64,000 bases of DNA from Paracoccaceae bacterium (GTDB taxonomy: Bacteria > Pseudomonadota > Alphaproteobacteria > Rhodobacterales > Rhodobacteraceae): the NCBI GenBank assembly GCA_009773375.1, contig WRPH01000013.1:62001-126000 (forward strand). The letters are read 5' to 3'. Shown in pieces: positions 1 to 64,000 of the stretch; positions within the stretch are counted from its first letter, which is position 1; each line of letters opens with the position of its first letter. The notes beneath the pieces are model-generated. The model searched no databases, was not told the DNA's origin, and saw nothing but the letters and a program-made list of their open reading frames with translations. The translations under genes were made by a program, and so were the position numbers.

Positions 1-387
1 CAGATCGGATTCTGCGCGGGCCAGATTGACCTCGGCCAGCCGGACGGCGGCTTCGGCCTCGACCACTGCCGCCTCGGCCTGAGCGCGGGCGCGGGCATCA
101 AGGAAAGCAGGTTCAGCGGGGCGGATCACCGCCACGGTGGTTTCACCACGCTTGACGGCATCACCGACCTGCACCGGCGAGCGGGCGACGGTGCCGGTCA
201 GCGGGGCTGTCACCGTCCACGGGTCGCGGATGCGGGTGACGCCTTCGGCGCTGACGCTGACCTGCATCGCGCCGCGGCGGATGGTGGTGATTTCCACCAG
301 CAGCGGTTGCGGCAGAAAGGCCCAGACCAGCGCGGCGATAGCAGCCAGCAGGATGGCGATCAGGGCGGCGAGTTTGGCAAAACGCAT
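1..387 (-). CDS. HlyD-family membrane fusion protein of an ABC exporter (3' end off the left edge)
   Basis: Only the N-terminal 129 residues are inside the window. Reading leftward from the ATG at 387, the protein starts MRFAKLAALIAILL, a single N-terminal membrane anchor, followed by a biotinyl-lipoyl-like segment (TVTAPLTGTVARSPVQVGDAVKRG) and an alanine/glutamate-rich stretch that begins the coiled-coil hairpin. This is the usual order of periplasmic adaptors that link an inner-membrane ABC exporter to the outer membrane. It starts 4 bases after the stop of the upstream permease, so the two are almost certainly co-transcribed with the ATPase at 2651-3367. The substrate cannot be read from sequence. 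The rest of the gene lies beyond position 1. Confidence 0.85.
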   Translation of the reverse strand, partial: MRFAKLAALIAILLAAIAALVWAFLPQPLLVEITTIRRGAMQVSVSAEGVTRIRDPWTVTAPLTGTVARSPVQVGDAVKRGETTVAVIRPAEPAFLDARARAQAEAAVVEAEAAVRLAEVNLARAESDL

Positions 388-391
388 CGGA

Positions 392-2657
392 TTAATCCTT
401 TTGCTTCAACGCGCTGACCAGATCGACATGATCCAGACGGCGGCGGACGACAAGGGCAGTGATCAGCGCTGTGGTCAGCACGATCACGGTGGCAAAACCG
501 AAGGTAGCGCGGTTGACCACCAGCGGCATGGTGATCAGATCAGACGACAGGCCAGTGGTGATCAGCGCGGCAAAGCCATAGCCCGCAGCCCAGCCCAAGG
601 GCAGCGCCAGCAGGGTCAAGAGCATCAACTCGCCCACCAGCACGAAGCCGACCTCGGCGCGGGTGAAGCCCAGCACGCGCAGACTGGCGAGTTCATGCGC
701 GCGTTCGGCCAGCTGGATGCGGGCGGCGTTGTAGATCACCCCCAGCGTGATCAGCACACCCAGAAAGGTATAGGTCAGCGTCATGCTGATCAGGTTCTCG
801 CGGATGCTGGCGTCAAACCCGGCGCGGACGCGGGTGAAATCGACCAGCCCGGCAATGGCGGGGGTGGCTTTGACGGCGGTATGCAGCGCGGGCAGACTCG
901 GCGTATCGACCAGCAGATTGACCGTGTTGACCTGCGGCGGCGTGCGCATCAGCGCGAACAGCGGCTCGGCGCGCATATGCACATCCTGCCCCATGCTTTG
1001 CCGGATGATCGAGGTCACGCGCAGATCAAGGCTTTCGCGTGGCGGGGTCAGCAGATCGAGCGTGACCAGATCGCCGGGCGTGATGTTCAGGCTTTCGGCC
1101 AGACTTTCGGGGATGGCTAGGCCCTCGGGCGGCAGGGTCAGCGGGGTGCCGTCGGTGGCCAGAAGCCGCGACAACTGCGTTGCATCGAAATGGGCTTGCA
1201 GCGCCAACAGGCGGCTTGATCCGGCATGGCGCAGCCGCACCGGCACGGCATAGGCGGGTTCGGCTTGCCGCACGCCGGGCAGCGCAAGCGCAGCGCTGAC
1301 TGCGGACAGATCGCGCGGGCTGGCAAGGGCAAGGCTGACGTTCTGGCGGTTGCTGCGTTCAAAGATATCAGCCATCACCAGATCGATCACGTCGAAGGTG
1401 AAGTAAGATCCGATCAGCACCGCAATCGAAGCCGCCACCCCCACCACGGCGGAACAACGGCGGCGCGGGCGGCGACATTGCCACCGCCGGGGCCAGCCGG
1501 GCCGAGCCCAGAACCGCCCGCAGCGCCCCCAGACTGACCGTGACCACCCCCAAAACCCCTGAAATCACAAAGGATTGCAGCCCCGGCACATAGATCAGGA
1601 ACGGGAAGCGGAAGAAGCGCACATACATCTGGTTCACCCCCTGCCCCAGCAGCCAGCCCCCCGCCCAGCCCAGCAAGATGCCCGCCGCACCGATGCCAAG
1701 GCTCATCTTCAGGTAATGCCCGACGATGGCCGCCGTCGAATAGCCCACGGCTTTCAACAGACCGATCTGCTGCCGCTCCAGCCGGATCAGCCGGCCCAGC
1801 ACCATATTGACCAGAAACGCCGAGACGATCAGGAACACCGGCGGCAGAAACACCGCCATTGCGCGCAGTTGGGTGAACTCATTTTCCAGAAACGCGTTGG
1901 AAACCTGCCGGTCGCGGCCATAAGCGCCGCTGCCGCCGTAAGGGGCCAGCAGCGCATCCAGCCGCACGATCACATCGGCGGCGCGGGTCTTGTCAGACAG
2001 GGTCAGGCTGACATCGTTGAACGCGCCTTGCAGATCGAAGGCGGCGGCGAGTGCGGCCTCGCCCATCCAGATCAGCGCATAATGCTTGTCGTCGGGCATC
2101 ATCGAGCCGGGCGACAGGGTGTAGATAAACTCGGGCGACAGCACGGTGCCGGTCAGCACCAGATCGCGGCGTTGACCGTTGATCACCGCCGCCAGCCGGT
2201 CGCCGGGGCGCAAGCCATTGGCCTGCGCAAACGGCTCGGCTACGGCGATTTCATCCGGCCGGGTCGGGTCCGGCATCCGGCCAGTGCGCAGCAAGGGTTG
2301 ATTCAGCAGCGGATCATGGGCTGCGGGCAACGACATCAGCCGGGCGGTGGCGGCCTCGACCAGCCTCGGCAGATCGAGCACGGCAACGCCGATCACCCGG
2401 CCTTCGACCTGCGCCACGCCGTCCATCGCGGCAATCTCGGCCAGCAGCGTTTGCGGCGCGCGGGTGGCCCCGGCGAACACTTCGGCAAAGCGCTGGCGGT
2501 CGTAATAGGCGTCGCGGGTCTGCACCAGGGATCGTTGCGTGCCGGTGGCCATCACCAGCACCATGATGCCGCAGGCCAGCACAGCGGCAATCGCCAGAAT
2601 TTGCGGCCCCAAACGGCGCAGATCGCGCAGCAATTTGCGATCCAGCGCGGTTACCAT
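392..2657 (-). pseudogene. ABC exporter permease, MacB/FtsX type, disrupted by a frameshift near 1442-1455
   Basis: Two overlapping reading frames together make one large permease. The first (from ATG 2657) carries an N-terminal membrane segment (ILAIAAVLACGIMVLVMATG), a periplasmic MacB-like core and the first FtsX block of membrane helices, ending in the true frame near LAPAVAMSPPAPPLFRR. The second frame resumes with GVAASIAVLIGSYFTFDV, another periplasmic domain and a second FtsX block, and stops at 392. As I remember relatives, a stretch of roughly 25-30 residues, including a short segment before the fifth helix, normally joins the two parts and is missing here. The event is therefore probably a deletion plus frame change rather than a one-base slip. 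The start overlaps the ATPase stop by 7 bases. Either a real pseudogene or an assembly error; the rest of the sequence looks intact and under selection. Confidence 0.75.
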
Positions 2658-3367
2658 GTGACCTCGGACGGAGGGATGCGGGTGGCGTTGATTTCCTCGC
2701 GCTGGATCAGGCCATCAGCCATATACACCACACGATGGGCAATTTTGCGGATCGCCGCGTTATGGGTGATCAGCGCCGTGGCGGTGCCAAGTTCAGTGTT
2801 CACCTGCACCAGCGCCTCCAGCACGGTGCGGCCGGTGGCACTGTCCAGCGCGCCGGTGGGTTCATCGCACAGCAAAAGGTCGGGGCGCTTGGCGATGGCG
2901 CGGGCAATGGCGACGCGTTGCTGTTCGCCGCCCGACAGCTCTGCCGGGAAGTGATCGAGCCTGTGCTGCATACCGACCATGGCGAGGGCATCTTCGGGGC
3001 GCATCGGGCGGGCGGCGATTTCGGTGACCAGCGCCACGTTTTCGCGCGCGGTCAAGGATGGCACGAGGTTGTAGAACTGGAACACAAAGCCGACGTGATC
3101 GCGGCGGAACGCGGTCAGCGCGCGTTCGGAAGCGCCGGTCAGGCGGTGATCCAGGAAGCTGATCTCACCGCTGGTGGGGGTATCCAGCGCGCCAAGGATA
3201 TTCAGCAGGGTGGATTTGCCAGACCCGGAAGCGCCCAGCAGCACCAGCATTTCGCCTGCCGCCAGCGTCAGCGACACGCCACGCAGCGCCTGCACCTCGA
3301 CGCTGCCGGTGCGGTAAATCTTGGTCAGGTCGCGGGCGCGCAGCACGATTTCGGGGTTTGTGTCCAT
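2651..3367 (-). CDS. ABC transporter ATP-binding protein, LolD/MacB-like
   Basis: A 238-residue nucleotide-binding subunit that would power the FtsX-type permease encoded just downstream. It shows Walker A (GASGSGKST, about residue 39), a Q-loop ([16 protein letters not shown]), the ABC signature LSGGEQQR, Walker B with [13 protein letters not shown], and the H-loop histidine in ALITHNAAI. These are typical of the LolD/MacB branch of exporters. The reading frame extends to a TTG at 3385, but the ATG at 3367 ([16 protein letters not shown]) fits homologues and is preferred. The stop codon overlaps the permease start by 7 bases, indicating translational coupling. The gene lies about 100 bases after the DevA-like ATPase gene in the same direction. 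Confidence 0.9.
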
Positions 3368-3465
3368 GGCCTGACCCTGTGGCAATCGCGGGCAGGATGC
3401 CTTGATCTGACCCCAAAGCCAAAGGATTTGTGGCCGGTCTGGGCGGCGGGGGTCAGGTCAGCGGG

Positions 3466-4164
3466 CTACGCCACCGGTGCTGTGTCTGCAACGATGCGGC
3501 CATCTTCCAGCGTGATCACCCGGTCGGCCTGTTCGGCGATGCGGTTGTCATGCGTGACCATCACCGTGGTGGTGCCGCGCGTCGCCCCCAGCTTTTTCAG
3601 CAGGCCAACCACGGTCAGGCCGCTGGCCAGATCGAGGGCGGCGGTGGGTTCGTCGGCGAAGATCACCTCGGGGTTGCCGACCAGCGCCCGCGCCACCGCG
3701 ACGCGCTGTTTCTGGCCACCCGACAGGTTGGCGGGCAGGTAGTCCAGGCGTTCGCCCAAGCCAAGCAGGCGCAGGATATGTTGGGCAGCGGCGTCTTGCT
3801 GCTGCCGGTCGCCCGGCCCGTGCACTTGCAGCCCCATCAGCACGTTTTGCTGCGCGGTCAGGCTTTCATGCAGGTTATGGGCCTGAAAGATGAAGCCAAG
3901 CCTGCGTCGCAGGCTTTCTAGCAGCGCAGGGGCCGCGCCGTTCAACTGATGCGCCAGCAGTTTGACCGAGCCGTCCTGCACCTCACGCAGGCAGCCCACC
4001 AGCGTCAGCACCGTGGTCTTGCCCGAGCCAGAGGGGCCTTGCAGCACGGTCAGGCTGCCGCGTCTGATCTGGACAGACACGTCGAAAATTGCCTGTTTGC
4101 GCGCCTCGCCACTGCCGAAGGCGTGGTTCAGGTGGGCAACGTCGATGGGGAAATCTATGCTCAT
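3466..4164 (-). CDS. DevA-family ABC exporter ATP-binding protein
   Basis: A 232-residue ATPase subunit. Walker A is GPSGSGKTT, followed by a DevA-like stretch (LVGCLREVQDGSVKLL); the Q-loop region reads HNLHESLTAQQNVL, the signature is LSGGQKQRVAVARAL, and Walker B is VIFADEPTAALD. The DevA type was first described in the cyanobacterial heterocyst glycolipid exporter DevBCA. It differs from the LolD-like ATPase next door. The ATG at 4164 is chosen because a GAGG ribosome site lies just upstream and the start falls directly after the permease stop; the frame is open further upstream to 4218 but that would run into the permease gene. It partners with the permease at 4172-5344 and the adaptor at 5341-6582. 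Confidence 0.9.
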   Translation of the reverse strand: MSIDFPIDVAHLNHAFGSGEARKQAIFDVSVQIRRGSLTVLQGPSGSGKTTVLTLVGCLREVQDGSVKLLAHQLNGAAPALLESLRRRLGFIFQAHNLHESLTAQQNVLMGLQVHGPGDRQQQDAAAQHILRLLGLGERLDYLPANLSGGQKQRVAVARALVGNPEVIFADEPTAALDLASGLTVVGLLKKLGATRGTTTVMVTHDNRIAEQADRVITLEDGRIVADTAPVA

Positions 4165-4171
4165 GCGCGCC

Positions 4172-5344
4172 TCAGAACAGATCGGCAGGGTCGGCCGAGG
4201 CCAGCTTGCGGGTGGCAATCGCGCCAGAGATCGAACAGGCCGCCAGCGTGCCGAAGAACACCATCACCGCCACCGTCGGCGTCATCGCCAGCGGCAAGGT
4301 GGTGGCAGCTTTCATCCCGGCCAACAGGCCGGTCGCGACAATGACACCGGGGAGAAAGCCCAAAACCGCCAGGATCAGCGCCTGTTCAAACACAATGCCC
4401 AGGAAAAATCGCTGCCGGTAGCCCATCGCCTTGAAGGTGGCATATTCGCCCAGATGATCGGCAACATCGGTGGACAGCACCTGATACACGATCACGATGC
4501 CGACCAGCACGCCGATGATCACGCCAAAGCCGAAGATGATCCCGGTCGGGCGTTTGGTTTGCTGATAGTTCAGATCATCCGCCGCCGCCTGCGCGAAGGA
4601 CCGCACCCGCAGGGTCTTGTCGGAAAGCTGATCGCGCAACCGTGCTGCCACCACATCCGGGTCAGCACCGGGGGCTGTTTGCAGCAGGATATGGTCTGGC
4701 GCGGCAGAGCTGCGGGCGGGAAACAGGGTCAGAAAGGTCTGGTCCGACACCATCATATAGCCATCGCCGCCAAAGCCGCCGCCGCCCGCGAAAGTGTCAT
4801 ACAGCGTCAGCGTGGTGCCAGACACCTCGAACGAAAGCGGGCTTTGTGGCCGGATCGACGCCGCCAGGTCGCGCGGCAGGCCGCGGCTATACATATCCAG
4901 CAGCCCCGCGCTTTGCAGCTGCAATGTATCGACCTTGCGCGCCATCACTGGTGACAGAAAGCCCGGCAGCGTGGGATCAACGCCAAAGGTGGTCAGCCCC
5001 AGCGTCTTGCCATCGCGCGCCCAAGACACGTTGCCGACAAAAATCCCGGTGCCCGCGATGACATCCGGATCAGCCAGCGCCTGAAACAACCATTGCCGCG
5101 CCACGTTGTCGCCTTCGGCCAGCGCGTTGGCATCCGATGCGGAGATCATGATGTCGGCCTGAAAAAACCCGTAGGGCTTCATCGTCGCCGTCGCCATCGA
5201 ATTCATGATGCCAAGCTGCACGAACACCAGCACATTGGCAAAGGCCACCCCGGCCAGTGCGGCGGCAAAGCGTGGGCGGTTGTGGGTCAGTTGCAGCCAG
5301 CCGATCGGCAGACGGCCAAACAACCATTGCAGCAGCCGGGTCAT
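4172..5344 (-). CDS. DevC-family ABC exporter permease
   Basis: A 390-residue FtsX-type permease. The N-terminus (WLQLTHNRPRFAAALAGVAF, then ANVLVFVQLGIMNSM) is the hallmark of DevC proteins. A periplasmic domain follows, then three C-terminal membrane helices around residues 265-385 that form the FtsX domain (EYATFKAMGYRQRFF is the coupling-helix region). It begins inside the end of the upstream adaptor gene with an ATGA overlap (5341-5344) and is followed 7 bases later by its ATPase, so the three genes form one translationally coupled unit. The substrate is unknown; DevBCA homologues export glycolipids or other amphiphiles in cyanobacteria, and I infer only an amphiphilic cargo here. Confidence 0.9.
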   Translation of the reverse strand: MTRLLQWLFGRLPIGWLQLTHNRPRFAAALAGVAFANVLVFVQLGIMNSMATATMKPYGFFQADIMISASDANALAEGDNVARQWLFQALADPDVIAGTGIFVGNVSWARDGKTLGLTTFGVDPTLPGFLSPVMARKVDTLQLQSAGLLDMYSRGLPRDLAASIRPQSPLSFEVSGTTLTLYDTFAGGGGFGGDGYMMVSDQTFLTLFPARSSAAPDHILLQTAPGADPDVVAARLRDQLSDKTLRVRSFAQAAADDLNYQQTKRPTGIIFGFGVIIGVLVGIVIVYQVLSTDVADHLGEYATFKAMGYRQRFFLGIVFEQALILAVLGFLPGVIVATGLLAGMKAATTLPLAMTPTVAVMVFFGTLAACSISGAIATRKLASADPADLF

Positions 5345-6582
5345 GGCGTGGCTTTCGACCCGGTGGCAGCAACCGCGCGGGTGTCGATGCGGGCGACGAC
5401 CTCCAGATTGGTGAACCGCGCAGCCACAGCGGACGAGGCGGCATCCAGCGCCACCAGCACGGTGATCACCCGCGCATCGGTATTGGCGGCGGTGTCTTCC
5501 GAAACCAGCCCCTGCCGCCCCACCGTCAGGCCAATCGCCTGCACCTTGCCTTGCAGCGTGCGGCCCAGCGCGCCTGCGGCCAGTTCCACCGGCTGACCGA
5601 CGGCGACGGCACCGATACGGTCCTGATAAATCTCAACCTCTGCCATCATCTGATCGGTATCGCCGATTTCCATGATGCCGTCTTGTGCGGGGGGGCGTTC
5701 ACCAGCGCGGGCGTGGATATCCAGCACCACGCCACTGATCGGAGCCAGCACGGCGGCGCGGGTCAGATCGCGGCGGGCGCGGGTCAGATCGGCCTCGGCG
5801 GCCTCAAGGTTGCGGGTGGCGACGATCACGTCGGGCTGTTGATCAACCACGGCACTGGCAAAGCGCGCCAGCGTGGCCTGCGCCTTTTCCACCGCCAAAG
5901 CCGCCTGCCGCGCCGCAGCTGTGACATTATCCAGCGCGGCCTGGGTGGTGACGCCGCGCGCGAACAGTTCGGTTTCACGGGTCAGCTGCGCCTGCGCCTC
6001 GGCGGCGGCGGATTGCGCCTGATCGACCCCGGCGCGCGCCTCGTCGAGCGAGTTCTGCACCGCCGCCCGCGTCTGCACCAAAGCCGCCTGCCGCACCGCG
6101 ACATTGGCCTCGGCCAGCAGAACCGCGCTTTCCAGCTGACCCTGATTGTCGAGCCGCGCCACTATGTCGCCCTGCTGAACGCGATCACCGATCGCCACCA
6201 GCACCTCGGCCATGCGGGCGTCGCCTGCACCGTAGGGGGGCGCGACGATGGAGACATCATCGCGCGGCATCAGCCGGGCAAGCCCGACCACATCGGTCAC
6301 CTGCATGGTTTCGACCATCTCGGGCGGCAGGATGATCTCGGGCGGCAGCGCAATCGGTGCGCTGGCACCGCCGCCCGGCTGCAATCCGGTCGCCGCGTAA
6401 AACGCTTTCAGGCCAAAGGGTTGGAAATACATCCCCATCACCGCGCCAGAAAACATCAGCACCGGGATCAGCAGTACCAGCAGATAGCGCGGGCGAAACC
6501 GCAGGCGGCTGGGGGCCGGCGTGGCCTCGGGCGTGCGTTGGATCACGTCAAGCGGCAGATCGGAATCAGCAGGAGCGGTCAC
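5341..6582 (-). CDS. DevB-family HlyD membrane fusion protein
   Basis: A 413-residue periplasmic adaptor and the first gene of the leftward exporter run. Residues about 29-50 form the membrane anchor (YLLVLLIPVLMFSGAVMGMY). A biotinyl-lipoyl half (VAIGDRVQQGDIVARLDNQG) comes next, then a long alanine- and glutamine-rich alpha-hairpin at about residues 130-240, the second lipoyl half (LAPISGVVLDIHARAGE), and a beta-barrel domain to the end. Partners are the DevC and DevA proteins encoded directly downstream. The region upstream (6583-6823) holds a large palindrome and is shared with the divergent SulP gene, so the operon promoter is probably there, although no clear box stands out. Confidence 0.88.
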   Translation of the reverse strand: MTAPADSDLPLDVIQRTPEATPAPSRLRFRPRYLLVLLIPVLMFSGAVMGMYFQPFGLKAFYAATGLQPGGGASAPIALPPEIILPPEMVETMQVTDVVGLARLMPRDDVSIVAPPYGAGDARMAEVLVAIGDRVQQGDIVARLDNQGQLESAVLLAEANVAVRQAALVQTRAAVQNSLDEARAGVDQAQSAAAEAQAQLTRETELFARGVTTQAALDNVTAAARQAALAVEKAQATLARFASAVVDQQPDVIVATRNLEAAEADLTRARRDLTRAAVLAPISGVVLDIHARAGERPPAQDGIMEIGDTDQMMAEVEIYQDRIGAVAVGQPVELAAGALGRTLQGKVQAIGLTVGRQGLVSEDTAANTDARVITVLVALDAASSAVAARFTNLEVVARIDTRAVAATGSKATP

Positions 6583-6683
6583 AGCGGCCTCGCAGGTTGT
6601 TTGGCGACACGTTACGCCCCTGTTTGGGTTTTTGCACGGGGTCTTACAAGTAATATTCCACTTTCTATATATATGAGGTAGAG

Positions 6684-6788
6684 CGTGTTGCGTTCAACAG
6701 GACACAGGTATTCAGCCGCGCCTGCGAGGCAGCGTTTGCTTTGCAGATGCGGTCGCAGACACGGCTGAATGCACTGCAACGCGACACG
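6684..6788. repeat. About 105-bp nested imperfect palindrome between divergent genes
   Basis: Three inverted arm pairs share one axis. The outer pair is CGTGTTGCGTT (6684-6694) with AACGCGACACG (6778-6788), one mismatch. The middle pair is ATTCAGCCG (6710-6718) with CGGCTGAAT (6762-6770), exact. The inner pair is CTGCGA (6722-6727) with TCGCAG (6753-6758). The centre carries GCGAGGCAGCG. The size, the CGTGT/ACACG ends and a similar GAGGCAGCG core recur at 55219-55311, so I treat both as members of one intergenic repeat family. It lies in the gap between the exporter operon and the sulP gene. Confidence 0.7.
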
Positions 6789-6823
6789 TTCGAAGCGTCC
6801 GCACCCCGCCGAAGGATCACCGC

Positions 6824-8608
6824 ATGCGCCCCAGCTTTTCGCACTATCTGCCGATCCTCGACTGGGGGCGCAGCTATGACCGCCGCGCGCTGTCGAATGA
6901 CCTGATGGCGGCGCTGATCGTCACCATCATGCTGATCCCGCAATCGCTGGCCTATGCGCTGCTGGCGGGGTTGCCGCCCGAGATGGGGCTCTACGCCTCG
7001 ATCGCGCCGATCATCGCCTATGCGGTGTTTGGCAGTTCACGCGCGCTGGCGGTGGGGCCGGTGGCGGTGGTATCGCTGATGACGGCGGCGGCGATTGGCA
7101 ACGTGGCCGAGGCCGGAACGGCGGGCTATATCGCCGCCGCGATCACGCTGGCGTTTCTGTCGGGGGCGATGCTGCTGGTGATGGGGCTGTTCCGGCTGGG
7201 GTTTATCGCCAATTTCCTGTCGCATCCGGTGATTGCGGGCTTCATCACCGCTTCTGGCGTGCTGATTGCCGCCAGCCAGCTGGCCGGGCTGCTGGGGATC
7301 AAGGCCGAAGGGCATACGTTGATCCTGCTGCTGGTGTCGCTGGTGCAGGGGCTGGGGCAAATCAACCCGATCACGGCGGGGATCGGCCTCGCGGTGCTGG
7401 CGTTTCTGTTCTGGGTGCGGCGCGGGCTGAAACCGGCACTGCGGCGGCTTGGCGCGGGGCCGAAACTGGCCGAGGTGCTGACCAAAGCCGGGCCGGTTTT
7501 CGCCGTGGTCGCCTCGACTGCGCTGGTCTGGGGGCTGCGGCTGGATCAATCGGGCGTGGCGGTGGTGGGGGTGGTGCCGCAGGGGTTGCCGCCGTTCAGC
7601 CTGCCGGACTTCAATCTGGATCTGCTGCGAGCGCTGGCGCTGCCGGCGCTGCTGATCTCGGTGATCGGCTTTGTCGAATCGGTGTCGGTGGCGCAGACGC
7701 TGGCGGCGAAAAAGCGTCAGCGCATCCAGCCGGATCAAGAGCTGATCGGACTGGGGGCGGCCAATATCGCGGCAGCCTTTACCGGCGGCTTTCCGGTGAC
7801 GGGTGGTTTTGCGCGGTCGGTGGTGAATTATGACGCCGGGGCGGAAACCCCGGCGGCGGGGGCGTTTACCGCCATCGGCCTTGCCCTCGCGGCGCTGGCG
7901 CTGACGCCGCTGATCTTCTTCCTGCCAAAAGCCACGCTGGCCGCCACCATCATCGTCGCGGTGCTGAGCCTGGTCGATTTCAGCATTCTGACCAAGACCT
8001 GGGCCTATTCGAAAGCCGATTTCGCCGCCGTTGCTGCGACGATTCTGCTGACGCTGGGGGCGGGGGTGGAGGTTGGCGTGTCGGCGGGCGTGCTGCTGTC
8101 AATTGCGCTGTTTCTTTACAAAACCTCGCGCCCGCATGTGGCCGAAGTTGGCCTGCTGCCCGGCACCCAGCATTTCCGCAACATCCTGCGCTACAAGGTG
8201 CAGACCGACCCCAGCCTGCTGACGTTGCGGGTGGATGAAAGCCTGTATTTCGCCAACAGCCGGTTTCTGGAGGATTACATCCACGCCCGCGTCACCGGCG
8301 ACAGCGCGCTGCAAAATGTGGTGCTGCAATGCACGGCGGTGAACGAAATCGACATGAGCGCGCTGGAATCGCTGGAGGCGATCAACCTGCGCCTGCACGA
8401 AATGGGCATCCGCTTTCACCTGTCCGAGGTCAAAGGTCCGGTGATGGACCGGCTGAAGCGCGTGCATTTTCTGGATGCGCTGACCGGTCAGGTATTTCTG
8501 AGCCAATACGAGGCGATGCAGGCGCTTGCGCCTGATCTGGCCCCTGAGCTGGCCAGAGACTTGGCCCGCGACGTGGCCCGCGACGTGGCCCCGCCGATGA
8601 CCGCCTAA
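6824..8608 (+). CDS. SulP-family inorganic anion transporter with C-terminal STAS domain
   Basis: A 594-residue permease. Residues about 20-430 hold ten or more hydrophobic segments, with the SulP signature near the start (LIVTIMLIPQSLAYALLAGLPPEMGLYASI) split across helices one and two. Residues about 445-560 form a STAS domain (LRVDESLYFANSRFLEDYI ... VVLQCTAVNEIDMSALESLE). Family members carry sulfate, bicarbonate or other anions by symport or exchange; the substrate here cannot be assigned. The ATG at 6824 follows a GAAGGAT ribosome site. The extreme C-terminus is a short tandem repeat of LARD/VARD units encoded by repeated 12-base blocks (about 8555-8590). The last four bases overlap the convergent alcohol dehydrogenase gene. 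Confidence 0.93.
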   Translation: MRPSFSHYLPILDWGRSYDRRALSNDLMAALIVTIMLIPQSLAYALLAGLPPEMGLYASIAPIIAYAVFGSSRALAVGPVAVVSLMTAAAIGNVAEAGTAGYIAAAITLAFLSGAMLLVMGLFRLGFIANFLSHPVIAGFITASGVLIAASQLAGLLGIKAEGHTLILLLVSLVQGLGQINPITAGIGLAVLAFLFWVRRGLKPALRRLGAGPKLAEVLTKAGPVFAVVASTALVWGLRLDQSGVAVVGVVPQGLPPFSLPDFNLDLLRALALPALLISVIGFVESVSVAQTLAAKKRQRIQPDQELIGLGAANIAAAFTGGFPVTGGFARSVVNYDAGAETPAAGAFTAIGLALAALALTPLIFFLPKATLAATIIVAVLSLVDFSILTKTWAYSKADFAAVAATILLTLGAGVEVGVSAGVLLSIALFLYKTSRPHVAEVGLLPGTQHFRNILRYKVQTDPSLLTLRVDESLYFANSRFLEDYIHARVTGDSALQNVVLQCTAVNEIDMSALESLEAINLRLHEMGIRFHLSEVKGPVMDRLKRVHFLDALTGQVFLSQYEAMQALAPDLAPELARDLARDVARDVAPPMTA

Positions 8609-9642
8609 GCGCTGAAATCGGTGATCACCGCCACGCCGGGTGGCATCGGTGCGTTGAACATCCGCAATTCCGCGCTGGCCTGCGACAAGGCCACCTGCCG
8701 CGCCACGATCGGGCGCACGTCGATGCGGCCGGTTTCGATCATCGACAACAGCGACGGGTAACGCCAGCTGGGCATGCCGCGCGTGCCATAAAGCGCCAGT
8801 TGCTTCATGTAGACGGCGTTCATGTTGATTTGCATCCGCGCGGTGTGGCCAGTGGGCAGGCCAACCTGCACATGCCGCCCCAACGGCCGCAGGCATTCAA
8901 TCGAGCCGTTGGTGGTGGCTTCGATCCCCAACGCCTCGACGCTGACATGCGCACCGCCTTGCGTCAGGTCGACAATCTGCGCCGCCGCATCACCGCCGCG
9001 GGCATCAATCGCCGCCTCTGCCCCCAGGGACAGCGCGTGTTGCAGGCGCTCCGGCACCACATCCACCACGACCACCCGCGCGCCCAGCGCCTTGCCGATC
9101 AGCAGCACCGACAGGCCAATACCGCCCGTGCCATGCACCGCCAGCCATTCGCCCGCCTGCAAACCCGCGCGCCCGGTCAGCGCATGCCACGCGGTTGTCA
9201 CCCGACAGCCCAGACCCGCCGCCAGCGCCGGCGTCAAGCTTTCGGGCAAACGCGCGAGGTTGTGCGCATGCGGCGCGCTGACATATTCGGCATAGGCCCC
9301 CGGCTCGCCAAAGCCCGGCACGCGCTGGTTCTTGCAGATGGTGGTCTGGCCGGACTGGCATTCGGGGCAAGACCCGCAAGACAGGATGAACGGCGCAATC
9401 ACCCGGTCGCCCACCCGCCATTTTGCCAAGGGGCCAGCCTGCACCACCTCGCCACAATATTCATGGCCGGGAATTGCACCCGGCTTCACCTTTGCATGCT
9501 CACCGACCCAGCCGTGCCAGTCTGACCGGCAAATACCGCAGGCCAACACCTTCAGCACCACGCCATCCGGCTCGCAGCGCGGATCAGCGACGGTTTCAAG
9601 ACTCAGATCGGCATTGTAGTGGCGAATGACAGCGGCGCGCAT
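8605..9642 (-). CDS. Zinc-dependent alcohol dehydrogenase, MDR superfamily
   Basis: A 345-residue medium-chain dehydrogenase. Catalytic zinc ligands are visible in ACGICRSDWHGWVGEH (Cys) and PGHEYCGEVV (His/Glu), the structural zinc cysteines in SCGSCPECQSGQTTIC, and the NAD(P) motif as VHGTGGIGLS. Typical members oxidise alcohols to aldehydes or ketones; substrate unknown. The ATG at 9642 is preferred over 9654 because GGAG lies six bases upstream of it, and the longer start would place that site inside the gene. It converges on and overlaps sulP by four bases. The hairpin pair at 9710-9755 separates it from purS upstream. Confidence 0.9.
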   Translation of the reverse strand: MRAAVIRHYNADLSLETVADPRCEPDGVVLKVLACGICRSDWHGWVGEHAKVKPGAIPGHEYCGEVVQAGPLAKWRVGDRVIAPFILSCGSCPECQSGQTTICKNQRVPGFGEPGAYAEYVSAPHAHNLARLPESLTPALAAGLGCRVTTAWHALTGRAGLQAGEWLAVHGTGGIGLSVLLIGKALGARVVVVDVVPERLQHALSLGAEAAIDARGGDAAAQIVDLTQGGAHVSVEALGIEATTNGSIECLRPLGRHVQVGLPTGHTARMQINMNAVYMKQLALYGTRGMPSWRYPSLLSMIETGRIDVRPIVARQVALSQASAELRMFNAPMPPGVAVITDFSA

Positions 9643-9709
9643 CGGGGACTCCATTTTGCCGCCATCAACACCGTTGCATCAAGCCCGGTCAAGCCCGCGA
9701 TGCAGCCGA

Positions 9710-9755
9710 CAAAATTCTGTGACAGAATTTTGGCACGAATTTTGACAAAATTCGT
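9710..9755. repeat. Pair of perfect short hairpins between purS and the alcohol dehydrogenase gene
   Basis: Two adjacent perfect stems: CAAAATTCTG (9710-9719) with CAGAATTTTG (9723-9732), loop TGA; and ACGAATTTT (9735-9743) with AAAATTCGT (9747-9755), loop GAC. They lie just after the purS stop on the leftward strand, so they may end the purCS transcript. The same two-hairpin design with different stem sequences occurs at 14554, 29655 and 56143. Confidence 0.7.
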
Positions 9756-9774
9756 CCGCCCGCGACCAGCTGCG

Positions 9775-10014
9775 TTACAGGATTTCGACGCGGTAGCTTT
9801 CGATCACGGTATTCGACAGCAGCTTTTCGCACATGGTTTTCACCGCAGCTTCTGCTGCCGCGCTGTCGGTCTCGGCCAGATCAAGCTCGATCACCTTACC
9901 CTGCCGCACGCCATTCACCCCGGCAAAGCCCAGCGTGCCCAGCGCGTGGCGCACGGCCTCGCCCTGCACATCCAGAACGCCAGATTTCAGCATGACCGTT
10001 ACGCGCGCTTTCAT
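9775..10014 (-). CDS. purS: Phosphoribosylformylglycinamidine synthase subunit PurS
   Basis: A 79-residue small subunit of the three-part FGAM synthase (PurS, PurQ, PurL) of purine synthesis; PurS bridges the glutaminase PurQ and the synthase PurL. The sequence is typical from MKARVTVMLKSGVLDVQGEA, with the conserved GVNGVRQGKVIELDL stretch, and ends SNTVIESYRVEIL. The ATG at 10014 follows GAGGGG, which settles the start against the longer open frame. It is 65 bases after purC in the same direction, the normal purC-purS-purQ-purL order in alphaproteobacteria. Here purQ and purL are not adjacent, since the dehydrogenase follows. Confidence 0.95.
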   Translation of the reverse strand: MKARVTVMLKSGVLDVQGEAVRHALGTLGFAGVNGVRQGKVIELDLAETDSAAAEAAVKTMCEKLLSNTVIESYRVEIL

Positions 10015-10079
10015 AGCAATCCCCTCAAGACTGGCGGTGGTGCCGCCCGATAAACCCGCGCGCCCGTTCGGGCAAGGGG

Positions 10080-10844
10080 TCAATTGATCAATGTCGGTTT
10101 CACCGCATGCGTCACGTTCGACGGCAACACCCCAAGACGCCGGGCAAGTTCGGTGTAAACATCCGGCAGCGGCCCCGGTTCCGGGATCGGCTGGCCATCG
10201 CCGCGATCGACCAGCCCGCGCAGATCCCACAAGCGGCAGCTGTCGGGGCTGATTTCATCGGCCACGATCAGGCGCATGTAATCGCCCTCCCAGATCCGGC
10301 CAACCTCGATGCGGAAATCGGCAAGACGAATACCCACGCCCATCATCACGCCCGACATGAAGTCATTCACCCGCAGCGCAAGGGCGATGATATCATCCAG
10401 ATCCTGCTGGGTTGCCCAGCCAAACGCGACGATATGCTCTTCCGCCACCATCGGCAGCGAAAGCCGGTCGTCTTTCAGGTAATATTCCACGATCGGGCGC
10501 GGCAGCGGCGTGCCTTCCGGGATGCCCAGCCGGGTCGAAATCTCACCGGCGGCAAAATTGCGCACCACCACTTCCAGCGGGATGATCTCGGCCATCCGCA
10601 CCAGTTGTTCGCGCATGTTGACCCGGCGGATGAAATGCGTCGGCACGCCCACCGAGTTCAGCCCCGACATGAAGAATTCCGACAGCCGGTTGTTCAGCAC
10701 GCCCTTGCCTTCGACCGCAGCCGGGGTGGCCTCGGTCGGAGTCGGCGCCGTATCGTCTTTGAAATACTGGATCAGAGTGCCCGGTTCCGGCCCTTCATAC
10801 AGGATCTTCGCCTTGCCCTCGTAAACCTTCTTCCTGCGCGCCAT
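10080..10844 (-). CDS. purC: Phosphoribosylaminoimidazole-succinocarboxamide synthase (SAICAR synthetase)
   Basis: A 254-residue purine enzyme joining aspartate to CAIR with ATP. It opens MARRKKVYEGKAKILYEGPE with the glycine-rich nucleotide loop and contains the family signatures LPLEVVVRNFAAGEIS-like (IPLEVVVRNFAAGEIS) and LADFRIEVGRIWEGDYMRLI-like (LADFRIEVGRI), followed by the DEISPDSCRLWD active-site block. The length matches other alphaproteobacterial PurC proteins. The ATG at 10844 has GGAG at suitable spacing; the open frame continues to 11060 but has no homology there. The purS gene follows 65 bases downstream. The gene upstream is divergent, so the promoter lies in 10845-11077. Confidence 0.96.
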   Translation of the reverse strand: MARRKKVYEGKAKILYEGPEPGTLIQYFKDDTAPTPTEATPAAVEGKGVLNNRLSEFFMSGLNSVGVPTHFIRRVNMREQLVRMAEIIPLEVVVRNFAAGEISTRLGIPEGTPLPRPIVEYYLKDDRLSLPMVAEEHIVAFGWATQQDLDDIIALALRVNDFMSGVMMGVGIRLADFRIEVGRIWEGDYMRLIVADEISPDSCRLWDLRGLVDRGDGQPIPEPGPLPDVYTELARRLGVLPSNVTHAVKPTLIN

Positions 10845-11077
10845 GGATGCTCCGATGCCATACGGACACGGGGGCGGCAAACGCCACCCCTGCCCTTTTG
10901 ATCGCCTATAAGCCAAGCCGCCTTGCGGGGCAAGCCAAGCGGGGCAAGCCGAGGCCCGGATTGCGCCTTTGCACCGCCAAGCCGATCCGCCGCAGCGCGC
11001 AGATGGCTTTTTATCTTGAAGCGCGGGCGCGGGATGGGCATATGGATGGTAACTTTCCATGACCCAGAGGGCCAGCC

Positions 11078-11392
11078 ATGACCACGTTTGACGACCGCGA
11101 AAACGCCTTTGAAGCCAAACATGCCCACGATTCCGAAATGCTGTTCCGCGCCGAGGCGCGCCGCAACAAGCTGCTCGGGCTGTGGGCGGCAGAGTTGCTG
11201 GGCAAATCCGGCGACGCTGCGAATGACTACGCGATGAGCGTGGTTTCCGCTGATTTCGAGGAAGCCGGCATCGAAGACGTCGTGCGCAAGGTGGCCGCCG
11301 ATCTGGGCGACAAGGCCAGCCCCGATGCGATCCGCGCCAAGATGGCTGAATTTCTGGCTGTGGCCAAAACCCAGCTGATGAACGAATTCTGA
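11078..11392 (+). CDS. F1-ATPase inhibitor, zeta-subunit family (formerly DUF1476)
   Basis: A 104-residue soluble helical protein matching the alphaproteobacterial zeta-subunit family, described in Paracoccus denitrificans as a natural inhibitor of F1-ATPase that blocks rotation in the hydrolysis direction. The N-terminal part (TTFDDRENAFEAKHAHDSEM) is the region that inserts into F1; the rest is a four-helix bundle (FRAEARRNKLLGLWAAELLG ... AMSVVSADFEEAGIEDVVRK). The ATG is preceded by GAGGGCCAGCC. It is divergent from purC and ends at a strong terminator (11411-11445), so it is a single-gene unit. Placement next to purC is common in this family of bacteria as I recall it. Confidence 0.9.
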   Translation: MTTFDDRENAFEAKHAHDSEMLFRAEARRNKLLGLWAAELLGKSGDAANDYAMSVVSADFEEAGIEDVVRKVAADLGDKASPDAIRAKMAEFLAVAKTQLMNEF

Positions 11393-11410
11393 TTTCGTCC
11401 GTTTGTGAAC

Positions 11411-11445
11411 AAGGGGCCGTGCCAGCTGTGGCGCGGCCCTTTTTC
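11411..11445 (+). terminator. Rho-independent terminator after the zeta-subunit gene
   Basis: A 13-14 base-pair stem (11411-11424 with 11429-11442, one G-T pair), GCTG loop, then a T run at 440-444. It is 19 bases after the stop codon of the zeta gene. Confidence 0.85.
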
Positions 11446-11575
11446 TTTGCCCTATGCTGACGTTTTCCGCTGTATGAGCGGTCTTGGCAGCGGGTAAAAT
11501 CGTTAAAATTTTATCCGTTAAACCCGCCTCCACCTTCGGGCCGTAGTCTGGCCGAAGTCATGGAAAAGGTGGGGT

Positions 11576-13567
11576 ATGCCAGACAGCAATCGCAACAGCC
11601 GGGCGATTTCCGTATCTGCGGCACCTGTGGTGCTGGCTTGGCCCAAACTGCTGGCGCGGGCGCTGCTGTCGCTGGGGCTGTGCGGCGCGTGTCTCTGGCT
11701 GCTGTTACAACGGCTGGCGCATCTGGATCTGGCAGAAATGCGCACGGCTTTCGGCAGCGTCTCTGCCGCGCATTGGCTGGCTGCCGTGGTGCTGACCGGG
11801 GTCAGCTTCTGGGCGGTGGGGCGTTATGATGCCGTGCTGCATCGGCATTTCGCCACTGGCCTGCCCGAAAGCATCACCCGCCGCGCCGGGATATGCGCCA
11901 TCGCGGTCAGTCAGACGCTGGGGCTGGGGGTGATCACCGGGGCGATTCTGCGCTGGCGGATGCTGCCGGGGCAATCGCTGTGGCTGGCAACCCGGCTGAC
12001 CGCCGCCGTGGCACTGTCTTTTCTGGCCGGATGGGCGGTTGTCACTGCAAGCGTGCTGCTGGCGCTGCCCGCTGCGCCGTTCAAGCCGCAAGCTGCAGCG
12101 GTGCTGGCCCTTGCAGTGGCGCTGGTAGCGCTGGCCATCGTGGCACCGCGCGTGCCGTTTCGCTGGCCAAACGCCTTTACCTTGTCGCGCCTGCTTGGTC
12201 TTGCCGCGCTGGACACGCTCGCCGCCGCCGCCGCCTTCTACATGCTGTGCCCCGGGCCGCTGGCGCTGCCGTTTGCGGTGATGATACCTGCCTTTCTGCT
12301 GGCGCTTGGTGCCGGTCTGGCCTCGGGCACACCGGGCGGCGTCGGCCCGTTTGAGATTACCCTGCTGGCGCTGCTGCCCGACGAGCCGCAGGCCGCGCTG
12401 CTGGCTGCGGTGCTGGCCTGGCGCGGCTGCTACTATGCCCTGCCCGCCCTGCTGGGCGCGGCCTTGGCGATCAAGGGTCCCGGCGTGATATCATCTGCCA
12501 AAGCCCCGGCCCCGGCGCTGCTGGCCCAAGCCCCGCGCGCCGAAGCCGGGCTGTGGCATCAGGGCCAGCATGACCTGATCGGCGCAGGCTCGGCCACATT
12601 GCTGGCCGCGCGCACGCCGCATTTGCTGGTCGCGCTGTTCGACCCGGTCACAGGCTCCGCAAACGACAGCCTGCCCGCGCTGCATCAGGCGGCGCGCGCC
12701 GAATCCCGCCTGCCTGTGCTGTATAAATGCAGCGCCCGCACCGCCGTTTGCGCCCGCAGACACGGCCTGCTGCCCCTGCTGATCGCGCAAGAGGCGTGGC
12801 TCGATCCGCGCAGTTTTCGGCTATGCACCTCGTCCCGCGCTGGTCTGCGCCGCAAACTGCGCCGGGCCGAGGCGGCAGGCGTGCGCATCAGCGGCCCGGC
12901 CTCGCCGCGCACCTGCCCTTGGCCTGCGCTCGACGATATTGCGGCAAGCTGGGCCCGCGCCCATGGCGGCGAGCGTGGTTTTTCAATGGGCCGCTACGCC
13001 CGAGGCTATCTGGCGCGGCAACGCGTCTACATCGCCTGGCAAGACGACCTGCCGATTGCCTTTGTCAGCTTTCACCAGACGGCGCAGGAATGGACGCTGG
13101 ACCTGATGCGGCACGGCACCAATCTGCCCGATGGCACCATGCACCTGCTGATCCAGACTGCGATCAGCGATGCTGCACGGCTAGGCCTGCCCCGGCTGTC
13201 GCTGGCCGCCGTGCCCAGCCTTGCGCCGCATCCCAGCCGCGCCCTGCGGCTGATCCGCGCCGCGCTGGATGATTGCGCCGGGCTTGCCCGCTTCAAATCC
13301 AGCTTTGCGCCGCAGTGGCAACCGCTTTATCTGCTTGCCCCCAACCGCGCCACGCTGGCACTTGCTGCTGCCGAAATCGCCCGCGCCGTGCTGCGGCCCC
13401 AGCCCTTGCCAGCCACTGCAGCCAGTGAAATCGAACATCATCATGACAAATATGAAATTGCCTCAGCCCGCCCGCCGTGGCAGAGACATGCCAAGGATTT
13501 GTCTGACGAGGTAGGCCATGGACGCGCTTTCGAAACTGCTCTCCACCCGGGATTGGCTGATGGCTGA
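11576..13567 (+). CDS. MprF-like protein: short flippase-type membrane domain fused to a phosphatidylglycerol aminoacyltransferase domain
   Basis: A 663-residue protein in two parts. Residues about 20-300 are hydrophobic, with eight or more membrane helices and the conserved GLASGTPGGVGPFE motif of the UPF0104/flippase domain. Residues about 320-610 match the DUF2156 aminoacyl-transferase domain (SRAGLRRKLRRAEAAGVRI, ERGFSMGRYARGYL, FVSFHQTAQEWTLDLMR). MprF moves lysine or alanine from tRNA to phosphatidylglycerol and flips the product, which lowers surface charge. The membrane half is shorter than in classical MprF (about 840 residues in all). The last about 17 codons overlap bmt, and that tail has no obvious homology, so a small frame error near the end is possible. 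The specific amino acid is not predictable. Confidence 0.82.
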   Translation: MPDSNRNSRAISVSAAPVVLAWPKLLARALLSLGLCGACLWLLLQRLAHLDLAEMRTAFGSVSAAHWLAAVVLTGVSFWAVGRYDAVLHRHFATGLPESITRRAGICAIAVSQTLGLGVITGAILRWRMLPGQSLWLATRLTAAVALSFLAGWAVVTASVLLALPAAPFKPQAAAVLALAVALVALAIVAPRVPFRWPNAFTLSRLLGLAALDTLAAAAAFYMLCPGPLALPFAVMIPAFLLALGAGLASGTPGGVGPFEITLLALLPDEPQAALLAAVLAWRGCYYALPALLGAALAIKGPGVISSAKAPAPALLAQAPRAEAGLWHQGQHDLIGAGSATLLAARTPHLLVALFDPVTGSANDSLPALHQAARAESRLPVLYKCSARTAVCARRHGLLPLLIAQEAWLDPRSFRLCTSSRAGLRRKLRRAEAAGVRISGPASPRTCPWPALDDIAASWARAHGGERGFSMGRYARGYLARQRVYIAWQDDLPIAFVSFHQTAQEWTLDLMRHGTNLPDGTMHLLIQTAISDAARLGLPRLSLAAVPSLAPHPSRALRLIRAALDDCAGLARFKSSFAPQWQPLYLLAPNRATLALAAAEIARAVLRPQPLPATAASEIEHHHDKYEIASARPPWQRHAKDLSDEVGHGRAFETALHPGLADG

Positions 13568-14528
13568 CGGGGCCACCGGCACCAACCTGTTCAACATGGG
13601 CCTGTCGTCGGGTGAACCACCAGAGTTCTGGAACACTGACAAGCCGGACAATATCCGCACGCTCTACCGCTCGGCTGTGAATGCCGGGTCGGATATTTTC
13701 CTGACCAACACCTTCGGCGGCAATGCCAGCCGCCTGAAACTGCACGGCGCGCAAGGCCGCGTGCACGAGCTGAACCGCATCGGCGCCAGCCTTGGCCGCG
13801 AAATTGCTGACGCCTGCGGGCGCACGGTGGTGGTGGCAGGCTCGATGGGCCCGACCGGTGAGATTTTCGAACCGATGGGCACGCTGACCCACGCTGCGGC
13901 GGTGGAAATGTTCCACGAACAGGCCGAGGGTCTGAAGGCAGGCGGCGCCGATGTGCTGTGGGTGGAAACCATTTCCGCGCCCGAAGAATACAAGGCCGCC
14001 GCCGAAGCTGCCGCTTTGGCCGGCATGCCGTGGTGCGGCACCATGAGCTTTGACACCGCCGGGCGCACCATGATGGGGATGACCTCGTCCGCGATGGCGG
14101 AAATGGTGGAAAAGCTGGTGAACCCGCCGATTGCCTATGGTGCGAATTGCGGCGTCGGCGCGTCGGATCTGATGCGCACCGTGCTGGGCTTTGCCGCTGT
14201 CGGATCGCCCCGCCCGCTGATCGCCAAGGGCAACGCCGGGATTCCGAAATACCATGACGGCCATATCCACTATGATGGCACGCCCGAGCTGATGGCCGAA
14301 TATGCGGTGCTGGCCCGCGATGCCGGTGTGCGGATCATCGGCGGCTGCTGCGGCACCATGCCGGAACATCTGGCCGCGATGCGGGCGGCACTTGAGCAGC
14401 GCCCAAAGGGTCCGGTGCCGACGCTGGAAGACATCAGTGCCAAGCTGGGGGGGTTTTCATCGGCCTCGGATGGCACTGGCGATACCTCCGGCGACCCCAA
14501 GCGCGAACGCCGCAACCGCCGCGGCTAA
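13518..14528 (+). CDS. bmt: Betaine/homocysteine S-methyltransferase (Bmt), likely homocysteine module of a split methionine synthase
   Basis: A 336-residue zinc TIM-barrel that methylates homocysteine to methionine. The start has MADGATGTNLF, and zinc ligands are seen in NCGVG (about residue 212) and in IIGGCCGTMPEH near residue 275, the invariant GGCCG motif. The ATG at 13518 has GAGG at good spacing. About 1.3 kb downstream, past an oppositely oriented radical SAM gene, is a free corrinoid protein, and beyond that DUF1638. In Phaeobacter, fitness data have linked homologous separate proteins into a split MetH; I infer that role here. A direct betaine donor role is the alternative that the traditional name implies. 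Confidence 0.9.
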   Translation: MDALSKLLSTRDWLMADGATGTNLFNMGLSSGEPPEFWNTDKPDNIRTLYRSAVNAGSDIFLTNTFGGNASRLKLHGAQGRVHELNRIGASLGREIADACGRTVVVAGSMGPTGEIFEPMGTLTHAAAVEMFHEQAEGLKAGGADVLWVETISAPEEYKAAAEAAALAGMPWCGTMSFDTAGRTMMGMTSSAMAEMVEKLVNPPIAYGANCGVGASDLMRTVLGFAAVGSPRPLIAKGNAGIPKYHDGHIHYDGTPELMAEYAVLARDAGVRIIGGCCGTMPEHLAAMRAALEQRPKGPVPTLEDISAKLGGFSSASDGTGDTSGDPKRERRNRRG

Positions 14529-14553
14529 AGCAGCCATACGTCAGCGCAGCAGA

Positions 14554-14597
14554 CCGGAATTCGCACGAATTCCGGCCCGATTTCCGTGCGAAAATCG
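14554..14597. repeat. Pair of hairpins in the convergent gap between bmt and the radical SAM gene
   Basis: The first stem is CCGGAATTC (14554-14562) with GAATTCCGG (14567-14575), loop GCAC. The second is CGATTTCCG (14578-14586) with CGAAAATCG (14589-14597), one mismatch, loop TG. There is no long T run. Position suggests a shared transcription end, and the layout copies the hairpin pairs at 9710 and 29655. Confidence 0.65.
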
Positions 14598-14609
14598 CGG
14601 CGGTGGTGT

Positions 14610-15695
14610 TCAGAACAGGCTCAACTGGTCCCCTGCCCGCGCGGGCGGGGCAAACAGATCGCAGCGCAGCCCCGGCAGTTTCACCGCGAGGCCCAGTCGC
14701 GCCACCGCCAGCTTGAACCGCCGCGCCAGCAATTCTGCCCAGATGCCTTCGCCAAACATCCGCTTGCCAAAGGCGGCATCATAATCTTGCCCGCCGTGCA
14801 ATTCGCGCACCCGCGCCATCACCTTCGCCGCCCGGTCCGGCACATGTTCCACCAACCAATCCTGAAACAGCGCCGAAACCTCGCGCGGCAATCGCAGCGC
14901 GATGTAGCTGGCAGCGACCGCGCCCGCGTCGCGCGCAGATTGCAAGATCGGCTCCAGCTCATGGTCGGTCAGCCCCGGCACTACCGGGGCCACCATCACC
15001 CGCACCGGCACCCCGGCGCGCGATAACCGCTCAATCACCTGCAGCCGCCGCTTTGGGGCTGCCGCGCGCGGCTCCATCCGCCGCGACAAGCCTGGGTCCA
15101 GCGTGGTGATCGAAACCCCCACCCGCAGCAGCCCCTGCCCGGCCAGTTCGGTCAGAATATCCAGATCGCGTTCAATCAGGGTGCCCTTGGTGGTGATCGC
15201 CACCGGATGCCGGAACGCGGCCAAGACCGCCAACACCTCGCGCATCACGCCATACTCGGCCTCGATCGGCTGATAGGGGTCGGTGTTGGTGCCGATCGCC
15301 ACCGGTTGCACGGCGTAGGACTTCGCCCGCAATTCCCGCTCCAGCACCGCACCAATCCCCGGCCTTGCGATCAGTCTGGTTTCAAAATCCAACCCCGGCG
15401 ACAGGTTCAGGAACGCATGGCTGGGCCGGGCGAAGCAATAGATGCAGCCATGTTCGCAGCCGCGATAGGGGTTGATCGAACGATCAAACGGCAGATCGGG
15501 CGATCGGTTGAAGCTGAGCGCCGAACGCGGCACCTCAAGGCGGACTTCGGTGCGCAACACCCGGTCTTCTGGCGGGGCCCAGCCATCTTCAAACGCCTCG
15601 CGCGCGGTGCCTTCAAACCGCCCCACCGCGTTGCCCAAAGCCCCGCGCCCACGCGGCCTGACCCCCGGCAAAATCGTGCTGTGTTTCGGCTCCAT
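14610..15695 (-). CDS. PA0069-family radical SAM protein
   Basis: A 361-residue radical SAM enzyme of unknown substrate. The 4Fe-4S motif C-x3-C-x2-C is in YRGCEHGCIYCFARPSH near residue 85, followed by the family block IGTNTDPYQPIEAEYGVMR and the strand motifs VGVSITTLDPGLSRRMEPRA and PVRVMVAPVVPGLTDHE. These define the PA0069/SplB-like group, which is widespread but not characterised. The start MEPKHSTILPGVRPRGRGAL at 15695 is chosen since PRGRGA is conserved near the N-terminus; the frame is open to 15836 without homology. It is divergent from the corrinoid protein gene (gap 15696-15847) and convergent with bmt. Confidence 0.88.
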   Translation of the reverse strand: MEPKHSTILPGVRPRGRGALGNAVGRFEGTAREAFEDGWAPPEDRVLRTEVRLEVPRSALSFNRSPDLPFDRSINPYRGCEHGCIYCFARPSHAFLNLSPGLDFETRLIARPGIGAVLERELRAKSYAVQPVAIGTNTDPYQPIEAEYGVMREVLAVLAAFRHPVAITTKGTLIERDLDILTELAGQGLLRVGVSITTLDPGLSRRMEPRAAAPKRRLQVIERLSRAGVPVRVMVAPVVPGLTDHELEPILQSARDAGAVAASYIALRLPREVSALFQDWLVEHVPDRAAKVMARVRELHGGQDYDAAFGKRMFGEGIWAELLARRFKLAVARLGLAVKLPGLRCDLFAPPARAGDQLSLF

Positions 15696-15847
15696 GCCGC
15701 ACAATAGAACAAAACAGAAACACACCCAAGCGTTATTTGCTTTACGGCAGGCTTGAAGTCGGCTTTCAATCGGGTCATGTCGCAATTCGAAAAGTGTCTT
15801 GCCGCCTTTGGCCCCATCACACTGACAACTGCCCAAGGAGTTCCCAG

Positions 15848-16543
15848 ATGGCCGACGACGAAATCATCCTTGCTGATCTTTCCGACGACGAACTTGTGCT
15901 GCAAATGCACGACGACCTGTATGACGGCCTGAAGGAAGAGATCGAGGATGGCGTCAACATCCTGATCGCGCGCGGCTGGACGCCCTATGACGTGCTGACC
16001 AAGGCGCTTGTCGCGGGCATGACCATCGTCGGCGCAGACTTCCGTGACGGCATCCTGTTCGTGCCCGAAGTGCTGCTGGCCGCCAACGCGATGAAGGGTG
16101 GCATGTTCATCCTCAAGCCGCTGCTGGCCGAAACCGGCGCGCCGCGCATGGGCAAGATGGTGATCGGCACCGTCAAGGGCGACATCCACGACATCGGCAA
16201 GAACCTTGTCGGCATGATGATGGAAGGCGCTGGCTTTGAAGTGCGCGACCTTGGCATCAACAACTCGGTAGAGAAATATCTGGAGGCGCTGGAAGCAGAG
16301 CAGCCCGATATCCTTGGCATGTCGGCACTGCTGACCACCACCATGCCCTACATGAAAGTCGTGATCGACACGATGAAGGAAAAGGGCCTGCGCGAGGATT
16401 ACATCGTTCTGGTCGGTGGCGCGCCGCTGAACGAAGAATTCAGCAAAGCTATCGGTGCCGACGCCTATTGCCGCGATGCCGCCGTTGCGGTTGAAACCGC
16501 CAAGGCTCTGGTGCTGCGCAAGCACAACCAATTGAACGCCTAA
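15848..16543 (+). CDS. Cobalamin-binding corrinoid protein (MtbC/MtgC type), likely B12 module of a split methionine synthase
   Basis: A 231-residue protein with the two domains of methyltransferase corrinoid proteins: an N-terminal helical cap (residues about 1-90) and a Rossmann B12-binding domain with the cobalt-ligand motif in GTVKGDIHDIGKNLVGMM, then SALLTTTMPYMK and VLVGGAPLNEEFSKAIGADAY. It carries methyl groups on cobalt between partner methyltransferases. The ATG follows a textbook AAGGAG. A strong terminator ends the unit. The nearby bmt and DUF1638 genes are the natural partners. A pterin-binding (methyl-THF) subunit and a reactivase are needed for a full cycle and are not in this window. 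Confidence 0.92.
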   Translation: MADDEIILADLSDDELVLQMHDDLYDGLKEEIEDGVNILIARGWTPYDVLTKALVAGMTIVGADFRDGILFVPEVLLAANAMKGGMFILKPLLAETGAPRMGKMVIGTVKGDIHDIGKNLVGMMMEGAGFEVRDLGINNSVEKYLEALEAEQPDILGMSALLTTTMPYMKVVIDTMKEKGLREDYIVLVGGAPLNEEFSKAIGADAYCRDAAVAVETAKALVLRKHNQLNA

Positions 16544-16598
16544 GACCGCTTTGCGGGTCAACCGCACAGCGTTTTCCTCCTCCACAGGCGTTCATATA

Positions 16599-16626
16599 GC
16601 CTCGGGGTCTTGCCCCGGGGCTTTTT
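16599..16626 (+). terminator. Rho-independent terminator after the corrinoid protein gene
   Basis: Stem GCCTCGGGG (16599-16607) with CCCCGGGGC (16613-16621), loop TCTTG, followed by TTTTT. It lies 55 bases after the stop codon and before the small membrane protein gene. Confidence 0.85.
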
Positions 16627-16660
16627 CATAGCCACATTTGTCAGAACACGGGAGGATGCC

Positions 16661-16816
16661 ATGCCGCTACCGACATTCCTGATCCTGATTGTCAGCGTGA
16701 TCTTCGCCGCCGGGGCCTCTATCGCCGTGGTGCAACTGGCCGGGCTGTCACTGGTCTGGCTGGGTCTTGTCGCCCTTGGCCTCGCCCTGTTCGCCCGGAG
16801 CCTGCGGTGGCATTGA
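16661..16816 (+). CDS. Small membrane protein of unknown function, 51 residues
   Basis: Starts at the ATG at 16661 behind GGGAGG, which is a strong ribosome site. The product is nearly all hydrophobic: two membrane segments, LPTFLILIVSVIFAAGASIA and LAGLSLVWLGLVALGLALFA, ending RSLRWH. The stop codon overlaps the GTG start of the DUF1638 gene by 10 bases, so the two are probably translationally coupled. I do not recognise a family. It may be a membrane partner or simply a translational lead for DUF1638. Confidence 0.7.
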   Translation: MPLPTFLILIVSVIFAAGASIAVVQLAGLSLVWLGLVALGLALFARSLRWH

Positions 16817-17451
16817 TCAGCGACGACACGCTGACCGAACAGGGCCTGCCGCCCACACATCAGGGCCGGATTCTGCTGATCGCCTGCGGGGCTTTGGCGC
16901 ATGAGGTTCTGGCGCTGAAGCGGCAAAATCGGTGGGATCATCTGGATCTGCAATGCCTGCCCGCCAACCTGCATCTTTGGCCCGACCGCATCACCGAAGC
17001 GGTAGCCAAGACGGTGACGGCGCAGCGCGGCAATTATGACAGCATGTTTGTACTCTATGCCGATTGCGGCACCGGTGGGCAATTGTTGGCAAAGTGCAAC
17101 GAACTGGGCGTCGAGATGATCGAAGGCCCGCATTGCTATTCGTTTTTTGAAGGCAATGATACCTTTGCAGCCCACGCCGACACCGAATTCACCGCGTTTT
17201 ACCTGACTGATTTTCTGGTGCGCCAGTTTGATGCGTTTGTGTGGAAACCGATGGGCCTCGACCGTCACCCAGACCTGCGCGACATGTATTTCGGCAATTA
17301 CACCAAGCTGGTCTATCAGGCGCAAACCAATGATCCCGCGCTGGATGTGAAGGCCGAAGACTGCGCCCGCCGTCTGGGGTTGGCTTACGAGCGCCGCTTT
17401 ACCGGCTATGGTGATCTGGCCACAACCATGGCGCGCGCAGCGCAAGGCTGA
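16807..17451 (+). CDS. DUF1638 family protein
   Basis: A 214-residue protein of the DUF1638 family. Conserved parts are LLIACGALAHEVLAL near residue 22, LPANLHLWPDRI, the cysteine-containing VLYADCGTGGQL, and MIEGPHCYSFFEG. The cysteines and histidine in these blocks could bind a metal or corrinoid, but no activity is proven as far as I know. Genes of this family sit beside corrinoid methyltransferase systems such as MtgB/MtgC, and this context (bmt and a corrinoid protein upstream) fits that pattern, so a role in corrinoid methyl transfer or repair is inferred. The start is GTG at 16807, overlapping the small membrane protein. Confidence 0.88.
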   Translation: MALISDDTLTEQGLPPTHQGRILLIACGALAHEVLALKRQNRWDHLDLQCLPANLHLWPDRITEAVAKTVTAQRGNYDSMFVLYADCGTGGQLLAKCNELGVEMIEGPHCYSFFEGNDTFAAHADTEFTAFYLTDFLVRQFDAFVWKPMGLDRHPDLRDMYFGNYTKLVYQAQTNDPALDVKAEDCARRLGLAYERRFTGYGDLATTMARAAQG

Positions 17452-17534
17452 CGCCACACAGGTTGCAATTAACCAAGATAATGCGGCAGCTTGACCTGCT
17501 GCCGATTGGCAAGCTGCCCACAAGGCCCTAATCT

Positions 17535-18926
17535 GTGATCATGCTGCTGCCCCAGACTCTGTCCGAGTCCCTTACCGATTTGCGTGCCCTGTTGGGCGAA
17601 CGGCTGAGCACGGCTCCGGCGGTGCTGATGCAGCACGGCCAAAGCGAAAGCCATATCCGCACCCGGCTGCCCGATGCGGTGGCCTTCCCGCAAGACACCG
17701 CCGAAGTCGCCCGCATTGCCAGCATTTGCGCCCGCCACCGGATGCCGATCATCGGCTGGGGCGCGGGCACCTCGCTGGAGGGTCATGCGCTGGCGGTGCA
17801 TGGCGGGCTGACGGTAGATTTCCGACTGATGCACAAGGTGCTTGCGATCTACCCCGAAGACATGCTGGCCGTGGTGCAGCCCGGCATCAGCCGCGAACGG
17901 TTGAATGAAGACCTGCGCGAAACCGGCCTGTTCTTTCCGGTCGATCCCGGTGCCAATGCCAGCCTTGGCGGCATGGCGGCGACGCGGGCCAGCGGCACCA
18001 CCGCCGTGCGCTACGGCACCATGCGCGACAATGTGCTGGGGCTGGAGGTGGTGCTGGCCGGTGGCCGGGTGATCCGCACCGGCAGCTCGGCCCCGAAATC
18101 GGCGGCGGGCTATGATCTGACCGGGCTGATGGTCGGCTCCGAAGGCACGCTGGGCCTGATCACCGAACTGACACTGCGGCTGCAAGGCCAGCCCGAGGCG
18201 GTGTCGGCGGCGACCTGCGCTTTCCCGTCCATCGCGGCGGCGGTGGATTGCGTGATTGCCACCATCCAGACCGGCCTGCCGATGGCGCGGATCGAGTTTC
18301 TCGATCAGGCCACGGTCGCCGCCTGCAACGACTATTCCGGCACAGCACTGCCGCTGGCGCCGCAGCTGATGGTGGAATTTCACGGCAGCCCGGCTGGCGT
18401 GCAGGAACAATCCGAACGCTTTGGCGCGATTGCGCGCGAATTTGGCAGCAAGGGTTTTGCCTGGGCGCGCGCGCAGGAAGACCGCAGCCGGCTGTGGCGG
18501 ATGCGGCATCAGGCCTATCCGGCGATTTTGGCAACGCGGCCGGGGGCGACGGCGATTGTGACCGATGTCTGCGTGCCGATCTCGGCGCTGGCGCAGGCGG
18601 TGCTGGAAACCCAGGCCGATATCGCCGCCTCGTCGATTCCGGGGCCGATTCTGGGCCATGTCGGCGATGGCAATTTTCACGCGATTCTGTTGGTCGCACG
18701 GGAAGACCCGGCTGAACACGCAACCGCACAACGTCTGGCGGGGCGGATGGCAGAGCGCGCGCTGCGTCTGGGCGGCACGGTGACGGGCGAACATGGCATC
18801 GGCCTTGGCAAGCTGCATCTGATGGCCGCCGAACACGGCGCGGGCTGGACGGTGATGGGCCAGATCAAGCGGGCGCTGGACCCGCACAACCTGATGAACC
18901 CCGGCAAACTGGTGCAGCAGAAATGA
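17535..18926 (+). CDS. FAD-binding oxidase, D-lactate dehydrogenase (cytochrome)/GlcD type
   Basis: A 463-residue flavoprotein that would oxidise a 2-hydroxy acid (D-lactate, glycolate or similar) and pass electrons to the respiratory chain. The N-terminal FAD domain shows PIIGWGAGTSLEGHALAVHG and the FAD loop VDPGANASLGGMAATRASGT; the C-terminal FAD-oxidase domain has GHVGDGNFHAIL and GTVTGEHGIGLGK with the catalytic histidines, ending DPHNLMNPGKL. The GTG at 17535 has AAGG at 9-base spacing; the ATG at 17541 two codons later is an alternative. The last four bases overlap the small NTF2-like gene. Confidence 0.88.
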   Translation: MIMLLPQTLSESLTDLRALLGERLSTAPAVLMQHGQSESHIRTRLPDAVAFPQDTAEVARIASICARHRMPIIGWGAGTSLEGHALAVHGGLTVDFRLMHKVLAIYPEDMLAVVQPGISRERLNEDLRETGLFFPVDPGANASLGGMAATRASGTTAVRYGTMRDNVLGLEVVLAGGRVIRTGSSAPKSAAGYDLTGLMVGSEGTLGLITELTLRLQGQPEAVSAATCAFPSIAAAVDCVIATIQTGLPMARIEFLDQATVAACNDYSGTALPLAPQLMVEFHGSPAGVQEQSERFGAIAREFGSKGFAWARAQEDRSRLWRMRHQAYPAILATRPGATAIVTDVCVPISALAQAVLETQADIAASSIPGPILGHVGDGNFHAILLVAREDPAEHATAQRLAGRMAERALRLGGTVTGEHGIGLGKLHLMAAEHGAGWTVMGQIKRALDPHNLMNPGKLVQQK

Positions 18927-19303
18927 GTCTGGAAGATTTCCCCCGGCGCTTCTCCACCGCGTTTGGCGCGCAAGATGTGGCAGGGCTGGCGGCGCTGATC
19001 ACCGCCGATGGCTGCCTGCAAAGCCTGACCGGGCTTTGGGCCGACACGCCGGAGGCGGTGGAAAGCGCCTTTGCCGCCGAGGCTGCCGGCATCTTCGCCC
19101 GCGCCCGGCTGGTCACGGGCAAGGGTCAGATCCGCCCGCTGGGGCCGGACACCGCGCTGTTGCGGCAGCGGTTTACCGTTTCTGGCGCGCTGGATGAAGC
19201 CGGGGCAGAACTGCCGCGCTTTGGGGCGATGCTGATCGCCGTGCTGGAACAACGGCCAAGCGGATGGCAAGCGTTGAGCCTGACCTTCACCGCCCTGCCC
19301 TGA
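18923..19303 (+). CDS. SnoaL/DUF4440-like NTF2-fold protein
   Basis: A 126-residue single-domain protein. The pattern RRFSTAFGAQDVAGLAALIT followed by DGCLQSLTGLWADT is the helix and first strand of the SnoaL/DUF4440 group, which bind small hydrophobic ligands or act as calcium/calmodulin-like association domains. No catalytic residues can be assigned. ATG overlaps the preceding oxidase stop (ATGA), so the two are co-translated; a link to the same hydroxy-acid pathway is only inferred from that. It converges with recN across a 15-base gap. Confidence 0.65.
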   Translation: MSLEDFPRRFSTAFGAQDVAGLAALITADGCLQSLTGLWADTPEAVESAFAAEAAGIFARARLVTGKGQIRPLGPDTALLRQRFTVSGALDEAGAELPRFGAMLIAVLEQRPSGWQALSLTFTALP

Positions 19304-19318
19304 CCCCAGAACCGATTT

Positions 19319-20956
19319 CTACACCAGCAAAGCGCGGGCCGCTTCGCGGGCGGCTTCGGTCACCTTGTCACCGGCCAGCATGCGGGCGATTTCCTCAATG
19401 CGCTCGTCGGCACCCAAGGCGATCACGGTAGACAGCGTCTGCCCCTTGGCCACCCGCTTTTCCACCCGCCAGTGATGCCCGCCCAAGGCGGCAACCTGCG
19501 GGCTGTGGGTGACGACCAGCACCTGCGCCGAGGTCGCCAGCGCCTTCAACCGCCGCCCCACCGCATCCGCCGTAGCGCCACCGACACCGCGGTCGATCTC
19601 GTCAAAGATCATCGTCAGGCCGGGGGTATTCGCGGTCAGGCAGACCTTCAGCGCCAACAGGAACCGCGACAACTCGCCGCCCGAAGCGATCTTGTTCAGC
19701 GCCCCCGCCGGAGCACCGGGGTTGGTCGCCACGGTGAATTGCACCGCATCAACCCCATCCGGCCCGGCGTCCCCCGCGGCGATCTCGGTGGTGAACACCG
19801 CGCGTTCCATCTTCAGCGGTGCCAGTTCCGCCGCCATCGCGCGGTCAAGCCGCCCCGCCGCCGCCTTGCGCGCCGTGGTCAGCGCCATCGCCTCGCGCTG
19901 ATAGCCGCGTTCGGCATCGGCCAGCGCCTGTTCCAGCTTGGCAATGCCCGCAGCCCCGCCATCAATCGCCGCCAGCCGCGCCCGCAGGGTTTCGGCGAAG
20001 TTGCCCAGATCATCGGCCAGAACGCTGTGCTTGCGCGCCAAGGCCCGGATCGCGAACAGCCGTTCTTCCAGGGCGTCCAACTCACCGGGGTTGAAATCCA
20101 GCTGGCGCAGGCAGTCTTCAACGCCGGATTCCGCCTCGCCCAATTCACTCAAGGCCCGGCCCAACGCCGCCAGCGCGCCATCGAGCTTGCCTTCGGCCTT
20201 GTCCGCCGCCGATTCCAGCCAGCGCAACGCGTCGCTGATCGCACCTTCGGCCCCTTCAGCCAGCGCCGAATGCGCGCGCTGAATATCGACGCGGATCCGT
20301 TCTGCCGATTGCATGGTGCGCCGCCGCGCGTCCAAGGTCGCCTCTTCGCCCGGTTGCGGGTCCAGCTTGTCCAGTTCGGCAACCGCATGGCGCAGATAGT
20401 CTTCTTCGACCTGCGCACGGTCCAGCGCGCTGCGGGCGGCGTCCAACGCATCGCGGGCCTGTGCCTGTGCCCGCCACAGCGCGCGGCAGGCCGTCACATC
20501 CACCCCGGCAAAACTATCCAGCAAGTTGCGGTGGCCGCGCGGGTTCAGCAAGCCGCGATCATCATGCTGGCCGTGCAGTTCCACCAGCGTATCGGACAGA
20601 TCGCGCAACACCTCGCCCGACACCCGGCGATCATTGACAAAAGCGGTCTTGCGGCCATCGGCGGTGTTCACCCGGCGCAGGATCAATTCATCACTGTCCT
20701 GAAACCCGGCCTCGATCAGCACGGCGCGCGCAGCATGACCGGGGGCCAGATCGAACGCCGCCACCACCTCGCCCTGCGCCGCCCCGGCGCGCACCAGTTC
20801 CGCCCGGCCGCGCCAGCCCAGCACGAACCCCAAGGCATCCAGCAAGATCGACTTGCCCGCCCCGGTTTCGCCGGTCAGCACGTTCAGGCCCGGAGCAAAC
20901 TCCAGACTGAGCCTGTCGATGATCAGCACATCGCGGATATCAAGACTGCGCAGCAT
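19319..20956 (-). CDS. recN: DNA repair protein RecN
   Basis: A 545-residue SMC-like ATPase for double-strand break repair. Walker A is TGETGAGKSILLDALGF near residue 35; the coiled-coil arms span roughly residues 160-370; the RecN signature SGGELSRFLLALK precedes Walker B (MIFDEIDRGVGGATADAVG) and VVTHSPQVAALG. The length matches the family (about 550). The start MLRSLDIRDVLIIDRLSLEF at 20956 is standard; the frame extends eight codons further without support. It is 39 bases after bamD in the same direction, an arrangement (bamD then recN) common in Rhodobacteraceae. Confidence 0.96.
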   Translation of the reverse strand: MLRSLDIRDVLIIDRLSLEFAPGLNVLTGETGAGKSILLDALGFVLGWRGRAELVRAGAAQGEVVAAFDLAPGHAARAVLIEAGFQDSDELILRRVNTADGRKTAFVNDRRVSGEVLRDLSDTLVELHGQHDDRGLLNPRGHRNLLDSFAGVDVTACRALWRAQAQARDALDAARSALDRAQVEEDYLRHAVAELDKLDPQPGEEATLDARRRTMQSAERIRVDIQRAHSALAEGAEGAISDALRWLESAADKAEGKLDGALAALGRALSELGEAESGVEDCLRQLDFNPGELDALEERLFAIRALARKHSVLADDLGNFAETLRARLAAIDGGAAGIAKLEQALADAERGYQREAMALTTARKAAAGRLDRAMAAELAPLKMERAVFTTEIAAGDAGPDGVDAVQFTVATNPGAPAGALNKIASGGELSRFLLALKVCLTANTPGLTMIFDEIDRGVGGATADAVGRRLKALATSAQVLVVTHSPQVAALGGHHWRVEKRVAKGQTLSTVIALGADERIEEIARMLAGDKVTEAAREAARALLV

Positions 20957-20995
20957 GACCCACACCGTCCGCCGCGCCAAACCTGCGCAGCAAGA

Positions 20996-21868
20996 TCACA
21001 ACCATTCGCCCTTGATCATCTGGCGATACACCGTCGAAAGCCAGTTGGTGCCCTTGGCCTCGGGGGCCAGACCGCGTTCCTTCAGCAGCCGGAAGCTGTC
21101 GTCATAGAACGGGCTGGACTGATAGTTGTAGCCCAGGATCGCGCCTGCCGTCTGCGCCTCGTCGGTCAGACCCAACGCCAGATAAGCCTCGACCAGCCGG
21201 TGCAGCGCCTCGGCGGTGTGGCTGGTGGTCTGGAAATCCTGCACCACGGCGCGGAAGCGGTTGATCGCCGCCGCATAATTGCCGCGCTTCAGGTAATAGC
21301 GCCCGATCTCCATATCCTTCGCCGCCAGATGGTCGAAGGCCATGTCGAATTTCAGCATCGCCGATTTGGCATATTCGCTGTCGGGATATTGTTCGATCAC
21401 CACCCGCAGCGCCTGCAGGGCCTGATAGGTCAGGCCCTGATCGCGGCCCACCTCGTCGATCTGGTCATAATACGACAGCGCCAGCAGGTACGACGCATAG
21501 GCCGCGTCCTCGTCGCCGGGATAGAAATCAAGGAAGCGCTGCGCCGCGATGCGGGCTTCTTCGTATTTCTTGTATTTGTGCAGGGTGAAGGCTTGCATGA
21601 TCAGCGCGCGCTTGGCCCATTCGGAATAGGGATACAGCCGCTCGACTTCCTGAAAATACACCAAGGCCTCGTCTTTCTTGGCCTTCTTGTTTTCCAGCGC
21701 CAGTTCGCCGCGCTTGTAGATCTGTTCGGCTGTCAGGGTATCAAGTGCTGCGGTTTCGTCCTGCTGCCCGCCACCGCAAGCCGTCAGCGTGCCAACCAAC
21801 ACCACCATTCCCAACATCCGCAGCGATTTGCCCGCCCAGCCCAACTGATCCGACTGTCCGCCTGCCAT
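20996..21868 (-). CDS. bamD: Outer membrane protein assembly factor BamD
   Basis: A 290-residue lipoprotein of the BAM complex. The signal peptide ends in LVGTLTAC, where the cysteine is lipidated. Five TPR repeats follow (QIYKRGELALENKKAKKDEA, then VERLYPYSEWAKRALIMQAF and further repeats), with the C-terminal AKGTNWLSTVYRQMIKGEW. It scaffolds BamA in the outer membrane. The ATG at 21868 gives a rather long n-region before the hydrophobic core; a start near residue 18 (MLGMVV) is possible. The gene lies between lpxC upstream and recN downstream, all leftward. Confidence 0.94.
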   Translation of the reverse strand: MAGGQSDQLGWAGKSLRMLGMVVLVGTLTACGGGQQDETAALDTLTAEQIYKRGELALENKKAKKDEALVYFQEVERLYPYSEWAKRALIMQAFTLHKYKKYEEARIAAQRFLDFYPGDEDAAYASYLLALSYYDQIDEVGRDQGLTYQALQALRVVIEQYPDSEYAKSAMLKFDMAFDHLAAKDMEIGRYYLKRGNYAAAINRFRAVVQDFQTTSHTAEALHRLVEAYLALGLTDEAQTAGAILGYNYQSSPFYDDSFRLLKERGLAPEAKGTNWLSTVYRQMIKGEWL

Positions 21869-21993
21869 CTTCCGCCTACCCCATGTGCCGCGCCGAGCCC
21901 CCCCAGACCGGGGCCGCGTTCACCGCGCTTTGGCCTCTCGTAGCACAGAAAAATCCAAGGCGCAAAACGGCTTTCGCGCCTTTGGCCGTGGTT

Positions 21994-22914
21994 TTACGCC
22001 CGAGCAGGCAGATCGCCCTGATGCACACCGATGCCGGGCAGCTTTCCGCCCGCAAGGCCGGTGCAATCTTGCTCCATCCAGGCCCCCGGCGTGGCGAACA
22101 GCGCCCGCAACAGCTTGTTGGTCAGCGCGTGGCCAGCGCGGATGCCGGTATAGCGGCCAAGGATCGGCGCACCTGCCAAGGCCAGATCGCCCAAAGCGTC
22201 CAGCATCTTGTGGCGCACCGGCTCATCCGCATGGCGCAGGCCACCCGGCGTCAGCACTTTCGCGCCTTCGAACACCACCGCGTTTTCCAGCGTGCCGCCC
22301 AAGGCCAGCCCACGTTCGCGCATCGCAATCACGTCGGCATTGCGGCAGAAGGTGCGGCTGTCGGACAATTCGCGCACAAACGCACCATTGGCCATATTCA
22401 GCGTCTTCGCCTGACGGCCAATCGCGGCATCGGCAAAGTCGATCTTGAAGTCAATTTCCAGCATGTCAGACGGTTCCAGCCGCGCCACCGCCGCGCCGTC
22501 GCGCACCTCTACCGCGCGCAGCACCCGGATCGCGGTGACAGGTGCCGCCTGCTGCACGATGCCAGCCTGCAGGAAACCCGCCACAAACGGTGCCGACGAG
22601 CCGTCAAGGATCGGCACTTCCGGCCCGTCGATTTCGATCAGCGCATTGCTGATCGCCGACCCCGCCAGCGCCGCCATCACATGTTCAATCGTCGAAACGC
22701 TGGCCCCGGCGGCATTGGCCACCAGTGTGCACAGCTTGGACGGAACCACCGCATCCCAAAGCGCCGGAATGCGCGCGTCGGTGCCGGTCAGATCCGAACG
22801 CAGGAACCAGATGCCATGCCCGATCAGCGCCGGATGCACGCGCATGGTGACAGCCGCACCCGAGTGCAAGCCGAAGCCAGTAAACACCGCCGTGGTTTTC
22901 AGGGTATTCTGCAC
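21994..22914 (-). CDS. lpxC: UDP-3-O-acyl-N-acetylglucosamine deacetylase LpxC
   Basis: A 306-residue zinc deacetylase, the committed step of lipid A synthesis. Zinc ligands are the histidine in STIEHVMAALAG and the H and D in RHKMLDALGDLALAG; the N-terminal LKTTAVFTGFGLHSGA is typical. Length matches the family. It follows ftsZ in the usual dcw tail order, but a terminator lies between (23060-23083), so lpxC has its own promoter in 22915-23059. As in other Gram-negatives LpxC levels may be set by proteolysis; nothing in this sequence shows that directly. Confidence 0.96.
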   Translation of the reverse strand: MQNTLKTTAVFTGFGLHSGAAVTMRVHPALIGHGIWFLRSDLTGTDARIPALWDAVVPSKLCTLVANAAGASVSTIEHVMAALAGSAISNALIEIDGPEVPILDGSSAPFVAGFLQAGIVQQAAPVTAIRVLRAVEVRDGAAVARLEPSDMLEIDFKIDFADAAIGRQAKTLNMANGAFVRELSDSRTFCRNADVIAMRERGLALGGTLENAVVFEGAKVLTPGGLRHADEPVRHKMLDALGDLALAGAPILGRYTGIRAGHALTNKLLRALFATPGAWMEQDCTGLAGGKLPGIGVHQGDLPARA

Positions 22915-23059
22915 TGAAACTCTCCGAACCGTCCAAATTCAACGCCAGCCCGGATTACGGGCCGCCTGTTTACCTAAGGCGGCTGGGCGGCGATCTCAAC
23001 TCACAGTTTGTAACGGAGTGTGACAGGAAATTAACCGCGCAACTGCTTGATCCGGCATG

Positions 23060-23083
23060 AAAAAAGCCCCGATTGCTCGGGGC
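23060..23083 (-). terminator. Rho-independent terminator after ftsZ
   Basis: On the leftward strand, stem GCCCCGA/TCGGGGC (23066-23072 with 23077-23083) followed by a T run (the A run at 23060-23065). It is 25 bases after the ftsZ stop and separates the dcw transcript from lpxC. Confidence 0.9.
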
Positions 23084-23107
23084 CTGTTTCATGCGGTGTT
23101 ATCCGAC

Positions 23108-24760
23108 TCAGTTGGCCTGACGGCGCAGGAAAGCCGGAATTTCGATGCGTTCCTGATCGGCAGACAGTTCTTGTTCGTCGTCATAGGCGGTCACAGGCGG
23201 CTGTTGGCGGCCTGCCTGCGGACGATCCTGTGCCGCTTCGGCGTGACCACCCGCCATGCGGTTGATCAGGCTACCGATGCCAAAACGCGGCCGTTCTGCC
23301 GGTTTTGCGGCCGGGGCAGCTGCACGCTGCGGCTGCTGTTGCACCGGCTGGCGAGCAGCAGCGGCTTGCTGGGCAGGTGATTTCGACACGGCAGCTTGCA
23401 GCCGGGCCAAAGCTTCGGGCGACGGCGTGCCAGCGGCGCGCGGACGCGGTGCGACAAAGCTGCCCGCATCGGCATCCAGCGACAGCGGGGCTTGCGCGCG
23501 CGGCTGCTGGGCGAAACCCTGCTGAACCGGCGCTTGCTGCATCTGCGGCTGCTGCGGTGCCGGGCGATATACCGGCGGCGGCAGATCGTCGTCCATCGCC
23601 AACTCGGCTTCGGGTTGCTGGTAGGTCGGCTGCTGATAGGCCGGTTGCGTCTGGAACAGATCCTTGGCCGGAGCCTGCGGCGCTGCCGCAACCGGGGTTG
23701 CCACCGGCGACACCGTCAGCTTCGGCTCTGGCGCGGGCTTCAGCGGTTCGGCCATCGAGCGGCGGGTCGCAGGCTGTTCGGCGCGGCTTTGGCCCACGTC
23801 GATGCCGGTCGCCACCACGGAAACCCGCAGCGTGCCTTCCATCGAGGTATCCAGCGTGGAACCCACGATGATATTCGCGTCCGGATCAACCTTTTCGCGG
23901 ATGATGTTCGCAGCCTCGTCCAGTTCGAACAGGGTCAGATCATAGCCGCCGGTGATGTTGATCAGCACACCCTTGGCGCCATGCAACGAGATTTCATCCA
24001 AGAGCGGGTTCGCAATGGCCTTTTCGGCAGCTTCCACGGCGCGGTTGTCGCCGGTGGCTTCGCCGGTGCCCATCATCGCCTTGCCCATCTCGTCCATCAC
24101 CGCGCGCACGTCGGCGAAGTCGAGGTTGATCAGGCCGGGGCGCACCATCAGATCGGTGACGCCCTTGACGCCCTGATACAGCACATCATCGGCCATCGCG
24201 AACGCATCGGTGAAGGTGGTGCGTTCATTGGCCAAGCGGAACAGGTTCTGGTTGGGGATGATGATCAGCGTATCGACCACCTTTTGCAGCGCCGTGATGC
24301 CTTCCTCGGCCTGCTTCATCCGCTTGTTGCCTTCAAACTGGAACGGCTTGGTGACAACGCCCACGGTCAGCACACCCAGCTCGCGCGCGGCCTGCGCGAT
24401 GATCGGGGCCGCCCCGGTGCCGGTGCCGCCGCCCATGCCAGCGGTGATGAAGCACATATGTGCGCCTGCCAGATGATCAACGATTTCTTCGATGGTTTCT
24501 TCGGCAGCTGCGGCCCCCACGGTCGGGCGCGCGCCTGCCCCCAGACCTTCGGTCACTTTCAGACCCATCTGGATCTTCGACACCGCCCGCGACTGCTGCA
24601 ACGCCTGCGCGTCGGTATTGGCAACGACGAACTCGACCCCTTCCAGGTTCTTGTCGATCATGTTGTTGACCGCGTTACCGCCCGCGCCACCGACGCCGAA
24701 CACGGTGATGCGCGGCTTCAGCTCTTCGCGCTGCGAGGTCATGATCAGGTTCAATGCCAT
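23108..24760 (-). CDS. ftsZ: Cell division protein FtsZ
   Basis: A 550-residue tubulin-like GTPase that forms the division ring. GTP motif [13 protein letters not shown] is at about residue 110, with [14 protein letters not shown] near the start and the T7 loop [11 protein letters not shown]. The globular domain ends about residue 320; a long linker rich in proline, glutamine and alanine follows, then the conserved C-terminal peptide [14 protein letters not shown] that binds FtsA. The total is longer than E. coli FtsZ (383) because of the linker, which is normal for Rhodobacterales. It is separated from ftsA by 212 bases, room for its own promoter, and ended by the terminator at 23060-23083. 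Confidence 0.98.
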
Positions 24761-24972
24761 TTTTATCCGCCTGTTCTTATACGCGGGTTACCGCCGCCGG
24801 TTTGCCGTATCAGTCTGCCCACACCTGTCCCGAAGCATGGAATGCCGATTTATCCTCGATTCTATCCACAGACAGAGCCGAGGTCACGCAAAAAAGACAC
24901 AATCGCCACAAAATATGGGGCGATCGTGGCTTTGCTCAGCGGTATATTGCCAATTGCGCTTGATTTAGCGGA

Positions 24973-26307
24973 TTACCAGTTGTCCTTGAACCACCGGAAG
25001 GCCCGTTTCAGCGATCGCGCCGGATACCGCTCGGTCGGAATGTCGAAATCCCACCATTCATCTTGCGGATGTGCAGCGAACAGGCAAAGCCCGACCGCGC
25101 TGGAAAAAGCCGACCCGTTCGCCGCTTGCGGCAGGCCCTGCACACGCAGCGGGCGACCCATGCGCACGCGCTGGCCAAGGATACGGCTGGCCAGACCATC
25201 CAGACCGGGGATCTGAGCCGCGCCGCCGGTGATCACGATCTGCTGGCACGGCAGGCTGTCAAACGCCGCCGCATCCAGCCTTGCGCGCACCTCTTCCAGA
25301 ATTTCTTCCACCCGAGGCCGCATGATGCCAATCAACTCGGTGCGGCTGATCTGGCGGCGGTCTTTCTCCCAATCGCCCGAATCGCCACCCATCTCGATCA
25401 TCTCGCGGTCATCCTGCCCCGTCGCATAGACGCCGCCATGCTTGGTCTTGATCCGCTCGGCCACCACCAGCGGCACCTGCAGGCCCTTGGAGATATCCGA
25501 GGTCACATGATCGCCGCCCATCCGCACCGAATCCGAATAGATCATGTGCTTTTTCATGAAGATCGAAATCCCGGTGGCACCGCCGCCCATATCAATGCAG
25601 GCCGCCCCCAGTTCCTGTTCATCTTCGACAAGGCTGGAAATGCCCGAGACATAGGCCGACGACGCAATCCCCGCCAATTCAAGATCGCAGCGCTTGATGC
25701 AATACAGCAGGTTCTGCACCACCGACGCATCCACCGACAGCATATGCATGTCGCAGGCCAGCCGGTTGCCGATCTGGCCGCGCGGATCGCCAAGGCCGCT
25801 GCGATGGTCCAGCGCAAAGTTCACCGGCTGGGCGTGCAAGATCTCGCGGCCGTCGCCGAAATCGGGGGTGTCGCAGGCGGCCAGCACGCGGGCCACGTCC
25901 TGTTCCGTCACCACGGAATCCTGCAACTGCCACTCACCCGCCAGCCCGTAGCTGCGCGGATCGCCGCCCGAGAAACAGGCAATCACATGATCCACCCGCA
26001 CGTTGGCCATTTTCTGCGCCGCCTGAACGGCGGTGCGAATGGCCCGCTCGGTTTCGTTCATCACCGCAATTTCGCCAAAGCGCACGCCGCGCGACCGCGT
26101 GGTTGCCGCCCCGATCACCCGGAAATTCGACTGCCCCGCCATCGGCCCGACGCCATCGCTGTCGCGATCCGGATCAACCGCATCAAACCGCAGCACGAGG
26201 CAGGCGATTTTCGAGGTGCCGACATCCAGAATAGCCACCACCCCGCGCTGCATCGCCGCACGACGCATGTTCCGCATGGCCCGTTGGGATTGATACAGGT
26301 CGGTCAT
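24973..26307 (-). CDS. ftsA: Cell division protein FtsA
   Basis: A 444-residue actin-like protein that tethers FtsZ to the membrane. Actin-fold phosphate loops are visible as AILDVGTSKIACLVL (about residue 26) and CIDMGGGATGISIF, with the adenosine motif VITGGAAQIPGL. The 1C subdomain follows the first loop (HVIACFSGGDPRSYG). The C-terminal amphipathic helix is SLKRAFRWFKDNW. It overlaps ftsQ by four bases (ATGA). The start at 26307 has a longer N-terminal extension than E. coli but is conserved in relatives as I recall. Confidence 0.97.
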   Translation of the reverse strand: MTDLYQSQRAMRNMRRAAMQRGVVAILDVGTSKIACLVLRFDAVDPDRDSDGVGPMAGQSNFRVIGAATTRSRGVRFGEIAVMNETERAIRTAVQAAQKMANVRVDHVIACFSGGDPRSYGLAGEWQLQDSVVTEQDVARVLAACDTPDFGDGREILHAQPVNFALDHRSGLGDPRGQIGNRLACDMHMLSVDASVVQNLLYCIKRCDLELAGIASSAYVSGISSLVEDEQELGAACIDMGGGATGISIFMKKHMIYSDSVRMGGDHVTSDISKGLQVPLVVAERIKTKHGGVYATGQDDREMIEMGGDSGDWEKDRRQISRTELIGIMRPRVEEILEEVRARLDAAAFDSLPCQQIVITGGAAQIPGLDGLASRILGQRVRMGRPLRVQGLPQAANGSAFSSAVGLCLFAAHPQDEWWDFDIPTERYPARSLKRAFRWFKDNW

Positions 26308-27206
26308 AGGTCACTCTCCGCGGCAGGGACCAACCCTTGCGCCTTGCGCAGCTCGTTCATCGCGAACGGAGCCAGCCGCAGGGCGGGGCGATCCTGATTT
26401 CTAAGGTCAATCGAAAGAATATCGCGATCGAGCAGCTTTTCGGCCTGATCCAGCGCCAAAAGCCGTTCCACCGCCGCCACCGGGTTTTCCGATGGCAACA
26501 GGATGCGCTGGTCACGGTCCAGCACCAGATCCCAGCGCCGCTCGCCCATCCGCACCAGCCCGCGCAAACGGGTTGCAACCGGCTGTGCCGCATCCAGAAT
26601 GGCCAGCGCTTCGGGCATCGCCGCATCCGCGCCCTGCCCCGCCACCAGCGGCAAATCCGCCCGGTCCGCCCGCGCCAGCAGCCCGGCCACCCGGTGCCCG
26701 GTGGCGTCCAGCAGCACCAGCCCGGCGTCAGTCCGCCAGATCGCGGCCGGATCGCGCTCGGTCACGACCACCTGCAACACCCCACCGGCCCGCACCCGCA
26801 GTTCCGCCGAGGCCACCGCATCCATGCTTTCCGCCTTCTGCCGCAGCGCGTCCATATTCAGATCGAACGAGGATTGCGGCAGCTTCAACGCCAGCTTGGC
26901 GCGCACCGCATCGGTCAGATCGCGCGAGGCACCCTCTACCGACAGCAGGCTGACCCGGAATTCCGGGCGCTGTTCGAACTTGGTGCGCAGATCGGCAAAG
27001 CTTTGCCCGATAGCCGCGCGGCGGGCATCGCTCTGCAACACAGCCGTGGTGATGCCGCCCACCACCAGCAGCGGCAAGCCGACCCGGAACAGCACGCGGA
27101 ACAACGGCGTCAGCCACAGCCGCTGCATGCGGTATTGCCAGCGGCTCGGTGCCGGATCGCGGCGCGGGCCATCTGCCCGTGGCAGCGGGCGGCCTAGCGA
27201 TTGCAT
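26304..27206 (-). CDS. ftsQ: Cell division protein FtsQ
   Basis: A 300-residue bitopic protein. A cytoplasmic tail is followed by one membrane helix ([18 protein letters not shown]), a POTRA domain beginning [20 protein letters not shown], and the FtsQ beta domain ([20 protein letters not shown] ... [17 protein letters not shown]). It links FtsB/FtsL with the late divisome. The ATG at 27206 starts 13 bases inside the end of ddl; the frame extends to 27386 but that part is antisense-like shadow of ddl. Overlap with ftsA by ATGA. Confidence 0.95.
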
Positions 27207-28114
27207 GACGCGTCCTCCACCATCCAGGCGCAAAGATCGGGGAAGGACATCCCGCAATACGCCGCTTGTTCCGGGGCCAGCGAGGTCGGCGTCATCCCCG
27301 GCTGCGTATTCGTCTCCAGCAGGATCAACCCGGCCAGACCGCGCGGCTCGTCCCAGCGGAAATCGGTGCGACTGACACCCCGGCAACCCAAGGCACGATG
27401 CGCGCGCAGGGCATAATCCAGACAGGCTTCGGTAATCTCGGCAGGCAGCACCGCCGGCACCACATGCCGCGAACCGCCGGTCTTGTATTTCGCGTCGAAA
27501 TCATACCAGCCCTCGGTGATGATATCGGTGACGCACAGCGCCCGATCCCCCATCACCGTAACCGTCATCTCCCGCCCCGGCGCGTAGGTTTCCACCATCA
27601 CCGTATCGGGCATGCTATCGGCCAGCCGCGGCGCATTGCTGCCCGGATGCACGATATAAACCCCCACCGATGAGCCTTCGTTGTTCGGCTTCACCACATA
27701 GGGCGGCGGCAGCACATGGCCCTTCGCCACATCCTCGCGTCGCGCCAGCACCGATTGCACGATCGGCAAACCAGCGGCGGTGTAAACTTCCTTGGCCTTC
27801 GCCTTGTCCATCGCCAAAGCCGAGGCCAGAACCCCGGAATGCGTATAGGGAATGCGCAGCCATTCCAGAATGCCCTGCACGCAGCCATCTTCACCCCAAC
27901 GGCCATGCAGCGCGTTGAAGCAGACATCGGGTTTGAGTTCAGCCAGCCGTGCGGGCAGATCGTGGCCACAATCGACCTCGACCACCGTGTATCCCGCCTC
28001 CCGCAACGCTGCGGCGCATGCGCGCCCAGAGACAAGCGACACCTCCCGCTCTGCGGAAGGCCCCCCCATCAACACCGCTACTGTGGAGGCTGCTCTGCTC
28101 GAACCGCCTGCCAT
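27194..28114 (-). CDS. ddl: D-alanine--D-alanine ligase
   Basis: A 306-residue ATP-grasp enzyme that makes the D-Ala-D-Ala dipeptide for peptidoglycan. Signatures are [17 protein letters not shown] at the N-terminus, [19 protein letters not shown], the ATP loop [12 protein letters not shown], and near the end SRTDFRWDE and [15 protein letters not shown]. In the dcw cluster it sits between murB and ftsQ, as in relatives. Starts at ATG 28114, 36 bases after murB; overlaps ftsQ by 13 bases. Confidence 0.97.
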
Positions 28115-28150
28115 TTACTGCCTCATCCAGACCTTTTTCGGCCCGTGATC

Positions 28151-29083
28151 TTATTTATTAGCGGTTCGTTCACCGACCCGCATGATTTCCCACTCTAACG
28201 TGATACCGCTCTGTTGGAAAACCCTTTTTCGCACCTCTTCGCCTAAATCTTCGAGGTCGGCAGCGCTCGCCCCGCCAACATTGATCAGGAAATTCGAATG
28301 CATCGGCGACATTTGGGCGCCCCCCAGCGTAAAGCCGCGCATGCCCGCATCGTCGATCACTTTCCACGCTTTCAGCGCGTGGCTGTCATCGGCGCGGCCC
28401 GTGCTGGAATGGCCGACCGGATTGCGAAACGTCGATCCCGCCGAGCGGTCTTTCGTCGGCTGGCTGGCATCGCGTTTGGCGATCTGATCCGCCATCCGCG
28501 CCTCCAAAGCCGCCGGATCGCCTGGGCCCGCCCGGAAGGTCGCGGCAATGATCACCCAGCCCTCGGGCAACTGGCTTTGCCGATACGCCAGCTGCAGATC
28601 GGCAGCCGCCAGTTCCACCACCGCCCCGGCGCGACTGACACAGCGCACCGAAACCAGATGATCCGCCACATAAGACCCATAGCAGCCCGCGTTCATCCGC
28701 ACAGCACCACCAATGCTGCCCGGAATTGTGCGCAAGAACGTCAGGTCCAACCCCGCTACCGCCGCCCGCCGCGCCACATGCGCATCCAGCGCCGCCGCCC
28801 CCGCCGTCACCGTGTCGCCGTCGCAGGAAATCGCGTTGAAGCCACGCCCCAGCCGGATCACCACCGCCCGCAGACCGCCATCGCGCACGATCAGATTGCT
28901 GCCCACCCCCATCGGAAACACCGCAATATCCGCAGGCAAGGCCGCCAGAAACGCGCATAAATCCGCTTCATCGGCAGGCTGAAACAGCCAATCCGCAGGC
29001 CCGCCAACGCGCAACCACGTCAGGTCCGCCAAAGCGCGATGCGGGGTCAAGGTGCCGCGCACCGCAGGAAGTTCAATCGTCAT
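28151..29083 (-). CDS. murB: UDP-N-acetylenolpyruvoylglucosamine reductase MurB
   Basis: A 310-residue FAD enzyme reducing the enolpyruvyl group to give UDP-MurNAc. FAD-binding elements are [16 protein letters not shown] and [14 protein letters not shown]; the catalytic stretch [12 protein letters not shown] and the proton-donor serine in [13 protein letters not shown] are present, with the final ALIxVGG-like [14 protein letters not shown] and the glutamate in [12 protein letters not shown]. This is the type IIa-like form of alphaproteobacteria. Located between the DUF2484 pair and ddl, all leftward. Confidence 0.96.
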
Positions 29084-29127
29084 CGCGCCTCACTTCCCCC
29101 CAACACTCCCGCCACCGCGCAAGACAT

Positions 29128-29379
29128 TCATCTCCGCGTCAGCCGCGCCTTAATCCACCGCCACGCATAAATCAAAGGCCAGCGCAGCACCGATCCTGCG
29201 GCAAGGACAAACGCCAGCCCCCACCACGGCCCGTTTTCAGCAACCAGCCAGACCAGCAACGGCACCGCCAGCGCGATCAACAGATAGGCGTTGCGCCAAT
29301 GGTGATCCTTGCTCGGCAGCATCCCGATCACATTCGCCGCAACCAGCCAGACCAGCGCCGCCACCAGAGACACACTCAT
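29128..29379 (-). CDS. DUF2484 family small membrane protein (second copy)
   Basis: An 83-residue protein with three hydrophobic segments: SLVAALVWLVAANVIGMLPS, AYLLIALAVPLLVWLVAENG and WWGLAFVLAAGSVLRWPLIY. DUF2484 proteins are found in Rhodobacteraceae between murC and murB; function unknown. It resembles the preceding gene (29376-29639) in helix layout and in the LP..., PLL.W and RxPLxY positions, so the two look like a tandem duplication. ATG at 29379 overlaps the preceding stop by four bases. A role in cell-wall synthesis is inferred only from placement. Confidence 0.8.
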   Translation of the reverse strand: MSVSLVAALVWLVAANVIGMLPSKDHHWRNAYLLIALAVPLLVWLVAENGPWWGLAFVLAAGSVLRWPLIYAWRWIKARLTRR

Positions 29380-29639
29380 TCGCGCATCTCGGGCGGCACC
29401 TCGGGCAACTGCCCCAAGGCGCGGCGGGCGAAATACAACAGCGGGCGGCGAAACATCGACAGGAACGCAAACAGCCCGAAGGCCACCCACAGCCAGCCAT
29501 GCACCAGCCCGATCCAGATCAGCAGCAGCGGAGCCGCAACCAGCAACACCAGCCCCGGCGCGAACTGCCGCCGCATCGGCAAGAACGCCACCGCCGTTGC
29601 CGCCAACACCCAGACCGCGCCGAACACCAAAGGAGTCAC
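29376..29639 (-). CDS. DUF2484 family small membrane protein (first copy)
   Basis: An 87-residue protein starting at a GTG (29639) right after an AAGGAG-free stretch; the frame is open to 29717 but that would overlap murC and the hairpin pair, so the GTG is preferred. Three membrane segments: LVFGAVWVLAATAVAFLP, GLVLLVAAPLLLIWIGLV and LWVAFGLFAFLSMFRRPLLY, then a basic tail ending PEVPPEMRE. Same family layout as the neighbour at 29128-29379. Function unknown; start codon less certain than the rest. Confidence 0.75.
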   Translation of the reverse strand: MTPLVFGAVWVLAATAVAFLPMRRQFAPGLVLLVAAPLLLIWIGLVHGWLWVAFGLFAFLSMFRRPLLYFARRALGQLPEVPPEMRE

Positions 29640-29654
29640 GCCCGCCCCCCAAAC

Positions 29655-29697
29655 CGGAAAACGCAGGTTTTCCGTGCCGATTTCCGCGCGGAAATCG
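29655..29697. repeat. Pair of perfect hairpins between murC and the first DUF2484 gene
   Basis: Stem CGGAAAAC (29655-29662) with GTTTTCCG (29667-29674), loop GCAG; then a 20-base perfect palindrome at 29678-29697 (CGATTTCCGC then its complement). The pair lies in the 64-base gap after murC. It could attenuate transcription inside the dcw cluster. Same design as the pairs at 9710, 14554 and 56143. Confidence 0.65.
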
Positions 29698-29703
29698 CCC
29701 GGA

Positions 29704-31128
29704 TCAAGCCGACGCACCCTTCAAAGCCGCAGGCAGGCCATTGGCCCAAGTCGAGATCGTGCCCGCCCCAAGGCAAACCACCATATCGCCCGGCTGTGCC
29801 TGCTCTTTCACCAGCCGCAGCAGATCGGCCTCGTCGGTGATGGCGCGGGCATGGCGGTGGCCGTGGGCGATCAGCCCTGCCACCAGATCATCGCGGCTGG
29901 CACCTGCAATCGGCTCTTCGCCCGCCGCGTACACCTCGGCAATCGCCACCACATCCGCCTCGTTGAAGCAGGTGCAGAAATCTTCGAACAGGTTCGACAG
30001 CCGGGTATAACGGTGCGGCTGATGCACCGCGATCACCCGGCCCTTGGTGGCTTGCCGTGCGGCTTTCAGCACGGCGGCGATTTCAACCGGATGGTGGCCG
30101 TAATCGTCGATGATGGTGACGCCGTTCACCTCGCCCACGCGGGTAAAGCGCCGGTTCACCCCGGCAAAGCTGGCCAGCGCCTCGCGGATTTCCGCCTGCT
30201 TCATGCCCAGATGCCGCGCCACCGCTATCGCCGACAAGGCGTTGGAAACGTTGTGATCCCCCGGCATCGGCAGGGTGCAGCCTTCAATCACCACGCCCTT
30301 GCCTTGGGCGTCGCGGCCCTCGCCCTGAAGCGCCACATCAAAATGCGCCACGCCGTTTTCATAGCGCAGATTGATCGCCCGCACATCGGCCTGTGCGTTG
30401 AAGCCAAACGTCACCACCCGCCGGTCGGTGATCTTGCCAACCAGCACCTGCACTTCCGGATGGTCAGTGCAGCACACCGCCAGCCCGTAGAACGGCACGT
30501 TGGATACGAAATCGTAAAAGCCTTTGCGCAACGCATCAAAGGTGCCCCAATGCTCCATATGCTCGGGGTCGATATTGGTCACGATGGCAATCGTCGCGGG
30601 CAGCCGGTTGAAAGACCCGTCGGATTCGTCGGCCTCCACCACCATCCACTCGCCCTCACCGGCGCGGGCGTTGGACCCGTAAGCATGGATGACGCCGCCG
30701 TTGATCACGGTCGGATCAAAGCCGCCCTTGTCCAGCAGCGTCGCCACCATCGTGGTGGTGGTGGTCTTGCCATGCGTGCCGGCAATGGCAATGTTCGACC
30801 GCAGCCGCATCAGTTCGGCCAGCATTTCCGCACGCCGCACCACTGGCAGGCCGCGCTTGCGGGCCTCTTCCAGCTCGGGGTTGCCCTTCTTGATCGCGGA
30901 CGAAATCACCACCACCGCCGCATCACCGATATTCTCGGCGCGCTGGCCTTCGTGAAACACCGCCCCCAGCGACACCAGCCGGTCAGTGATCTTGCTGGCC
31001 TTGGCATCCGACCCCTGCACCCGGAATCCCTGCGTCATCAGCACTTCGGCGATGCCCGACATGCCAATCCCGCCGATGCCCACAAAGTGGATCGGCCCCA
31101 GTTCCATCGGCAGTTTCGTCGCGTTCAT
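29704..31128 (-). CDS. murC: UDP-N-acetylmuramate--L-alanine ligase MurC
   Basis: A 474-residue Mur ligase adding L-alanine to UDP-MurNAc. The UDP-binding loop is [16 protein letters not shown], the ATP P-loop is [19 protein letters not shown], and the substrate block [14 protein letters not shown] is present, with [14 protein letters not shown] [14 protein letters not shown] and PHRYTRL in the C-terminal domain. Length is typical. It starts 9 bases after the murG stop. Confidence 0.98.
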
Positions 31129-31137
31129 CGGTATTCC

Positions 31138-32217
31138 TTACCCCACCAAAGCCTCTACCAAGGCCACCAGACGCGCGGTTGCATCCGGCTTGCCCTGAGC
31201 TTGCGCATTGCGCGCCATCTGCGCCGCCGCTTGCGGATTGCCCAGAACCGCCGCCATCTGCTCTGCCAGAGTGGCCGCGTCAAGCCGATTTTCCGGGATC
31301 AGGATCGCCGCCTGCGCCTCGACCAGCCCGCGCGCATTGGCGGTCTGATGATCGCCCGTCGCCTGCGCGAACGGCACCAGGATCGACGGCCGCCCGATCA
31401 CCGCAATATCCGCCACCGACGAGGCACCGGACCGCGAGATCACCAGTTGCGCCTCGGAAAGCCTGCGCGGAATATCGGCGAAAAACGGCTCAACCTCGGC
31501 GCGGATGCCAGCCTCGGCATAGGCTTGCACCACCGCAGCCAGATCCTCGGCCCGCGCCTGATGCGCCACCCGCAGATGCCGCCGCAAACCGTCCGGCAAA
31601 GCCGCCACCGCCGCAGGCACCACCTGCGACAATATCCGCGCGCCTTGCGACCCGCCCATCACCAGCAATTCCATCGGGTAATCGCCCGGCGCGATATAGC
31701 CCGCGCCCGCCCGCTCCAGCACCGAGGCCCGCACCGGATTGCCGGTGTGAATACCCTCGACCCCGGCAGGCAAAGCCGTGGGCCAGGTGCCGCAGGCGAC
31801 CTTGTCCACCCGCCGCGCAAACACCTCGTTCACCCGGCCCAGCACGCCGTTCTGTTCATGGATCATCCGCGGCCGCCGCAACACCCAGGCCGCCGTCAGC
31901 GCCGGAATCGACGGATAGCCGCCGAACCCCACCACCACATCGGGCCGATCACGCAGGAAAGACCCCAGCGCGCCCAACACCCCGCCCGCGATGCGGAACG
32001 GCACCGCCAGCTTGGCCAATACCCCACCGCGCGCGAATGTGGCCGAGGACAGTTCGACGATCTCAACCGCCTTGGGAAAACCGCCCGCATAACGCGCCCC
32101 GCGCGCATCGGTGGATAATTTCACCCGCCAGCCCTTGGCAATCATCGCCTCGGCCAAGGCCTGCGCCGGAAACATATGCCCGCCAGTGCCCCCCGCCGCG
32201 ATCAACAACAAAGGCAT
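31138..32217 (-). CDS. murG: UDP-N-acetylglucosamine transferase MurG
   Basis: A 359-residue GT-B glycosyltransferase that makes lipid II from lipid I at the inner face of the membrane. The N-terminal loop [19 protein letters not shown], the second G loop [16 protein letters not shown], and the C-terminal [20 protein letters not shown] with [15 protein letters not shown] are all conserved. It starts on the base where ftsW stops (32217), so the two are tightly coupled. Confidence 0.97.
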
Positions 32218-33380
32218 CAGCGCCCCCGCCGGAAGATATCAGACATCTGCCCCTGCGGACGTGACCGCGTCATCGCCAAAAGCATCCCCACCGTGATCCC
32301 GGCCGCAATCACCGAAGACCCGCCATAAGACACGAACGGCAGGGTCATCCCTTTGGCAGGCAGCAGCCGCACCGCCACCCCCATGTTGATCATCGCCTGC
32401 ACGCCAAAGATACAGGCCAGCCCCGTGCCCGCCAGCCGGGTAAACGGATCACGCTCGCGGGTCAGCCGGAACAAGCTGCGCACCACCACCGTCGCGTAAA
32501 GCGCAATGATCGCCAGCACCAGCACCAGCCCGTATTCCTCTGCCGCCACTGCGATGATGAAGTCGGTATGTGCGTCCGGCAGCGTCCACTTCACCTGACC
32601 TTCACCGACGCCAACGCCAAAGAAGCCGCCCTCCTGAATGGCGTTGGTCGCATAGCCCATCTGGCTGCGCGGGTCGATATCGCTGGACAAGAACCCGTCA
32701 ATCCGGCGGGCGAAATGCTCGGACGAGTTATAGGCCCCGATGCCGCCCACCCCGGTCAGCGCCAGCACCGTCACAATCAGGATCATCGGTGCGCCCGAGA
32801 CGAAATAGATCACCCCCCAGCCGAAAAGCACCAGCATTGCCTGACCGAAATCCGGCTGAAACGCCAGCAACAGCACCACCGTCACCACCAGCGCGAACGA
32901 GATGAACTTGCCCGGCGGCCCGTTGATATCCTGACTGGATGCCATCAGCCAGGCGATCACCACCATGAATCCGGGCTTGAGAAATTCCGAAGGCTGCACC
33001 GAGGCAAAGCCAAAGCTGAACCAGCGCACCGCACCCTTGCCAAAATCGGTGCCGACAAACGGCAACAGCATCAGCGCCAGGAAGGACACCGCAAAGCCCA
33101 GCACCCCAAGCCGCCGCACCATATCGGGCGACATCATCGACACACCGAAAATCGCCATCAGCGCCAGCCCGCCAAAAAACGCCTGCCGCTGCACATAATA
33201 ATAGGGATCCAGCCCGTTGCGTTCAGCCAGCGGCACCGAGGCCGCAAGCCCCAGCAACAGCCCGATGCCGAACAACACCAGCACCGCCGTCAGCGACCAC
33301 TTGTCAATCGTCCGCCACCAGCGGGGAAGCACCGGCTCCGATACCCGCGTGGGCATCGAGCCATAGACCATCTCAGTCAT
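32217..33380 (-). CDS. ftsW: Cell division protein FtsW (lipid II polymerase, SEDS family)
   Basis: A 387-residue protein with about ten membrane helices. SEDS features include [35 protein letters not shown], the helix pair in [21 protein letters not shown], and the C-terminal [23 protein letters not shown] block. It polymerises glycan with FtsI (encoded upstream at 40849-42636). The upstream gap of 169 bases before it, and the GFA gene there, separate it from murD. Confidence 0.96.
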
Positions 33381-33549
33381 GGAAAATCCGCCTGTCTTGC
33401 CGTCTGCACTGCCGAATTGCCGGGTTGTCCCGATCTGACTGCGAGTCTAGCCAATCTTGGCCGCGATGGCTAGGGGAAAGGCAGGCAGGCACCACATCCG
33501 ACAGGCAAAACTCCGCCCGCGCAGTAGCGGTTCTTACGCAAGCGCTGCG

Positions 33550-34017
33550 CTATTTCGCCGCCCGTGTCTTCATCGCCACCCGCCGCGCCTGCGCCTGCTC
33601 CGACCACAGATCGCGCAGCACATAATACCCCTCCAGCACCGGCACCCGGTCGTCCAAAACCAGCCACGGCAGCTTGGTCGAGGTATAAATATGCACATCC
33701 GGCGGGCAATCGCCGGGCCGGTCCAGCGTGCCCACCCGCACAAACGCCGCAAGCCGCCCTGCCCCGGCATAATGGCTGTAAACCGCCACCTTGCAGGCAG
33801 GGCAACGCGCCACCTCCCGCCCCTTGCCACTGGCCGACGGCAGCGCCACGAATTCGACCGCGCCGGTCACTTCCAGCCGATCGGTTTCAATGATCGCATT
33901 GATCGCAAAGGCCGATCCCGTCTCGCGCTGGCACCACGAACAATGACAGCAATTCACGAACATCGGCCTGTCGGCCAACCGATAGCGCACCGCGCCACAT
34001 GTGCATCCGCCCTGCAT
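33550..34017 (-). CDS. GFA/CENP-V domain protein, zinc binding
   Basis: A 155-residue single-domain protein of the glutathione-dependent-formaldehyde-activating (GFA) fold. Zinc-binding cysteines lie in GGCTCGAVRYRL, NCCHCSWCQRETGSAF and ARCPACKVAVYSHYAG, which are the standard positions. Many GFA proteins have no proven activity. The ATG at 34017 is chosen: GGAGGG lies 4-5 bases upstream, while the longer start at 34077 would put the start codon inside the repeat at 34075-34154. It has no link to cell division and is an insertion between murD and ftsW in the dcw order; the gene faces leftward like its neighbours. Confidence 0.85.
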   Translation of the reverse strand: MQGGCTCGAVRYRLADRPMFVNCCHCSWCQRETGSAFAINAIIETDRLEVTGAVEFVALPSASGKGREVARCPACKVAVYSHYAGAGRLAAFVRVGTLDRPGDCPPDVHIYTSTKLPWLVLDDRVPVLEGYYVLRDLWSEQAQARRVAMKTRAAK

Positions 34018-34074
34018 CCCACCCTCCGTTTTCACCACCATCCGCCGCGTCACAAAAAGCTCTGTCTGCGCTTT

Positions 34075-34154
34075 CATCTTGGTTCAAATATCCCCGCCGG
34101 AGGCTCTTGTCGCCACCGCCGGGAGCCTCCGGCGGGGATATTTAAGCCAAGATG
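34075..34154. repeat. Large imperfect palindrome with CATCTTGG...AAATAT...CCC head
   Basis: Arms of 32 bases (34075-34106 and 34123-34154) are inverted copies with two mismatches, with a 16-base centre. Each arm reads CATCTTGG, then AAATATCCCC and GCCGGAGGCTC. The same head (CATC..., AAATA..., CCGGGG) recurs at 60103-60129 and 61776-61799, so this is one family of intergenic repeat. I recall this head as frequent in Rhodobacteraceae genomes but know no formal name. Confidence 0.8.
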
Positions 34155-34202
34155 AAATCATCAGAGGCGCGCGTATGGTTAACGCATCATGAAAGGCACG
34201 AT

Positions 34203-34250
34203 GTAACTGATTGATATTATTATATGGCCCCACCTGTCCACACGCGGACA
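34203..34250 (+). repeat. 48-bp intergenic element next to the murD stop codon
   Basis: Reads GTAACTGATTGATA, an AT-rich stretch, and ends CCTGTCCACACGCGGACA. It aligns without gaps to the inverted copy at 35723-35770: the first 14 bases differ at two positions and the last 18 at one. The murD stop codon starts two bases after it. Its end is itself a palindrome (TGTCC...GGACA). Confidence 0.65.
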
Positions 34251-34251
34251 C

Positions 34252-35655
34252 TCAGCCTTTCACCACCACCGCAACCTGAGCCGCAAAATCCTCGCCGCGT
34301 TTTTCGAAGTTCGGATACTGATCAAACGAAGCCGCCGCCGGGGCCAGCAAAACCACTTCCCCCGGCTCGGCCTCTGCCGCCGCCCGCGCCACCGCCTGTG
34401 CCATCGTCTCGCAAATCTCATGCGGGGTGTCGCCGATCTGCAGCGCAAAATCCCGCGCCGAGTGGCCGATCAGATAGGCCTTCACCACCGATCCCAGATA
34501 GGGGACAAGGCCAGCAATCCCGCCGTCCTTGCCCATCCCGCCCGCGATCCAGCGGATCTTCGGGAAAGCCTGCAACGCCTTCGCCGCCGAGTCCACGTTG
34601 GTGGCCTTGCTGTCATTGATGAACCGCACCCCTGCCCGTTCCCCGACCAACTGGCTGCGATGCGGCAGGCCCGCGAAGGAATGAAACGCCGCCTCGATCA
34701 GCTTCGGCCCGATCCCCAAAGACCGGCACGCCGCATAGGCGGCGCAGGCATTCTGATGATTGTGCGCGCCCGGCAGCCCCGCCACCTCGCGCAGATCAAT
34801 CGAGGCCACTTGCTTGCCCCGCCGCCATTCCGCCAGAAATCCCTTGCGGGCGAACACTGACCAGCCGAATTCATCCAGCTTCTGCCCTGATGAAATCCGG
34901 ATCACCCGATCATCTTGCGGACCTTCGGAAAGCTGGTTGGCAAGGAAGCGCCCCTCGGTCTCATCCACCCCCACCACGGCGCGATCCGGGCCACCTTCCG
35001 CAAACAGCCGCCGCTTGGCCGCGAAATAGCCGCCCATTCCGGCGTGGCGGTCCAGATGGTCGGGTGAGAGGTTGGTGAACACCGCGACATCCGGGGTAAG
35101 GGCGCGGGCGAGGTCGGTCTGATAGCTGGACAGTTCCAGCACCACCACCTCGCCATCCTGAGCCGGGTCGATCGACAGCACGCCGGTGCCGATATTCCCC
35201 GCCATCTGGGTTGGCCGCCCGGCCACTTCAAGGATGTGATGGATCAGCGCCGTGGTGGTGGATTTGCCGTTCGAGCCCGTGATGCAGACGACTTTCGGGG
35301 TGATGTCAAAATCATCCCACTCTGGCCCGGCAAAGCTGCGGAAGAACAGGCCGATGTCGTTATCAACCGGAATTCCGGCCTCCAGCGCGCGGGCGATCAC
35401 CTTGTTCGGGGTCGGGTAAAGATGCGGGATGCCGGGCGAGGTGATCAGGGCTTTCACCCCGTCAAACGCGCCAGCGCGGGTCAGGTCGGTGCAGCTGAAG
35501 CCTTCGGCCTCGGCTTTCGCGCGGGCTTCGGGGCTGTCGTCCCACAGCAGGGGTTCGGCGCCGCCCGCCTGCAAGGCCCGCGCCGTGGCGAGGCCGGAGC
35601 GGCCCAGACCCAGCACGGCCACTTTTTGGCCCTCATGGCCTTTTACGGGAATCAT
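34252..35655 (-). CDS. murD: UDP-N-acetylmuramoylalanine--D-glutamate ligase MurD
   Basis: A 467-residue Mur ligase adding D-glutamate. N-terminal UDP site [21 protein letters not shown] loop [19 protein letters not shown], metal-binding LELSSYQ, and C-terminal [23 protein letters not shown] all fit. ATG at 35655 ([12 protein letters not shown]) is the standard start; the frame continues to 35721 without support. The gene is flanked by two inverted copies of a 48-bp element. A 341-base non-coding stretch (35656-35996) follows on the far side of its start. Confidence 0.97.
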
Positions 35656-35996
35656 CGCGTGCCTCCGGCTTGAATTCGGCCAGAGAATGCCCCGAGCCGG
35701 GGGGACGCGGCAAGGTGGCATCTGTCCACGTGTGGACAGGCACCTGCATTGTTATTTATCAATTACTTACAGGCTTCCGTTAAGGATTTGGAAAGATATG
35801 CATCTGCGAGGTTGCCAGATAATCCTGTGAAAGAAAGCCAGCAGGAACGTTTTGCCCGGACAAGAAGATGGCGGGCGCAGGCCATGTGAGTCCCTTGCGC
35901 AACACCATCCGCCCAGTTCGAGGCAAGCTGCTGCCGAGGCTGGTGGCGGCAAGCTTGCGACCGTAAACGTGACTACACTCTGTCAAAAACAAGAAA
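35656..35996. other. 341-base gap between murD and the divergent beta-barrel gene
   Basis: Holds the inverted 48-bp element at 35723-35770 and AT-richer sequence than the neighbours (35750-35800), so it probably includes divergent promoters for murD and the barrel gene. No credible gene is seen: the reading frames here lack ribosome sites and homology. Confidence 0.5.
35723..35770 (-). repeat. Inverted copy of the 48-bp element, upstream of murD
   Basis: On the leftward strand it reads GTAAGTAATTGATA, an AT-rich stretch, then CCTGTCCACACGTGGACA. It is the inverted partner of 34203-34250. The central palindrome CTGTCCACGTGTGGACAG on the + strand (35722-35739) could bind a dimeric protein. It lies about 70-115 bases upstream of the murD start. 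Confidence 0.65.
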
Positions 35997-36722
35997 GTGA
36001 ATATTGTGAAGGTTCTTACAAAGCGTGGCCTTGCTGTGATCAGTGTTGTTCTGCTGTCTTCGGCGGCGCAGGCCGAAGTCACCGGCGGCCAGATCAAGCT
36101 GTCGCAGTCGGGTTTTACCGACGATATGTCGATTGCCAAAACCAACCTGAGCGGCTCGGTTGAACTGGGCTTCGGGTCGCAGTTTGGTGTTCAGCTGGAT
36201 CTTGGCGTCAATATGCTGAACTTTGCCGACGAAACCGCGACCAACCTTGCGGCGCATGGCATCTACAAGTTGTCCGACAGCACGGCAGTTGGCGCGTTCT
36301 ACGGCATCGATCAGCTTGCCGGGGAGACCAATGATTTCTATGGCGTTGAAGCCGCGCAGAATTTTGGCACCGGCGGCGTGCAGGGCTATCTGGCGCGCGG
36401 CGAAGACAACGGCGCAAGCGGCACTGTGATCGGCATCAGCGGCGGCGCGGTGATGGGCAATGGCTTTGGCATCGGGGCCTCGCTGGATCACGGCACGTTT
36501 GATGGCGGCCTGTCGCTGACCCGCTTTGGCGTGCGTGGCTCGCTTGGTCTGGGCGAGCGGTCGAAGATGTTCGCGGAAGTTGGCACGCTGAATGGCGCGA
36601 TCAGCGGGCTGGGATCGGATTCGGAAACTTACGCCAAGATCGGTGCCACTTATAACTTTGGTGCCAATTCCGGCCTGACCTTCGGCGACCGCAGCCTGTT
36701 CAACCTGCTGCCGGGTCTTTGA
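35997..36722 (+). CDS. Predicted secreted outer-membrane beta-barrel-like protein
   Basis: A 241-residue protein with a clear signal peptide (KRGLAVISVVLLSSAAQA, cut before EVTGG). The mature part alternates polar and aromatic/hydrophobic residues with glycines in a barrel-like way (KTNLSGSVELGFGSQFGVQL, TRFGVRGSLGLGERSKMFAEV) and ends YAKIGATYNFGANSG, LLPGL. I do not recognise a named family. The start is GTG at 35997 (or GTG at 36006); the ribosome site is weak. It faces opposite to the dcw genes and breaks the mraY-murD order, with its own terminator shared with mraY. No evidence for a role in division. Confidence 0.7.
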   Translation: MNIVKVLTKRGLAVISVVLLSSAAQAEVTGGQIKLSQSGFTDDMSIAKTNLSGSVELGFGSQFGVQLDLGVNMLNFADETATNLAAHGIYKLSDSTAVGAFYGIDQLAGETNDFYGVEAAQNFGTGGVQGYLARGEDNGASGTVIGISGGAVMGNGFGIGASLDHGTFDGGLSLTRFGVRGSLGLGERSKMFAEVGTLNGAISGLGSDSETYAKIGATYNFGANSGLTFGDRSLFNLLPGL

Positions 36723-36737
36723 TCTGTCGTTGAGATG

Positions 36738-36773
36738 AAAAAACGCCTGACGCGATCTGCGTCAGGCGTTTTT
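36738..36773. terminator. Bidirectional terminator between the barrel gene and mraY
   Basis: Long inverted repeat AAACGCCTGACGC (36741-36753) with GCGTCAGGCGTTT (36759-36771), flanked by A run on the left and T run on the right, so it can end transcription from both sides. It is 16 bases after the barrel stop and 18 bases before the mraY stop. Confidence 0.9.
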
Positions 36774-36791
36774 CTTTGTGTTATCAGACTA

Positions 36792-37874
36792 TTATCGAAC
36801 CTTGAGCGTCGCCAGACCGATCATCGCGAGGATCAGCGAGATGATCCAGAACCGGATGACGATCTGCGGTTCGGCCCAGCCTTTTTTCTCAAAATGATGG
36901 TGGATCGGGGCCATCAGGAACACGCGTTTGCCGGTGCGTTTGAAATACAGCACCTGAATGATCACCGACATCGCCTCGACGACGAACAGCCCGCCGACGA
37001 TGGCCAGCACGATTTCATGCTTGGTGCAGACCGCGATTGCGCCCAAGGCGCCACCCAGCGCGAGGCTGCCGGTATCGCCCATGAACACCGCAGCGGGCGG
37101 GGCGTTGTACCACAAGAACCCCAAGCCACCGCCAAACAGCGCGGCGGTGAACACCAGCAGCTCGCCGGTGCCGGGCACGAAATGCACGCCCAGATAATCG
37201 GCAAAGTTGAAGTTGCCGACGACGTAGGAAATCACCCCCAATGTCGCGGCGGCGATCATCACCGGCATGATCGCCAGCCCGTCCAGACCGTCGGTCAGGT
37301 TCACCGCATTGGCGGCACCGACGATGACGATCATGCCGAACGGGATGAAGAACAGGCTCAGATCCAGCAGCGCATTCTTGAACAATGGCAGCGCAAGCTG
37401 ATGCGTCAGGCTGGGCGGGTGGAAGTTCGAGGCGGCATAGGTGGCAAGCGCCGCAATCGCCAGCCCGGCCAGCATCCGCACCCGGCTGGAGACGCCCTTG
37501 GTGTTCTGCTTGGTGACCTTGGCGTAATCGTCGGCAAAACCGATCATGCCGAAGGCCAGCGTCACCAGCACCACGATCCAGACATAAGGATTGTCCAGCC
37601 GCGCCCACATCAGGGTAGAGACCATCAGCGCCGACAAGATCAGCAAGCCGCCCATCGTCGGGGTGCCGGCCTTGGCGAAATGGGTCTGCGGGCCGTCATC
37701 GCGGATCGGCTGCCCCTTGCCCTGCTTGCGGCGCAGCAGGTCGATCAGCGGCCGTCCAAAGATGAAGCCAAAGATCAGCGCGGTGGCAAAGGCCATGCCC
37801 GCACGGAAGGTGATGTAGCGAAACAGGTTGAAGAAATCGCCCCCGGCGGAGAACTCTGTCAGCCAATACAGCAT
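36792..37874 (-). CDS. mraY: Phospho-N-acetylmuramoyl-pentapeptide transferase MraY
   Basis: A 360-residue polytopic enzyme that makes lipid I. Catalytic motifs are [16 protein letters not shown] (DD), [14 protein letters not shown] and [15 protein letters not shown]; ten membrane helices are spread along the length. Starts on the same base as the murF stop (37874). It is the last gene of the mraZ-mraY block: a bidirectional terminator lies after it, so murD and later genes need another promoter. Confidence 0.97.
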
Positions 37875-39355
37875 TATGCGTCTCCTTGGGTCGGGGCAGT
37901 CGTTGAGCCGCTGGTCAGGCCGGGCGCTGCTTGGCCCAATTTGCGCAGGGCGTCAACGACAAGGCTGACTTTTATGCCCTTTGAGCCTTTCACCAGCAGA
38001 ATATCTCCGGCATCGGCAAGGCTGCGGGCCTTTTTGGCCAGATCTTTGGCGTCTTCCACCCAATCGCCGCGTTGACCGCGCGGCAGCTTGGTCCAAAGCG
38101 CTTTCATCCGGGGGCCAACGCAATGGATGGTGTGGATGGCGTCAAGGCCGGGGTGGTGGGCGATGGCCTCGTGCAGGGCATGCTCGGTTGGTCCCAGCTC
38201 CAGCATGTCGCCCAGGATGGCGATGCGGCGGCCCTTGTGGGTCTTGCCGACACCGTCTTGCGGGGTGGCGGCGATCAGCACTTCGAGGGCTGCGGCCATC
38301 GAGGCAGGGTTGGCGTTGAAGGCGTCGTCGATCAGATCGAAGGCGGTTTCCTCGACGATATCCAGCGTGATGCGTTCACGGGTGCCACGGCCCGCAGGCG
38401 GGGCCCAGCGGCCCAGATCGGCGGCGGCGATCATCGGATCAAGGCCAAGCGCGTCGGCCACCGCCAGCGCGCCCAGGCCGTTGGCGGCAAAGTGGCGACC
38501 GGGTGACAGCACTTTATACAGCGTCGGCGTGCCGTTGCGGCTGGCTTTGACGATGGTGGCGGTGTCGGTGATCTGGACGTGGAGCAGGCGGTAATCGGCG
38601 GAGTCGGAGGCCCCAAAGGTGATCACCTTTGCCCCCACCTCGGCGGCTTTGGTCCGCAGGATCGGGGTAATCTCCTGATCGGCGGGCAGAATGGCGGTGC
38701 CACCGTTACGCAAACCGTCCATGATCGCGGCCTTCTCGGTGGCGATGCCAGCCAAATCGCGGAACGCTTCCAGATGCGCTGCGGCGACGATGGTGATCAT
38801 CGCCACATCCAGATCGGCCATCCGCGCCAGCGGGGTGATTTCGCCGGGGTGGTTCATGCCGATCTCGATCACCGCGAAATCGGCATCGGCGGGCATCCGC
38901 GCCAGCGTCAGCGGCACGCCCCAGTGGTTGTTGTAGCTGGCCTCGGCGGCATGTACCCGGCCCTGCCCCGACAGCAGGCTGCGCAGCATTTCCTTGGTCG
39001 AGGTCTTGCCGACCGACCCGGTAACGCCGATCACTTTGGCGCGGGTGCGGGCGCGGGCGAAACGGCCCAAGCCCTCCAGCGCTTGCAACACGTCTGGCAC
39101 GATCAGCAGCGGGGCGTCGGCAGGCAGGCCTGCGGGGATATGGCTGACCAGCGCGGCTGCGGCACCTTTGGCCAGTGCTGCTGCGACGAAATCATGGCCG
39201 TCGCGCGCGTCTTTCAGCGCCACGAACAGATCGCCGGGCTGGATCGTGCGGGTGTCGATCGAGACGCCATGGGCCTGCCAGTCGCGGGTTGACCGCCCGC
39301 CCGTGGCGGTGATGGCATCGGCAGAGGTCCACAGGGCTGGCTTCGGTGTCGTCAT
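37874..39355 (-). CDS. murF: UDP-N-acetylmuramoyl-tripeptide--D-Ala-D-Ala ligase MurF
   Basis: A 493-residue Mur ligase completing the pentapeptide precursor. P-loop [32 protein letters not shown] and [10 protein letters not shown] are typical, and the C-terminal domain shows [18 protein letters not shown] and ILGDMLELG. Overlap with murE by ATGA (39352-39355). Confidence 0.97.
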
Positions 39356-40833
39356 AGCAAACCATCCAGTGCAGCCACGGCGATGCTGGCCTGCTCTACA
39401 TCGTCAAACGGGTAAATATCGCCCATGATCACCTGACCGGATTCGTGGCCCTTGCCCGCCACCAGCAGCGCGTCGCCGGGTTGTAGCGCGTCCACCGCGA
39501 GCAAGATCGCCTCGGCACGGTCGCCGACCTCGTTCGCCTCGGGGCACGCCGCCATGATCGCGGCGCGGATGCTGGCGGGGTCTTCGGAACGCGGGTTGTC
39601 ATCGGTGACAAACAGAATATCGGCATGTGCGCGGGCAGCAGCGCCCATCAACGGGCGCTTGCCGGTATCGCGGTCGCCGCCTGCACCGAAAACGATGATG
39701 ATGCGGCCCATCACATGCGGGCGCAGCGCTTGCAGGGCGGTGGCGATGGCATCAGGCGTATGGGCGTAATCGACGAACACTGACGCGCCATTCTTGCGGG
39801 TGCCGGCCAGTTGCATCCGGCCGCGCACGCCGGAAAGCTGCGGCAGCACCGCAAAGACATCGCGCGGGGCTTCGCCTGCGCCAATGACCAGACCCGCCGC
39901 CAGCGCCACGTTTTCGGCCTGAAAACCGCCGATCAGGTTCAGCCGCACCTGATAGGGCGTGCCTTTCCAGTCAAAGCGCACATCCTGCCCCGAGGCGTCA
40001 AAGCGCTGGCCCAGAATGCGCAAGTCGCAGCCCGCGCCATGCCCGACCGAGATCAGCTTTTGCCCGCGCCCGACCGCGATCAGCGCCATGTCATGGCCCT
40101 TCGGGTCGTTCATGTTGATCACGGCGGTGCCGTCTTCGGGCAAGATCCGGTCAAACAGCGCGGCTTTGGCGGCGAAATAGGCCTCAAAGGTGTGGTGATA
40201 ATCCAGATGGTCCTGGGTGAAGTTGGTAAACCCCGCCGATTTCAGCCGCACGCCATCCATGCGGCGCTGATCCAGCCCGTGGCTGGAGGCCTCCATCGCG
40301 GCATGGGTGACGCCTTCGGCTGCCGCCTGCGCCAGCATGTGATGCAGGGTGATCGGGTCCGGCGTGGTGTGGGCGGAAGGCGCGGCCCAAGCGCCTTCAA
40401 CCCCGGTGGTGCCGATGTTGATCGCGGCATGGTCCAAGGCCATCCAGATTTGCCGGGCAAAGGTGGCCACGGAAGTTTTGCCATTGGTGCCGGTGACGGC
40501 AACCATGGTGGCAGGCTGCGCGCCAAACCACAGCGCTGCGGCGCGCGCCAAAGCCTCACGCGGGTCTTCGGCCACGATCAGCGCCACGCCAGAAGCTGCA
40601 AGCGCATCCGCCGCCAGCCGCGCGCCTGCGGCATCGGTAAGAATGGCCGAAGCGCCCTTGGCAATCGCAGTGTCGATGAAGCTCGCGCCATGCACCTTGG
40701 CGCCCGGCATCGCCGCAAACAGAAAACCGGGCTGCACCGCCCGGCTGTCCACCGTCAAACCCGCCAGCGCCGGATCAAGGCCGTTGCGGGCGGTCAGTCC
40801 CAAAGCTGTCACTGTCTTTGGCCGATCCGCCAT
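39352..40833 (-). CDS. murE: UDP-MurNAc-L-Ala-D-Glu--meso-diaminopimelate ligase MurE
   Basis: A 493-residue Mur ligase. P-loop VTGTNGKTSVATFARQ; the C-terminal DNPR motif (FVTDDNPRSEDPA) marks the meso-diaminopimelate-specific form. EASSHGLDQRRMDGV and GTRKNGASVFVDYAHTPDA are also conserved. Starts at 40833, 15 bases after the ftsI stop. Confidence 0.97.
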   Translation of the reverse strand: MADRPKTVTALGLTARNGLDPALAGLTVDSRAVQPGFLFAAMPGAKVHGASFIDTAIAKGASAILTDAAGARLAADALAASGVALIVAEDPREALARAAALWFGAQPATMVAVTGTNGKTSVATFARQIWMALDHAAINIGTTGVEGAWAAPSAHTTPDPITLHHMLAQAAAEGVTHAAMEASSHGLDQRRMDGVRLKSAGFTNFTQDHLDYHHTFEAYFAAKAALFDRILPEDGTAVINMNDPKGHDMALIAVGRGQKLISVGHGAGCDLRILGQRFDASGQDVRFDWKGTPYQVRLNLIGGFQAENVALAAGLVIGAGEAPRDVFAVLPQLSGVRGRMQLAGTRKNGASVFVDYAHTPDAIATALQALRPHVMGRIIIVFGAGGDRDTGKRPLMGAAARAHADILFVTDDNPRSEDPASIRAAIMAACPEANEVGDRAEAILLAVDALQPGDALLVAGKGHESGQVIMGDIYPFDDVEQASIAVAALDGLL

Positions 40834-40848
40834 CCCATCACCCCACGC

Positions 40849-42636
40849 TTAGTTGCTGACGGCTGTTAACCCATCCAGCGGTTGGGGTTCAACCTGTGGC
40901 CGCATCCCCAGCAACGGGGCGGCGCGGCGAATGATCTCGGCGGCCACGGGAACGGCGGTCCAGCCAGCGGTGCGGCGCGGCTTTGGCCCGGTCATTTCCA
41001 CCGGCTCGTCCAGCGTCACGATCAGCACATATTTCGGGTCGTTGGCGGGGAAGACGCTGGCGAAGGTATTCACCACCTTATCCTTGTAATAGCCGCCGCC
41101 CTTCATGGTCTTGTCAGCCGTGCCGGTCTTGCCTGCCACGGCATAGCCCGGCACTTCGGCCAAGGACGCGGTGCCTTCGGTGACGACGCGGCGCAGCATG
41201 CCAACCGCTTGTGCTGCGGTCTGTTCCGAAATCACCCGTTCGCCCCGCATCGGCTCGGACCGCTTCAGCAGCGTCGGCGTTACCTTGATGCCGCCGTTGG
41301 CGATGGTGGCATAAGCGCTGGCAAGGTTCAGCGGGCTGCCCGACATACCGTGCCCATAAGCGGTTGTGATCGTGACGATATCCGGCCAGCGCGCCGGGCG
41401 CAGCGGCTTGGCGCCCCTGGCCTCGACCAGCTCGACCGGCGAGGCATCAAACAGGCCCATCGCCTTGAAGAACGCCTGCTGACGCACGCCACCGATCAGC
41501 AGCGCGATATGGGCGGTGCCGACGTTGGAGGATTTCGCGATCACATCCGACACCGAAAGCAGCGGGCCGTAGTTGTGGTTTTCAAACTCCTTGATCCGGT
41601 GTTTGCCCCAGATCATCGGCGCATTGGCATCGACCATGGTTTCCGGGGTCAGCAGGCCGAGATCAATCGCCTGGGCTGCGGCAAAGATCTTGAAGGTGGA
41701 GCCGAGTTCGTAAATCCCCTGCACGGCGCGGTTGAACAGCACCGAATCCGACGGATCGCCCGAGGTCGGGTTGTTGGGGCGGTCGTTGGGGTCAAAGGTT
41801 GGCCCCGCCGCCAGCGCGACGATCTCGCCGGTGTCGACATTCATCAAAATCGCCGCACCGCCCTTGGCGTTCATCATGGTGATGCCCGCACCCAAGACCT
41901 CTTCCACCGCCGCCTGCACCGTCAGATCCAGCGAGGTGACCAGCGGCGTGCCAGCTTGCGCCGGATCGCGCAGGCGGTCGTCCATGAATTTTTCAAGACC
42001 TGCGGTGCCGATGACTTCGGCACTGTTCACGCCCTCGTTGCCAAACGAGGCCCCGCCCAGCACATGCGCGGCCAGCGTGCCGTTGGGATAAAGCCGCATC
42101 TCACGCGGGCCGAACAACAGGCCGGGATCGCCGATTTCATGCACCAGCTGCACCTGTTCGGGCGACAGCACCTTGCGCACCCACAGGAAACTGCGGCCAT
42201 CGGTAAAGCGGCGCAGCAGCGTGGCTTCGTCCAGATCGGGGAAGATCGTCGCCAGCGCTTTCGCCACCCGCGCCGGGTCGATCAGATCGCGGGTCTGCAC
42301 ATAGAGCGCATGCGTCAGCATGTTGGTGGCCAGTACCCGGCCATTGCGATCAACGATGTCGGCGCGCGAGGCTTCGATCTGATTGCCGACCGAGGCAGTG
42401 CGCGGCTCGACCGGTTCGGTGGCGGCCAGCGTGCCCATGCGGGCACCGATCACGGTGAAAGCGGAAAAGAACGACAGCGCCAGAAAGATCAGCCGCAGTT
42501 GCGCCCGGCCACGCGCCTTGTCGCGCATCACCTCGTGGCGCAGGCGCAGGTTTTCGCGTTCAATCGTGTCAGGGTTTTCGCCGGCATTGCGGGCGTGCAG
42601 GATCCGCGCCAGCGGGCGCAACGGGGTGCGGGTCAT
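40849..42636 (-). CDS. ftsI: Peptidoglycan transpeptidase FtsI (PBP3)
   Basis: A 595-residue bitopic class B PBP. One membrane helix near residue 50 (LRLIFLALSFFSAFTVIG), a pedestal domain with SRADIVDRNGRVLATN, and the transpeptidase domain with the catalytic ELGSTFKIF (S-x2-K), the SxN motif in AKSSNVGTAHI and the KTG motif in AVAGKTGTADK. It crosslinks septal wall with FtsW. It overlaps ftsL by ATGA (42633-42636). Confidence 0.97.
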   Translation of the reverse strand: MTRTPLRPLARILHARNAGENPDTIERENLRLRHEVMRDKARGRAQLRLIFLALSFFSAFTVIGARMGTLAATEPVEPRTASVGNQIEASRADIVDRNGRVLATNMLTHALYVQTRDLIDPARVAKALATIFPDLDEATLLRRFTDGRSFLWVRKVLSPEQVQLVHEIGDPGLLFGPREMRLYPNGTLAAHVLGGASFGNEGVNSAEVIGTAGLEKFMDDRLRDPAQAGTPLVTSLDLTVQAAVEEVLGAGITMMNAKGGAAILMNVDTGEIVALAAGPTFDPNDRPNNPTSGDPSDSVLFNRAVQGIYELGSTFKIFAAAQAIDLGLLTPETMVDANAPMIWGKHRIKEFENHNYGPLLSVSDVIAKSSNVGTAHIALLIGGVRQQAFFKAMGLFDASPVELVEARGAKPLRPARWPDIVTITTAYGHGMSGSPLNLASAYATIANGGIKVTPTLLKRSEPMRGERVISEQTAAQAVGMLRRVVTEGTASLAEVPGYAVAGKTGTADKTMKGGGYYKDKVVNTFASVFPANDPKYVLIVTLDEPVEMTGPKPRRTAGWTAVPVAAEIIRRAAPLLGMRPQVEPQPLDGLTAVSN

Positions 42637-43007
42637 GGCGTTTGCTCCGCTTCCAGACTGCCAGAAACCGATTGCGGCGCTTCGATATCAAGGCCGGGCA
42701 TCAGATCGGTGGCCAAGGGCGGCGGCGGCATGGCAACCCGTTGTGCGGTGCCAAACTGCTGCGGCTCCATCGGCAACAGGCCGAGCCGGTCAAAGTTCAG
42801 CGTTGCCAGCTGTCGCAGCCGGTCGGGCCGGTTCAGGTAGGCCCATTCGGCGCGCTGGATCGTCAACGCCTCGCGCAGGCCAGCGATTTCGTTTTGCAGA
42901 TCAGTCACTTCGCGTTGTGCGGCTTGCGTGGTGTAATTCTCGCGGTAGGCCCAGAAGCCCAGCGCCATCACGGCAAGGAAGGACAGAACGTAAAGCACAG
43001 GGCGCAT
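42633..43007 (-). CDS. ftsL: Cell division protein FtsL
   Basis: A 124-residue bitopic protein: an N-terminal membrane helix (VLYVLSFLAVMALGFWAY), then a leucine-zipper-like coil (REVTDLQNEIAGLREALTIQ) and the conserved WAYLNRPDRLRQLA, with a proline-rich tail. FtsL pairs with FtsB and FtsQ. The ATG at 43007 is chosen over the TTG at 43013 because it directly follows the rsmH stop (2 bases apart). Low sequence conservation is normal, but placement between rsmH and ftsI makes the call firm. Confidence 0.9.
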   Translation of the reverse strand: MRPVLYVLSFLAVMALGFWAYRENYTTQAAQREVTDLQNEIAGLREALTIQRAEWAYLNRPDRLRQLATLNFDRLGLLPMEPQQFGTAQRVAMPPPPLATDLMPGLDIEAPQSVSGSLEAEQTP

Positions 43008-43009
43008 GA

Positions 43010-44041
43010 TCAACGTTGCCCCTTTTGGGTTTGGGCTTTTTTGGATTGAGACTGCGGCAGATCGGGCGCGTCCAGCGTGCCTGCATCCACGTCTTTGGCG
43101 GGTGCTGCGGTGCGCCGCGCCACTCGCAGCTTGGCCGAGCGCGCGCGCGGGTTTTCTGCCAGTTCAACATCGTCCGGGCCAATCGCCTTGCGCGTGACCA
43201 GTTCAAACCGGGCGGTGGTGTTTTCCTTGACCGGGGCATAGCGGTTGGCGTTGGGCTCTTCCCCCGCCGCCTGCTGGAAAAAGCGTTTGACGACGCGGTC
43301 TTCCAGCGAATGGAAGGTGACAACCGCCAGCAATCCGCCGGGTTTCAGCGCGCGTTCTGCGGCGACAAGACCCTGCACCAGTTCGGTAAACTCTTCGTTC
43401 ACCGCGATGCGCAGCGCCTGAAAGCTGCGTGTCGCCGGGTGGCTTTGCCCCGGTTTCGGCCGTGGCAGGCATTTTGAGATGATGTCCGCCAACCGCAGCG
43501 TGGTGGTGATCGGATCGGGCGAGCGGGCCTCGACAATCGCGCGGGCGATGCGGCGCGAGGCGCGCTCTTCGCCGAAATGATACAGAATATCGGCCAGCCG
43601 CGCCTCGGACGCGGTGTTGACCAGATCAGCCGCCGATTCGCCCGACTGGCTCATCCGCATATCCAGCGGGCCATCTTTCTGAAACGAAAAGCCGCGCTCG
43701 GGCTGGTCGATCTGCATCGACGACACGCCCAGATCCAGCACCACGCCATCCAGCAAGGCCCCGGCATGGGCGTCCAGTTCCGAGAAATTCCCCGCCACCA
43801 GCCGCAGCCGGTCGCCATATTCCCCCGCCCAAGCCTGCGCCATTTGCAGCGCCAGCGGGTCGCGGTCCACCCCGATCACGCAATCGGCGCCAGCCTCCAG
43901 CAGGCCGCGCGTATAGCCGCCTGCCCCGAAGGTGCCGTCCAGCCAAAGCCCGCGCACCGGCGCACAGGCGGCCAGCAAGGGGCGCAGCAGCACGGGGATA
44001 TGGGGCGTGCGACCGATATTCTGATCGCGGGAAGCGGTCAT
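43010..44041 (-). CDS. rsmH: 16S rRNA (cytosine-1402 N4) methyltransferase RsmH
   Basis: A 343-residue SAM enzyme (formerly MraW). [10 protein letters not shown] at the start, the SAM site [16 protein letters not shown], the motif [19 protein letters not shown] and the conserved RVVKRFF and FHSLEDR ([12 protein letters not shown]) are all present. ATG at 44041 follows the mraZ stop with one base between; the frame extends far into mraZ without support. Confidence 0.96.
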
Positions 44042-44042
44042 T

Positions 44043-44552
44043 TCAACCTGCCCGCGCCGCGCGGCCCACCAAGGCCAGCGGATCGACGCCATCGTCATCA
44101 TCATCCGCGAACTCGGCGTCATAGGTTTCACGACGATAAAGCTTGAAGCGGTTGGTATAGCCGGCAAAAGCCGCCTCGCCGCCGCTGGCCAGATCTTCCG
44201 GGCCAAAGCCCATCTTGGCGCGCACCTTCAGCGGCAGCACGATGCGGCCATCGGGTTCGATTTCAACCATCACCGAGCGGGAAATCAAATCACGTTCGGC
44301 GCGGTCACGGTCGGGGCTGCCCAGCTCCATCGCCTCGATCTTGGCGGCCAGGGCATCGGCACCCGACTTCGAATAGCATTCCACGAAGTTCCGGCTTTTG
44401 CCGCCATAAACCATGTAAACGCGGGGGCGGGGAAAATCTTCGGAGGCGGGGTCTTCGGCATCCAGTATGCGGCGGAAGGCTGCCGGGATCGAAACCCGCG
44501 CCTTGCTGTCTACCTTCTGGTAGAACTCGCCTCTGAACGCCTCGCTCACCAT
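44043..44552 (-). CDS. mraZ: Transcriptional regulator MraZ
   Basis: A 169-residue protein with two SpoVT/AbrB-like domains: [21 protein letters not shown] and later [24 protein letters not shown]. MraZ forms a ring and represses its own operon by binding short tandem TGGG-type boxes. It is the first gene of the leftward dcw cluster. The C-terminal tail ([10 protein letters not shown]) is acidic and longer than in E. coli (152). Its leader carries a strong terminator and box-like repeats. Confidence 0.96.
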
Positions 44553-44587
44553 CGGCCTTGCGGCTCCTTATCGGGTATCGCTACCCC

Positions 44588-44633
44588 GAAAATAGAAAAG
44601 GCGGATCGAGCTGCTGCCACTGCTCGATCCGCC
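44588..44633 (-). terminator. Terminator/attenuator in the mraZ leader
   Basis: 12-bp perfect stem (44600-44611/44622-44633) and a T-rich tail (TTTTCTATTTT on the leftward strand). It would limit read-through into mraZ and so could set the level of the whole division cluster. Confidence 0.85.
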
Positions 44634-44795
44634 GTCTGTCCCATCGCTGGGCGTCCAGCTGCGCTTGCCACCTGGGGGAGATGTCTGCTCGCTTGCGCGC
44701 CGGATCTCTACGAATTCGATTTGGCGGGTGCCTGTATGAAGCCTGTCTTTTTCGCCTTGTTCGGGGTCTTCAGCCGCCCCTGCTTTTTGTTTCCC
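44588..44795 (-). ncRNA. UpsM-like small RNA from the dcw leader (5' end approximate)
   Basis: A perfect 12-bp stem (GGCGGATCGAGC at 44600-44611 with its complement at 44622-44633) with a 10-base loop, followed on the leftward strand by a T-rich stretch (44588-44599), makes a strong terminator only 36 bases before the mraZ start. A transcript that begins upstream would mostly end here. In Rhodobacter sphaeroides an abundant roughly 200-nt RNA, UpsM, is made in exactly this place by early termination of the dcw transcript. Position and terminator are seen; identity is inferred, and I place the 5' end from the known size, not from a promoter. Confidence 0.6.
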
Positions 44796-45087
44796 GCTGC
44801 GTCGTCTTCGTAGGAAAAGGGATGCCATGGGATTTCACGGGAAGCAACGGAAATCTTTGGCGACAAACCGGAAGATATTGATTTTCACCTGTCAGAAAAA
44901 CAGCATCTAGTGGGTGTACCCGACTAAGTTTAGGCAGTAACAGCGTTTTCACAGCGGCGTGAACACTAGATGTTGATTTGGCTGAACGATGCGCGCCCAG
45001 CCCATAAAATCCCAAGATTTTTTTGAATGCGGCAACAGGGCCATAATTCATGGACAAGGCCCGCCGCAGCTTTCCGCCACAAAACGC
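44634..45087. other. Long leader/promoter region upstream of mraZ
   Basis: No convincing gene here. It holds the body of the probable UpsM RNA, three box-like repeats at 44828-44852, and a distant inverted repeat (CATCTAGTG at 44904-44912 with CACTAGATG at 44964-44972). The open frame at 44770-45057 on the minus strand lacks homology and crosses the promoter zone. Confidence 0.5.
44828..44852 (+). promoter_or_regulatory. Possible MraZ-type box repeats
   Basis: TGGGA (44828-44832), CGGGA (44838-44842) and CGGAA (44848-44852) are spaced exactly 10 bases apart, like the tandem TGGGN boxes that MraZ binds upstream of its own operon. They are on the strand opposite to mraZ and about 280-300 bases before its start, where the promoter of the long leader would be. 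Two of the three differ from the ideal box. Confidence 0.35.
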
Positions 45088-45111
45088 GAAAAACCGGGGT
45101 TTCCCCCGGTT
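45088..45111 (-). terminator. Rho-independent terminator after the Mrp/ApbC gene
   Basis: On the leftward strand, AACCGGGG/CCCCGGTT (8 bp, 45092-45099 with 45104-45111) with loop GAAA and a T run (A run at 45089-45093). It is 84 bases after the stop codon. Confidence 0.85.
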
Positions 45112-45194
45112 CTCCCATACGTTCCCAGCTCAAGTGATTCGCAGCGCGGTGGCGTTTCCCATGGCATCCCAGAGCGGGCGCGCTGCCCGACCCG

Positions 45195-46301
45195 TCAGGC
45201 CATGCCGCCAGCAATCAGGCGCTGCGCCAGCCGGGCATAGGCCTGCGCGGCAGGGCTGTCGCCAAGGGCAATCGGCGTGCCCGCATCGCCCGCCAGCCGC
45301 ACATCTATCGACAACGGCAATTCGCCCAGAAACGGCAGATCCAGCCGCGCCGCCTCTGCCGCAACGCCGCCATGGCCGAACAGATGCGCCTCGTGGCCGC
45401 AATTCGGGCAGATATAGGTGGACATGTTCTCGATCAGCCCCAGCACCGGGGTTTTCAGCTTCTGGAACATATCGAGCGCCTTGCGCGCATCCAGCAGCGC
45501 CACGTCCTGCGGCGTGGACACCACAATCGCCCCCGTCAGATGCGTGCGCTGGCACAGCGTCAGTTGAATATCGCCGGTGCCGGGCGGCAGGTCGATGATC
45601 AGCACGTCCAGCTCGCCCCAGGCCACCTGCCCCAGAAGTTGCTGCAATGCCCCCATCAGCATCGGACCGCGCCAGATCACCGCCTCATCCTCTTTCAGCA
45701 TCAGGCCGATCGACATCATCGTCACGCCATGCGCGTGCAGCGGTTCGATGATCTTGCCATCCGGGCTGGCCGGGCGCTTCGACACCCCCATCATCCGCGG
45801 CTGGCTGGGGCCATATATATCAGCATCAAGCAGGCCAACGCGACGGCCCTGCTTGGCCAAGGCTACGGCGAGGTTGGAACTGACGGTGGATTTCCCCACC
45901 CCACCCTTGCCGGAGCCGATGGCAATGATGCGGTCCACCCCCGCGATGCGCGCAGGCCCGCCCTGATGCGGGCTGGGGTGTTGACCGATCTTCACGCCCT
46001 GCCCCAGTTGCGGTGCGCCCAGTTGCGGCGGGGCTGCGGTAGCGGCTTTCGGCGCGGGCCCGTGCGCCGTCATCACCGCCTGCACCGAAGTCACCCCCGG
46101 CAAAGCCTTCAAAGCCAGTTCGGCGGCCACCTGCGCCGGGGCAAGGCTGCGCGCCTCGTCCGGGGTGGCAGCTTCGATGACGAATCGCACCGTGCCGCCG
46201 TCAACCGCCAAGGCCCGCACCAGATCGCGCGAAACCAGCGTGCCGCCCGGCACCTGAACCCGCGCAAGAACCGCCAATACATCTTCCCGCGCGATGCTCA
46301 T
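45195..46301 (-). CDS. Mrp/ApbC-family iron-sulfur cluster carrier ATPase
   Basis: A 368-residue P-loop NTPase that binds and delivers Fe-S clusters. An N-terminal MIP18-like (DUF59) domain occupies about residues 1-80; the deviant Walker A is [20 protein letters not shown] near residue 125, and the cluster-binding C-x2-C is in [22 protein letters not shown] at 46301 is preferred because AAAGGA lies upstream at good spacing; another ATG in frame at 46319 has none. Monocistronic, with its own terminator. Confidence 0.94.
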
Positions 46302-46478
46302 GGTTTTTCCTTTGCCCATGTTTTATTCATATGACCCGCAAAGTTGTGCGGTTTGCGGCAAAGGGCAAGACCTGCTTGACCAAATGCTCAAAAATTCGCC
46401 GAAGCGCCTGTTAATTATAAACTTTTTGTGACCGAAAGCTATGCACGCGCTGCATGGCAGCATTGCCGAGAGGCTCTA

Positions 46479-46508
46479 TTGTGCAGCTGCAGCAATTGGC
46501 CCATGTTA
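46479..46508 (+). promoter_or_regulatory. Possible RpoH-type promoter upstream of the DUF1127 gene
   Basis: TTGTGC (46479-46484), 15 bases, then CCCATGTTA (46500-46508). This resembles the heat-shock sigma factor pattern, with a CCCATnT-like -10 box. In R. sphaeroides the homologous locus is driven by RpoHI/RpoHII under stress. The match is partial and the site is about 75 bases before the start codon. Confidence 0.4.
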
Positions 46509-46584
46509 CCCCTAACAGCGGAACGAAGGTTTTGGCATCCGGTCGGAACCACCCGCTTACAAGACAAAGAATGAGGCTATTATC

Positions 46585-46800
46585 ATGGCATATGTGAATT
46601 CCACCCGCGCAACGCAATCTTCGGTTTCGGACCGGTTCTCGGGCGTTTTCGCCGCGGTTTCGGCAATGATGCAGCGCCGCCGGATCTATGCGCAGACCCT
46701 GCGTGAACTGCGTAGCCTGTCTGATCGCGAACTGACCGATCTGGGCCTGTGCCGCAGCATGATCGTCGAAGTGTCGCGTGAAGCCGCTTACGGCAAGTAA
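46585..46800 (+). CDS. DUF1127 protein, CcaF1-like RNA-binding protein
   Basis: A 71-residue basic protein with the DUF1127 (YjiS) core RRRIYAQTLRELRSLSDRELTDLGLCRSMI near residues 32-60. In R. sphaeroides the homologous gene (RSP_6037, CcaF1) encodes a small RNA-binding protein co-transcribed with the CcsR RNAs and made under oxidative and heat stress. The immediately following array of CCTCCTCCC hairpins makes the same assignment very likely here. A good ribosome site is not obvious before the ATG (GAATGAGGCT..., GAGG at 9-14 bases). Confidence 0.85.
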   Translation: MAYVNSTRATQSSVSDRFSGVFAAVSAMMQRRRIYAQTLRELRSLSDRELTDLGLCRSMIVEVSREAAYGK

Positions 46801-46809
46801 TCCCTGAAC

Positions 46810-46883
46810 GGGCCTCTATCCTCCTCCCGGAGGCTTCGTTTCACGGCGCGGCGGCGCGCTTTCTCCTCCCTTGCGCCGTCGCC
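46810..46883 (+). ncRNA. CcsR-like RNA unit 1 (two hairpins)
   Basis: First hairpin GCCTC/GAGGC with loop motif CCTCCTCCC at 46820-46828; second, a 10-bp GC stem (46848-46857 with 46873-46882) with CTCCTCCC at 46863-46870. Starts 10 bases after the DUF1127 stop. A T run follows (46884-46888). Confidence 0.75.
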
Positions 46884-46898
46884 TTTTTATTCTCTTCG

Positions 46899-46967
46899 AC
46901 GGGCCCCTCCTCCTCCCTGGGCCTCTCGGACCCGCGGCGATCCAGTCCTCCTCCCTTGGATCGTCGC
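46899..46967 (+). ncRNA. CcsR-like RNA unit 2 (two hairpins)
   Basis: First hairpin GGCCC/GGGCC (46902-46906 with 46919-46923), motif CCTCCTCCC at 46909-46917 in the loop; second, an 11-bp stem (46934-46944 with 46957-46967) with CCTCCTCCC at 46947-46955. Confidence 0.8.
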
Positions 46968-46983
46968 ATCTTTTGACTTCGAC

Positions 46984-47049
46984 GGCCCCCTCCTCCTCCC
47001 TGGGGCTTTCGGATCGGCGGCGACTCAACCTCCTCCCTGAGTTGCCGCC
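46984..47049 (+). ncRNA. CcsR-like RNA unit 3 (two hairpins)
   Basis: First hairpin GCCCC/GGGGC (46985-46989 with 47002-47006), motif at 46992-47000; second, a 12-bp stem (47016-47027 with 47038-47049) with CCTCCTCCC at 47029-47037 filling the loop. Confidence 0.8.
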
Positions 47050-47060
47050 TCTTACTCGAA

Positions 47061-47126
47061 CGGCCAACCTCCTCCCTGGCCGGGCGATCAGGCGGTGACC
47101 CTTACCTCCTCCCGAGGGTCACCGCC
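47061..47126 (+). ncRNA. CcsR-like RNA unit 4 (two hairpins)
   Basis: First hairpin CGGCCA/TGGCCG (47061-47066 with 47077-47082), motif at 47068-47076; second, a perfect 12-bp stem (47091-47102 with 47115-47126) with CCTCCTCCC at 47105-47113. Confidence 0.8.
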
Positions 47127-47141
47127 GTTTCTGCTTCGCCT

Positions 47142-47204
47142 GTTCCGCACCTCCCTGCGGCAAAGGCGTCTGGCGGCGATCCTTGCCTCCCATGGATCGC
47201 CGCT
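47142..47204 (+). ncRNA. CcsR-like RNA unit 5, with shortened loop motifs
   Basis: First hairpin CCGCA/TGCGG (47145-47149 with 47156-47160), loop CCTCCC only; second, an 11-bp stem (47172-47182 with 47194-47204), loop also reduced to CCTCCC. The stems are kept while one CCT repeat is lost from both loops. Confidence 0.7.
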
Positions 47205-47215
47205 TTCAGGTTCGA

Positions 47216-47282
47216 TCGGCCCTCCTCCTCCCTGGCCGAGCGATTGGGCGGCACCGCGCTCCTCCTCCCTTGCGGTGCCGCC
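47216..47282 (+). ncRNA. CcsR-like RNA unit 6 (two hairpins)
   Basis: First hairpin TCGGCC/GGCCGA (47216-47221 with 47234-47239), motif at 47224-47232; second, an 11-bp perfect stem (47247-47257 with 47272-47282), motif at 47261-47269. A degenerate CCCTCTCCC follows near 47290 without a clear stem. Confidence 0.8.
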
Positions 47283-47350
47283 ACCCGTCCCTCTCCCTTG
47301 CATCAGCCCACGCCTGCCGCGATAGTCGCGCAAACCAGACGGGCGGCTTG

Positions 47351-48499
47351 ATGCGTATTTCCCTGCTTTCTTCGGCACTTGTTGCCGCATTGGTCGGCTA
47401 CGGCTCCACCATCGCGCTGATCCTGTCTGCGGCTGCGGCGCTGGGGGCCAGCCCGGCACAAACCGCAAGCTGGGTGTTTGCGATCTGCATCGCCAAGGCG
47501 GTCGGCTCGGCCTGGCTGAGTTTTCAAACCCGCGTGCCGGTGGTGCTGGCCTGGTCTACCCCCGGCGCGGCCCTGATCGCCGCCACATCCGGCATCTCGA
47601 TGGCCGAGGCGGTGGGTGCCTTCCTGCTGGCAGGCGGGCTGATTGCGCTGACCGGAGCCTTGCGCCCCTTGGGTCGCGCCGTGGCGCTGATCCCCGACGG
47701 AGTGGCGGCGGCGATGCTGGCCGGGGTGCTGCTGCCGTTCTGCCTGAAAGGCAGCGCCGCCGCACAGGCGCTGCCCGCGCTGGTGCTGCCAATGATTGCG
47801 GTGTTTCTGCTGGTCCGGCTGAAAAACCCGGCGCTGGCGGCGCTTGCCGCCCTAGCCACTGGCCTGATCCTTGCCTTCGCGACGGGTGCCGCCCATCTGC
47901 CCGCGCTTGCGCTGCCAATGCCCACGCTGACCTTCATCGCCCCCAGCTTCCGGCCCGATGTGCTGCTGGGCCTTGGCCTGCCGCTCTATCTGGTGACGAT
48001 GGCGTCGCAGAACCTGCCCGGCTTTGCCACCCTGCGTGCGGCGGGGTTTGAGCCGCCGGTGCGCCCGGCGCTGATCACGACGGGGGGCCTTTCCGCGCTG
48101 GCGGGTCTGTTTGGCGCACATACCATCAGCATGGCGGCGATCACCGCAGCGATCTGTCTGGGCGATGACACCCACCCCGACCGCAGCCAGCGCTGGAAAG
48201 TCGGGCTGGCCTATGCCGGGTTCTGGGCGCTGCTTGGCTTGCTCGGGCCAGTGATTCTGCCGGTTCTGGCAGCGCTGCCGCCCGCGCTGATCACGGCGCT
48301 GGTGGCGCTGGCGCTGCTGTCACCGCTGATGGGGGCGCTGACCGGGGCCTTCGCCGCGCCGCAAACCCGCTTTGCCGCGACGGTGACGCTGGCAGTCACC
48401 GCTTCAGGTGTGGCGGTTTTCGGGATTGGGGCTGCGTTCTGGGGCTTGCTGGCCGGCCTCGCGGTCTACGCGCTGGAGCGTTTGAAGCATCGGTCGTAA
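47351..48499 (+). CDS. Benzoate/H+ symporter, BenE family
   Basis: A 382-residue transporter with about 12 membrane segments. It begins MRISLLSSALVAALVGYGST; conserved BenE parts include WSTPGAALIAATSG, LPLYLVTMASQNLPGFATLR and the FGAHTISMAAITAAICLG block, equivalent to the benzoate site region. True substrate not known, since BenE paralogues occur without benzoate genes. The ATG at 47351 is chosen because upstream sequence belongs to the RNA array. The ribosome site is weak (GGGCGG). It could be read from the stress promoter that makes the array, or from one in 47283-47350. Confidence 0.88.
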   Translation: MRISLLSSALVAALVGYGSTIALILSAAAALGASPAQTASWVFAICIAKAVGSAWLSFQTRVPVVLAWSTPGAALIAATSGISMAEAVGAFLLAGGLIALTGALRPLGRAVALIPDGVAAAMLAGVLLPFCLKGSAAAQALPALVLPMIAVFLLVRLKNPALAALAALATGLILAFATGAAHLPALALPMPTLTFIAPSFRPDVLLGLGLPLYLVTMASQNLPGFATLRAAGFEPPVRPALITTGGLSALAGLFGAHTISMAAITAAICLGDDTHPDRSQRWKVGLAYAGFWALLGLLGPVILPVLAALPPALITALVALALLSPLMGALTGAFAAPQTRFAATVTLAVTASGVAVFGIGAAFWGLLAGLAVYALERLKHRS

Positions 48500-48536
48500 C
48501 GCCGCCAAATCGAAATTCGCGCGCCTTCCGCCCGGC

Positions 48537-50969
48537 TTAGAACGGCACGTCATCCACCTGATGCGCCGGAACCACCCAGCGCGCCACGATCATTTTCGCT
48601 CCGGCATGATCGAATTCGATACTCAGCTTGTCGCCCTCGATGCCGATGATCTCGCCATAGCCGAACTTCTGGTGAAACACCCGGTCGCCGGTGACGTAAG
48701 ACGACACCGCCTGCGCATCAATCGTGGTGTTGCGCGCCTCTCGCGGCTGGCTGACCGGGCGCTGCGCCGAGCGGTCCTGCATCCGCTTCCAGCCCGGCGA
48801 GTTGTAGACATCCGCCTTCACCGCCCGATCTTCCAGCGCCGCGCCATATTGCGGCGCCGCCGCGCCAAAACCGCCACCATAGAGGCCGGGCGGGGTTAAC
48901 ACTTCAACATGTTTGGCGGGCAATTCATCAATGAAGCGGCTGGGAAGCTGGCTTTGCCACTGGCCGTAAACCCGGCGGTTTGACGCAAAGGAAATCGTGC
49001 ACAGCCGTTCCGCCCGGGTGATGCCGACATAGGCCAGACGGCGTTCTTCCTCCAGGCCCTTCTTGCCGGATTCGTCCATGCTGCGCTGACTGGGAAACAG
49101 CCCGTCTTCCCAACCGGGCAGGAAAACCACCGGGAATTCCAAGCCCTTGGCGGCGTGCAGCGTCATGATCGACACCTTTTCCGCAGCCTCTTCATTGTCG
49201 TTTTCCATGATCAGGCTGACGTGTTCCAGAAAGCCTTGCAGGCTGTCGAATTGCTCCAGCGCCTTGACCAGCTCCTTCAGGTTTTCCAGCCGCCCCGGGG
49301 CTTCGGGCGTCTTGTCGTTCTGCCACATCGAGACATAGCCGGACTCCTCCAGAATAACCTCGGCCAGCCGCACATGGCTCAGGTCATTGGCGGGTGGGGT
49401 ATCGGGCAGCATCGGCTCGATCAGCACATCTTCGGCGGGCACCACGCGCACGCCGGTCAGGCCCGCGTGCCAGCGATCCACGCCCTCGACGAAGCCGCGC
49501 AACTGCCCGGCGCCCTTGCCACCAATCGCGCCGCGCGCGATCAGGCTGCGCGCGCCTTCCAGCAGCGGCAGGCCCTGCCCGCGCGCCTCGCGTTGGATAT
49601 CCTGCTGCGCCTTGTCGCCAAGGCCGCGTTTGGGCAGGTTGACCACGCGTTCAAACGCCAGATCATCTTCGGGCGACACCGCCAGCCGGAAATAGGCCAT
49701 GGCATCACGGATTTCCTGCCGCTCATAGAATCGCGGCCCACCGATGACGCGATACGGCAGGCCGATGGTCAGGAAACGGTCTTCAAACGCCCGCATCTGA
49801 TGGCTGGCGCGCACCAGAATCGCCACGTCGTTCAGGCTGACAGGATCAATGCCGCGCCGCCCGCGCTGTGCGGCCTCAATCTCCTCGCCGATCCAGCGGG
49901 CTTCTTCCTCGCCATCCCAATGGCCGATCAGCCGGACCTTTTCGCCCGCCTCGCCCGCCGTCCACAGCGTCTTGCCCAAGCGGTCCGAGTTGGCGGCAAT
50001 GATCCCGGAGGCCGCCGCCAGAATATGCGCGGTCGATCGGTAATTCTGTTCCAGCCGCACCACATGCGCGCCGGGGAAGTCCTTCTCGAACCGCAGGATA
50101 TTGCCGACTTCCGCGCCGCGCCAGCCATAGATCGACTGGTCATCATCGCCGACGCAGCAGATGTTGCGATGCGCCTGCGCCAACAGCCGCAGCCACAGAT
50201 ATTGCGCGACGTTGGTGTCTTGATACTCGTCCACCAGAATGTATTTGAACCAGCGCTGATACTGTTCCAGCACATCCGGGTGCTTCTGAAAGATCACCAC
50301 GCAATGCAGCAGCAGATCGCCGAAATCGGTAGCGTTCAGGGTTTTCAGCCGGTCCTGATACTGTTCAAAAAGTTCCGTGCCACGGTTGTTATAGGCCGAG
50401 GCTTCTGACGACGGCACCCGGTCCGGCGTCAGCGCGCGGTTTTTCCAAGCGTCGATCATCGAGGCCAGCATCCGCGCAGGCCAGCGCTTTTCGTCGATAT
50501 TCGCCGCTGAAATCAACTGCTTCAGCAGCCGCAGCTGATCATCGGTGTCCAGAATGGTGAAGTTGGATTTCAGCCCGACCAGTTCGGCATGCCGCCGCAG
50601 GATCTTCACCGAAAGCGAGTGGAAGGTGCCCATCCACGGCATACCCTCGGCCACCTGCCCCAGCAAACGCCCTACCCGCGCCTTCATTTCACGCGCGGCC
50701 TTGTTGGTGAAGGTCACCGACAGGATTTCATTCGGGCGGGCCTTGCCCATGTTCAGCAGATGCACGATGCGCGATGTCAGCGCCTTGGTCTTGCCGGTGC
50801 CAGCCCCTGCCAGCATCAGCACAGGACCATCCAGCGCCTCGACCGCGGCGCGCTGCGCCGGGTTCAGATCATCAAGATAGGGCGCAGGCCGCACCGCCCG
50901 CGCGCCCAGCGCCCGTTGCGACAGCGGCACCGCCGCTTCGAAAGCTTCTTCATCATCTGACCAGTTCAT
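48537..50969 (-). CDS. ATP-dependent DNA helicase UvrD/PcrA
   Basis: An 810-residue superfamily 1A helicase. Motifs in order: Walker A LAGAGTGKTKALTSRI, motif Ia VTFTNKAAREMK, Walker B VDEYQDTN, motif III GDDDQSIYGWRGA, motif IV LEQNYRST, motif V TLHAAKGLEFPVVFL and motif VI YVGITRAE. A C-terminal Tudor-like domain (DRVFHQKFGYGEIIGIEGDK) binds RNA polymerase in relatives. It functions in excision and mismatch repair. ATG at 50969; divergent from pyc. Confidence 0.95.
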   Translation of the reverse strand: MNWSDDEEAFEAAVPLSQRALGARAVRPAPYLDDLNPAQRAAVEALDGPVLMLAGAGTGKTKALTSRIVHLLNMGKARPNEILSVTFTNKAAREMKARVGRLLGQVAEGMPWMGTFHSLSVKILRRHAELVGLKSNFTILDTDDQLRLLKQLISAANIDEKRWPARMLASMIDAWKNRALTPDRVPSSEASAYNNRGTELFEQYQDRLKTLNATDFGDLLLHCVVIFQKHPDVLEQYQRWFKYILVDEYQDTNVAQYLWLRLLAQAHRNICCVGDDDQSIYGWRGAEVGNILRFEKDFPGAHVVRLEQNYRSTAHILAAASGIIAANSDRLGKTLWTAGEAGEKVRLIGHWDGEEEARWIGEEIEAAQRGRRGIDPVSLNDVAILVRASHQMRAFEDRFLTIGLPYRVIGGPRFYERQEIRDAMAYFRLAVSPEDDLAFERVVNLPKRGLGDKAQQDIQREARGQGLPLLEGARSLIARGAIGGKGAGQLRGFVEGVDRWHAGLTGVRVVPAEDVLIEPMLPDTPPANDLSHVRLAEVILEESGYVSMWQNDKTPEAPGRLENLKELVKALEQFDSLQGFLEHVSLIMENDNEEAAEKVSIMTLHAAKGLEFPVVFLPGWEDGLFPSQRSMDESGKKGLEEERRLAYVGITRAERLCTISFASNRRVYGQWQSQLPSRFIDELPAKHVEVLTPPGLYGGGFGAAAPQYGAALEDRAVKADVYNSPGWKRMQDRSAQRPVSQPREARNTTIDAQAVSSYVTGDRVFHQKFGYGEIIGIEGDKLSIEFDHAGAKMIVARWVVPAHQVDDVPF

Positions 50970-51302
50970 CCGCGCAATCTAGCCGGGTTCTTTGGCAAGA
51001 TAAAGAATTGTTCCCGCATTGTTCGCAGCTTTTCTATCGGCCAAGACCGCGCCGCCGACCCAAAAACGCCGCTTGGCAGCATGGCCAGGCGATTCGACCC
51101 GCAACCCGCCGATTTGCGCGCCACTCCCCACAGAATCGCCTGATTTTTCATCGCACCTGCAACGAGCGCGCAGCCAAGCCATGATAGCGGTAACGGGCTT
51201 CGCAAATCTGTCACATCAGGGCGTTTCAGGCCCTTGCGCTGCAGCGCAGCACGCTTACTGTGCAGCCTCGATCACGCCCCCTCCCCTGCCCGGAGCTGCC
51301 CC
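50970..51302. other. 333-base divergent gap between uvrD and pyc
   Basis: No gene, hairpin array or known motif is seen. It presumably holds divergent promoters; GGAG at about 51292 is the ribosome site of pyc. Confidence 0.5.
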
Positions 51303-54300
51303 ATGACCGACTTCAAGAAAATCCTGATCGCCAATCGCGGCGAAATCGCCATCCGCGTCATGCGGGCCGCCAACGAGATGGGCAAGAAGACCGTCGCTGT
51401 CTATGCCGAGGAAGACAAGCTGTCGCTGCACCGCTTCAAGGCCGACGAGGCCTATCTGATCGGTGAAGGCCTGTCGCCGGTGGGGGCCTACCTGTCGATC
51501 CCGGAAATCATCCGTGTCGCCAAGGAATGCGGTGCCGATGCCATCCACCCCGGCTATGGCCTGCTGTCGGAAAACCCGGATTTCGTCGATGCCTGCGACC
51601 AGAACGGCATCACCTTCATCGGCCCGAAAGCTGACACCATGCGTGCCTTGGGTGACAAGGCTTCGGCGCGCCGGGTGGCGATGGCGGCCGGTGTGCCGGT
51701 GATCCCGGCAACCGAAGTGCTGGGCGATGATTTCGACGCCATCAAGAAAGAGGCGGCTGCGGTCGGCTATCCGCTGATGCTGAAAGCCAGCTGGGGCGGC
51801 GGTGGTCGCGGCATGCGGCCGATCCTTGGCCCGGATGAGCTGATCGACAAGGTGCGCGAAGGCCGCCGCGAGGCCGAAGCCGCTTTCGGCAACGGCGAGG
51901 GCTATCTGGAAAAGATGATCATCCGCGCCCGCCACGTCGAGGTGCAGATTCTGGGCGACAAGCACGGCGCGATCTATCACCTTTACGAACGCGACTGCAC
52001 CGTGCAGCGCCGCAACCAGAAGGTGGTCGAACGCGCGCCTGCCCCCTATCTGACCGAAGCCCAGCGCGCCGAGGTCTGCGATCTGGGCCGCCGCATCTGC
52101 GCGCATGTCGGCTATGAATGCGCCGGCACCGTCGAATTCCTGATGGATATGGACAGCCAGCAGTTCTACTTCATCGAAGTCAACCCGCGCGTGCAGGTGG
52201 AACACACCGTCACCGAACAGGTGACCGGCATCGACATCGTGCAGGCGCAGATCCTGATTGCCGAAGGCAAGACGCTGGCCGAGGCCACCGGCAAATCGCG
52301 TCAAGAAGAAATCCAGCTCAACGGCCACGCGTTGCAATGCCGCGTCACCACCGAAGACCCGCAGAACAACTTCATCCCCGACTATGGCCGCCTCACCGCC
52401 TATCGCTCTGCCACCGGCATGGGCATCCGTCTGGATGGCGGCACGGCTTATGCGGGCGGCGTGATCACCCGGTATTATGACTCGCTTCTGGTCAAGGTGA
52501 CGGCTTGGGCGCAGACCCCGGATGCCGCCATTCGCCGGATGGACCGGGCCTTGCGCGAATTCCGTATTCGCGGCGTGTCCACCAATATCGAATTCGTCAT
52601 CAACCTGCTGAAACACCCGACCTTCCTGAACGACACCTACACCACCAAGTTCATCGACACGACGCCAGAGCTGTTCCAGTTCAAGAAGCGCCGCGACCGT
52701 GCGACGAAAATCCTGACCTATATCGCGGATATCACCGTCAACGGGCATCCCGAAACCGCCGGGCGGGCGAAACCGCATGCCGAGGCGCGGATTCCCAAGG
52801 CGCCGAAAGCCTTGGTCGAACCGTCGATGGGCACCCGCAACCTGCTGGAACAGCACGGCCCGCAAGCGGTGGCCGACTGGATGGGCAAGCAGAAAAAGCT
52901 GCTGCTGACCGATACCACCATGCGCGACGGCCACCAAAGCTTGCTGGCGACCCGGATGCGGTCAATCGACATGATCAAGGTCGCCCCCGCCTATGCCGCC
53001 AACCTGCCGCAACTGTTTTCGGTGGAATGCTGGGGCGGCGCGACCTTCGACGTCGCCTACCGCTTCTTGCAGGAATGTCCGTGGCAACGCCTGCGCGATC
53101 TGCGCGCGCTGATGCCCAACGTGATGACGCAGATGCTGCTGCGCGCCTCCAACGGCGTCGGCTATACCAACTATCCCGATAACGTCGTGCAGGCGTTTGT
53201 AAAGCAGGCCGCGACCACCGGCGTTGACGTGTTCCGGGTGTTTGACAGCCTGAACTGGGTGGAAAACATGCGCGTCGCCATGGATGCGGTGCTGGAGGCG
53301 AACAAGGTCGGCGGACCGCGCCAAGTATGACCTGAAATACTACGTCGCGCGCGGGCGGGAACTGAAGGCGGCAGGCGCGCATATCCTTGGCCTGAAAGAC
53401 ATGGCGGGCCTGCTGAAACCCGCCGCCGCCAAGCAATTGATCAAGGCGTTGAAGCAAGAGGTCGGCCTGCCGATCCACTTCCACACCCATGACACTTCGG
53501 GCGCTGCTGCCGCCACCATCATGGCCGCGTCGGATGCGGGCGTCGATGCGGTGGATGCGGCGATGGACGCGTTCTCGGGCGGCACCTCGCAGCCTTGCTT
53601 GGGGTCCATTGTCGAAGCCCTGCGCCACACCGACCGCGACACCGGCCTTGATATGGCGGCGATCCGGTCGATCTCCAACTATTGGGAGGCGGTGCGCGGC
53701 CAATATGCGGCGTTTGAATCCGGCATCCCGGCCCCGGCTTCGGAGGTTTATCTGCACGAAATGCCCGGCGGCCAGTTCACCAACCTCAAGGCGCAAGCGC
53801 GGTCGCTGGGGCTGGAGGAACGCTGGCACGAGGTGGCGCAGGCCTATGCCGATGCCAACCAGATGTTCGGCGATATCGTCAAGGTGACTCCATCGTCGAA
53901 GGTCGTCGGTGACATGGCGCTGATGATGGTGGCGCAAGGGCTGTCGCGCAAACAGGTCGAAGACCCCAACATCGACGTGGCCTTCCCGGACTCGGTGGTC
54001 GACATGCTGAAAGGCAACCTCGGCCAACCCCACGGCGGCTGGCCGGAAGGCATTTCCAAAAAGGTGCTGAAGGGTGAACCCGCCTCCACCGCACGCCCCG
54101 GCGCGGGCATGGCCCCGGTGGATCTGGAGGCGGTGCGGGCGAAACTGTCGGCAGAGCTGGACGGCTTCCGCATCGACGACGAGGATCTGAACGGCTACCT
54201 GATGTATCCCAAGGTGTTCCTCGATTACATGGGCCGTCACAAGGCCTACGGCCCGGTGCGCAGCCTGCCGACGCGGACGTTCTTCTACGGCATGGCGCCG

Positions 54301-54705
54301 GGCGAAGAAATCACCGCTGAAATCGACGCGGGCAAGCAACTGGAAATCCGCCTGCAAGCCGTAGGCGAAACCACCGACGACGGCGAAGTGAAGGTGTTCT
54401 TCGAACTGAACGGCCAGCCTCGGGTAATCCGGGTGCCGAACCGCGCCATCAAGGCGAAAACCGCCGCCAAGCCGAAAGCTGTCGAAGGCAACCCCGGCCA
54501 TATCGGCGCGCCGATGCCCGGATCAATTGCCTCTGTCGCCGTGGTGGCGGGGCAGAAGGTGAAAGCGGGCGATCTGCTGCTGACGATCGAGGCGATGAAG
54601 ATGGAAACCGGCATCCACGCCGACCGCGCGGCAGTGGTCAAGGCGCTGCATGTGCATCCGGGCAGCCAGATCGACGCCAAGGATCTGCTGGTCGAACTGG
54701 AATAA
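51303..54705 (+). pseudogene. pyc: Pyruvate carboxylase, disrupted by an internal deletion with frameshift near 53310
   Basis: The anaplerotic enzyme that makes oxaloacetate from pyruvate. The biotin carboxylase domain starts KKILIANRGEIAIRVMRAAN and has the glycine loop SWGGGGRGM and VEFLMDMDSQQFYFIEVNPR. The carboxyltransferase domain runs TDTTMRDGHQSLLATRMRS, then FDSLNWVENMRVAMDAVLEA, and the biotin domain ends with the biotinyl lysine in TIEAMKMETG. After residues EANKV the frame is lost at GGCGGACC; it resumes at DRAKYDLKYYV in another frame. Relatives have about 14 more residues here (roughly CEGTICYTGD and a few more), so some 40-odd bases appear to be missing. Both halves look otherwise intact. 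Sequence or assembly error is an alternative. Confidence 0.85.
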
Positions 54706-54722
54706 CCGGCTGAAGTGCAAAC

Positions 54723-54754
54723 AAAACCCCCGAAGCGCAGGCCTCGGGGGTTTT
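54723..54754. terminator. Bidirectional terminator between pyc and the thioesterase gene
   Basis: AAAACCCCCGA (54723-54733) with TCGGGGGTTTT (54744-54754), an 11-bp perfect stem with A and T runs on either side. Sits in the short convergent gap. Confidence 0.9.
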
Positions 54755-54757
54755 GCT

Positions 54758-55180
54758 TTATCTGGCAACGTCCAGCTTTGGCGGGATCGCATAGGTCAGC
54801 CCCGCCCGCGCCACCGGATCGGCCCCGCCTTCGGAAAACACCAGCACATCGCCCACCGCAAGGCTGCGCCCCAGCTTCAAGATCCGCGCCTCGGCCAGCA
54901 GATCGCGGCCCGCTTGCGGCTTGCGCATGAAATCGACGCTGCAATTCGTCGTCACCGCCAAGGCCACTGGCCCGATCCGCGCCAATATCGCCAGATACAT
55001 CGCCACATCCACCAGCCCGAACATCGCCGGCCCCGACACCGTGCCACCGGGGCGCAAATGCCGCTCTGCCACCTGCAAGCGCAAGCAAAGCCCGGTGGCA
55101 TCCGACCGCTCGATCCTGAAATCCCCGGCCACCTGCGGAAAATCCCGCAGCAAGAACGCCTGCAATTCCACCGCTGTCAT
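54758..55180 (-). CDS. PaaI-family hotdog-fold thioesterase
   Basis: A 140-residue single hotdog domain: RHLRPGGTVSGPAMFGLVDVAMYLAIL is the central helix region with the conserved glycine and aspartate, followed by VTTNCSVDFMRKPQAGRDL. Family members cleave acyl-CoA thioesters. ATG at 55180 (MTAVELQAFLLRDFPQV) is chosen over the TTG two codons earlier. Convergent with pyc and divergent from the crotonase gene, so it has its own promoter near the palindrome at 55219-55311. Confidence 0.85.
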   Translation of the reverse strand: MTAVELQAFLLRDFPQVAGDFRIERSDATGLCLRLQVAERHLRPGGTVSGPAMFGLVDVAMYLAILARIGPVALAVTTNCSVDFMRKPQAGRDLLAEARILKLGRSLAVGDVLVFSEGGADPVARAGLTYAIPPKLDVAR

Positions 55181-55218
55181 CGCCAACCTGCGTTTCCTCC
55201 GCGCTGCATCCGCCTGAC

Positions 55219-55311
55219 CGTGTCAGATTTTGATAGAAACCGTTGCATCGAAAATCGCGTTCGAGCGCAGGCGAGAGGCAGCGATTTTCGATTCAATCTC
55301 AATCTGACACG
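55219..55311. repeat. About 93-bp nested palindrome upstream of the crotonase gene
   Basis: Outer arms CGTGTCAGATT (55219-55229) and AATCTGACACG (55301-55311) are perfect complements; inner arms ATCGAAAATCGC (55247-55258) and GCGATTTTCGAT (55281-55292) are also perfect. The core has GCGAGAGGCAGCG, close to the core of 6684-6788, and both have CGTGT/ACACG ends. Lies between the divergent paaI-type gene and echA-type gene. Confidence 0.75.
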
Positions 55312-55343
55312 CTGTAGAGTTTCGCCAAACCAAGGGGGATGCA

Positions 55344-56132
55344 ATGGCAGATGCGATCTTGTTGCGCAACGATGCAGGCGGCGTGGCGACGCTGACGCTG
55401 AACGCGCCCGCCAATTTCAACGCGCTGTCGGATGCGATGCTGGCGGCGCTGGCGGCGGAACTGGCGGCGTTGGCGGTGGATGCGTCGGTGCGGGTGGTGG
55501 TGCTGAAAGCCGCAGGCAAGGCGTTTTGCGCCGGCCACGATCTGAAGGAAATGCAGGCGGCGCGGGCGGCCCCCGATGGCGGGGCGGCCTATTTCGCCGA
55601 TCTCTTCGCCCGCTGTGCTGCGGTGATGCAGGCGCTGCAAGCCCTGCCGCAGCCGGTGATCGCGCAGGTGCAGGGCATCGCCACGGCGGCGGGCTGTCAG
55701 CTGGTGGCCTCGTGCGATCTGGCGGTGGCGGCGGCGGGCACGCGCTTTGGCGTCAACGGCATCAACATCGGCCTGTTCTGCACCACGCCGATGGTAGCGC
55801 TGACCCGCAAGATCGCCCCTGCCGTCGCCTTCGAAATGCTCACCACCGGCGCTTTCATCGACGCCGCCCGCGCGCGCGAGATCGGGCTGATCAACCGTGT
55901 TGTGGACCCCGAGGCGCTGGAGGCGGAAACCCAAGCGCTGGCGCAGACGCTTGCCGCCAAACTGCCCGCAGCCCTTCGGATGGGCAAGGCCGCCTTCGCC
56001 GCGCAGGCCGGTCTGGCCACGCCTGCGGCCTATGCCTGTGCCAGTGCGGTGATGGTGGACAATCTCCTGCTGCCAGACACCGCTGAAGGCATCGCCGCCT
56101 TTCTGGAAAAGCGCCCGCCGAACTGGGGGTGA
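55344..56132 (+). CDS. Enoyl-CoA hydratase/isomerase family protein
   Basis: A 262-residue crotonase. The CoA-binding oxyanion loop is GKAFCAGHDLKEMQA and the second loop is VIAQVQGIATAAGCQLVASC, then GVNGINIGLFCTTPMVAL. The usual catalytic glutamates of enoyl-CoA hydratase are not clear at both positions: the second loop has ATAAGCQL, as in the ECHDC3-like group, so true substrate is uncertain. The ATG follows AAGGGGGATGCA. The thioesterase nearby suggests acyl-CoA metabolism. Confidence 0.85.
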   Translation: MADAILLRNDAGGVATLTLNAPANFNALSDAMLAALAAELAALAVDASVRVVVLKAAGKAFCAGHDLKEMQAARAAPDGGAAYFADLFARCAAVMQALQALPQPVIAQVQGIATAAGCQLVASCDLAVAAAGTRFGVNGINIGLFCTTPMVALTRKIAPAVAFEMLTTGAFIDAARAREIGLINRVVDPEALEAETQALAQTLAAKLPAALRMGKAAFAAQAGLATPAAYACASAVMVDNLLLPDTAEGIAAFLEKRPPNWG

Positions 56133-56142
56133 TGAGGGGTAA

Positions 56143-56237
56143 GAAAAGGTCCAGTGGACCTTTTCCCCGAAGAACGCCCGCCCCGTGGGCGGGCCGGGCA
56201 GGCAGGCGCGACCCGATTTGTTTGAAAACAAATCGGG
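56143..56237. repeat. Three perfect hairpins in the convergent gap after the crotonase gene
   Basis: GAAAAGGTCC with GGACCTTTTC (56143-56152 and 56156-56165, loop AGT); GCCCGCCC with GGGCGGGC (56176-56183 and 56187-56194, loop CGT); CCCGATTTGTTT with its complement (56212-56223 and 56226-56237, loop GA). They fill the space between converging genes and probably end transcription from both sides. Confidence 0.7.
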
Positions 56238-56247
56238 CAAGTCACCC

Positions 56248-57426
56248 CTACCCCCGCCGCAGCAACACCACCCCAATCCCCAACCCGCCCAAGGCCAAAC
56301 CCAGACCGACCCCGTAAATCAGCCCCGGCCCGCCCAGCGTCAGCAACCCCGCCCCCAGCGCGGGTGCCGCCGCCGAGGCCAGAATCGGTGCCACCGCCAC
56401 CGCGCCCGAAATCGTGCCAAAGCCGCGCCGCCCCAGAATATCCACGATCAGCATCGGCCGCAGGATCGACAGCAGCCCCACCCCCGCGCCTTGCAAGGCG
56501 GCAAAGCCAAAGATCAGCCCCGGCACCACCCCGGCCGCGATCAGCGCCACGCAAGCCAGCACCATGCCCGTCAAAGACCACAGCATCGCCCGCGCATTGC
56601 TCAGCCGCGCGCCCAGACCCAGCAGCACCAGCCGCCCCAACACCTGCGCAGGCCCGATCGACGAGGCCGCCAGCACCGCCATCGCCGCCGCCGCGCCACG
56701 GTCTTCAAACAGCATCAACACATAGGTCAAAAGGATGCCGTGATTGAGGTAAAGCATGCCAAACATCGCCGCCAGCGCCCAGAACGCCGGACGCCGCAGC
56801 GCCGCCGCCAGCGCACCCGGTTCAGGCTCGGGCCGCCCCGCTTGCGCCCGCTGCAAGCGCCGCAACTGCCGCACGCCATGAACATTCGCCAGCGCTGCCA
56901 GCAAAACCAGCCCGGCAAAGGCGATCAGCGCACCCTGCCCGCCAAACTGCCGCCCCAAAGCGTCGCCCAACGGAAACGCCAAAGTGCCGGCAAACCCCGC
57001 CACCAGCGTCACCTTGGTAATCGCACCGCGCGCCTCGGTTCCCAGCCGCCGGGTCAGAAAGGCAAAACAGCTTTCATAAAGACAACAGGCCTGCGCCACC
57101 CCGATCAGCGCCCAGATCAGGCTCCAGATCAGCGGATTGGGCGCAAACCCCAAAGCCGCCACGCCCAGCGCCGCCAGAACCGGCGCATAGCTCAGCATCG
57201 CGCCGCCCCAGCCCCGATCCACCCAAGCCCCGGTAAATGGCGTCAGCGCCGCCATCACCAGAAAGCCCAGCGTCGGCCCGAAGGCCAGCTCTGCCACCGA
57301 CCAGCCGGTTGCCGCCTGCAAATCCGGCAGCAAGGCCGGGAAGGCGTAATACACCCCGGCATAGGTCAGGGTCTGGCCAAGCGCCAACAGCCAGACCGCC
57401 CCCGCCTGCCCCGTCAAGGCTTTCAC
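56248..57426 (-). CDS. Major facilitator superfamily transporter
   Basis: A 392-residue transporter with about 12 membrane segments. It begins MKALTGQAGAVWLLALGQTL; a loop with basic residues RRLQRAQAGRPEPEPGAL splits the two halves, and the second half contains VVPGLIFGFAALQGAGVGLL. No substrate can be assigned. The start overlaps the peptidase stop by four bases (ATGA), so the two genes form one transcript. Confidence 0.82.
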   Translation of the reverse strand: MKALTGQAGAVWLLALGQTLTYAGVYYAFPALLPDLQAATGWSVAELAFGPTLGFLVMAALTPFTGAWVDRGWGGAMLSYAPVLAALGVAALGFAPNPLIWSLIWALIGVAQACCLYESCFAFLTRRLGTEARGAITKVTLVAGFAGTLAFPLGDALGRQFGGQGALIAFAGLVLLAALANVHGVRQLRRLQRAQAGRPEPEPGALAAALRRPAFWALAAMFGMLYLNHGILLTYVLMLFEDRGAAAAMAVLAASSIGPAQVLGRLVLLGLGARLSNARAMLWSLTGMVLACVALIAAGVVPGLIFGFAALQGAGVGLLSILRPMLIVDILGRRGFGTISGAVAVAPILASAAAPALGAGLLTLGGPGLIYGVGLGLALGGLGIGVVLLRRG

Positions 57427-58873
57427 AGCCGATACAGATCGCCGAACTTCGCCTCCAGATAATCCAGCAGCGGGCCTTCGCTCGGCTCAAAACCGCAGGC
57501 TGCGGCAATAGTGGCACGCGGCTGCCGCAAGCCGCCATGGCGCTGCACCGCCTCGCGCAGCCAGCCCGTCGCCCCCGAGGTGTCGCCCCGCGCCAGCGCC
57601 GCATCCAGATCCGGCACCGCCGCCCGCATCGCCTTGTTCAGACAGCCGGCATAGACATTGCCCAAGGTGTAGGTCGGGAAATAGCCAAACAGCCCCACCG
57701 ACCAATGCACATCCTGCAACAGCCCATGCGCCGGGCGATCCACCGCCACGCCGAAATCGGCAAGGAAGCGGTCATTCCACGCAGCCTCCAGATCCTTCAC
57801 CGCCAGATCACCCGCATCATGATGTGCAGGTTGTAATGCACCTCATCGGCTTCGGTGCGGATATAGCCCGGCTGCACCCGGTTCACCGCGCGGTAAAAGC
57901 CCTCTGGCCCATCGACATTCAGCGGGCCGAAGCGTTCCACCATCTGCCCGTGCATCCACGTCGTAAAGCCGCGCCCGCGCCCGATCTGGTTTTCGTAAAT
58001 CCGGCTCTGGCTTTCATGCACGCCCATCGACACGCCATGACCGAGCGGCGTCAGCGCATAGTCGGGGTCAATCGCCAGTTCATAGCTGGAATGGCCAACC
58101 TCATGAATTGTCGAGTAAATGCAGTTGAACGGATCGCTTTCCACCACCCGCGTGGTGATCCGGCTGTCATCGCCGCCGCCCGAGCTGAACGGATGCACCG
58201 CCAGATCAATCCGCCCCCGGCTCCAGTCATAGCCGAAGGCGCTTGCCATATCCCGCGCCAGCCGCAACTGCGTCTCTTGCGCGAAATGCCCCTGCAAGGC
58301 GGGCGGGGCTTCGCAAGCCAACACCGCCGCGCGCAAATCCACCAGCCGGGGCCGCATCCGATCAAACATGTCACCGAGCGATTCCGCCGTAGCGCCCGGC
58401 TCGTAATCGTCGATCAACGCATCATAAAGATCGCCGCCTTCGGCCAGACATTCCGCTTCCTGCCGCTTCAGCGCGATAACTTCGGCCAAGGTCGGCAGGA
58501 AATCCGCCACCTTGTCCGCCGCCCGCGCCCCGGCCCAGATGCCCTGCGCCACCGAGGTCAGCCGCGCCAAAGCCTCTGCCAGATCACCCGGCACCTTGAC
58601 CGCGCGCAGGTAAGCCCGCTCGATCTGGTAAAGCTGCGCCACAGCCACGTCATCCACCGCGTCGGCATCGGCCAGCCACTGCGCGATCTGCGGGTTGGTG
58701 CGGCGCGCATGCAACACGCCTTCCATCGCCGCCATTTCCTCGCCGCGCTGCTCGGCCCCGCCGCGCGGCATCATGGTTTCCTGATCCCAGCCCAGCCGTT
58801 CGGCCACCTTGGCCAAAGCCTCGGTCTGGCGCTGATAGGCCATCAGCTCTGCATACGCGGTGTTGTTCGTCAT
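57423..58873 (-). pseudogene. M32-family metallocarboxypeptidase, disrupted by a short deletion with frameshift near 57811-57815
   Basis: A zinc carboxypeptidase of the Taq/M32 type in two frames. The first part (from ATG 58873, MTNNTAYAELMAYQ) carries the zinc motif STIHEVGHSSYEL (HExxH) and the HES motif GVHESQSRIYENQIGRGRGF, then ADEVHYNLHIMMR, where the frame is lost. The second frame starts at about DLAVKDLEAAWNDRFLADFG and continues to the normal C-terminus, ending EAKFGDLYRL. As I recall relatives, roughly nine residues (like FDLERALIA) are missing between the two, about 28 bases. The ATG overlaps the ctaA stop (ATGA). Pseudogene or assembly error. Confidence 0.82.
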
Positions 58874-60036
58874 GCCGTCCCCTCCCGGATCGAGCCCGCC
58901 ACCGGATAGGCCGACAAATGCCGCGCCCGGATGATCAGAACCCACAAGAATACCGCACCGATCTGATGCGTGATCGCCACATGCGCCTGCGCCGACGTCA
59001 GCACCGCGAAAATCCCCAAGGCCACCTGCGCCAGCAACATCGCCATCACCGCATGAAACGCCCCACGCGTCGCCTGATAGGCCGATTTGCGCCCGCGCAG
59101 CCAGACCACCACGCCAAAGGCAAACAGCAGATAGCCCGACATCCGGTGAATAAACTGCACCAGCCCCGGATTTTCAAAGAACGCATGCCAGACCGGCAAA
59201 GCCCCGCCCTGCCCGTCCGCCACATAAAACGCATCCGCCGGAAAGAACTGCCCGTTCATCAAGGGCCAGGTCGGAAACGCCCGGCCCGCATCAATCCCGG
59301 CCACCAGCGCCCCCAGCAGGATCTGCAGAAAGGCAAAATGCATCAGCCCGGTGGCAAGCCCGACCAGCTTGCGCTCAGCCCCGCGCCGCGCCACCAAAAG
59401 ATCGGTCTCCGACCGCCCCAGCAGAAACACATGTGCCGCAATCAGCCCCAGAATCACAAAGGCCAGCCCCAGATGTGTCGCCAGCCGATACGAGGCCACG
59501 TCCACCATCGCCCCGGTCAACCCGCTCGATACCATCCACCAGCCAATCGCGCCCTGCAGCCCGCCCAACACACCGATGCCCAGCAACCGCCCGGTCCAGC
59601 CGACCGGCACCTTGCGCGCCAGCACAAAGCCAAAGAACCCGACCGCCCAAACCAAGCCGATCACCCGGCCCAACTGGCGATGCCCCCATTCCCACCAGAA
59701 GATGCTCTTGAACGCCTCCAGCGTCATCGCAGAGTTCTGCAGCTGAAATTCCGGGCTGGCCTGATATTTCGCAAACTCCGCCGCCCAATCGGCGTCAGAC
59801 AATGGCGGGATCGCCCCCGTCACCGGCTTCCATTCAGTGATCGACAGCCCCGAATCCGTCAGCCGGGTCAGACCGCCCACCACGATCATGCTGGCGACCA
59901 ACAGAAAGATCAGCACCAGCCAGGCCCGGATGCCGCGCCGCGCGCCCTTGCCCGCGCCGTCGATCAAACCGCCCTGCGGCACCACCGGTGCCTGCGCCGC
60001 ACCCACCTCTTCGAAAAGCTTGCGTTTTGTGGCCAT
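58870..60036 (-). CDS. ctaA: Heme A synthase (CtaA/COX15)
   Basis: A 388-residue membrane enzyme that turns heme O into heme A for cytochrome c oxidase. Eight helices with conserved heme ligands in motifs GLTRLTDSGLSITEWKPVTG, WEWGHRQLGRVIGLVW, ATHLGLAFVILGLIAAHV, FIHRMSGYLLFAFGVVVW and AHVAITHQIGAVFLW. The length fits the alphaproteobacterial type 2 form. The ATG at 60036 follows the repeat at 60103-60167 by some 70 bases. It is followed by the peptidase gene with an ATGA overlap. Confidence 0.93.
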   Translation of the reverse strand: MATKRKLFEEVGAAQAPVVPQGGLIDGAGKGARRGIRAWLVLIFLLVASMIVVGGLTRLTDSGLSITEWKPVTGAIPPLSDADWAAEFAKYQASPEFQLQNSAMTLEAFKSIFWWEWGHRQLGRVIGLVWAVGFFGFVLARKVPVGWTGRLLGIGVLGGLQGAIGWWMVSSGLTGAMVDVASYRLATHLGLAFVILGLIAAHVFLLGRSETDLLVARRGAERKLVGLATGLMHFAFLQILLGALVAGIDAGRAFPTWPLMNGQFFPADAFYVADGQGGALPVWHAFFENPGLVQFIHRMSGYLLFAFGVVVWLRGRKSAYQATRGAFHAVMAMLLAQVALGIFAVLTSAQAHVAITHQIGAVFLWVLIIRARHLSAYPVAGSIREGTA

Positions 60037-60102
60037 CTGCGCCCCCTTTACTTGGGCCAGACACTAGGGCGCACCCCAGCCAGCTTCAAGGGCTGCCACG
60101 GT

Positions 60103-60167
60103 CATCCTCTCTGCCCAAATATCCCGGGGAGTCTGATTGGCCTGCCAATCAGACGGGGCAGAGCCCC
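60103..60167. repeat. CATC...AAATATCCCGGGG head followed by two hairpins
   Basis: Head CATCCTCTCTGCCCAAATAT and CCCGGGG (60103-60129). Then GTCTGATTGGC with GCCAATCAGAC (60131-60141 and 60144-60154) and GGGGC with GCCCC (60155-60159 and 60163-60167, loop AGA). Same head family as 34075-34154 and 61776-61832. Lies between ctaA and the GMC oxidoreductase. Confidence 0.75.
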
Positions 60168-60185
60168 ACTGCCTGCCCGCGCGTT

Positions 60186-61673
60186 TCAGCCCACCTGCAA
60201 GATATGCCGTCCCACCCGCAACGCCAGCGCCGCCACCGTCAAAGACGGGTTCGCCGCAGCCGAAGTCGGCAATACCGAAGCATCGACAACGCGCAAATTC
60301 TCCAGATCATGCGCCCGGCACCACGGATCCACCACTGACGTTGCCGGGTCATGCCCCATCCGCGCCGTGCCGCATTGGTGGCTGGGGGTGCGCTTTTCAA
60401 AGGTCTTGCTCAACACCAGCGGCCAGCCAGCCTTTTTCAACACCGCGCGCAGTTTGGCATTCAGCGCCGCATGCGCCGCCCAGTTCGACCGCTCCCACTT
60501 CAACACGATCTGGCCGTCGCGCAGGAACACTCGGCTTTCCGGGTTCGGCAAATCCTCCGACATCGTCATCAGATGCACCGAATGATCCGCCAGCCAGCGC
60601 GCCAGCGGCAAGGGCAGACCCGACTCAGCCGCCATGATCTCGCCGGTGATGCGGCCCAGCATCTGCACATTGCCCAAAGGCTCGCCGTTCGGCCCACCCT
60701 TAAGATACCAGTCGTTCAGCTGAATGGTCTTCTCATAAACGCTGCGATTGCGGCGGAACGGGCTGACCCCCAGCACCGCCGTTATATTGTGGTTCATGAA
60801 ATTGCGGCCGACCTGATCCGAGCCGTTCGCAAGCCCGCCCGGATGCTCGGCACTGGCCGAGGCCAGCAGCAAAGCCGCCGATTTCACCGCCCCCGCGCAC
60901 AGGCAGACCTGCGGCGCCGAAATCCGCTCGACCACGCCGCCGCGTTCAAACTCCACCGCCGTCACCCGCCGACCCGCCGCAATCAACCGCGTCACCTTGG
61001 CATTGCGGATCAGCGTCACATTCGGATGCGCCAAAGCCTGCGCCAGCCCGATGGTTTCGGCATCCATCTTGCCGCCACGGGTGTTCGGAAAGCCGTCAAA
61101 CGTCACCGCACCGCCCTTCAGCCACAGCTCAATATCCACCCCCAGCGGCAAAGCCCCCGGATGCAAACCCTGCGCTTTCAATCGGTTGCACAGATCGACT
61201 ATATCCGGCTCATGCGGCACCGGCGGGTGCGGATAGGGCCGCGAGTGTGCAGGCTCGGTGGGGTCTTCGCCCAAAGCGCCGCGCACCTGATACATCTCCT
61301 CCGCCGCCTGATAGTCCGGCTCGAATTCCTCATAGCTCATCGGCCAGCCCGGCGCAGTGCCACCCATATGCCGCAAGGGCCTGAAATCCTCGGCCCGATA
61401 GCGCATCAACACCGCGCCATAGAATTTCGAATTGCCGCCCGGATGGTAATAATTGTTCGGCGCAAAACTGCCGCCATCGGCATCGAGCCAGCTTTCCTTC
61501 GGGCTGAAAAACCCCGACCCGAACACCGCCCAAGGGTCACGCGCCTGCGGGCAATCAGCCAACCAGTCGCCGCGCTCCAATATGGTGATCTTGCGCCCCG
61601 AAGGTGCCAGCGCCGCCGCCAGCGTCGCCCCGCCCATGCCAGAACCGATGATCAGAATATCCGGGGTGCTCAT
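60186..61673 (-). CDS. GMC-family FAD oxidoreductase
   Basis: A 495-residue flavoprotein of the glucose-methanol-choline type. The FAD motif DILIIGSGMGGATLAAALAPSG is at the N-terminus, the PNNYYHPGGNSKFYG region binds the isoalloxazine, and the C-terminal block HQCGTARMGHDPATS with VVDASVLPTSAAANPSLTVAALA carries the catalytic histidine region. Substrate unknown (choline, glucose and alcohols are family substrates). Starts MSTPDILIIGSG at 61673. It is separated from ctaA and trmJ by palindromic repeats on each side. Confidence 0.85.
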   Translation of the reverse strand: MSTPDILIIGSGMGGATLAAALAPSGRKITILERGDWLADCPQARDPWAVFGSGFFSPKESWLDADGGSFAPNNYYHPGGNSKFYGAVLMRYRAEDFRPLRHMGGTAPGWPMSYEEFEPDYQAAEEMYQVRGALGEDPTEPAHSRPYPHPPVPHEPDIVDLCNRLKAQGLHPGALPLGVDIELWLKGGAVTFDGFPNTRGGKMDAETIGLAQALAHPNVTLIRNAKVTRLIAAGRRVTAVEFERGGVVERISAPQVCLCAGAVKSAALLLASASAEHPGGLANGSDQVGRNFMNHNITAVLGVSPFRRNRSVYEKTIQLNDWYLKGGPNGEPLGNVQMLGRITGEIMAAESGLPLPLARWLADHSVHLMTMSEDLPNPESRVFLRDGQIVLKWERSNWAAHAALNAKLRAVLKKAGWPLVLSKTFEKRTPSHQCGTARMGHDPATSVVDPWCRAHDLENLRVVDASVLPTSAAANPSLTVAALALRVGRHILQVG

Positions 61674-61775
61674 GGGGCCTCGCGCAAGATGTTATCGCAA
61701 ACATCTTCGCAGAACCCGCCGCCCGCGTCACGCCCAGATCGCGGCGAACACGCAAACAACGCCGCATTCCAGCTT

Positions 61776-61832
61776 CATCTTGGCAAAAATACTCCGGGGT
61801 GAGGCGCAACGCGCCGAGGGGCAGCGCCCCTC
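61776..61832. repeat. CATCTTGGC...ACTCCGGGG head followed by two hairpins
   Basis: Head CATCTTGGCAAAAATACTCC then GGGG (61776-61799). Then GGCGC with GCGCC (61803-61807 and 61811-61815, loop AAC) and GAGGGGC with GCCCCTC (61816-61822 and 61826-61832, loop AGC). Third copy of the head family seen in this window. Confidence 0.8.
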
Positions 61833-61922
61833 TGCCCGGCTCAAACCTTAACAAAGCCTGAATCGGCCATGATCAACCAACTGAAATACAACACAAAAAT
61901 TTGGTCCCGAGTTGGGACCGCC

Positions 61923-62660
61923 CTATTCCCCCTGCTGGCGCAGCTTGTAGGCAATCTGCCGCAACATGCCATGAAAGGTCTGCACCTCCGCGCGGGTCAA
62001 CCCCAACCGCGACCACATGTTGCGCAGGCTGGCCTTCATCCCCGCCACCTTCGCTTCCGGAAAGAAGAACCCTGCCGCCTCCAGCCGTTCCTCAAAGTGA
62101 TCGCCCAGCTTTTCGACCTCGATCGCACTGGCAAACTCGGTCCGCGCCATTTCCTGCACCACCCCCGCCGCAGGCTCGGTCTGCCGCCGCCACTCATACC
62201 CCATCAACAGCACGCATTGCGCCAGGTTGAGCGAGGCAAACTCCGGGTTGACCGGCACCGTCACGATCGCATTGGCCAGCACCACATCTTCGTTCTCCAG
62301 CCCCGCCCGCTCCGGCCCGAACAGCACGCCGACCTTCTTGCCCGCCGCGACCAGTGCCCGAGCATGTTCCATCGCCGCCTCCGGCGTATAGACCGGCTTG
62401 GTCAGCTCCCGCCCCCGCGCCGTGGTGGCAAAGATGAAATCACAATCCGCAATCGCGGCCTGCACATCCGGGAACAACCCGGCCTGATCCAGCACCCGCC
62501 CCGCCCCCGACGCCATCGCCACCGCCGCCGAATTCGGCCAGCCATCACGCGGAGCCACGATCCGCATCCGCTCCAGCCCGAAATTCAGCATCGCCCGCGC
62601 GGCGGCACCGATATTCTCGCCCATCTGCGGGCGCACAAGAATGAATGCAGGCGGGATCAT
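61923..62660 (-). CDS. trmJ: tRNA (cytidine/uridine-2'-O-)-methyltransferase TrmJ
   Basis: A 245-residue SPOUT-class methyltransferase that modifies position 32 of tRNAs. Typical elements are the SPOUT start PPAFILVRPQMGENIGAAAR, FATTARGRELTKPVYTPEAA, and the SAM knot KKVGVLFGPERAGLENEDV and VPVNPEFASLNLAQCVLL. ATG at 62660 is the usual start; the frame extends upstream without support. It is divergent from the thiamine phosphate synthase gene (102-base gap). Confidence 0.93.
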   Translation of the reverse strand: MIPPAFILVRPQMGENIGAAARAMLNFGLERMRIVAPRDGWPNSAAVAMASGAGRVLDQAGLFPDVQAAIADCDFIFATTARGRELTKPVYTPEAAMEHARALVAAGKKVGVLFGPERAGLENEDVVLANAIVTVPVNPEFASLNLAQCVLLMGYEWRRQTEPAAGVVQEMARTEFASAIEVEKLGDHFEERLEAAGFFFPEAKVAGMKASLRNMWSRLGLTRAEVQTFHGMLRQIAYKLRQQGE

Positions 62661-62762
62661 CGGCAACCTCTGGTAAAGATGTCGCCTGATACGCCAGCCC
62701 GGCTTCCTAGCCAAGCCCGCCAATCTGCGCTATCAGGGGCCAACTTCATGCAGGAACACGCC

Positions 62763-63383
62763 ATGGCCGACCAAGACCGCCCGCAGATCACCCTGATCAC
62801 CCCGCCCGCGATTGATCTGGAAACCTTCCCCGACCGGCTTGCCGCCGTTCTGGACAGCACCGAGATCGCCTGCGTCCGCCTTGCCTTGGCGGGCAAGGAC
62901 GAAGACATGATCCAACGCGCCGCCGACGCCTGCCGGCTGGTCAGCCACGCCCGCGACGTGGCCATCGTGATCGAAAACCACATGCTGATGGTGCAGCGGC
63001 TCGGCCTTGACGGGGTGCACCTGACCGATGGTGCCCGGCAAGTGCGGTACGTTCGCAAGGAACTGGGCAGCGATGCGATTGTCGGCAGCTTTTGCGGCGT
63101 CACCCGGCACGAGGGCATGAATGCAGGCGAGGCCGGGGCGGATTATGTCGCCTTCGGCCCGGTCGGCACCACACCGCTGGGCACCGGCGAGCAGGTGGAG
63201 TTTGATCTGTTCGAATGGTGGAGCCAGGTCATCGAAGTGCCGGTGATCGCCGAAGGCGCCCTGACCCGCGAGTTGGTTGCGAAGTTTGGCCCGGTCACGG
63301 ATTTCTTCGGCATTGGCGAGGAAATCTGGGCCGCAGAAGACCCCGTGCTGGCGTTGAAAGAGCTGATCGCCCCGCTCGGCTAA
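62763..63383 (+). CDS. Thiamine phosphate synthase-like protein (TMP synthase superfamily)
   Basis: A 206-residue TIM barrel. VHLTDGARQVRYVRKELGSD and IVGSFCGVTRHEGMNAGEAG, ADYVAFGPVGTTPLG are the family's phosphate/pyrophosphate loops; the usual TMP synthase joins the pyrimidine and thiazole parts of thiamine. The stand-alone position, without other thi genes, leaves a ThiE-like paralogue possible. ATG at 62763 has AGGA at good spacing; another at 62748 is in frame. Confidence 0.82.
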   Translation: MADQDRPQITLITPPAIDLETFPDRLAAVLDSTEIACVRLALAGKDEDMIQRAADACRLVSHARDVAIVIENHMLMVQRLGLDGVHLTDGARQVRYVRKELGSDAIVGSFCGVTRHEGMNAGEAGADYVAFGPVGTTPLGTGEQVEFDLFEWWSQVIEVPVIAEGALTRELVAKFGPVTDFFGIGEEIWAAEDPVLALKELIAPLG

Positions 63384-63418
63384 GGAGCCACTGGGTTAAG
63401 CGGAAATCGGTCTTGCCG

Positions 63419-64000
63419 CTAGGTCTCTGCCAAAGGATGGCTGGCGCGGATCACCCGCTCGCAATGCGCGGCAAGCTCTTTTCGGCTGGCAAAGGCATCC
63501 ACCGGCACTTCCGGGTGAAAGATCACTTCAACCCGACCCTGCTTGCGGGCGGCCAATATCTGCAACAGGTGCGGCGCAAAATCCATCTCGCCCCACCAGC
63601 CATAAAACCGCGGATCTTCGCCCTGGGGCGCGTGATAGGCGACCGTCACAGGCTGGATATACAGAATCCGGTCCAGCCCGTGACTGTAAAACGCCGCAAA
63701 CAGCGTTGATTTGAACGGCAGAACCCGGATCGCATCGGTGCTGGTGCCCTCGGGAAAGAACATCAGCTTGTGGCCCGCGCGCAGACGGTCTTCAAACACC
63801 GCTTGTTGCCGCTTCGCCTCGCTGCCCTTGCGGGCGATAAACACTGTGCCAGTGGCGCGGGCGAGCCAGCCGATACCGGGCCAGCTTTCGACCTCGGATT
63901 TCGAGACAAAATACACCCGCTGCACCGCATTCAGCGCAAAGATGTCCAGCCATGACGAATGGTTGGCCACCACCGCGCCCTTTTGCTGCATCGGCACCCC
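63419..64000 (-). CDS. 1-acyl-sn-glycerol-3-phosphate acyltransferase (PlsC family), 5' end beyond the right edge
   Basis: The C-terminal about 193 residues of a lysophosphatidic acid acyltransferase lie in the window. The acyltransferase motif NHSSWLDIFAL (NHx4D) is near the visible N-terminal end, with FPEGTSTDAIRVLPFK as the third motif and IQPVTVAYHAP following. It makes phosphatidic acid for membrane lipids. The true start is to the right of position 64000. It converges with the thiamine synthase gene 36 bases away. Confidence 0.88.
   Translation of the reverse strand, partial: GVPMQQKGAVVANHSSWLDIFALNAVQRVYFVSKSEVESWPGIGWLARATGTVFIARKGSEAKRQQAVFEDRLRAGHKLMFFPEGTSTDAIRVLPFKSTLFAAFYSHGLDRILYIQPVTVAYHAPQGEDPRFYGWWGEMDFAPHLLQILAARKQGRVEVIFHPEVPVDAFASRKELAAHCERVIRASHPLAET

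Follow-up and report, generated by a model that had tools for sequence, protein, structure and literature searches.

What kind of locus do the hairpins behind a short DUF1127 gene in this Paracoccaceae bacterium form, and how might it be controlled? We analysed a 64,000-nucleotide stretch of contig WRPH01000013.1 (the window), in which an earlier note had recognised a CcaF1-like gene followed by CcsR-like RNAs. In Rhodobacter sphaeroides, ccaF1 (RSP_6037) encodes a 71-aa DUF1127 protein and is followed by two-hairpin CcsR units with CCUCCUCCC loops (PMC10253847). Our results revealed that the locus is a CcsR/cuckoo-type sRNA locus and that it extends the known sRNA family. What appears to be new here is a conserved, putative LysR-type box upstream of the gene.

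The DUF1127 gene and the hairpin array

The gene and the array were laid out in the window as follows:

46585..46800, + strand: DUF1127 gene, ccaF1-like, 71 aa (Pfam PF06568, E 2.8e-13)
46810..46836, + strand: unit 1 hairpin a, CCTCCTCCC at 46820 (Rfam CcsR1 40.7 bits, 46800-46887)
46848..46882, + strand: unit 1 hairpin b, loop CTCCTCCC at 46863, then TTTTT at 46884-46888
46895..46930, + strand: unit 2 hairpin a, CCTCCTCCC at 46909 (Rfam CcsR1 51.9 bits, 46892-46972)
46934..46967, + strand: unit 2 hairpin b, CCTCCTCCC at 46947
46978..47013, + strand: unit 3 hairpin a, CCTCCTCCC at 46992 (Rfam CcsR1 47.2 bits, 46975-47053)
47016..47049, + strand: unit 3 hairpin b, CCTCCTCCC at 47029
47061..47082, + strand: unit 4 hairpin a, CCTCCTCCC at 47068 (Rfam CcsR1 48.8 bits, 47050-47130)
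47091..47126, + strand: unit 4 hairpin b, CCTCCTCCC at 47105
47145..47160, + strand: unit 5 hairpin a, CCTCCC loop at 47150 (Rfam CcsR1 23.3 bits, 47133-47208)
47172..47204, + strand: unit 5 hairpin b, CCTCCC loop at 47186, 11-pair stem intact
47212..47243, + strand: unit 6 hairpin a, CCTCCTCCC at 47224 (Rfam CcsR1 33.7 bits, 47209-47286)
47247..47282, + strand: unit 6 hairpin b, CCTCCTCCC at 47261, last-position stem GGCGGCACC/GGTGCCGCC

Motif search and hairpin folding gave the same count as the earlier note, namely twelve hairpins in six two-hairpin units with nine exact loops, and the gap of 19 bases from the DUF1127 stop to the first loop motif, together with the PF06568 match, confirmed that a CcaF1-like gene stands directly 5' of the array. 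The motif lay in a hairpin loop at all twelve sites, with stems of 5 to 13 pairs: nine loops were CCTCCTCCC, a single one was CTCCTCCC without the leading C, and both loops of unit 5 were shortened to CCTCCC, as the note had said. The stems of unit 5 are intact. From unit to unit the first-motif starts were 89, 83, 76, 82 and 74 bases apart, reproducing the spacing of 74-89 given before. A thirteenth, weaker site (CTCCC at 47293) formed no hairpin, and no further CTCCTCCC was present outside the array on either strand of the window. Furthermore, CCTCCTCCCT occurred 8 times forward and 0 times in reverse in the whole 3.7-Mb assembly, 7 of the 8 being in the array, and its backward-read control gave 0 forward and 1 reverse. 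The ccaF1-like protein shared 68 percent identity with the Cypionkella psychrotolerans copy. A BenE-type benzoate transporter gene (window 47351-48499, same strand) was located about 70 bases 3' of the array, and read-through into it is possible because the array ends without a T run.

Membership in the CcsR/cuckoo family

All six units matched the Rfam CcsR1 model (RF02791) below its gathering score of 65.3 bits, the best with 51.9, and the default Rfam scan at the gathering score gave 0 matches in the window; that score was passed by 7 of 150 family genomes. Together with the adjoining DUF1127 gene, these matches uphold the CcsR-like reading. The ar14 model (RF02344) reached 55.2 bits at 46928-47053, under its gathering score of 58.8. 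The cuckoo RNA family and the CIN1 locus (Reinkensmeier and Giegerich 2015, via PMC10253847 and PMC4504443; founding RNAs in PMC3927594) are described by conserved CCUCCUCCC loops, variable stems and linked short DUF1127 proteins. Here we found adjacent hairpins with CCUCCUCCC loops within the described range of two to four (CTCCTCCC in both loops of five of the six units), variable stems whose pairing was kept in the flank exchange reported below, and a short DUF1127 gene (PF06568) beside the RNAs. However, two to four is the number of hairpins described per cuckoo RNA, whereas the present array joins six two-hairpin units.

The likeness to CcsR1-4 and CcaF1 of R. sphaeroides consists of a 71-aa DUF1127 protein and then two-hairpin CCUCCUCCC units, of which there are four in that species and six here. 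The shortened loops of unit 5 and the scores of all units under the gathering score also set the window apart, and its last unit is without a T run whereas the R. sphaeroides array has a 3'-end terminator (PMC10253847). NfeR1/ar14 of Sinorhizobium meliloti (RF02344) shares the loops and an LsrB box upstream at an equal inferred distance, but it has three hairpins per RNA, unlike the two-hairpin units here. In the rhizobial loci that we fetched, such motifs were placed upstream of the DUF1127 gene and not downstream as in the window. Nine of them (L034, L037, L039, L040, L044-L046, L049 and L050) carried two to six CTCCTCCC motifs ahead of the gene, and in eight of the nine the dyad described below was upstream too.

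Pairing and the RNA strand

Stems that differ between units while loops are kept had been taken in the earlier note as a sign of selection on the loop, and both flank exchange and pair-type counts agreed with selection on loop plus pairing. For 470 distinct CTCCTCCC sites, entered without a hairpin filter (a design preferred over a run on stems preselected for pairing), the mean best stem score was 15.4, against 8.0 with exchanged right flanks (maximum 8.3 in 60 trials), and the hairpin threshold was passed by 97 percent of real and 47 percent of flank-exchanged sites. The window's own 10 CTCCTCCC sites had a mean score of 16.1 against 8.2 when exchanged (maximum 12.4), and none of the 2000 trials equalled the real value. 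We also tallied pair types in 319 hairpins. At each of the eight stem positions nearest the loop, the seven commonest types included four to six of the standard ones, and at four of these positions all six; thus the compensatory stem changes that had been set beforehand as the test are present. In 363 distinct stems picked by a strand-neutral rule, we counted 169 G-T positions, 26 A-C positions and 98 other mismatches, and the excess of G-T over A-C shows the + strand to be the RNA strand of the array. A coding array was considered and rejected: the steps between motifs were 42, 47, 38, 45, 37, 39, 37, 42, 36, 41 and 37 bases, only 5 of 11 being multiples of three, so no single frame keeps the motif.

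Unit number and turnover in relatives

The covariance-model survey of family genomes that the earlier note had proposed as a check gave CcsR1-like matches (E 0.001 or better) in 127 of 150; among 14 control genomes only Thermus composti had a match, below the gathering score. Paired motifs were found in 57 of 101 genomes (own genome and relatives); within the genus, 14 of 15 genomes had them, this one among them. Identical stretches in common with Cypionkella psychrotolerans (L009, the same as L065) and C. aquatica (L010, the same as L085) assign the window to that genus group. We compared 77 loci, with the distant loci L033-L053 except L036, the copies in the own genome and other pattern matches set aside. 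A DUF1127 match was near the array (tblastn) in 68 and lacking in 9, where 25 of the 77 had been found through the DUF1127 protein itself, and removal of five duplicates from the 68 left 63 distinct loci. These held 0 to 16 CTCCTCCC motifs per locus in the 1000 bases downstream of the stop (none in two loci), and ten or more, as in the window, in 25. By this comparison six units is an ordinary number: the note was right that six are present in place of four, but an expansion peculiar to this genome is not what the relatives point to. The array is tied to the DUF1127 gene in many genera, and of the 60 distinct arrays with a called hairpin, 54 had their first motif 17-30 bases past the stop of this gene; hairpin counts stop at gaps of more than 160 bases and undercount some arrays (L009, for example, has 13 motifs and 2 hairpins).

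Across the 14 genus arrays, first units had another genome's first unit as their closest relative in 11 of 14 cases, and last units another genome's last unit in 10 of 13; unit 6 of the window was closest to the last unit of L069. Middle units were nearest to middle units of other genomes in 25 of 38 cases and to their own array in 8, all of these counts being approximate as unpaired motifs were dropped (L086, for example, has 9 motifs and 4 units). At this approximate level, the end units appear to stay the same from one genus member to the next, and it is the middle units that turn over. In the six-unit array of G006 (L069), which has similar spacing, all twelve loops are full, so the shortening in unit 5 looks like a feature of the window's lineage and may reflect either decay or specialisation. 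In three other genus arrays (L063, L071 and L072) the last two hairpins shared the altered loop GTCCTCCCAC, which means that loops can change and persist; their early hairpins carried lengthened motifs such as CTCCTCCCTCCC. L107 had seven units behind its DUF1127 gene, mostly near-exact tandem copies with a period of 113 bases, and a T run followed its last hairpin. In hairpin b of L010, L011 and L084, several right arms contained TGGATCACC or a near form, which we take to equal part of the 16S rRNA 3' end next to the anti-Shine-Dalgarno motif. This likeness is probably a coincidence; a search of this assembly for the 16S tail gave no match.

A conserved box and promoter-like block upstream of the gene

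Two blocks precede the ccaF1-like gene; they first came to light in an alignment of upstream regions from 15 loci:

46441..46455, + strand: ATGC-N7-GCAT dyad ATGCACGCGCTGCAT, a LysR-type T-N11-A box and predicted LsrB-like operator
46479..46507, + strand: promoter-like block TTGTGC-N17-CATGTT (-35/-10)

The dyad was present upstream of the gene in 57 of the 63 distinct loci, none of which had been fetched by means of it, and the rest of these loci held 3 in 224743 bases; the loci being interrelated, these are not 57 independent observations. Two of the six loci without it were also without array motifs and four had them, that is, the dyad was absent in 4 of 61 loci with array motifs. A TTGTGC-N16-18-CATNT block was found in 43 of the 63 loci, and in the 42 loci with both elements its start followed that of the dyad by 38 bases (35 loci) or 37 bases (7 loci). 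If transcription starts about seven bases past CATGTT, the T-N11-A element would lie at about -72 to -60. In S. meliloti, the TGCA-N6-GCAT element of NfeR1 at -72 to -60 was gel-shifted by LsrB, and a point mutation of this box abolished the shift (PMC10746234). The window's ATGCACGCGCTGCAT is likewise a T-N11-A box of the TGCA-N6-GCAT type 5' of the promoter-like block. Where the published VtlR box reads GCAT-N3-TG-N3-T, the window reads GCAT-GGC-AG-CAT-T, one base off in TG; the VtlR form fits in some relatives, e.g. L084.

Among the distant DUF1127 loci (L033-L053; L036 belongs also to the 77-locus set), the dyad was found in 18 of 21, in 23 copies which were all upstream of the DUF1127 match; the single Rhodococcus locus of this set had none. 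The dyad is not exclusive to such genes: L201 (G000:C34:66116 and 70853) has two dyads ahead of unrelated ORFs. By eye these ORFs read as SDR/epimerase-like and aldehyde-dehydrogenase-like, and similar pairs of dyads recur, equally spaced in G003 and on separate contigs in G006. A pattern scan of the window returned one promoter-like site (46556-46583) and one weak terminator-like site scoring under the shuffle mean; the scan was blind to hairpin b of unit 1 because it did not cover loops longer than 8.

An LsrB-like regulator and a SorX/SorY-like sRNA

A longer form of the dyad pattern was found at three places in this genome, and further places include C28:4527 and C39:37896. At one of the three, the dyad stood past the end of a LysR gene (297 aa) and ahead of a SorX/SorY-like sRNA:

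L138:2770-3663 and L130:1346-1440, both - strand: LsrB-like LysR gene and, on the same strand, the dyad, a SorX/SorY-like sRNA and then what we read as purL

The protein matched Pfam HTH_1 and LysR_substrate, and the sRNA scored 49.3 bits with SorX (gathering 46.6) and 56 of 111 with SorY. Among solved LysR structures the closest was 9HH1 (E 6.3e-70, the next being 8.2e-29), which is LsrB of A. tumefaciens (PMC11975290). Of 61 genomes, 39 had the LsrB-like protein with an E value of 1e-80 or better; 12 of the 14 other genus members carry it, at 90-97 percent identity. In 18 of 30 loci a dyad stood in the 500 bases after the LsrB-like gene; in 12, G026 and G016 included, this stretch had none. 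In G007 the dyad was farther from the gene and again before a SorX/SorY-like sRNA; in G004 (L207) this sRNA was present and the long dyad pattern absent. Of the further places of the long pattern in this genome and its relatives, we inspected eight stretches (L200-L207) and ran Rfam on seven of them, L201 excepted: L200 and L205 had it inside a gene, L202-L204 showed no sRNA, and in L206 the dyad stood ahead of a SorX/SorY-like sRNA. Among the family genomes covered by both the CcsR1 and the LsrB-like search, the LsrB-like identity was 54 to 79 percent in the six listed without CcsR1 matches and 75 to 80 percent in the twelve with them, a co-variation that lineage distance explains as well as function does.

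The arrangement resembles the LsrB/VtlR-AbcR locus of Rhizobiales in that a box and an sRNA come after a LysR gene, all on one strand. It differs in that the sRNA here is SorX/SorY-like with the putative purL next to it, and that trxB is elsewhere, with no LysR gene beside it. LsrB has been called unique to Rhizobiales (PMC11975290), while another paper speaks of a regulator that is conserved in Alphaproteobacteria (PMC7486931). Our literature search, with the primary CcsR, CcaF1 and cuckoo papers outside its scope, returned no paper tying CcsR/CcaF1 to LsrB; PMC12501420 names both sides, LsrB, in the passages covered, only in the reference list. An LsrB-type input would be new for this bacterial family, a novelty that the literature search leaves unproven. 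LsrB control of ccaF1-CcsR in Rhodobacteraceae is thus a prediction.

Candidate targets

In this genome, GGGAGGAGG-N3-11-ATG was found at two places and in the control at none, and both places were gene starts when the two strands were read. One gene encodes a LacI-type regulator (Pfam LacI, E 1.1e-17) and the other a branched-chain/urea-type ABC ATPase (Pfam ABC_tran), whose closest NCBIfam models, UrtE and LivF, were both under the cut-off. The shorter pattern GGAGGAGG-N4-10-ATG occurred at nine places, including both GGGAGGAGG places, against one in the control. Recognisable genes stood behind six of the nine. The four besides the GGGAGGAGG pair encode an enzyme of the acetate/propionate-CoA ligase type (truncated at the end of the locus), an ABC substrate-binding protein of the sugar type, an acetoacetyl-CoA reductase (TIGR01829, over the cut-off) and a ParB protein; the three places before ORFs of 65-75 aa are probably noise. 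Judged by complementarity to the loops, these six are candidate targets:

L117:406-1503, - strand; L118:1517-2218, + strand; L119; L120; L123; L126: candidate target genes with GGAGGAGG sites, two of which are GGGAGGAGG

The calculated pairing energy with GGGAGGAGG was -18.1 kcal/mol for the full loop and -11.4 for the six-base loop of unit 5.

Proposed mechanism and alternative explanations

In R. sphaeroides, an RpoHI/RpoHII promoter gives a joint transcript of ccaF1 and CcsR1-4, the transcript is cut by RNase E under the influence of CcaF1, the RNAs are degraded by PNPase and flhR is a target (PMC10253847, PMC8625941, PMC7866481, PMC8307010). In S. meliloti, the NfeR1 loops silence ntrB redundantly at its translation start, and the target candidates are mostly ABC transport systems (PMC10746234). 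We consider it probable that the window holds a CcsR/cuckoo-type operon, in which, by analogy, the ccaF1-like gene and six mostly anti-Shine-Dalgarno units would be co-transcribed and then cut apart to silence mRNAs at purine-rich ribosome sites, with an LsrB-like input predicted. A stress (RpoHI/RpoHII) promoter would drive the operon; the units, likely transcribed together with the ccaF1-like gene, would be released as separate small RNAs by RNase E with CcaF1 and turned over by PNPase; and their loops, mutually redundant as in NfeR1, would block translation at the ribosome-binding sites. The direct targets are likely among the GGAGGAGG genes, for instance ABC transporter parts, the LacI-type regulator and acyl-CoA enzymes. 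The LsrB-like LysR protein is predicted to bind the box at 46441-46455 and to control both the operon and the SorX/SorY-like sRNA.

Could the hairpins mainly serve ccaF1, as the 3' end or stabiliser of its mRNA or as a platform titrating CcaF1, with the trans-acting RNAs as by-products? The short and narrowly kept distance from stop codon to first hairpin favours this, as does the run of 5 or 6 T after hairpin b of unit 1 in 12 of 14 genus arrays. In the 50 arrays with two or more units, T runs of at least 4 followed 15 first units, 6 of 132 middle units and 15 last units, thus being commoner after first than after middle units; in the window the last unit had none, and the run after unit 1 hairpin b at 46884-46888 might act in partial termination or be an RNase E processing site. 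CcaF1 of R. sphaeroides also binds RNA and alters CcsR levels (PMC10253847). However, a terminator or stabiliser needs no identical 9-base loop in up to 16 hairpins, rhizobia have the same loops ahead of their DUF1127 genes, and S. meliloti NfeR1 works in trans via these loops (PMC10746234), so that this explanation seems unlikely to us. That the array is a neutral tandem repeat whose copies duplicate and decay without function is very improbable: middle units do come and go, and some arrays consist of near-exact tandem copies, but stems vary with pairing kept and loops constant in many genera, and the arrays share the gene ahead of them, with a promoter block and a box conserved upstream. We give even less credence to an active minus strand with GGGAGGAGG hairpin loops, acting as a CsrB-type sponge for CsrA/RsmA. 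The reverse complement of every motif contains GGGAG, and nearly all contain GGGAGG, as such a sponge would have; nevertheless, the G-U bias of the stems (169 to 26) fits the + strand only, and a search that was positive in 3 of 14 control genomes detected no CsrA here, in a genome that is 93 percent complete; on these grounds we rejected the sponge.

The dyad might be the site of another LysR-type protein, or of some other regulator, rather than of an LsrB-like protein; we lean against this but take it as a real possibility, for T-N11-A is generic for LysR proteins, the VtlR box matches only partly, and 12 of 30 LsrB-like loci lack a dyad in the 500 bases downstream. On the other hand, LsrB binds the TGCA-N6-GCAT element of NfeR1, which is of the same kind and at the same inferred distance (PMC10746234), and the own LsrB-like gene itself precedes a dyad and an sRNA. 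A wider proposal, for which we see an even chance, would place the ccaF1-CcsR operon, with its changeable copy number, in an LsrB regulon together with the SorX/SorY-like sRNA; in that case, a single stress circuit of Alphaproteobacteria, ancient and predating the Rhizobiales, would comprise LsrB, DUF1127 proteins and anti-Shine-Dalgarno RNAs.

The array shows that unit number and the sequence of middle units are free to vary while end units, loop and pairing are kept. A shared LysR-type regulator could explain why DUF1127 proteins and CCUCCUCCC RNAs travel together, and, if this is true, the findings on redox-sensitive LsrB in rhizobia would apply to photosynthetic Rhodobacteraceae.
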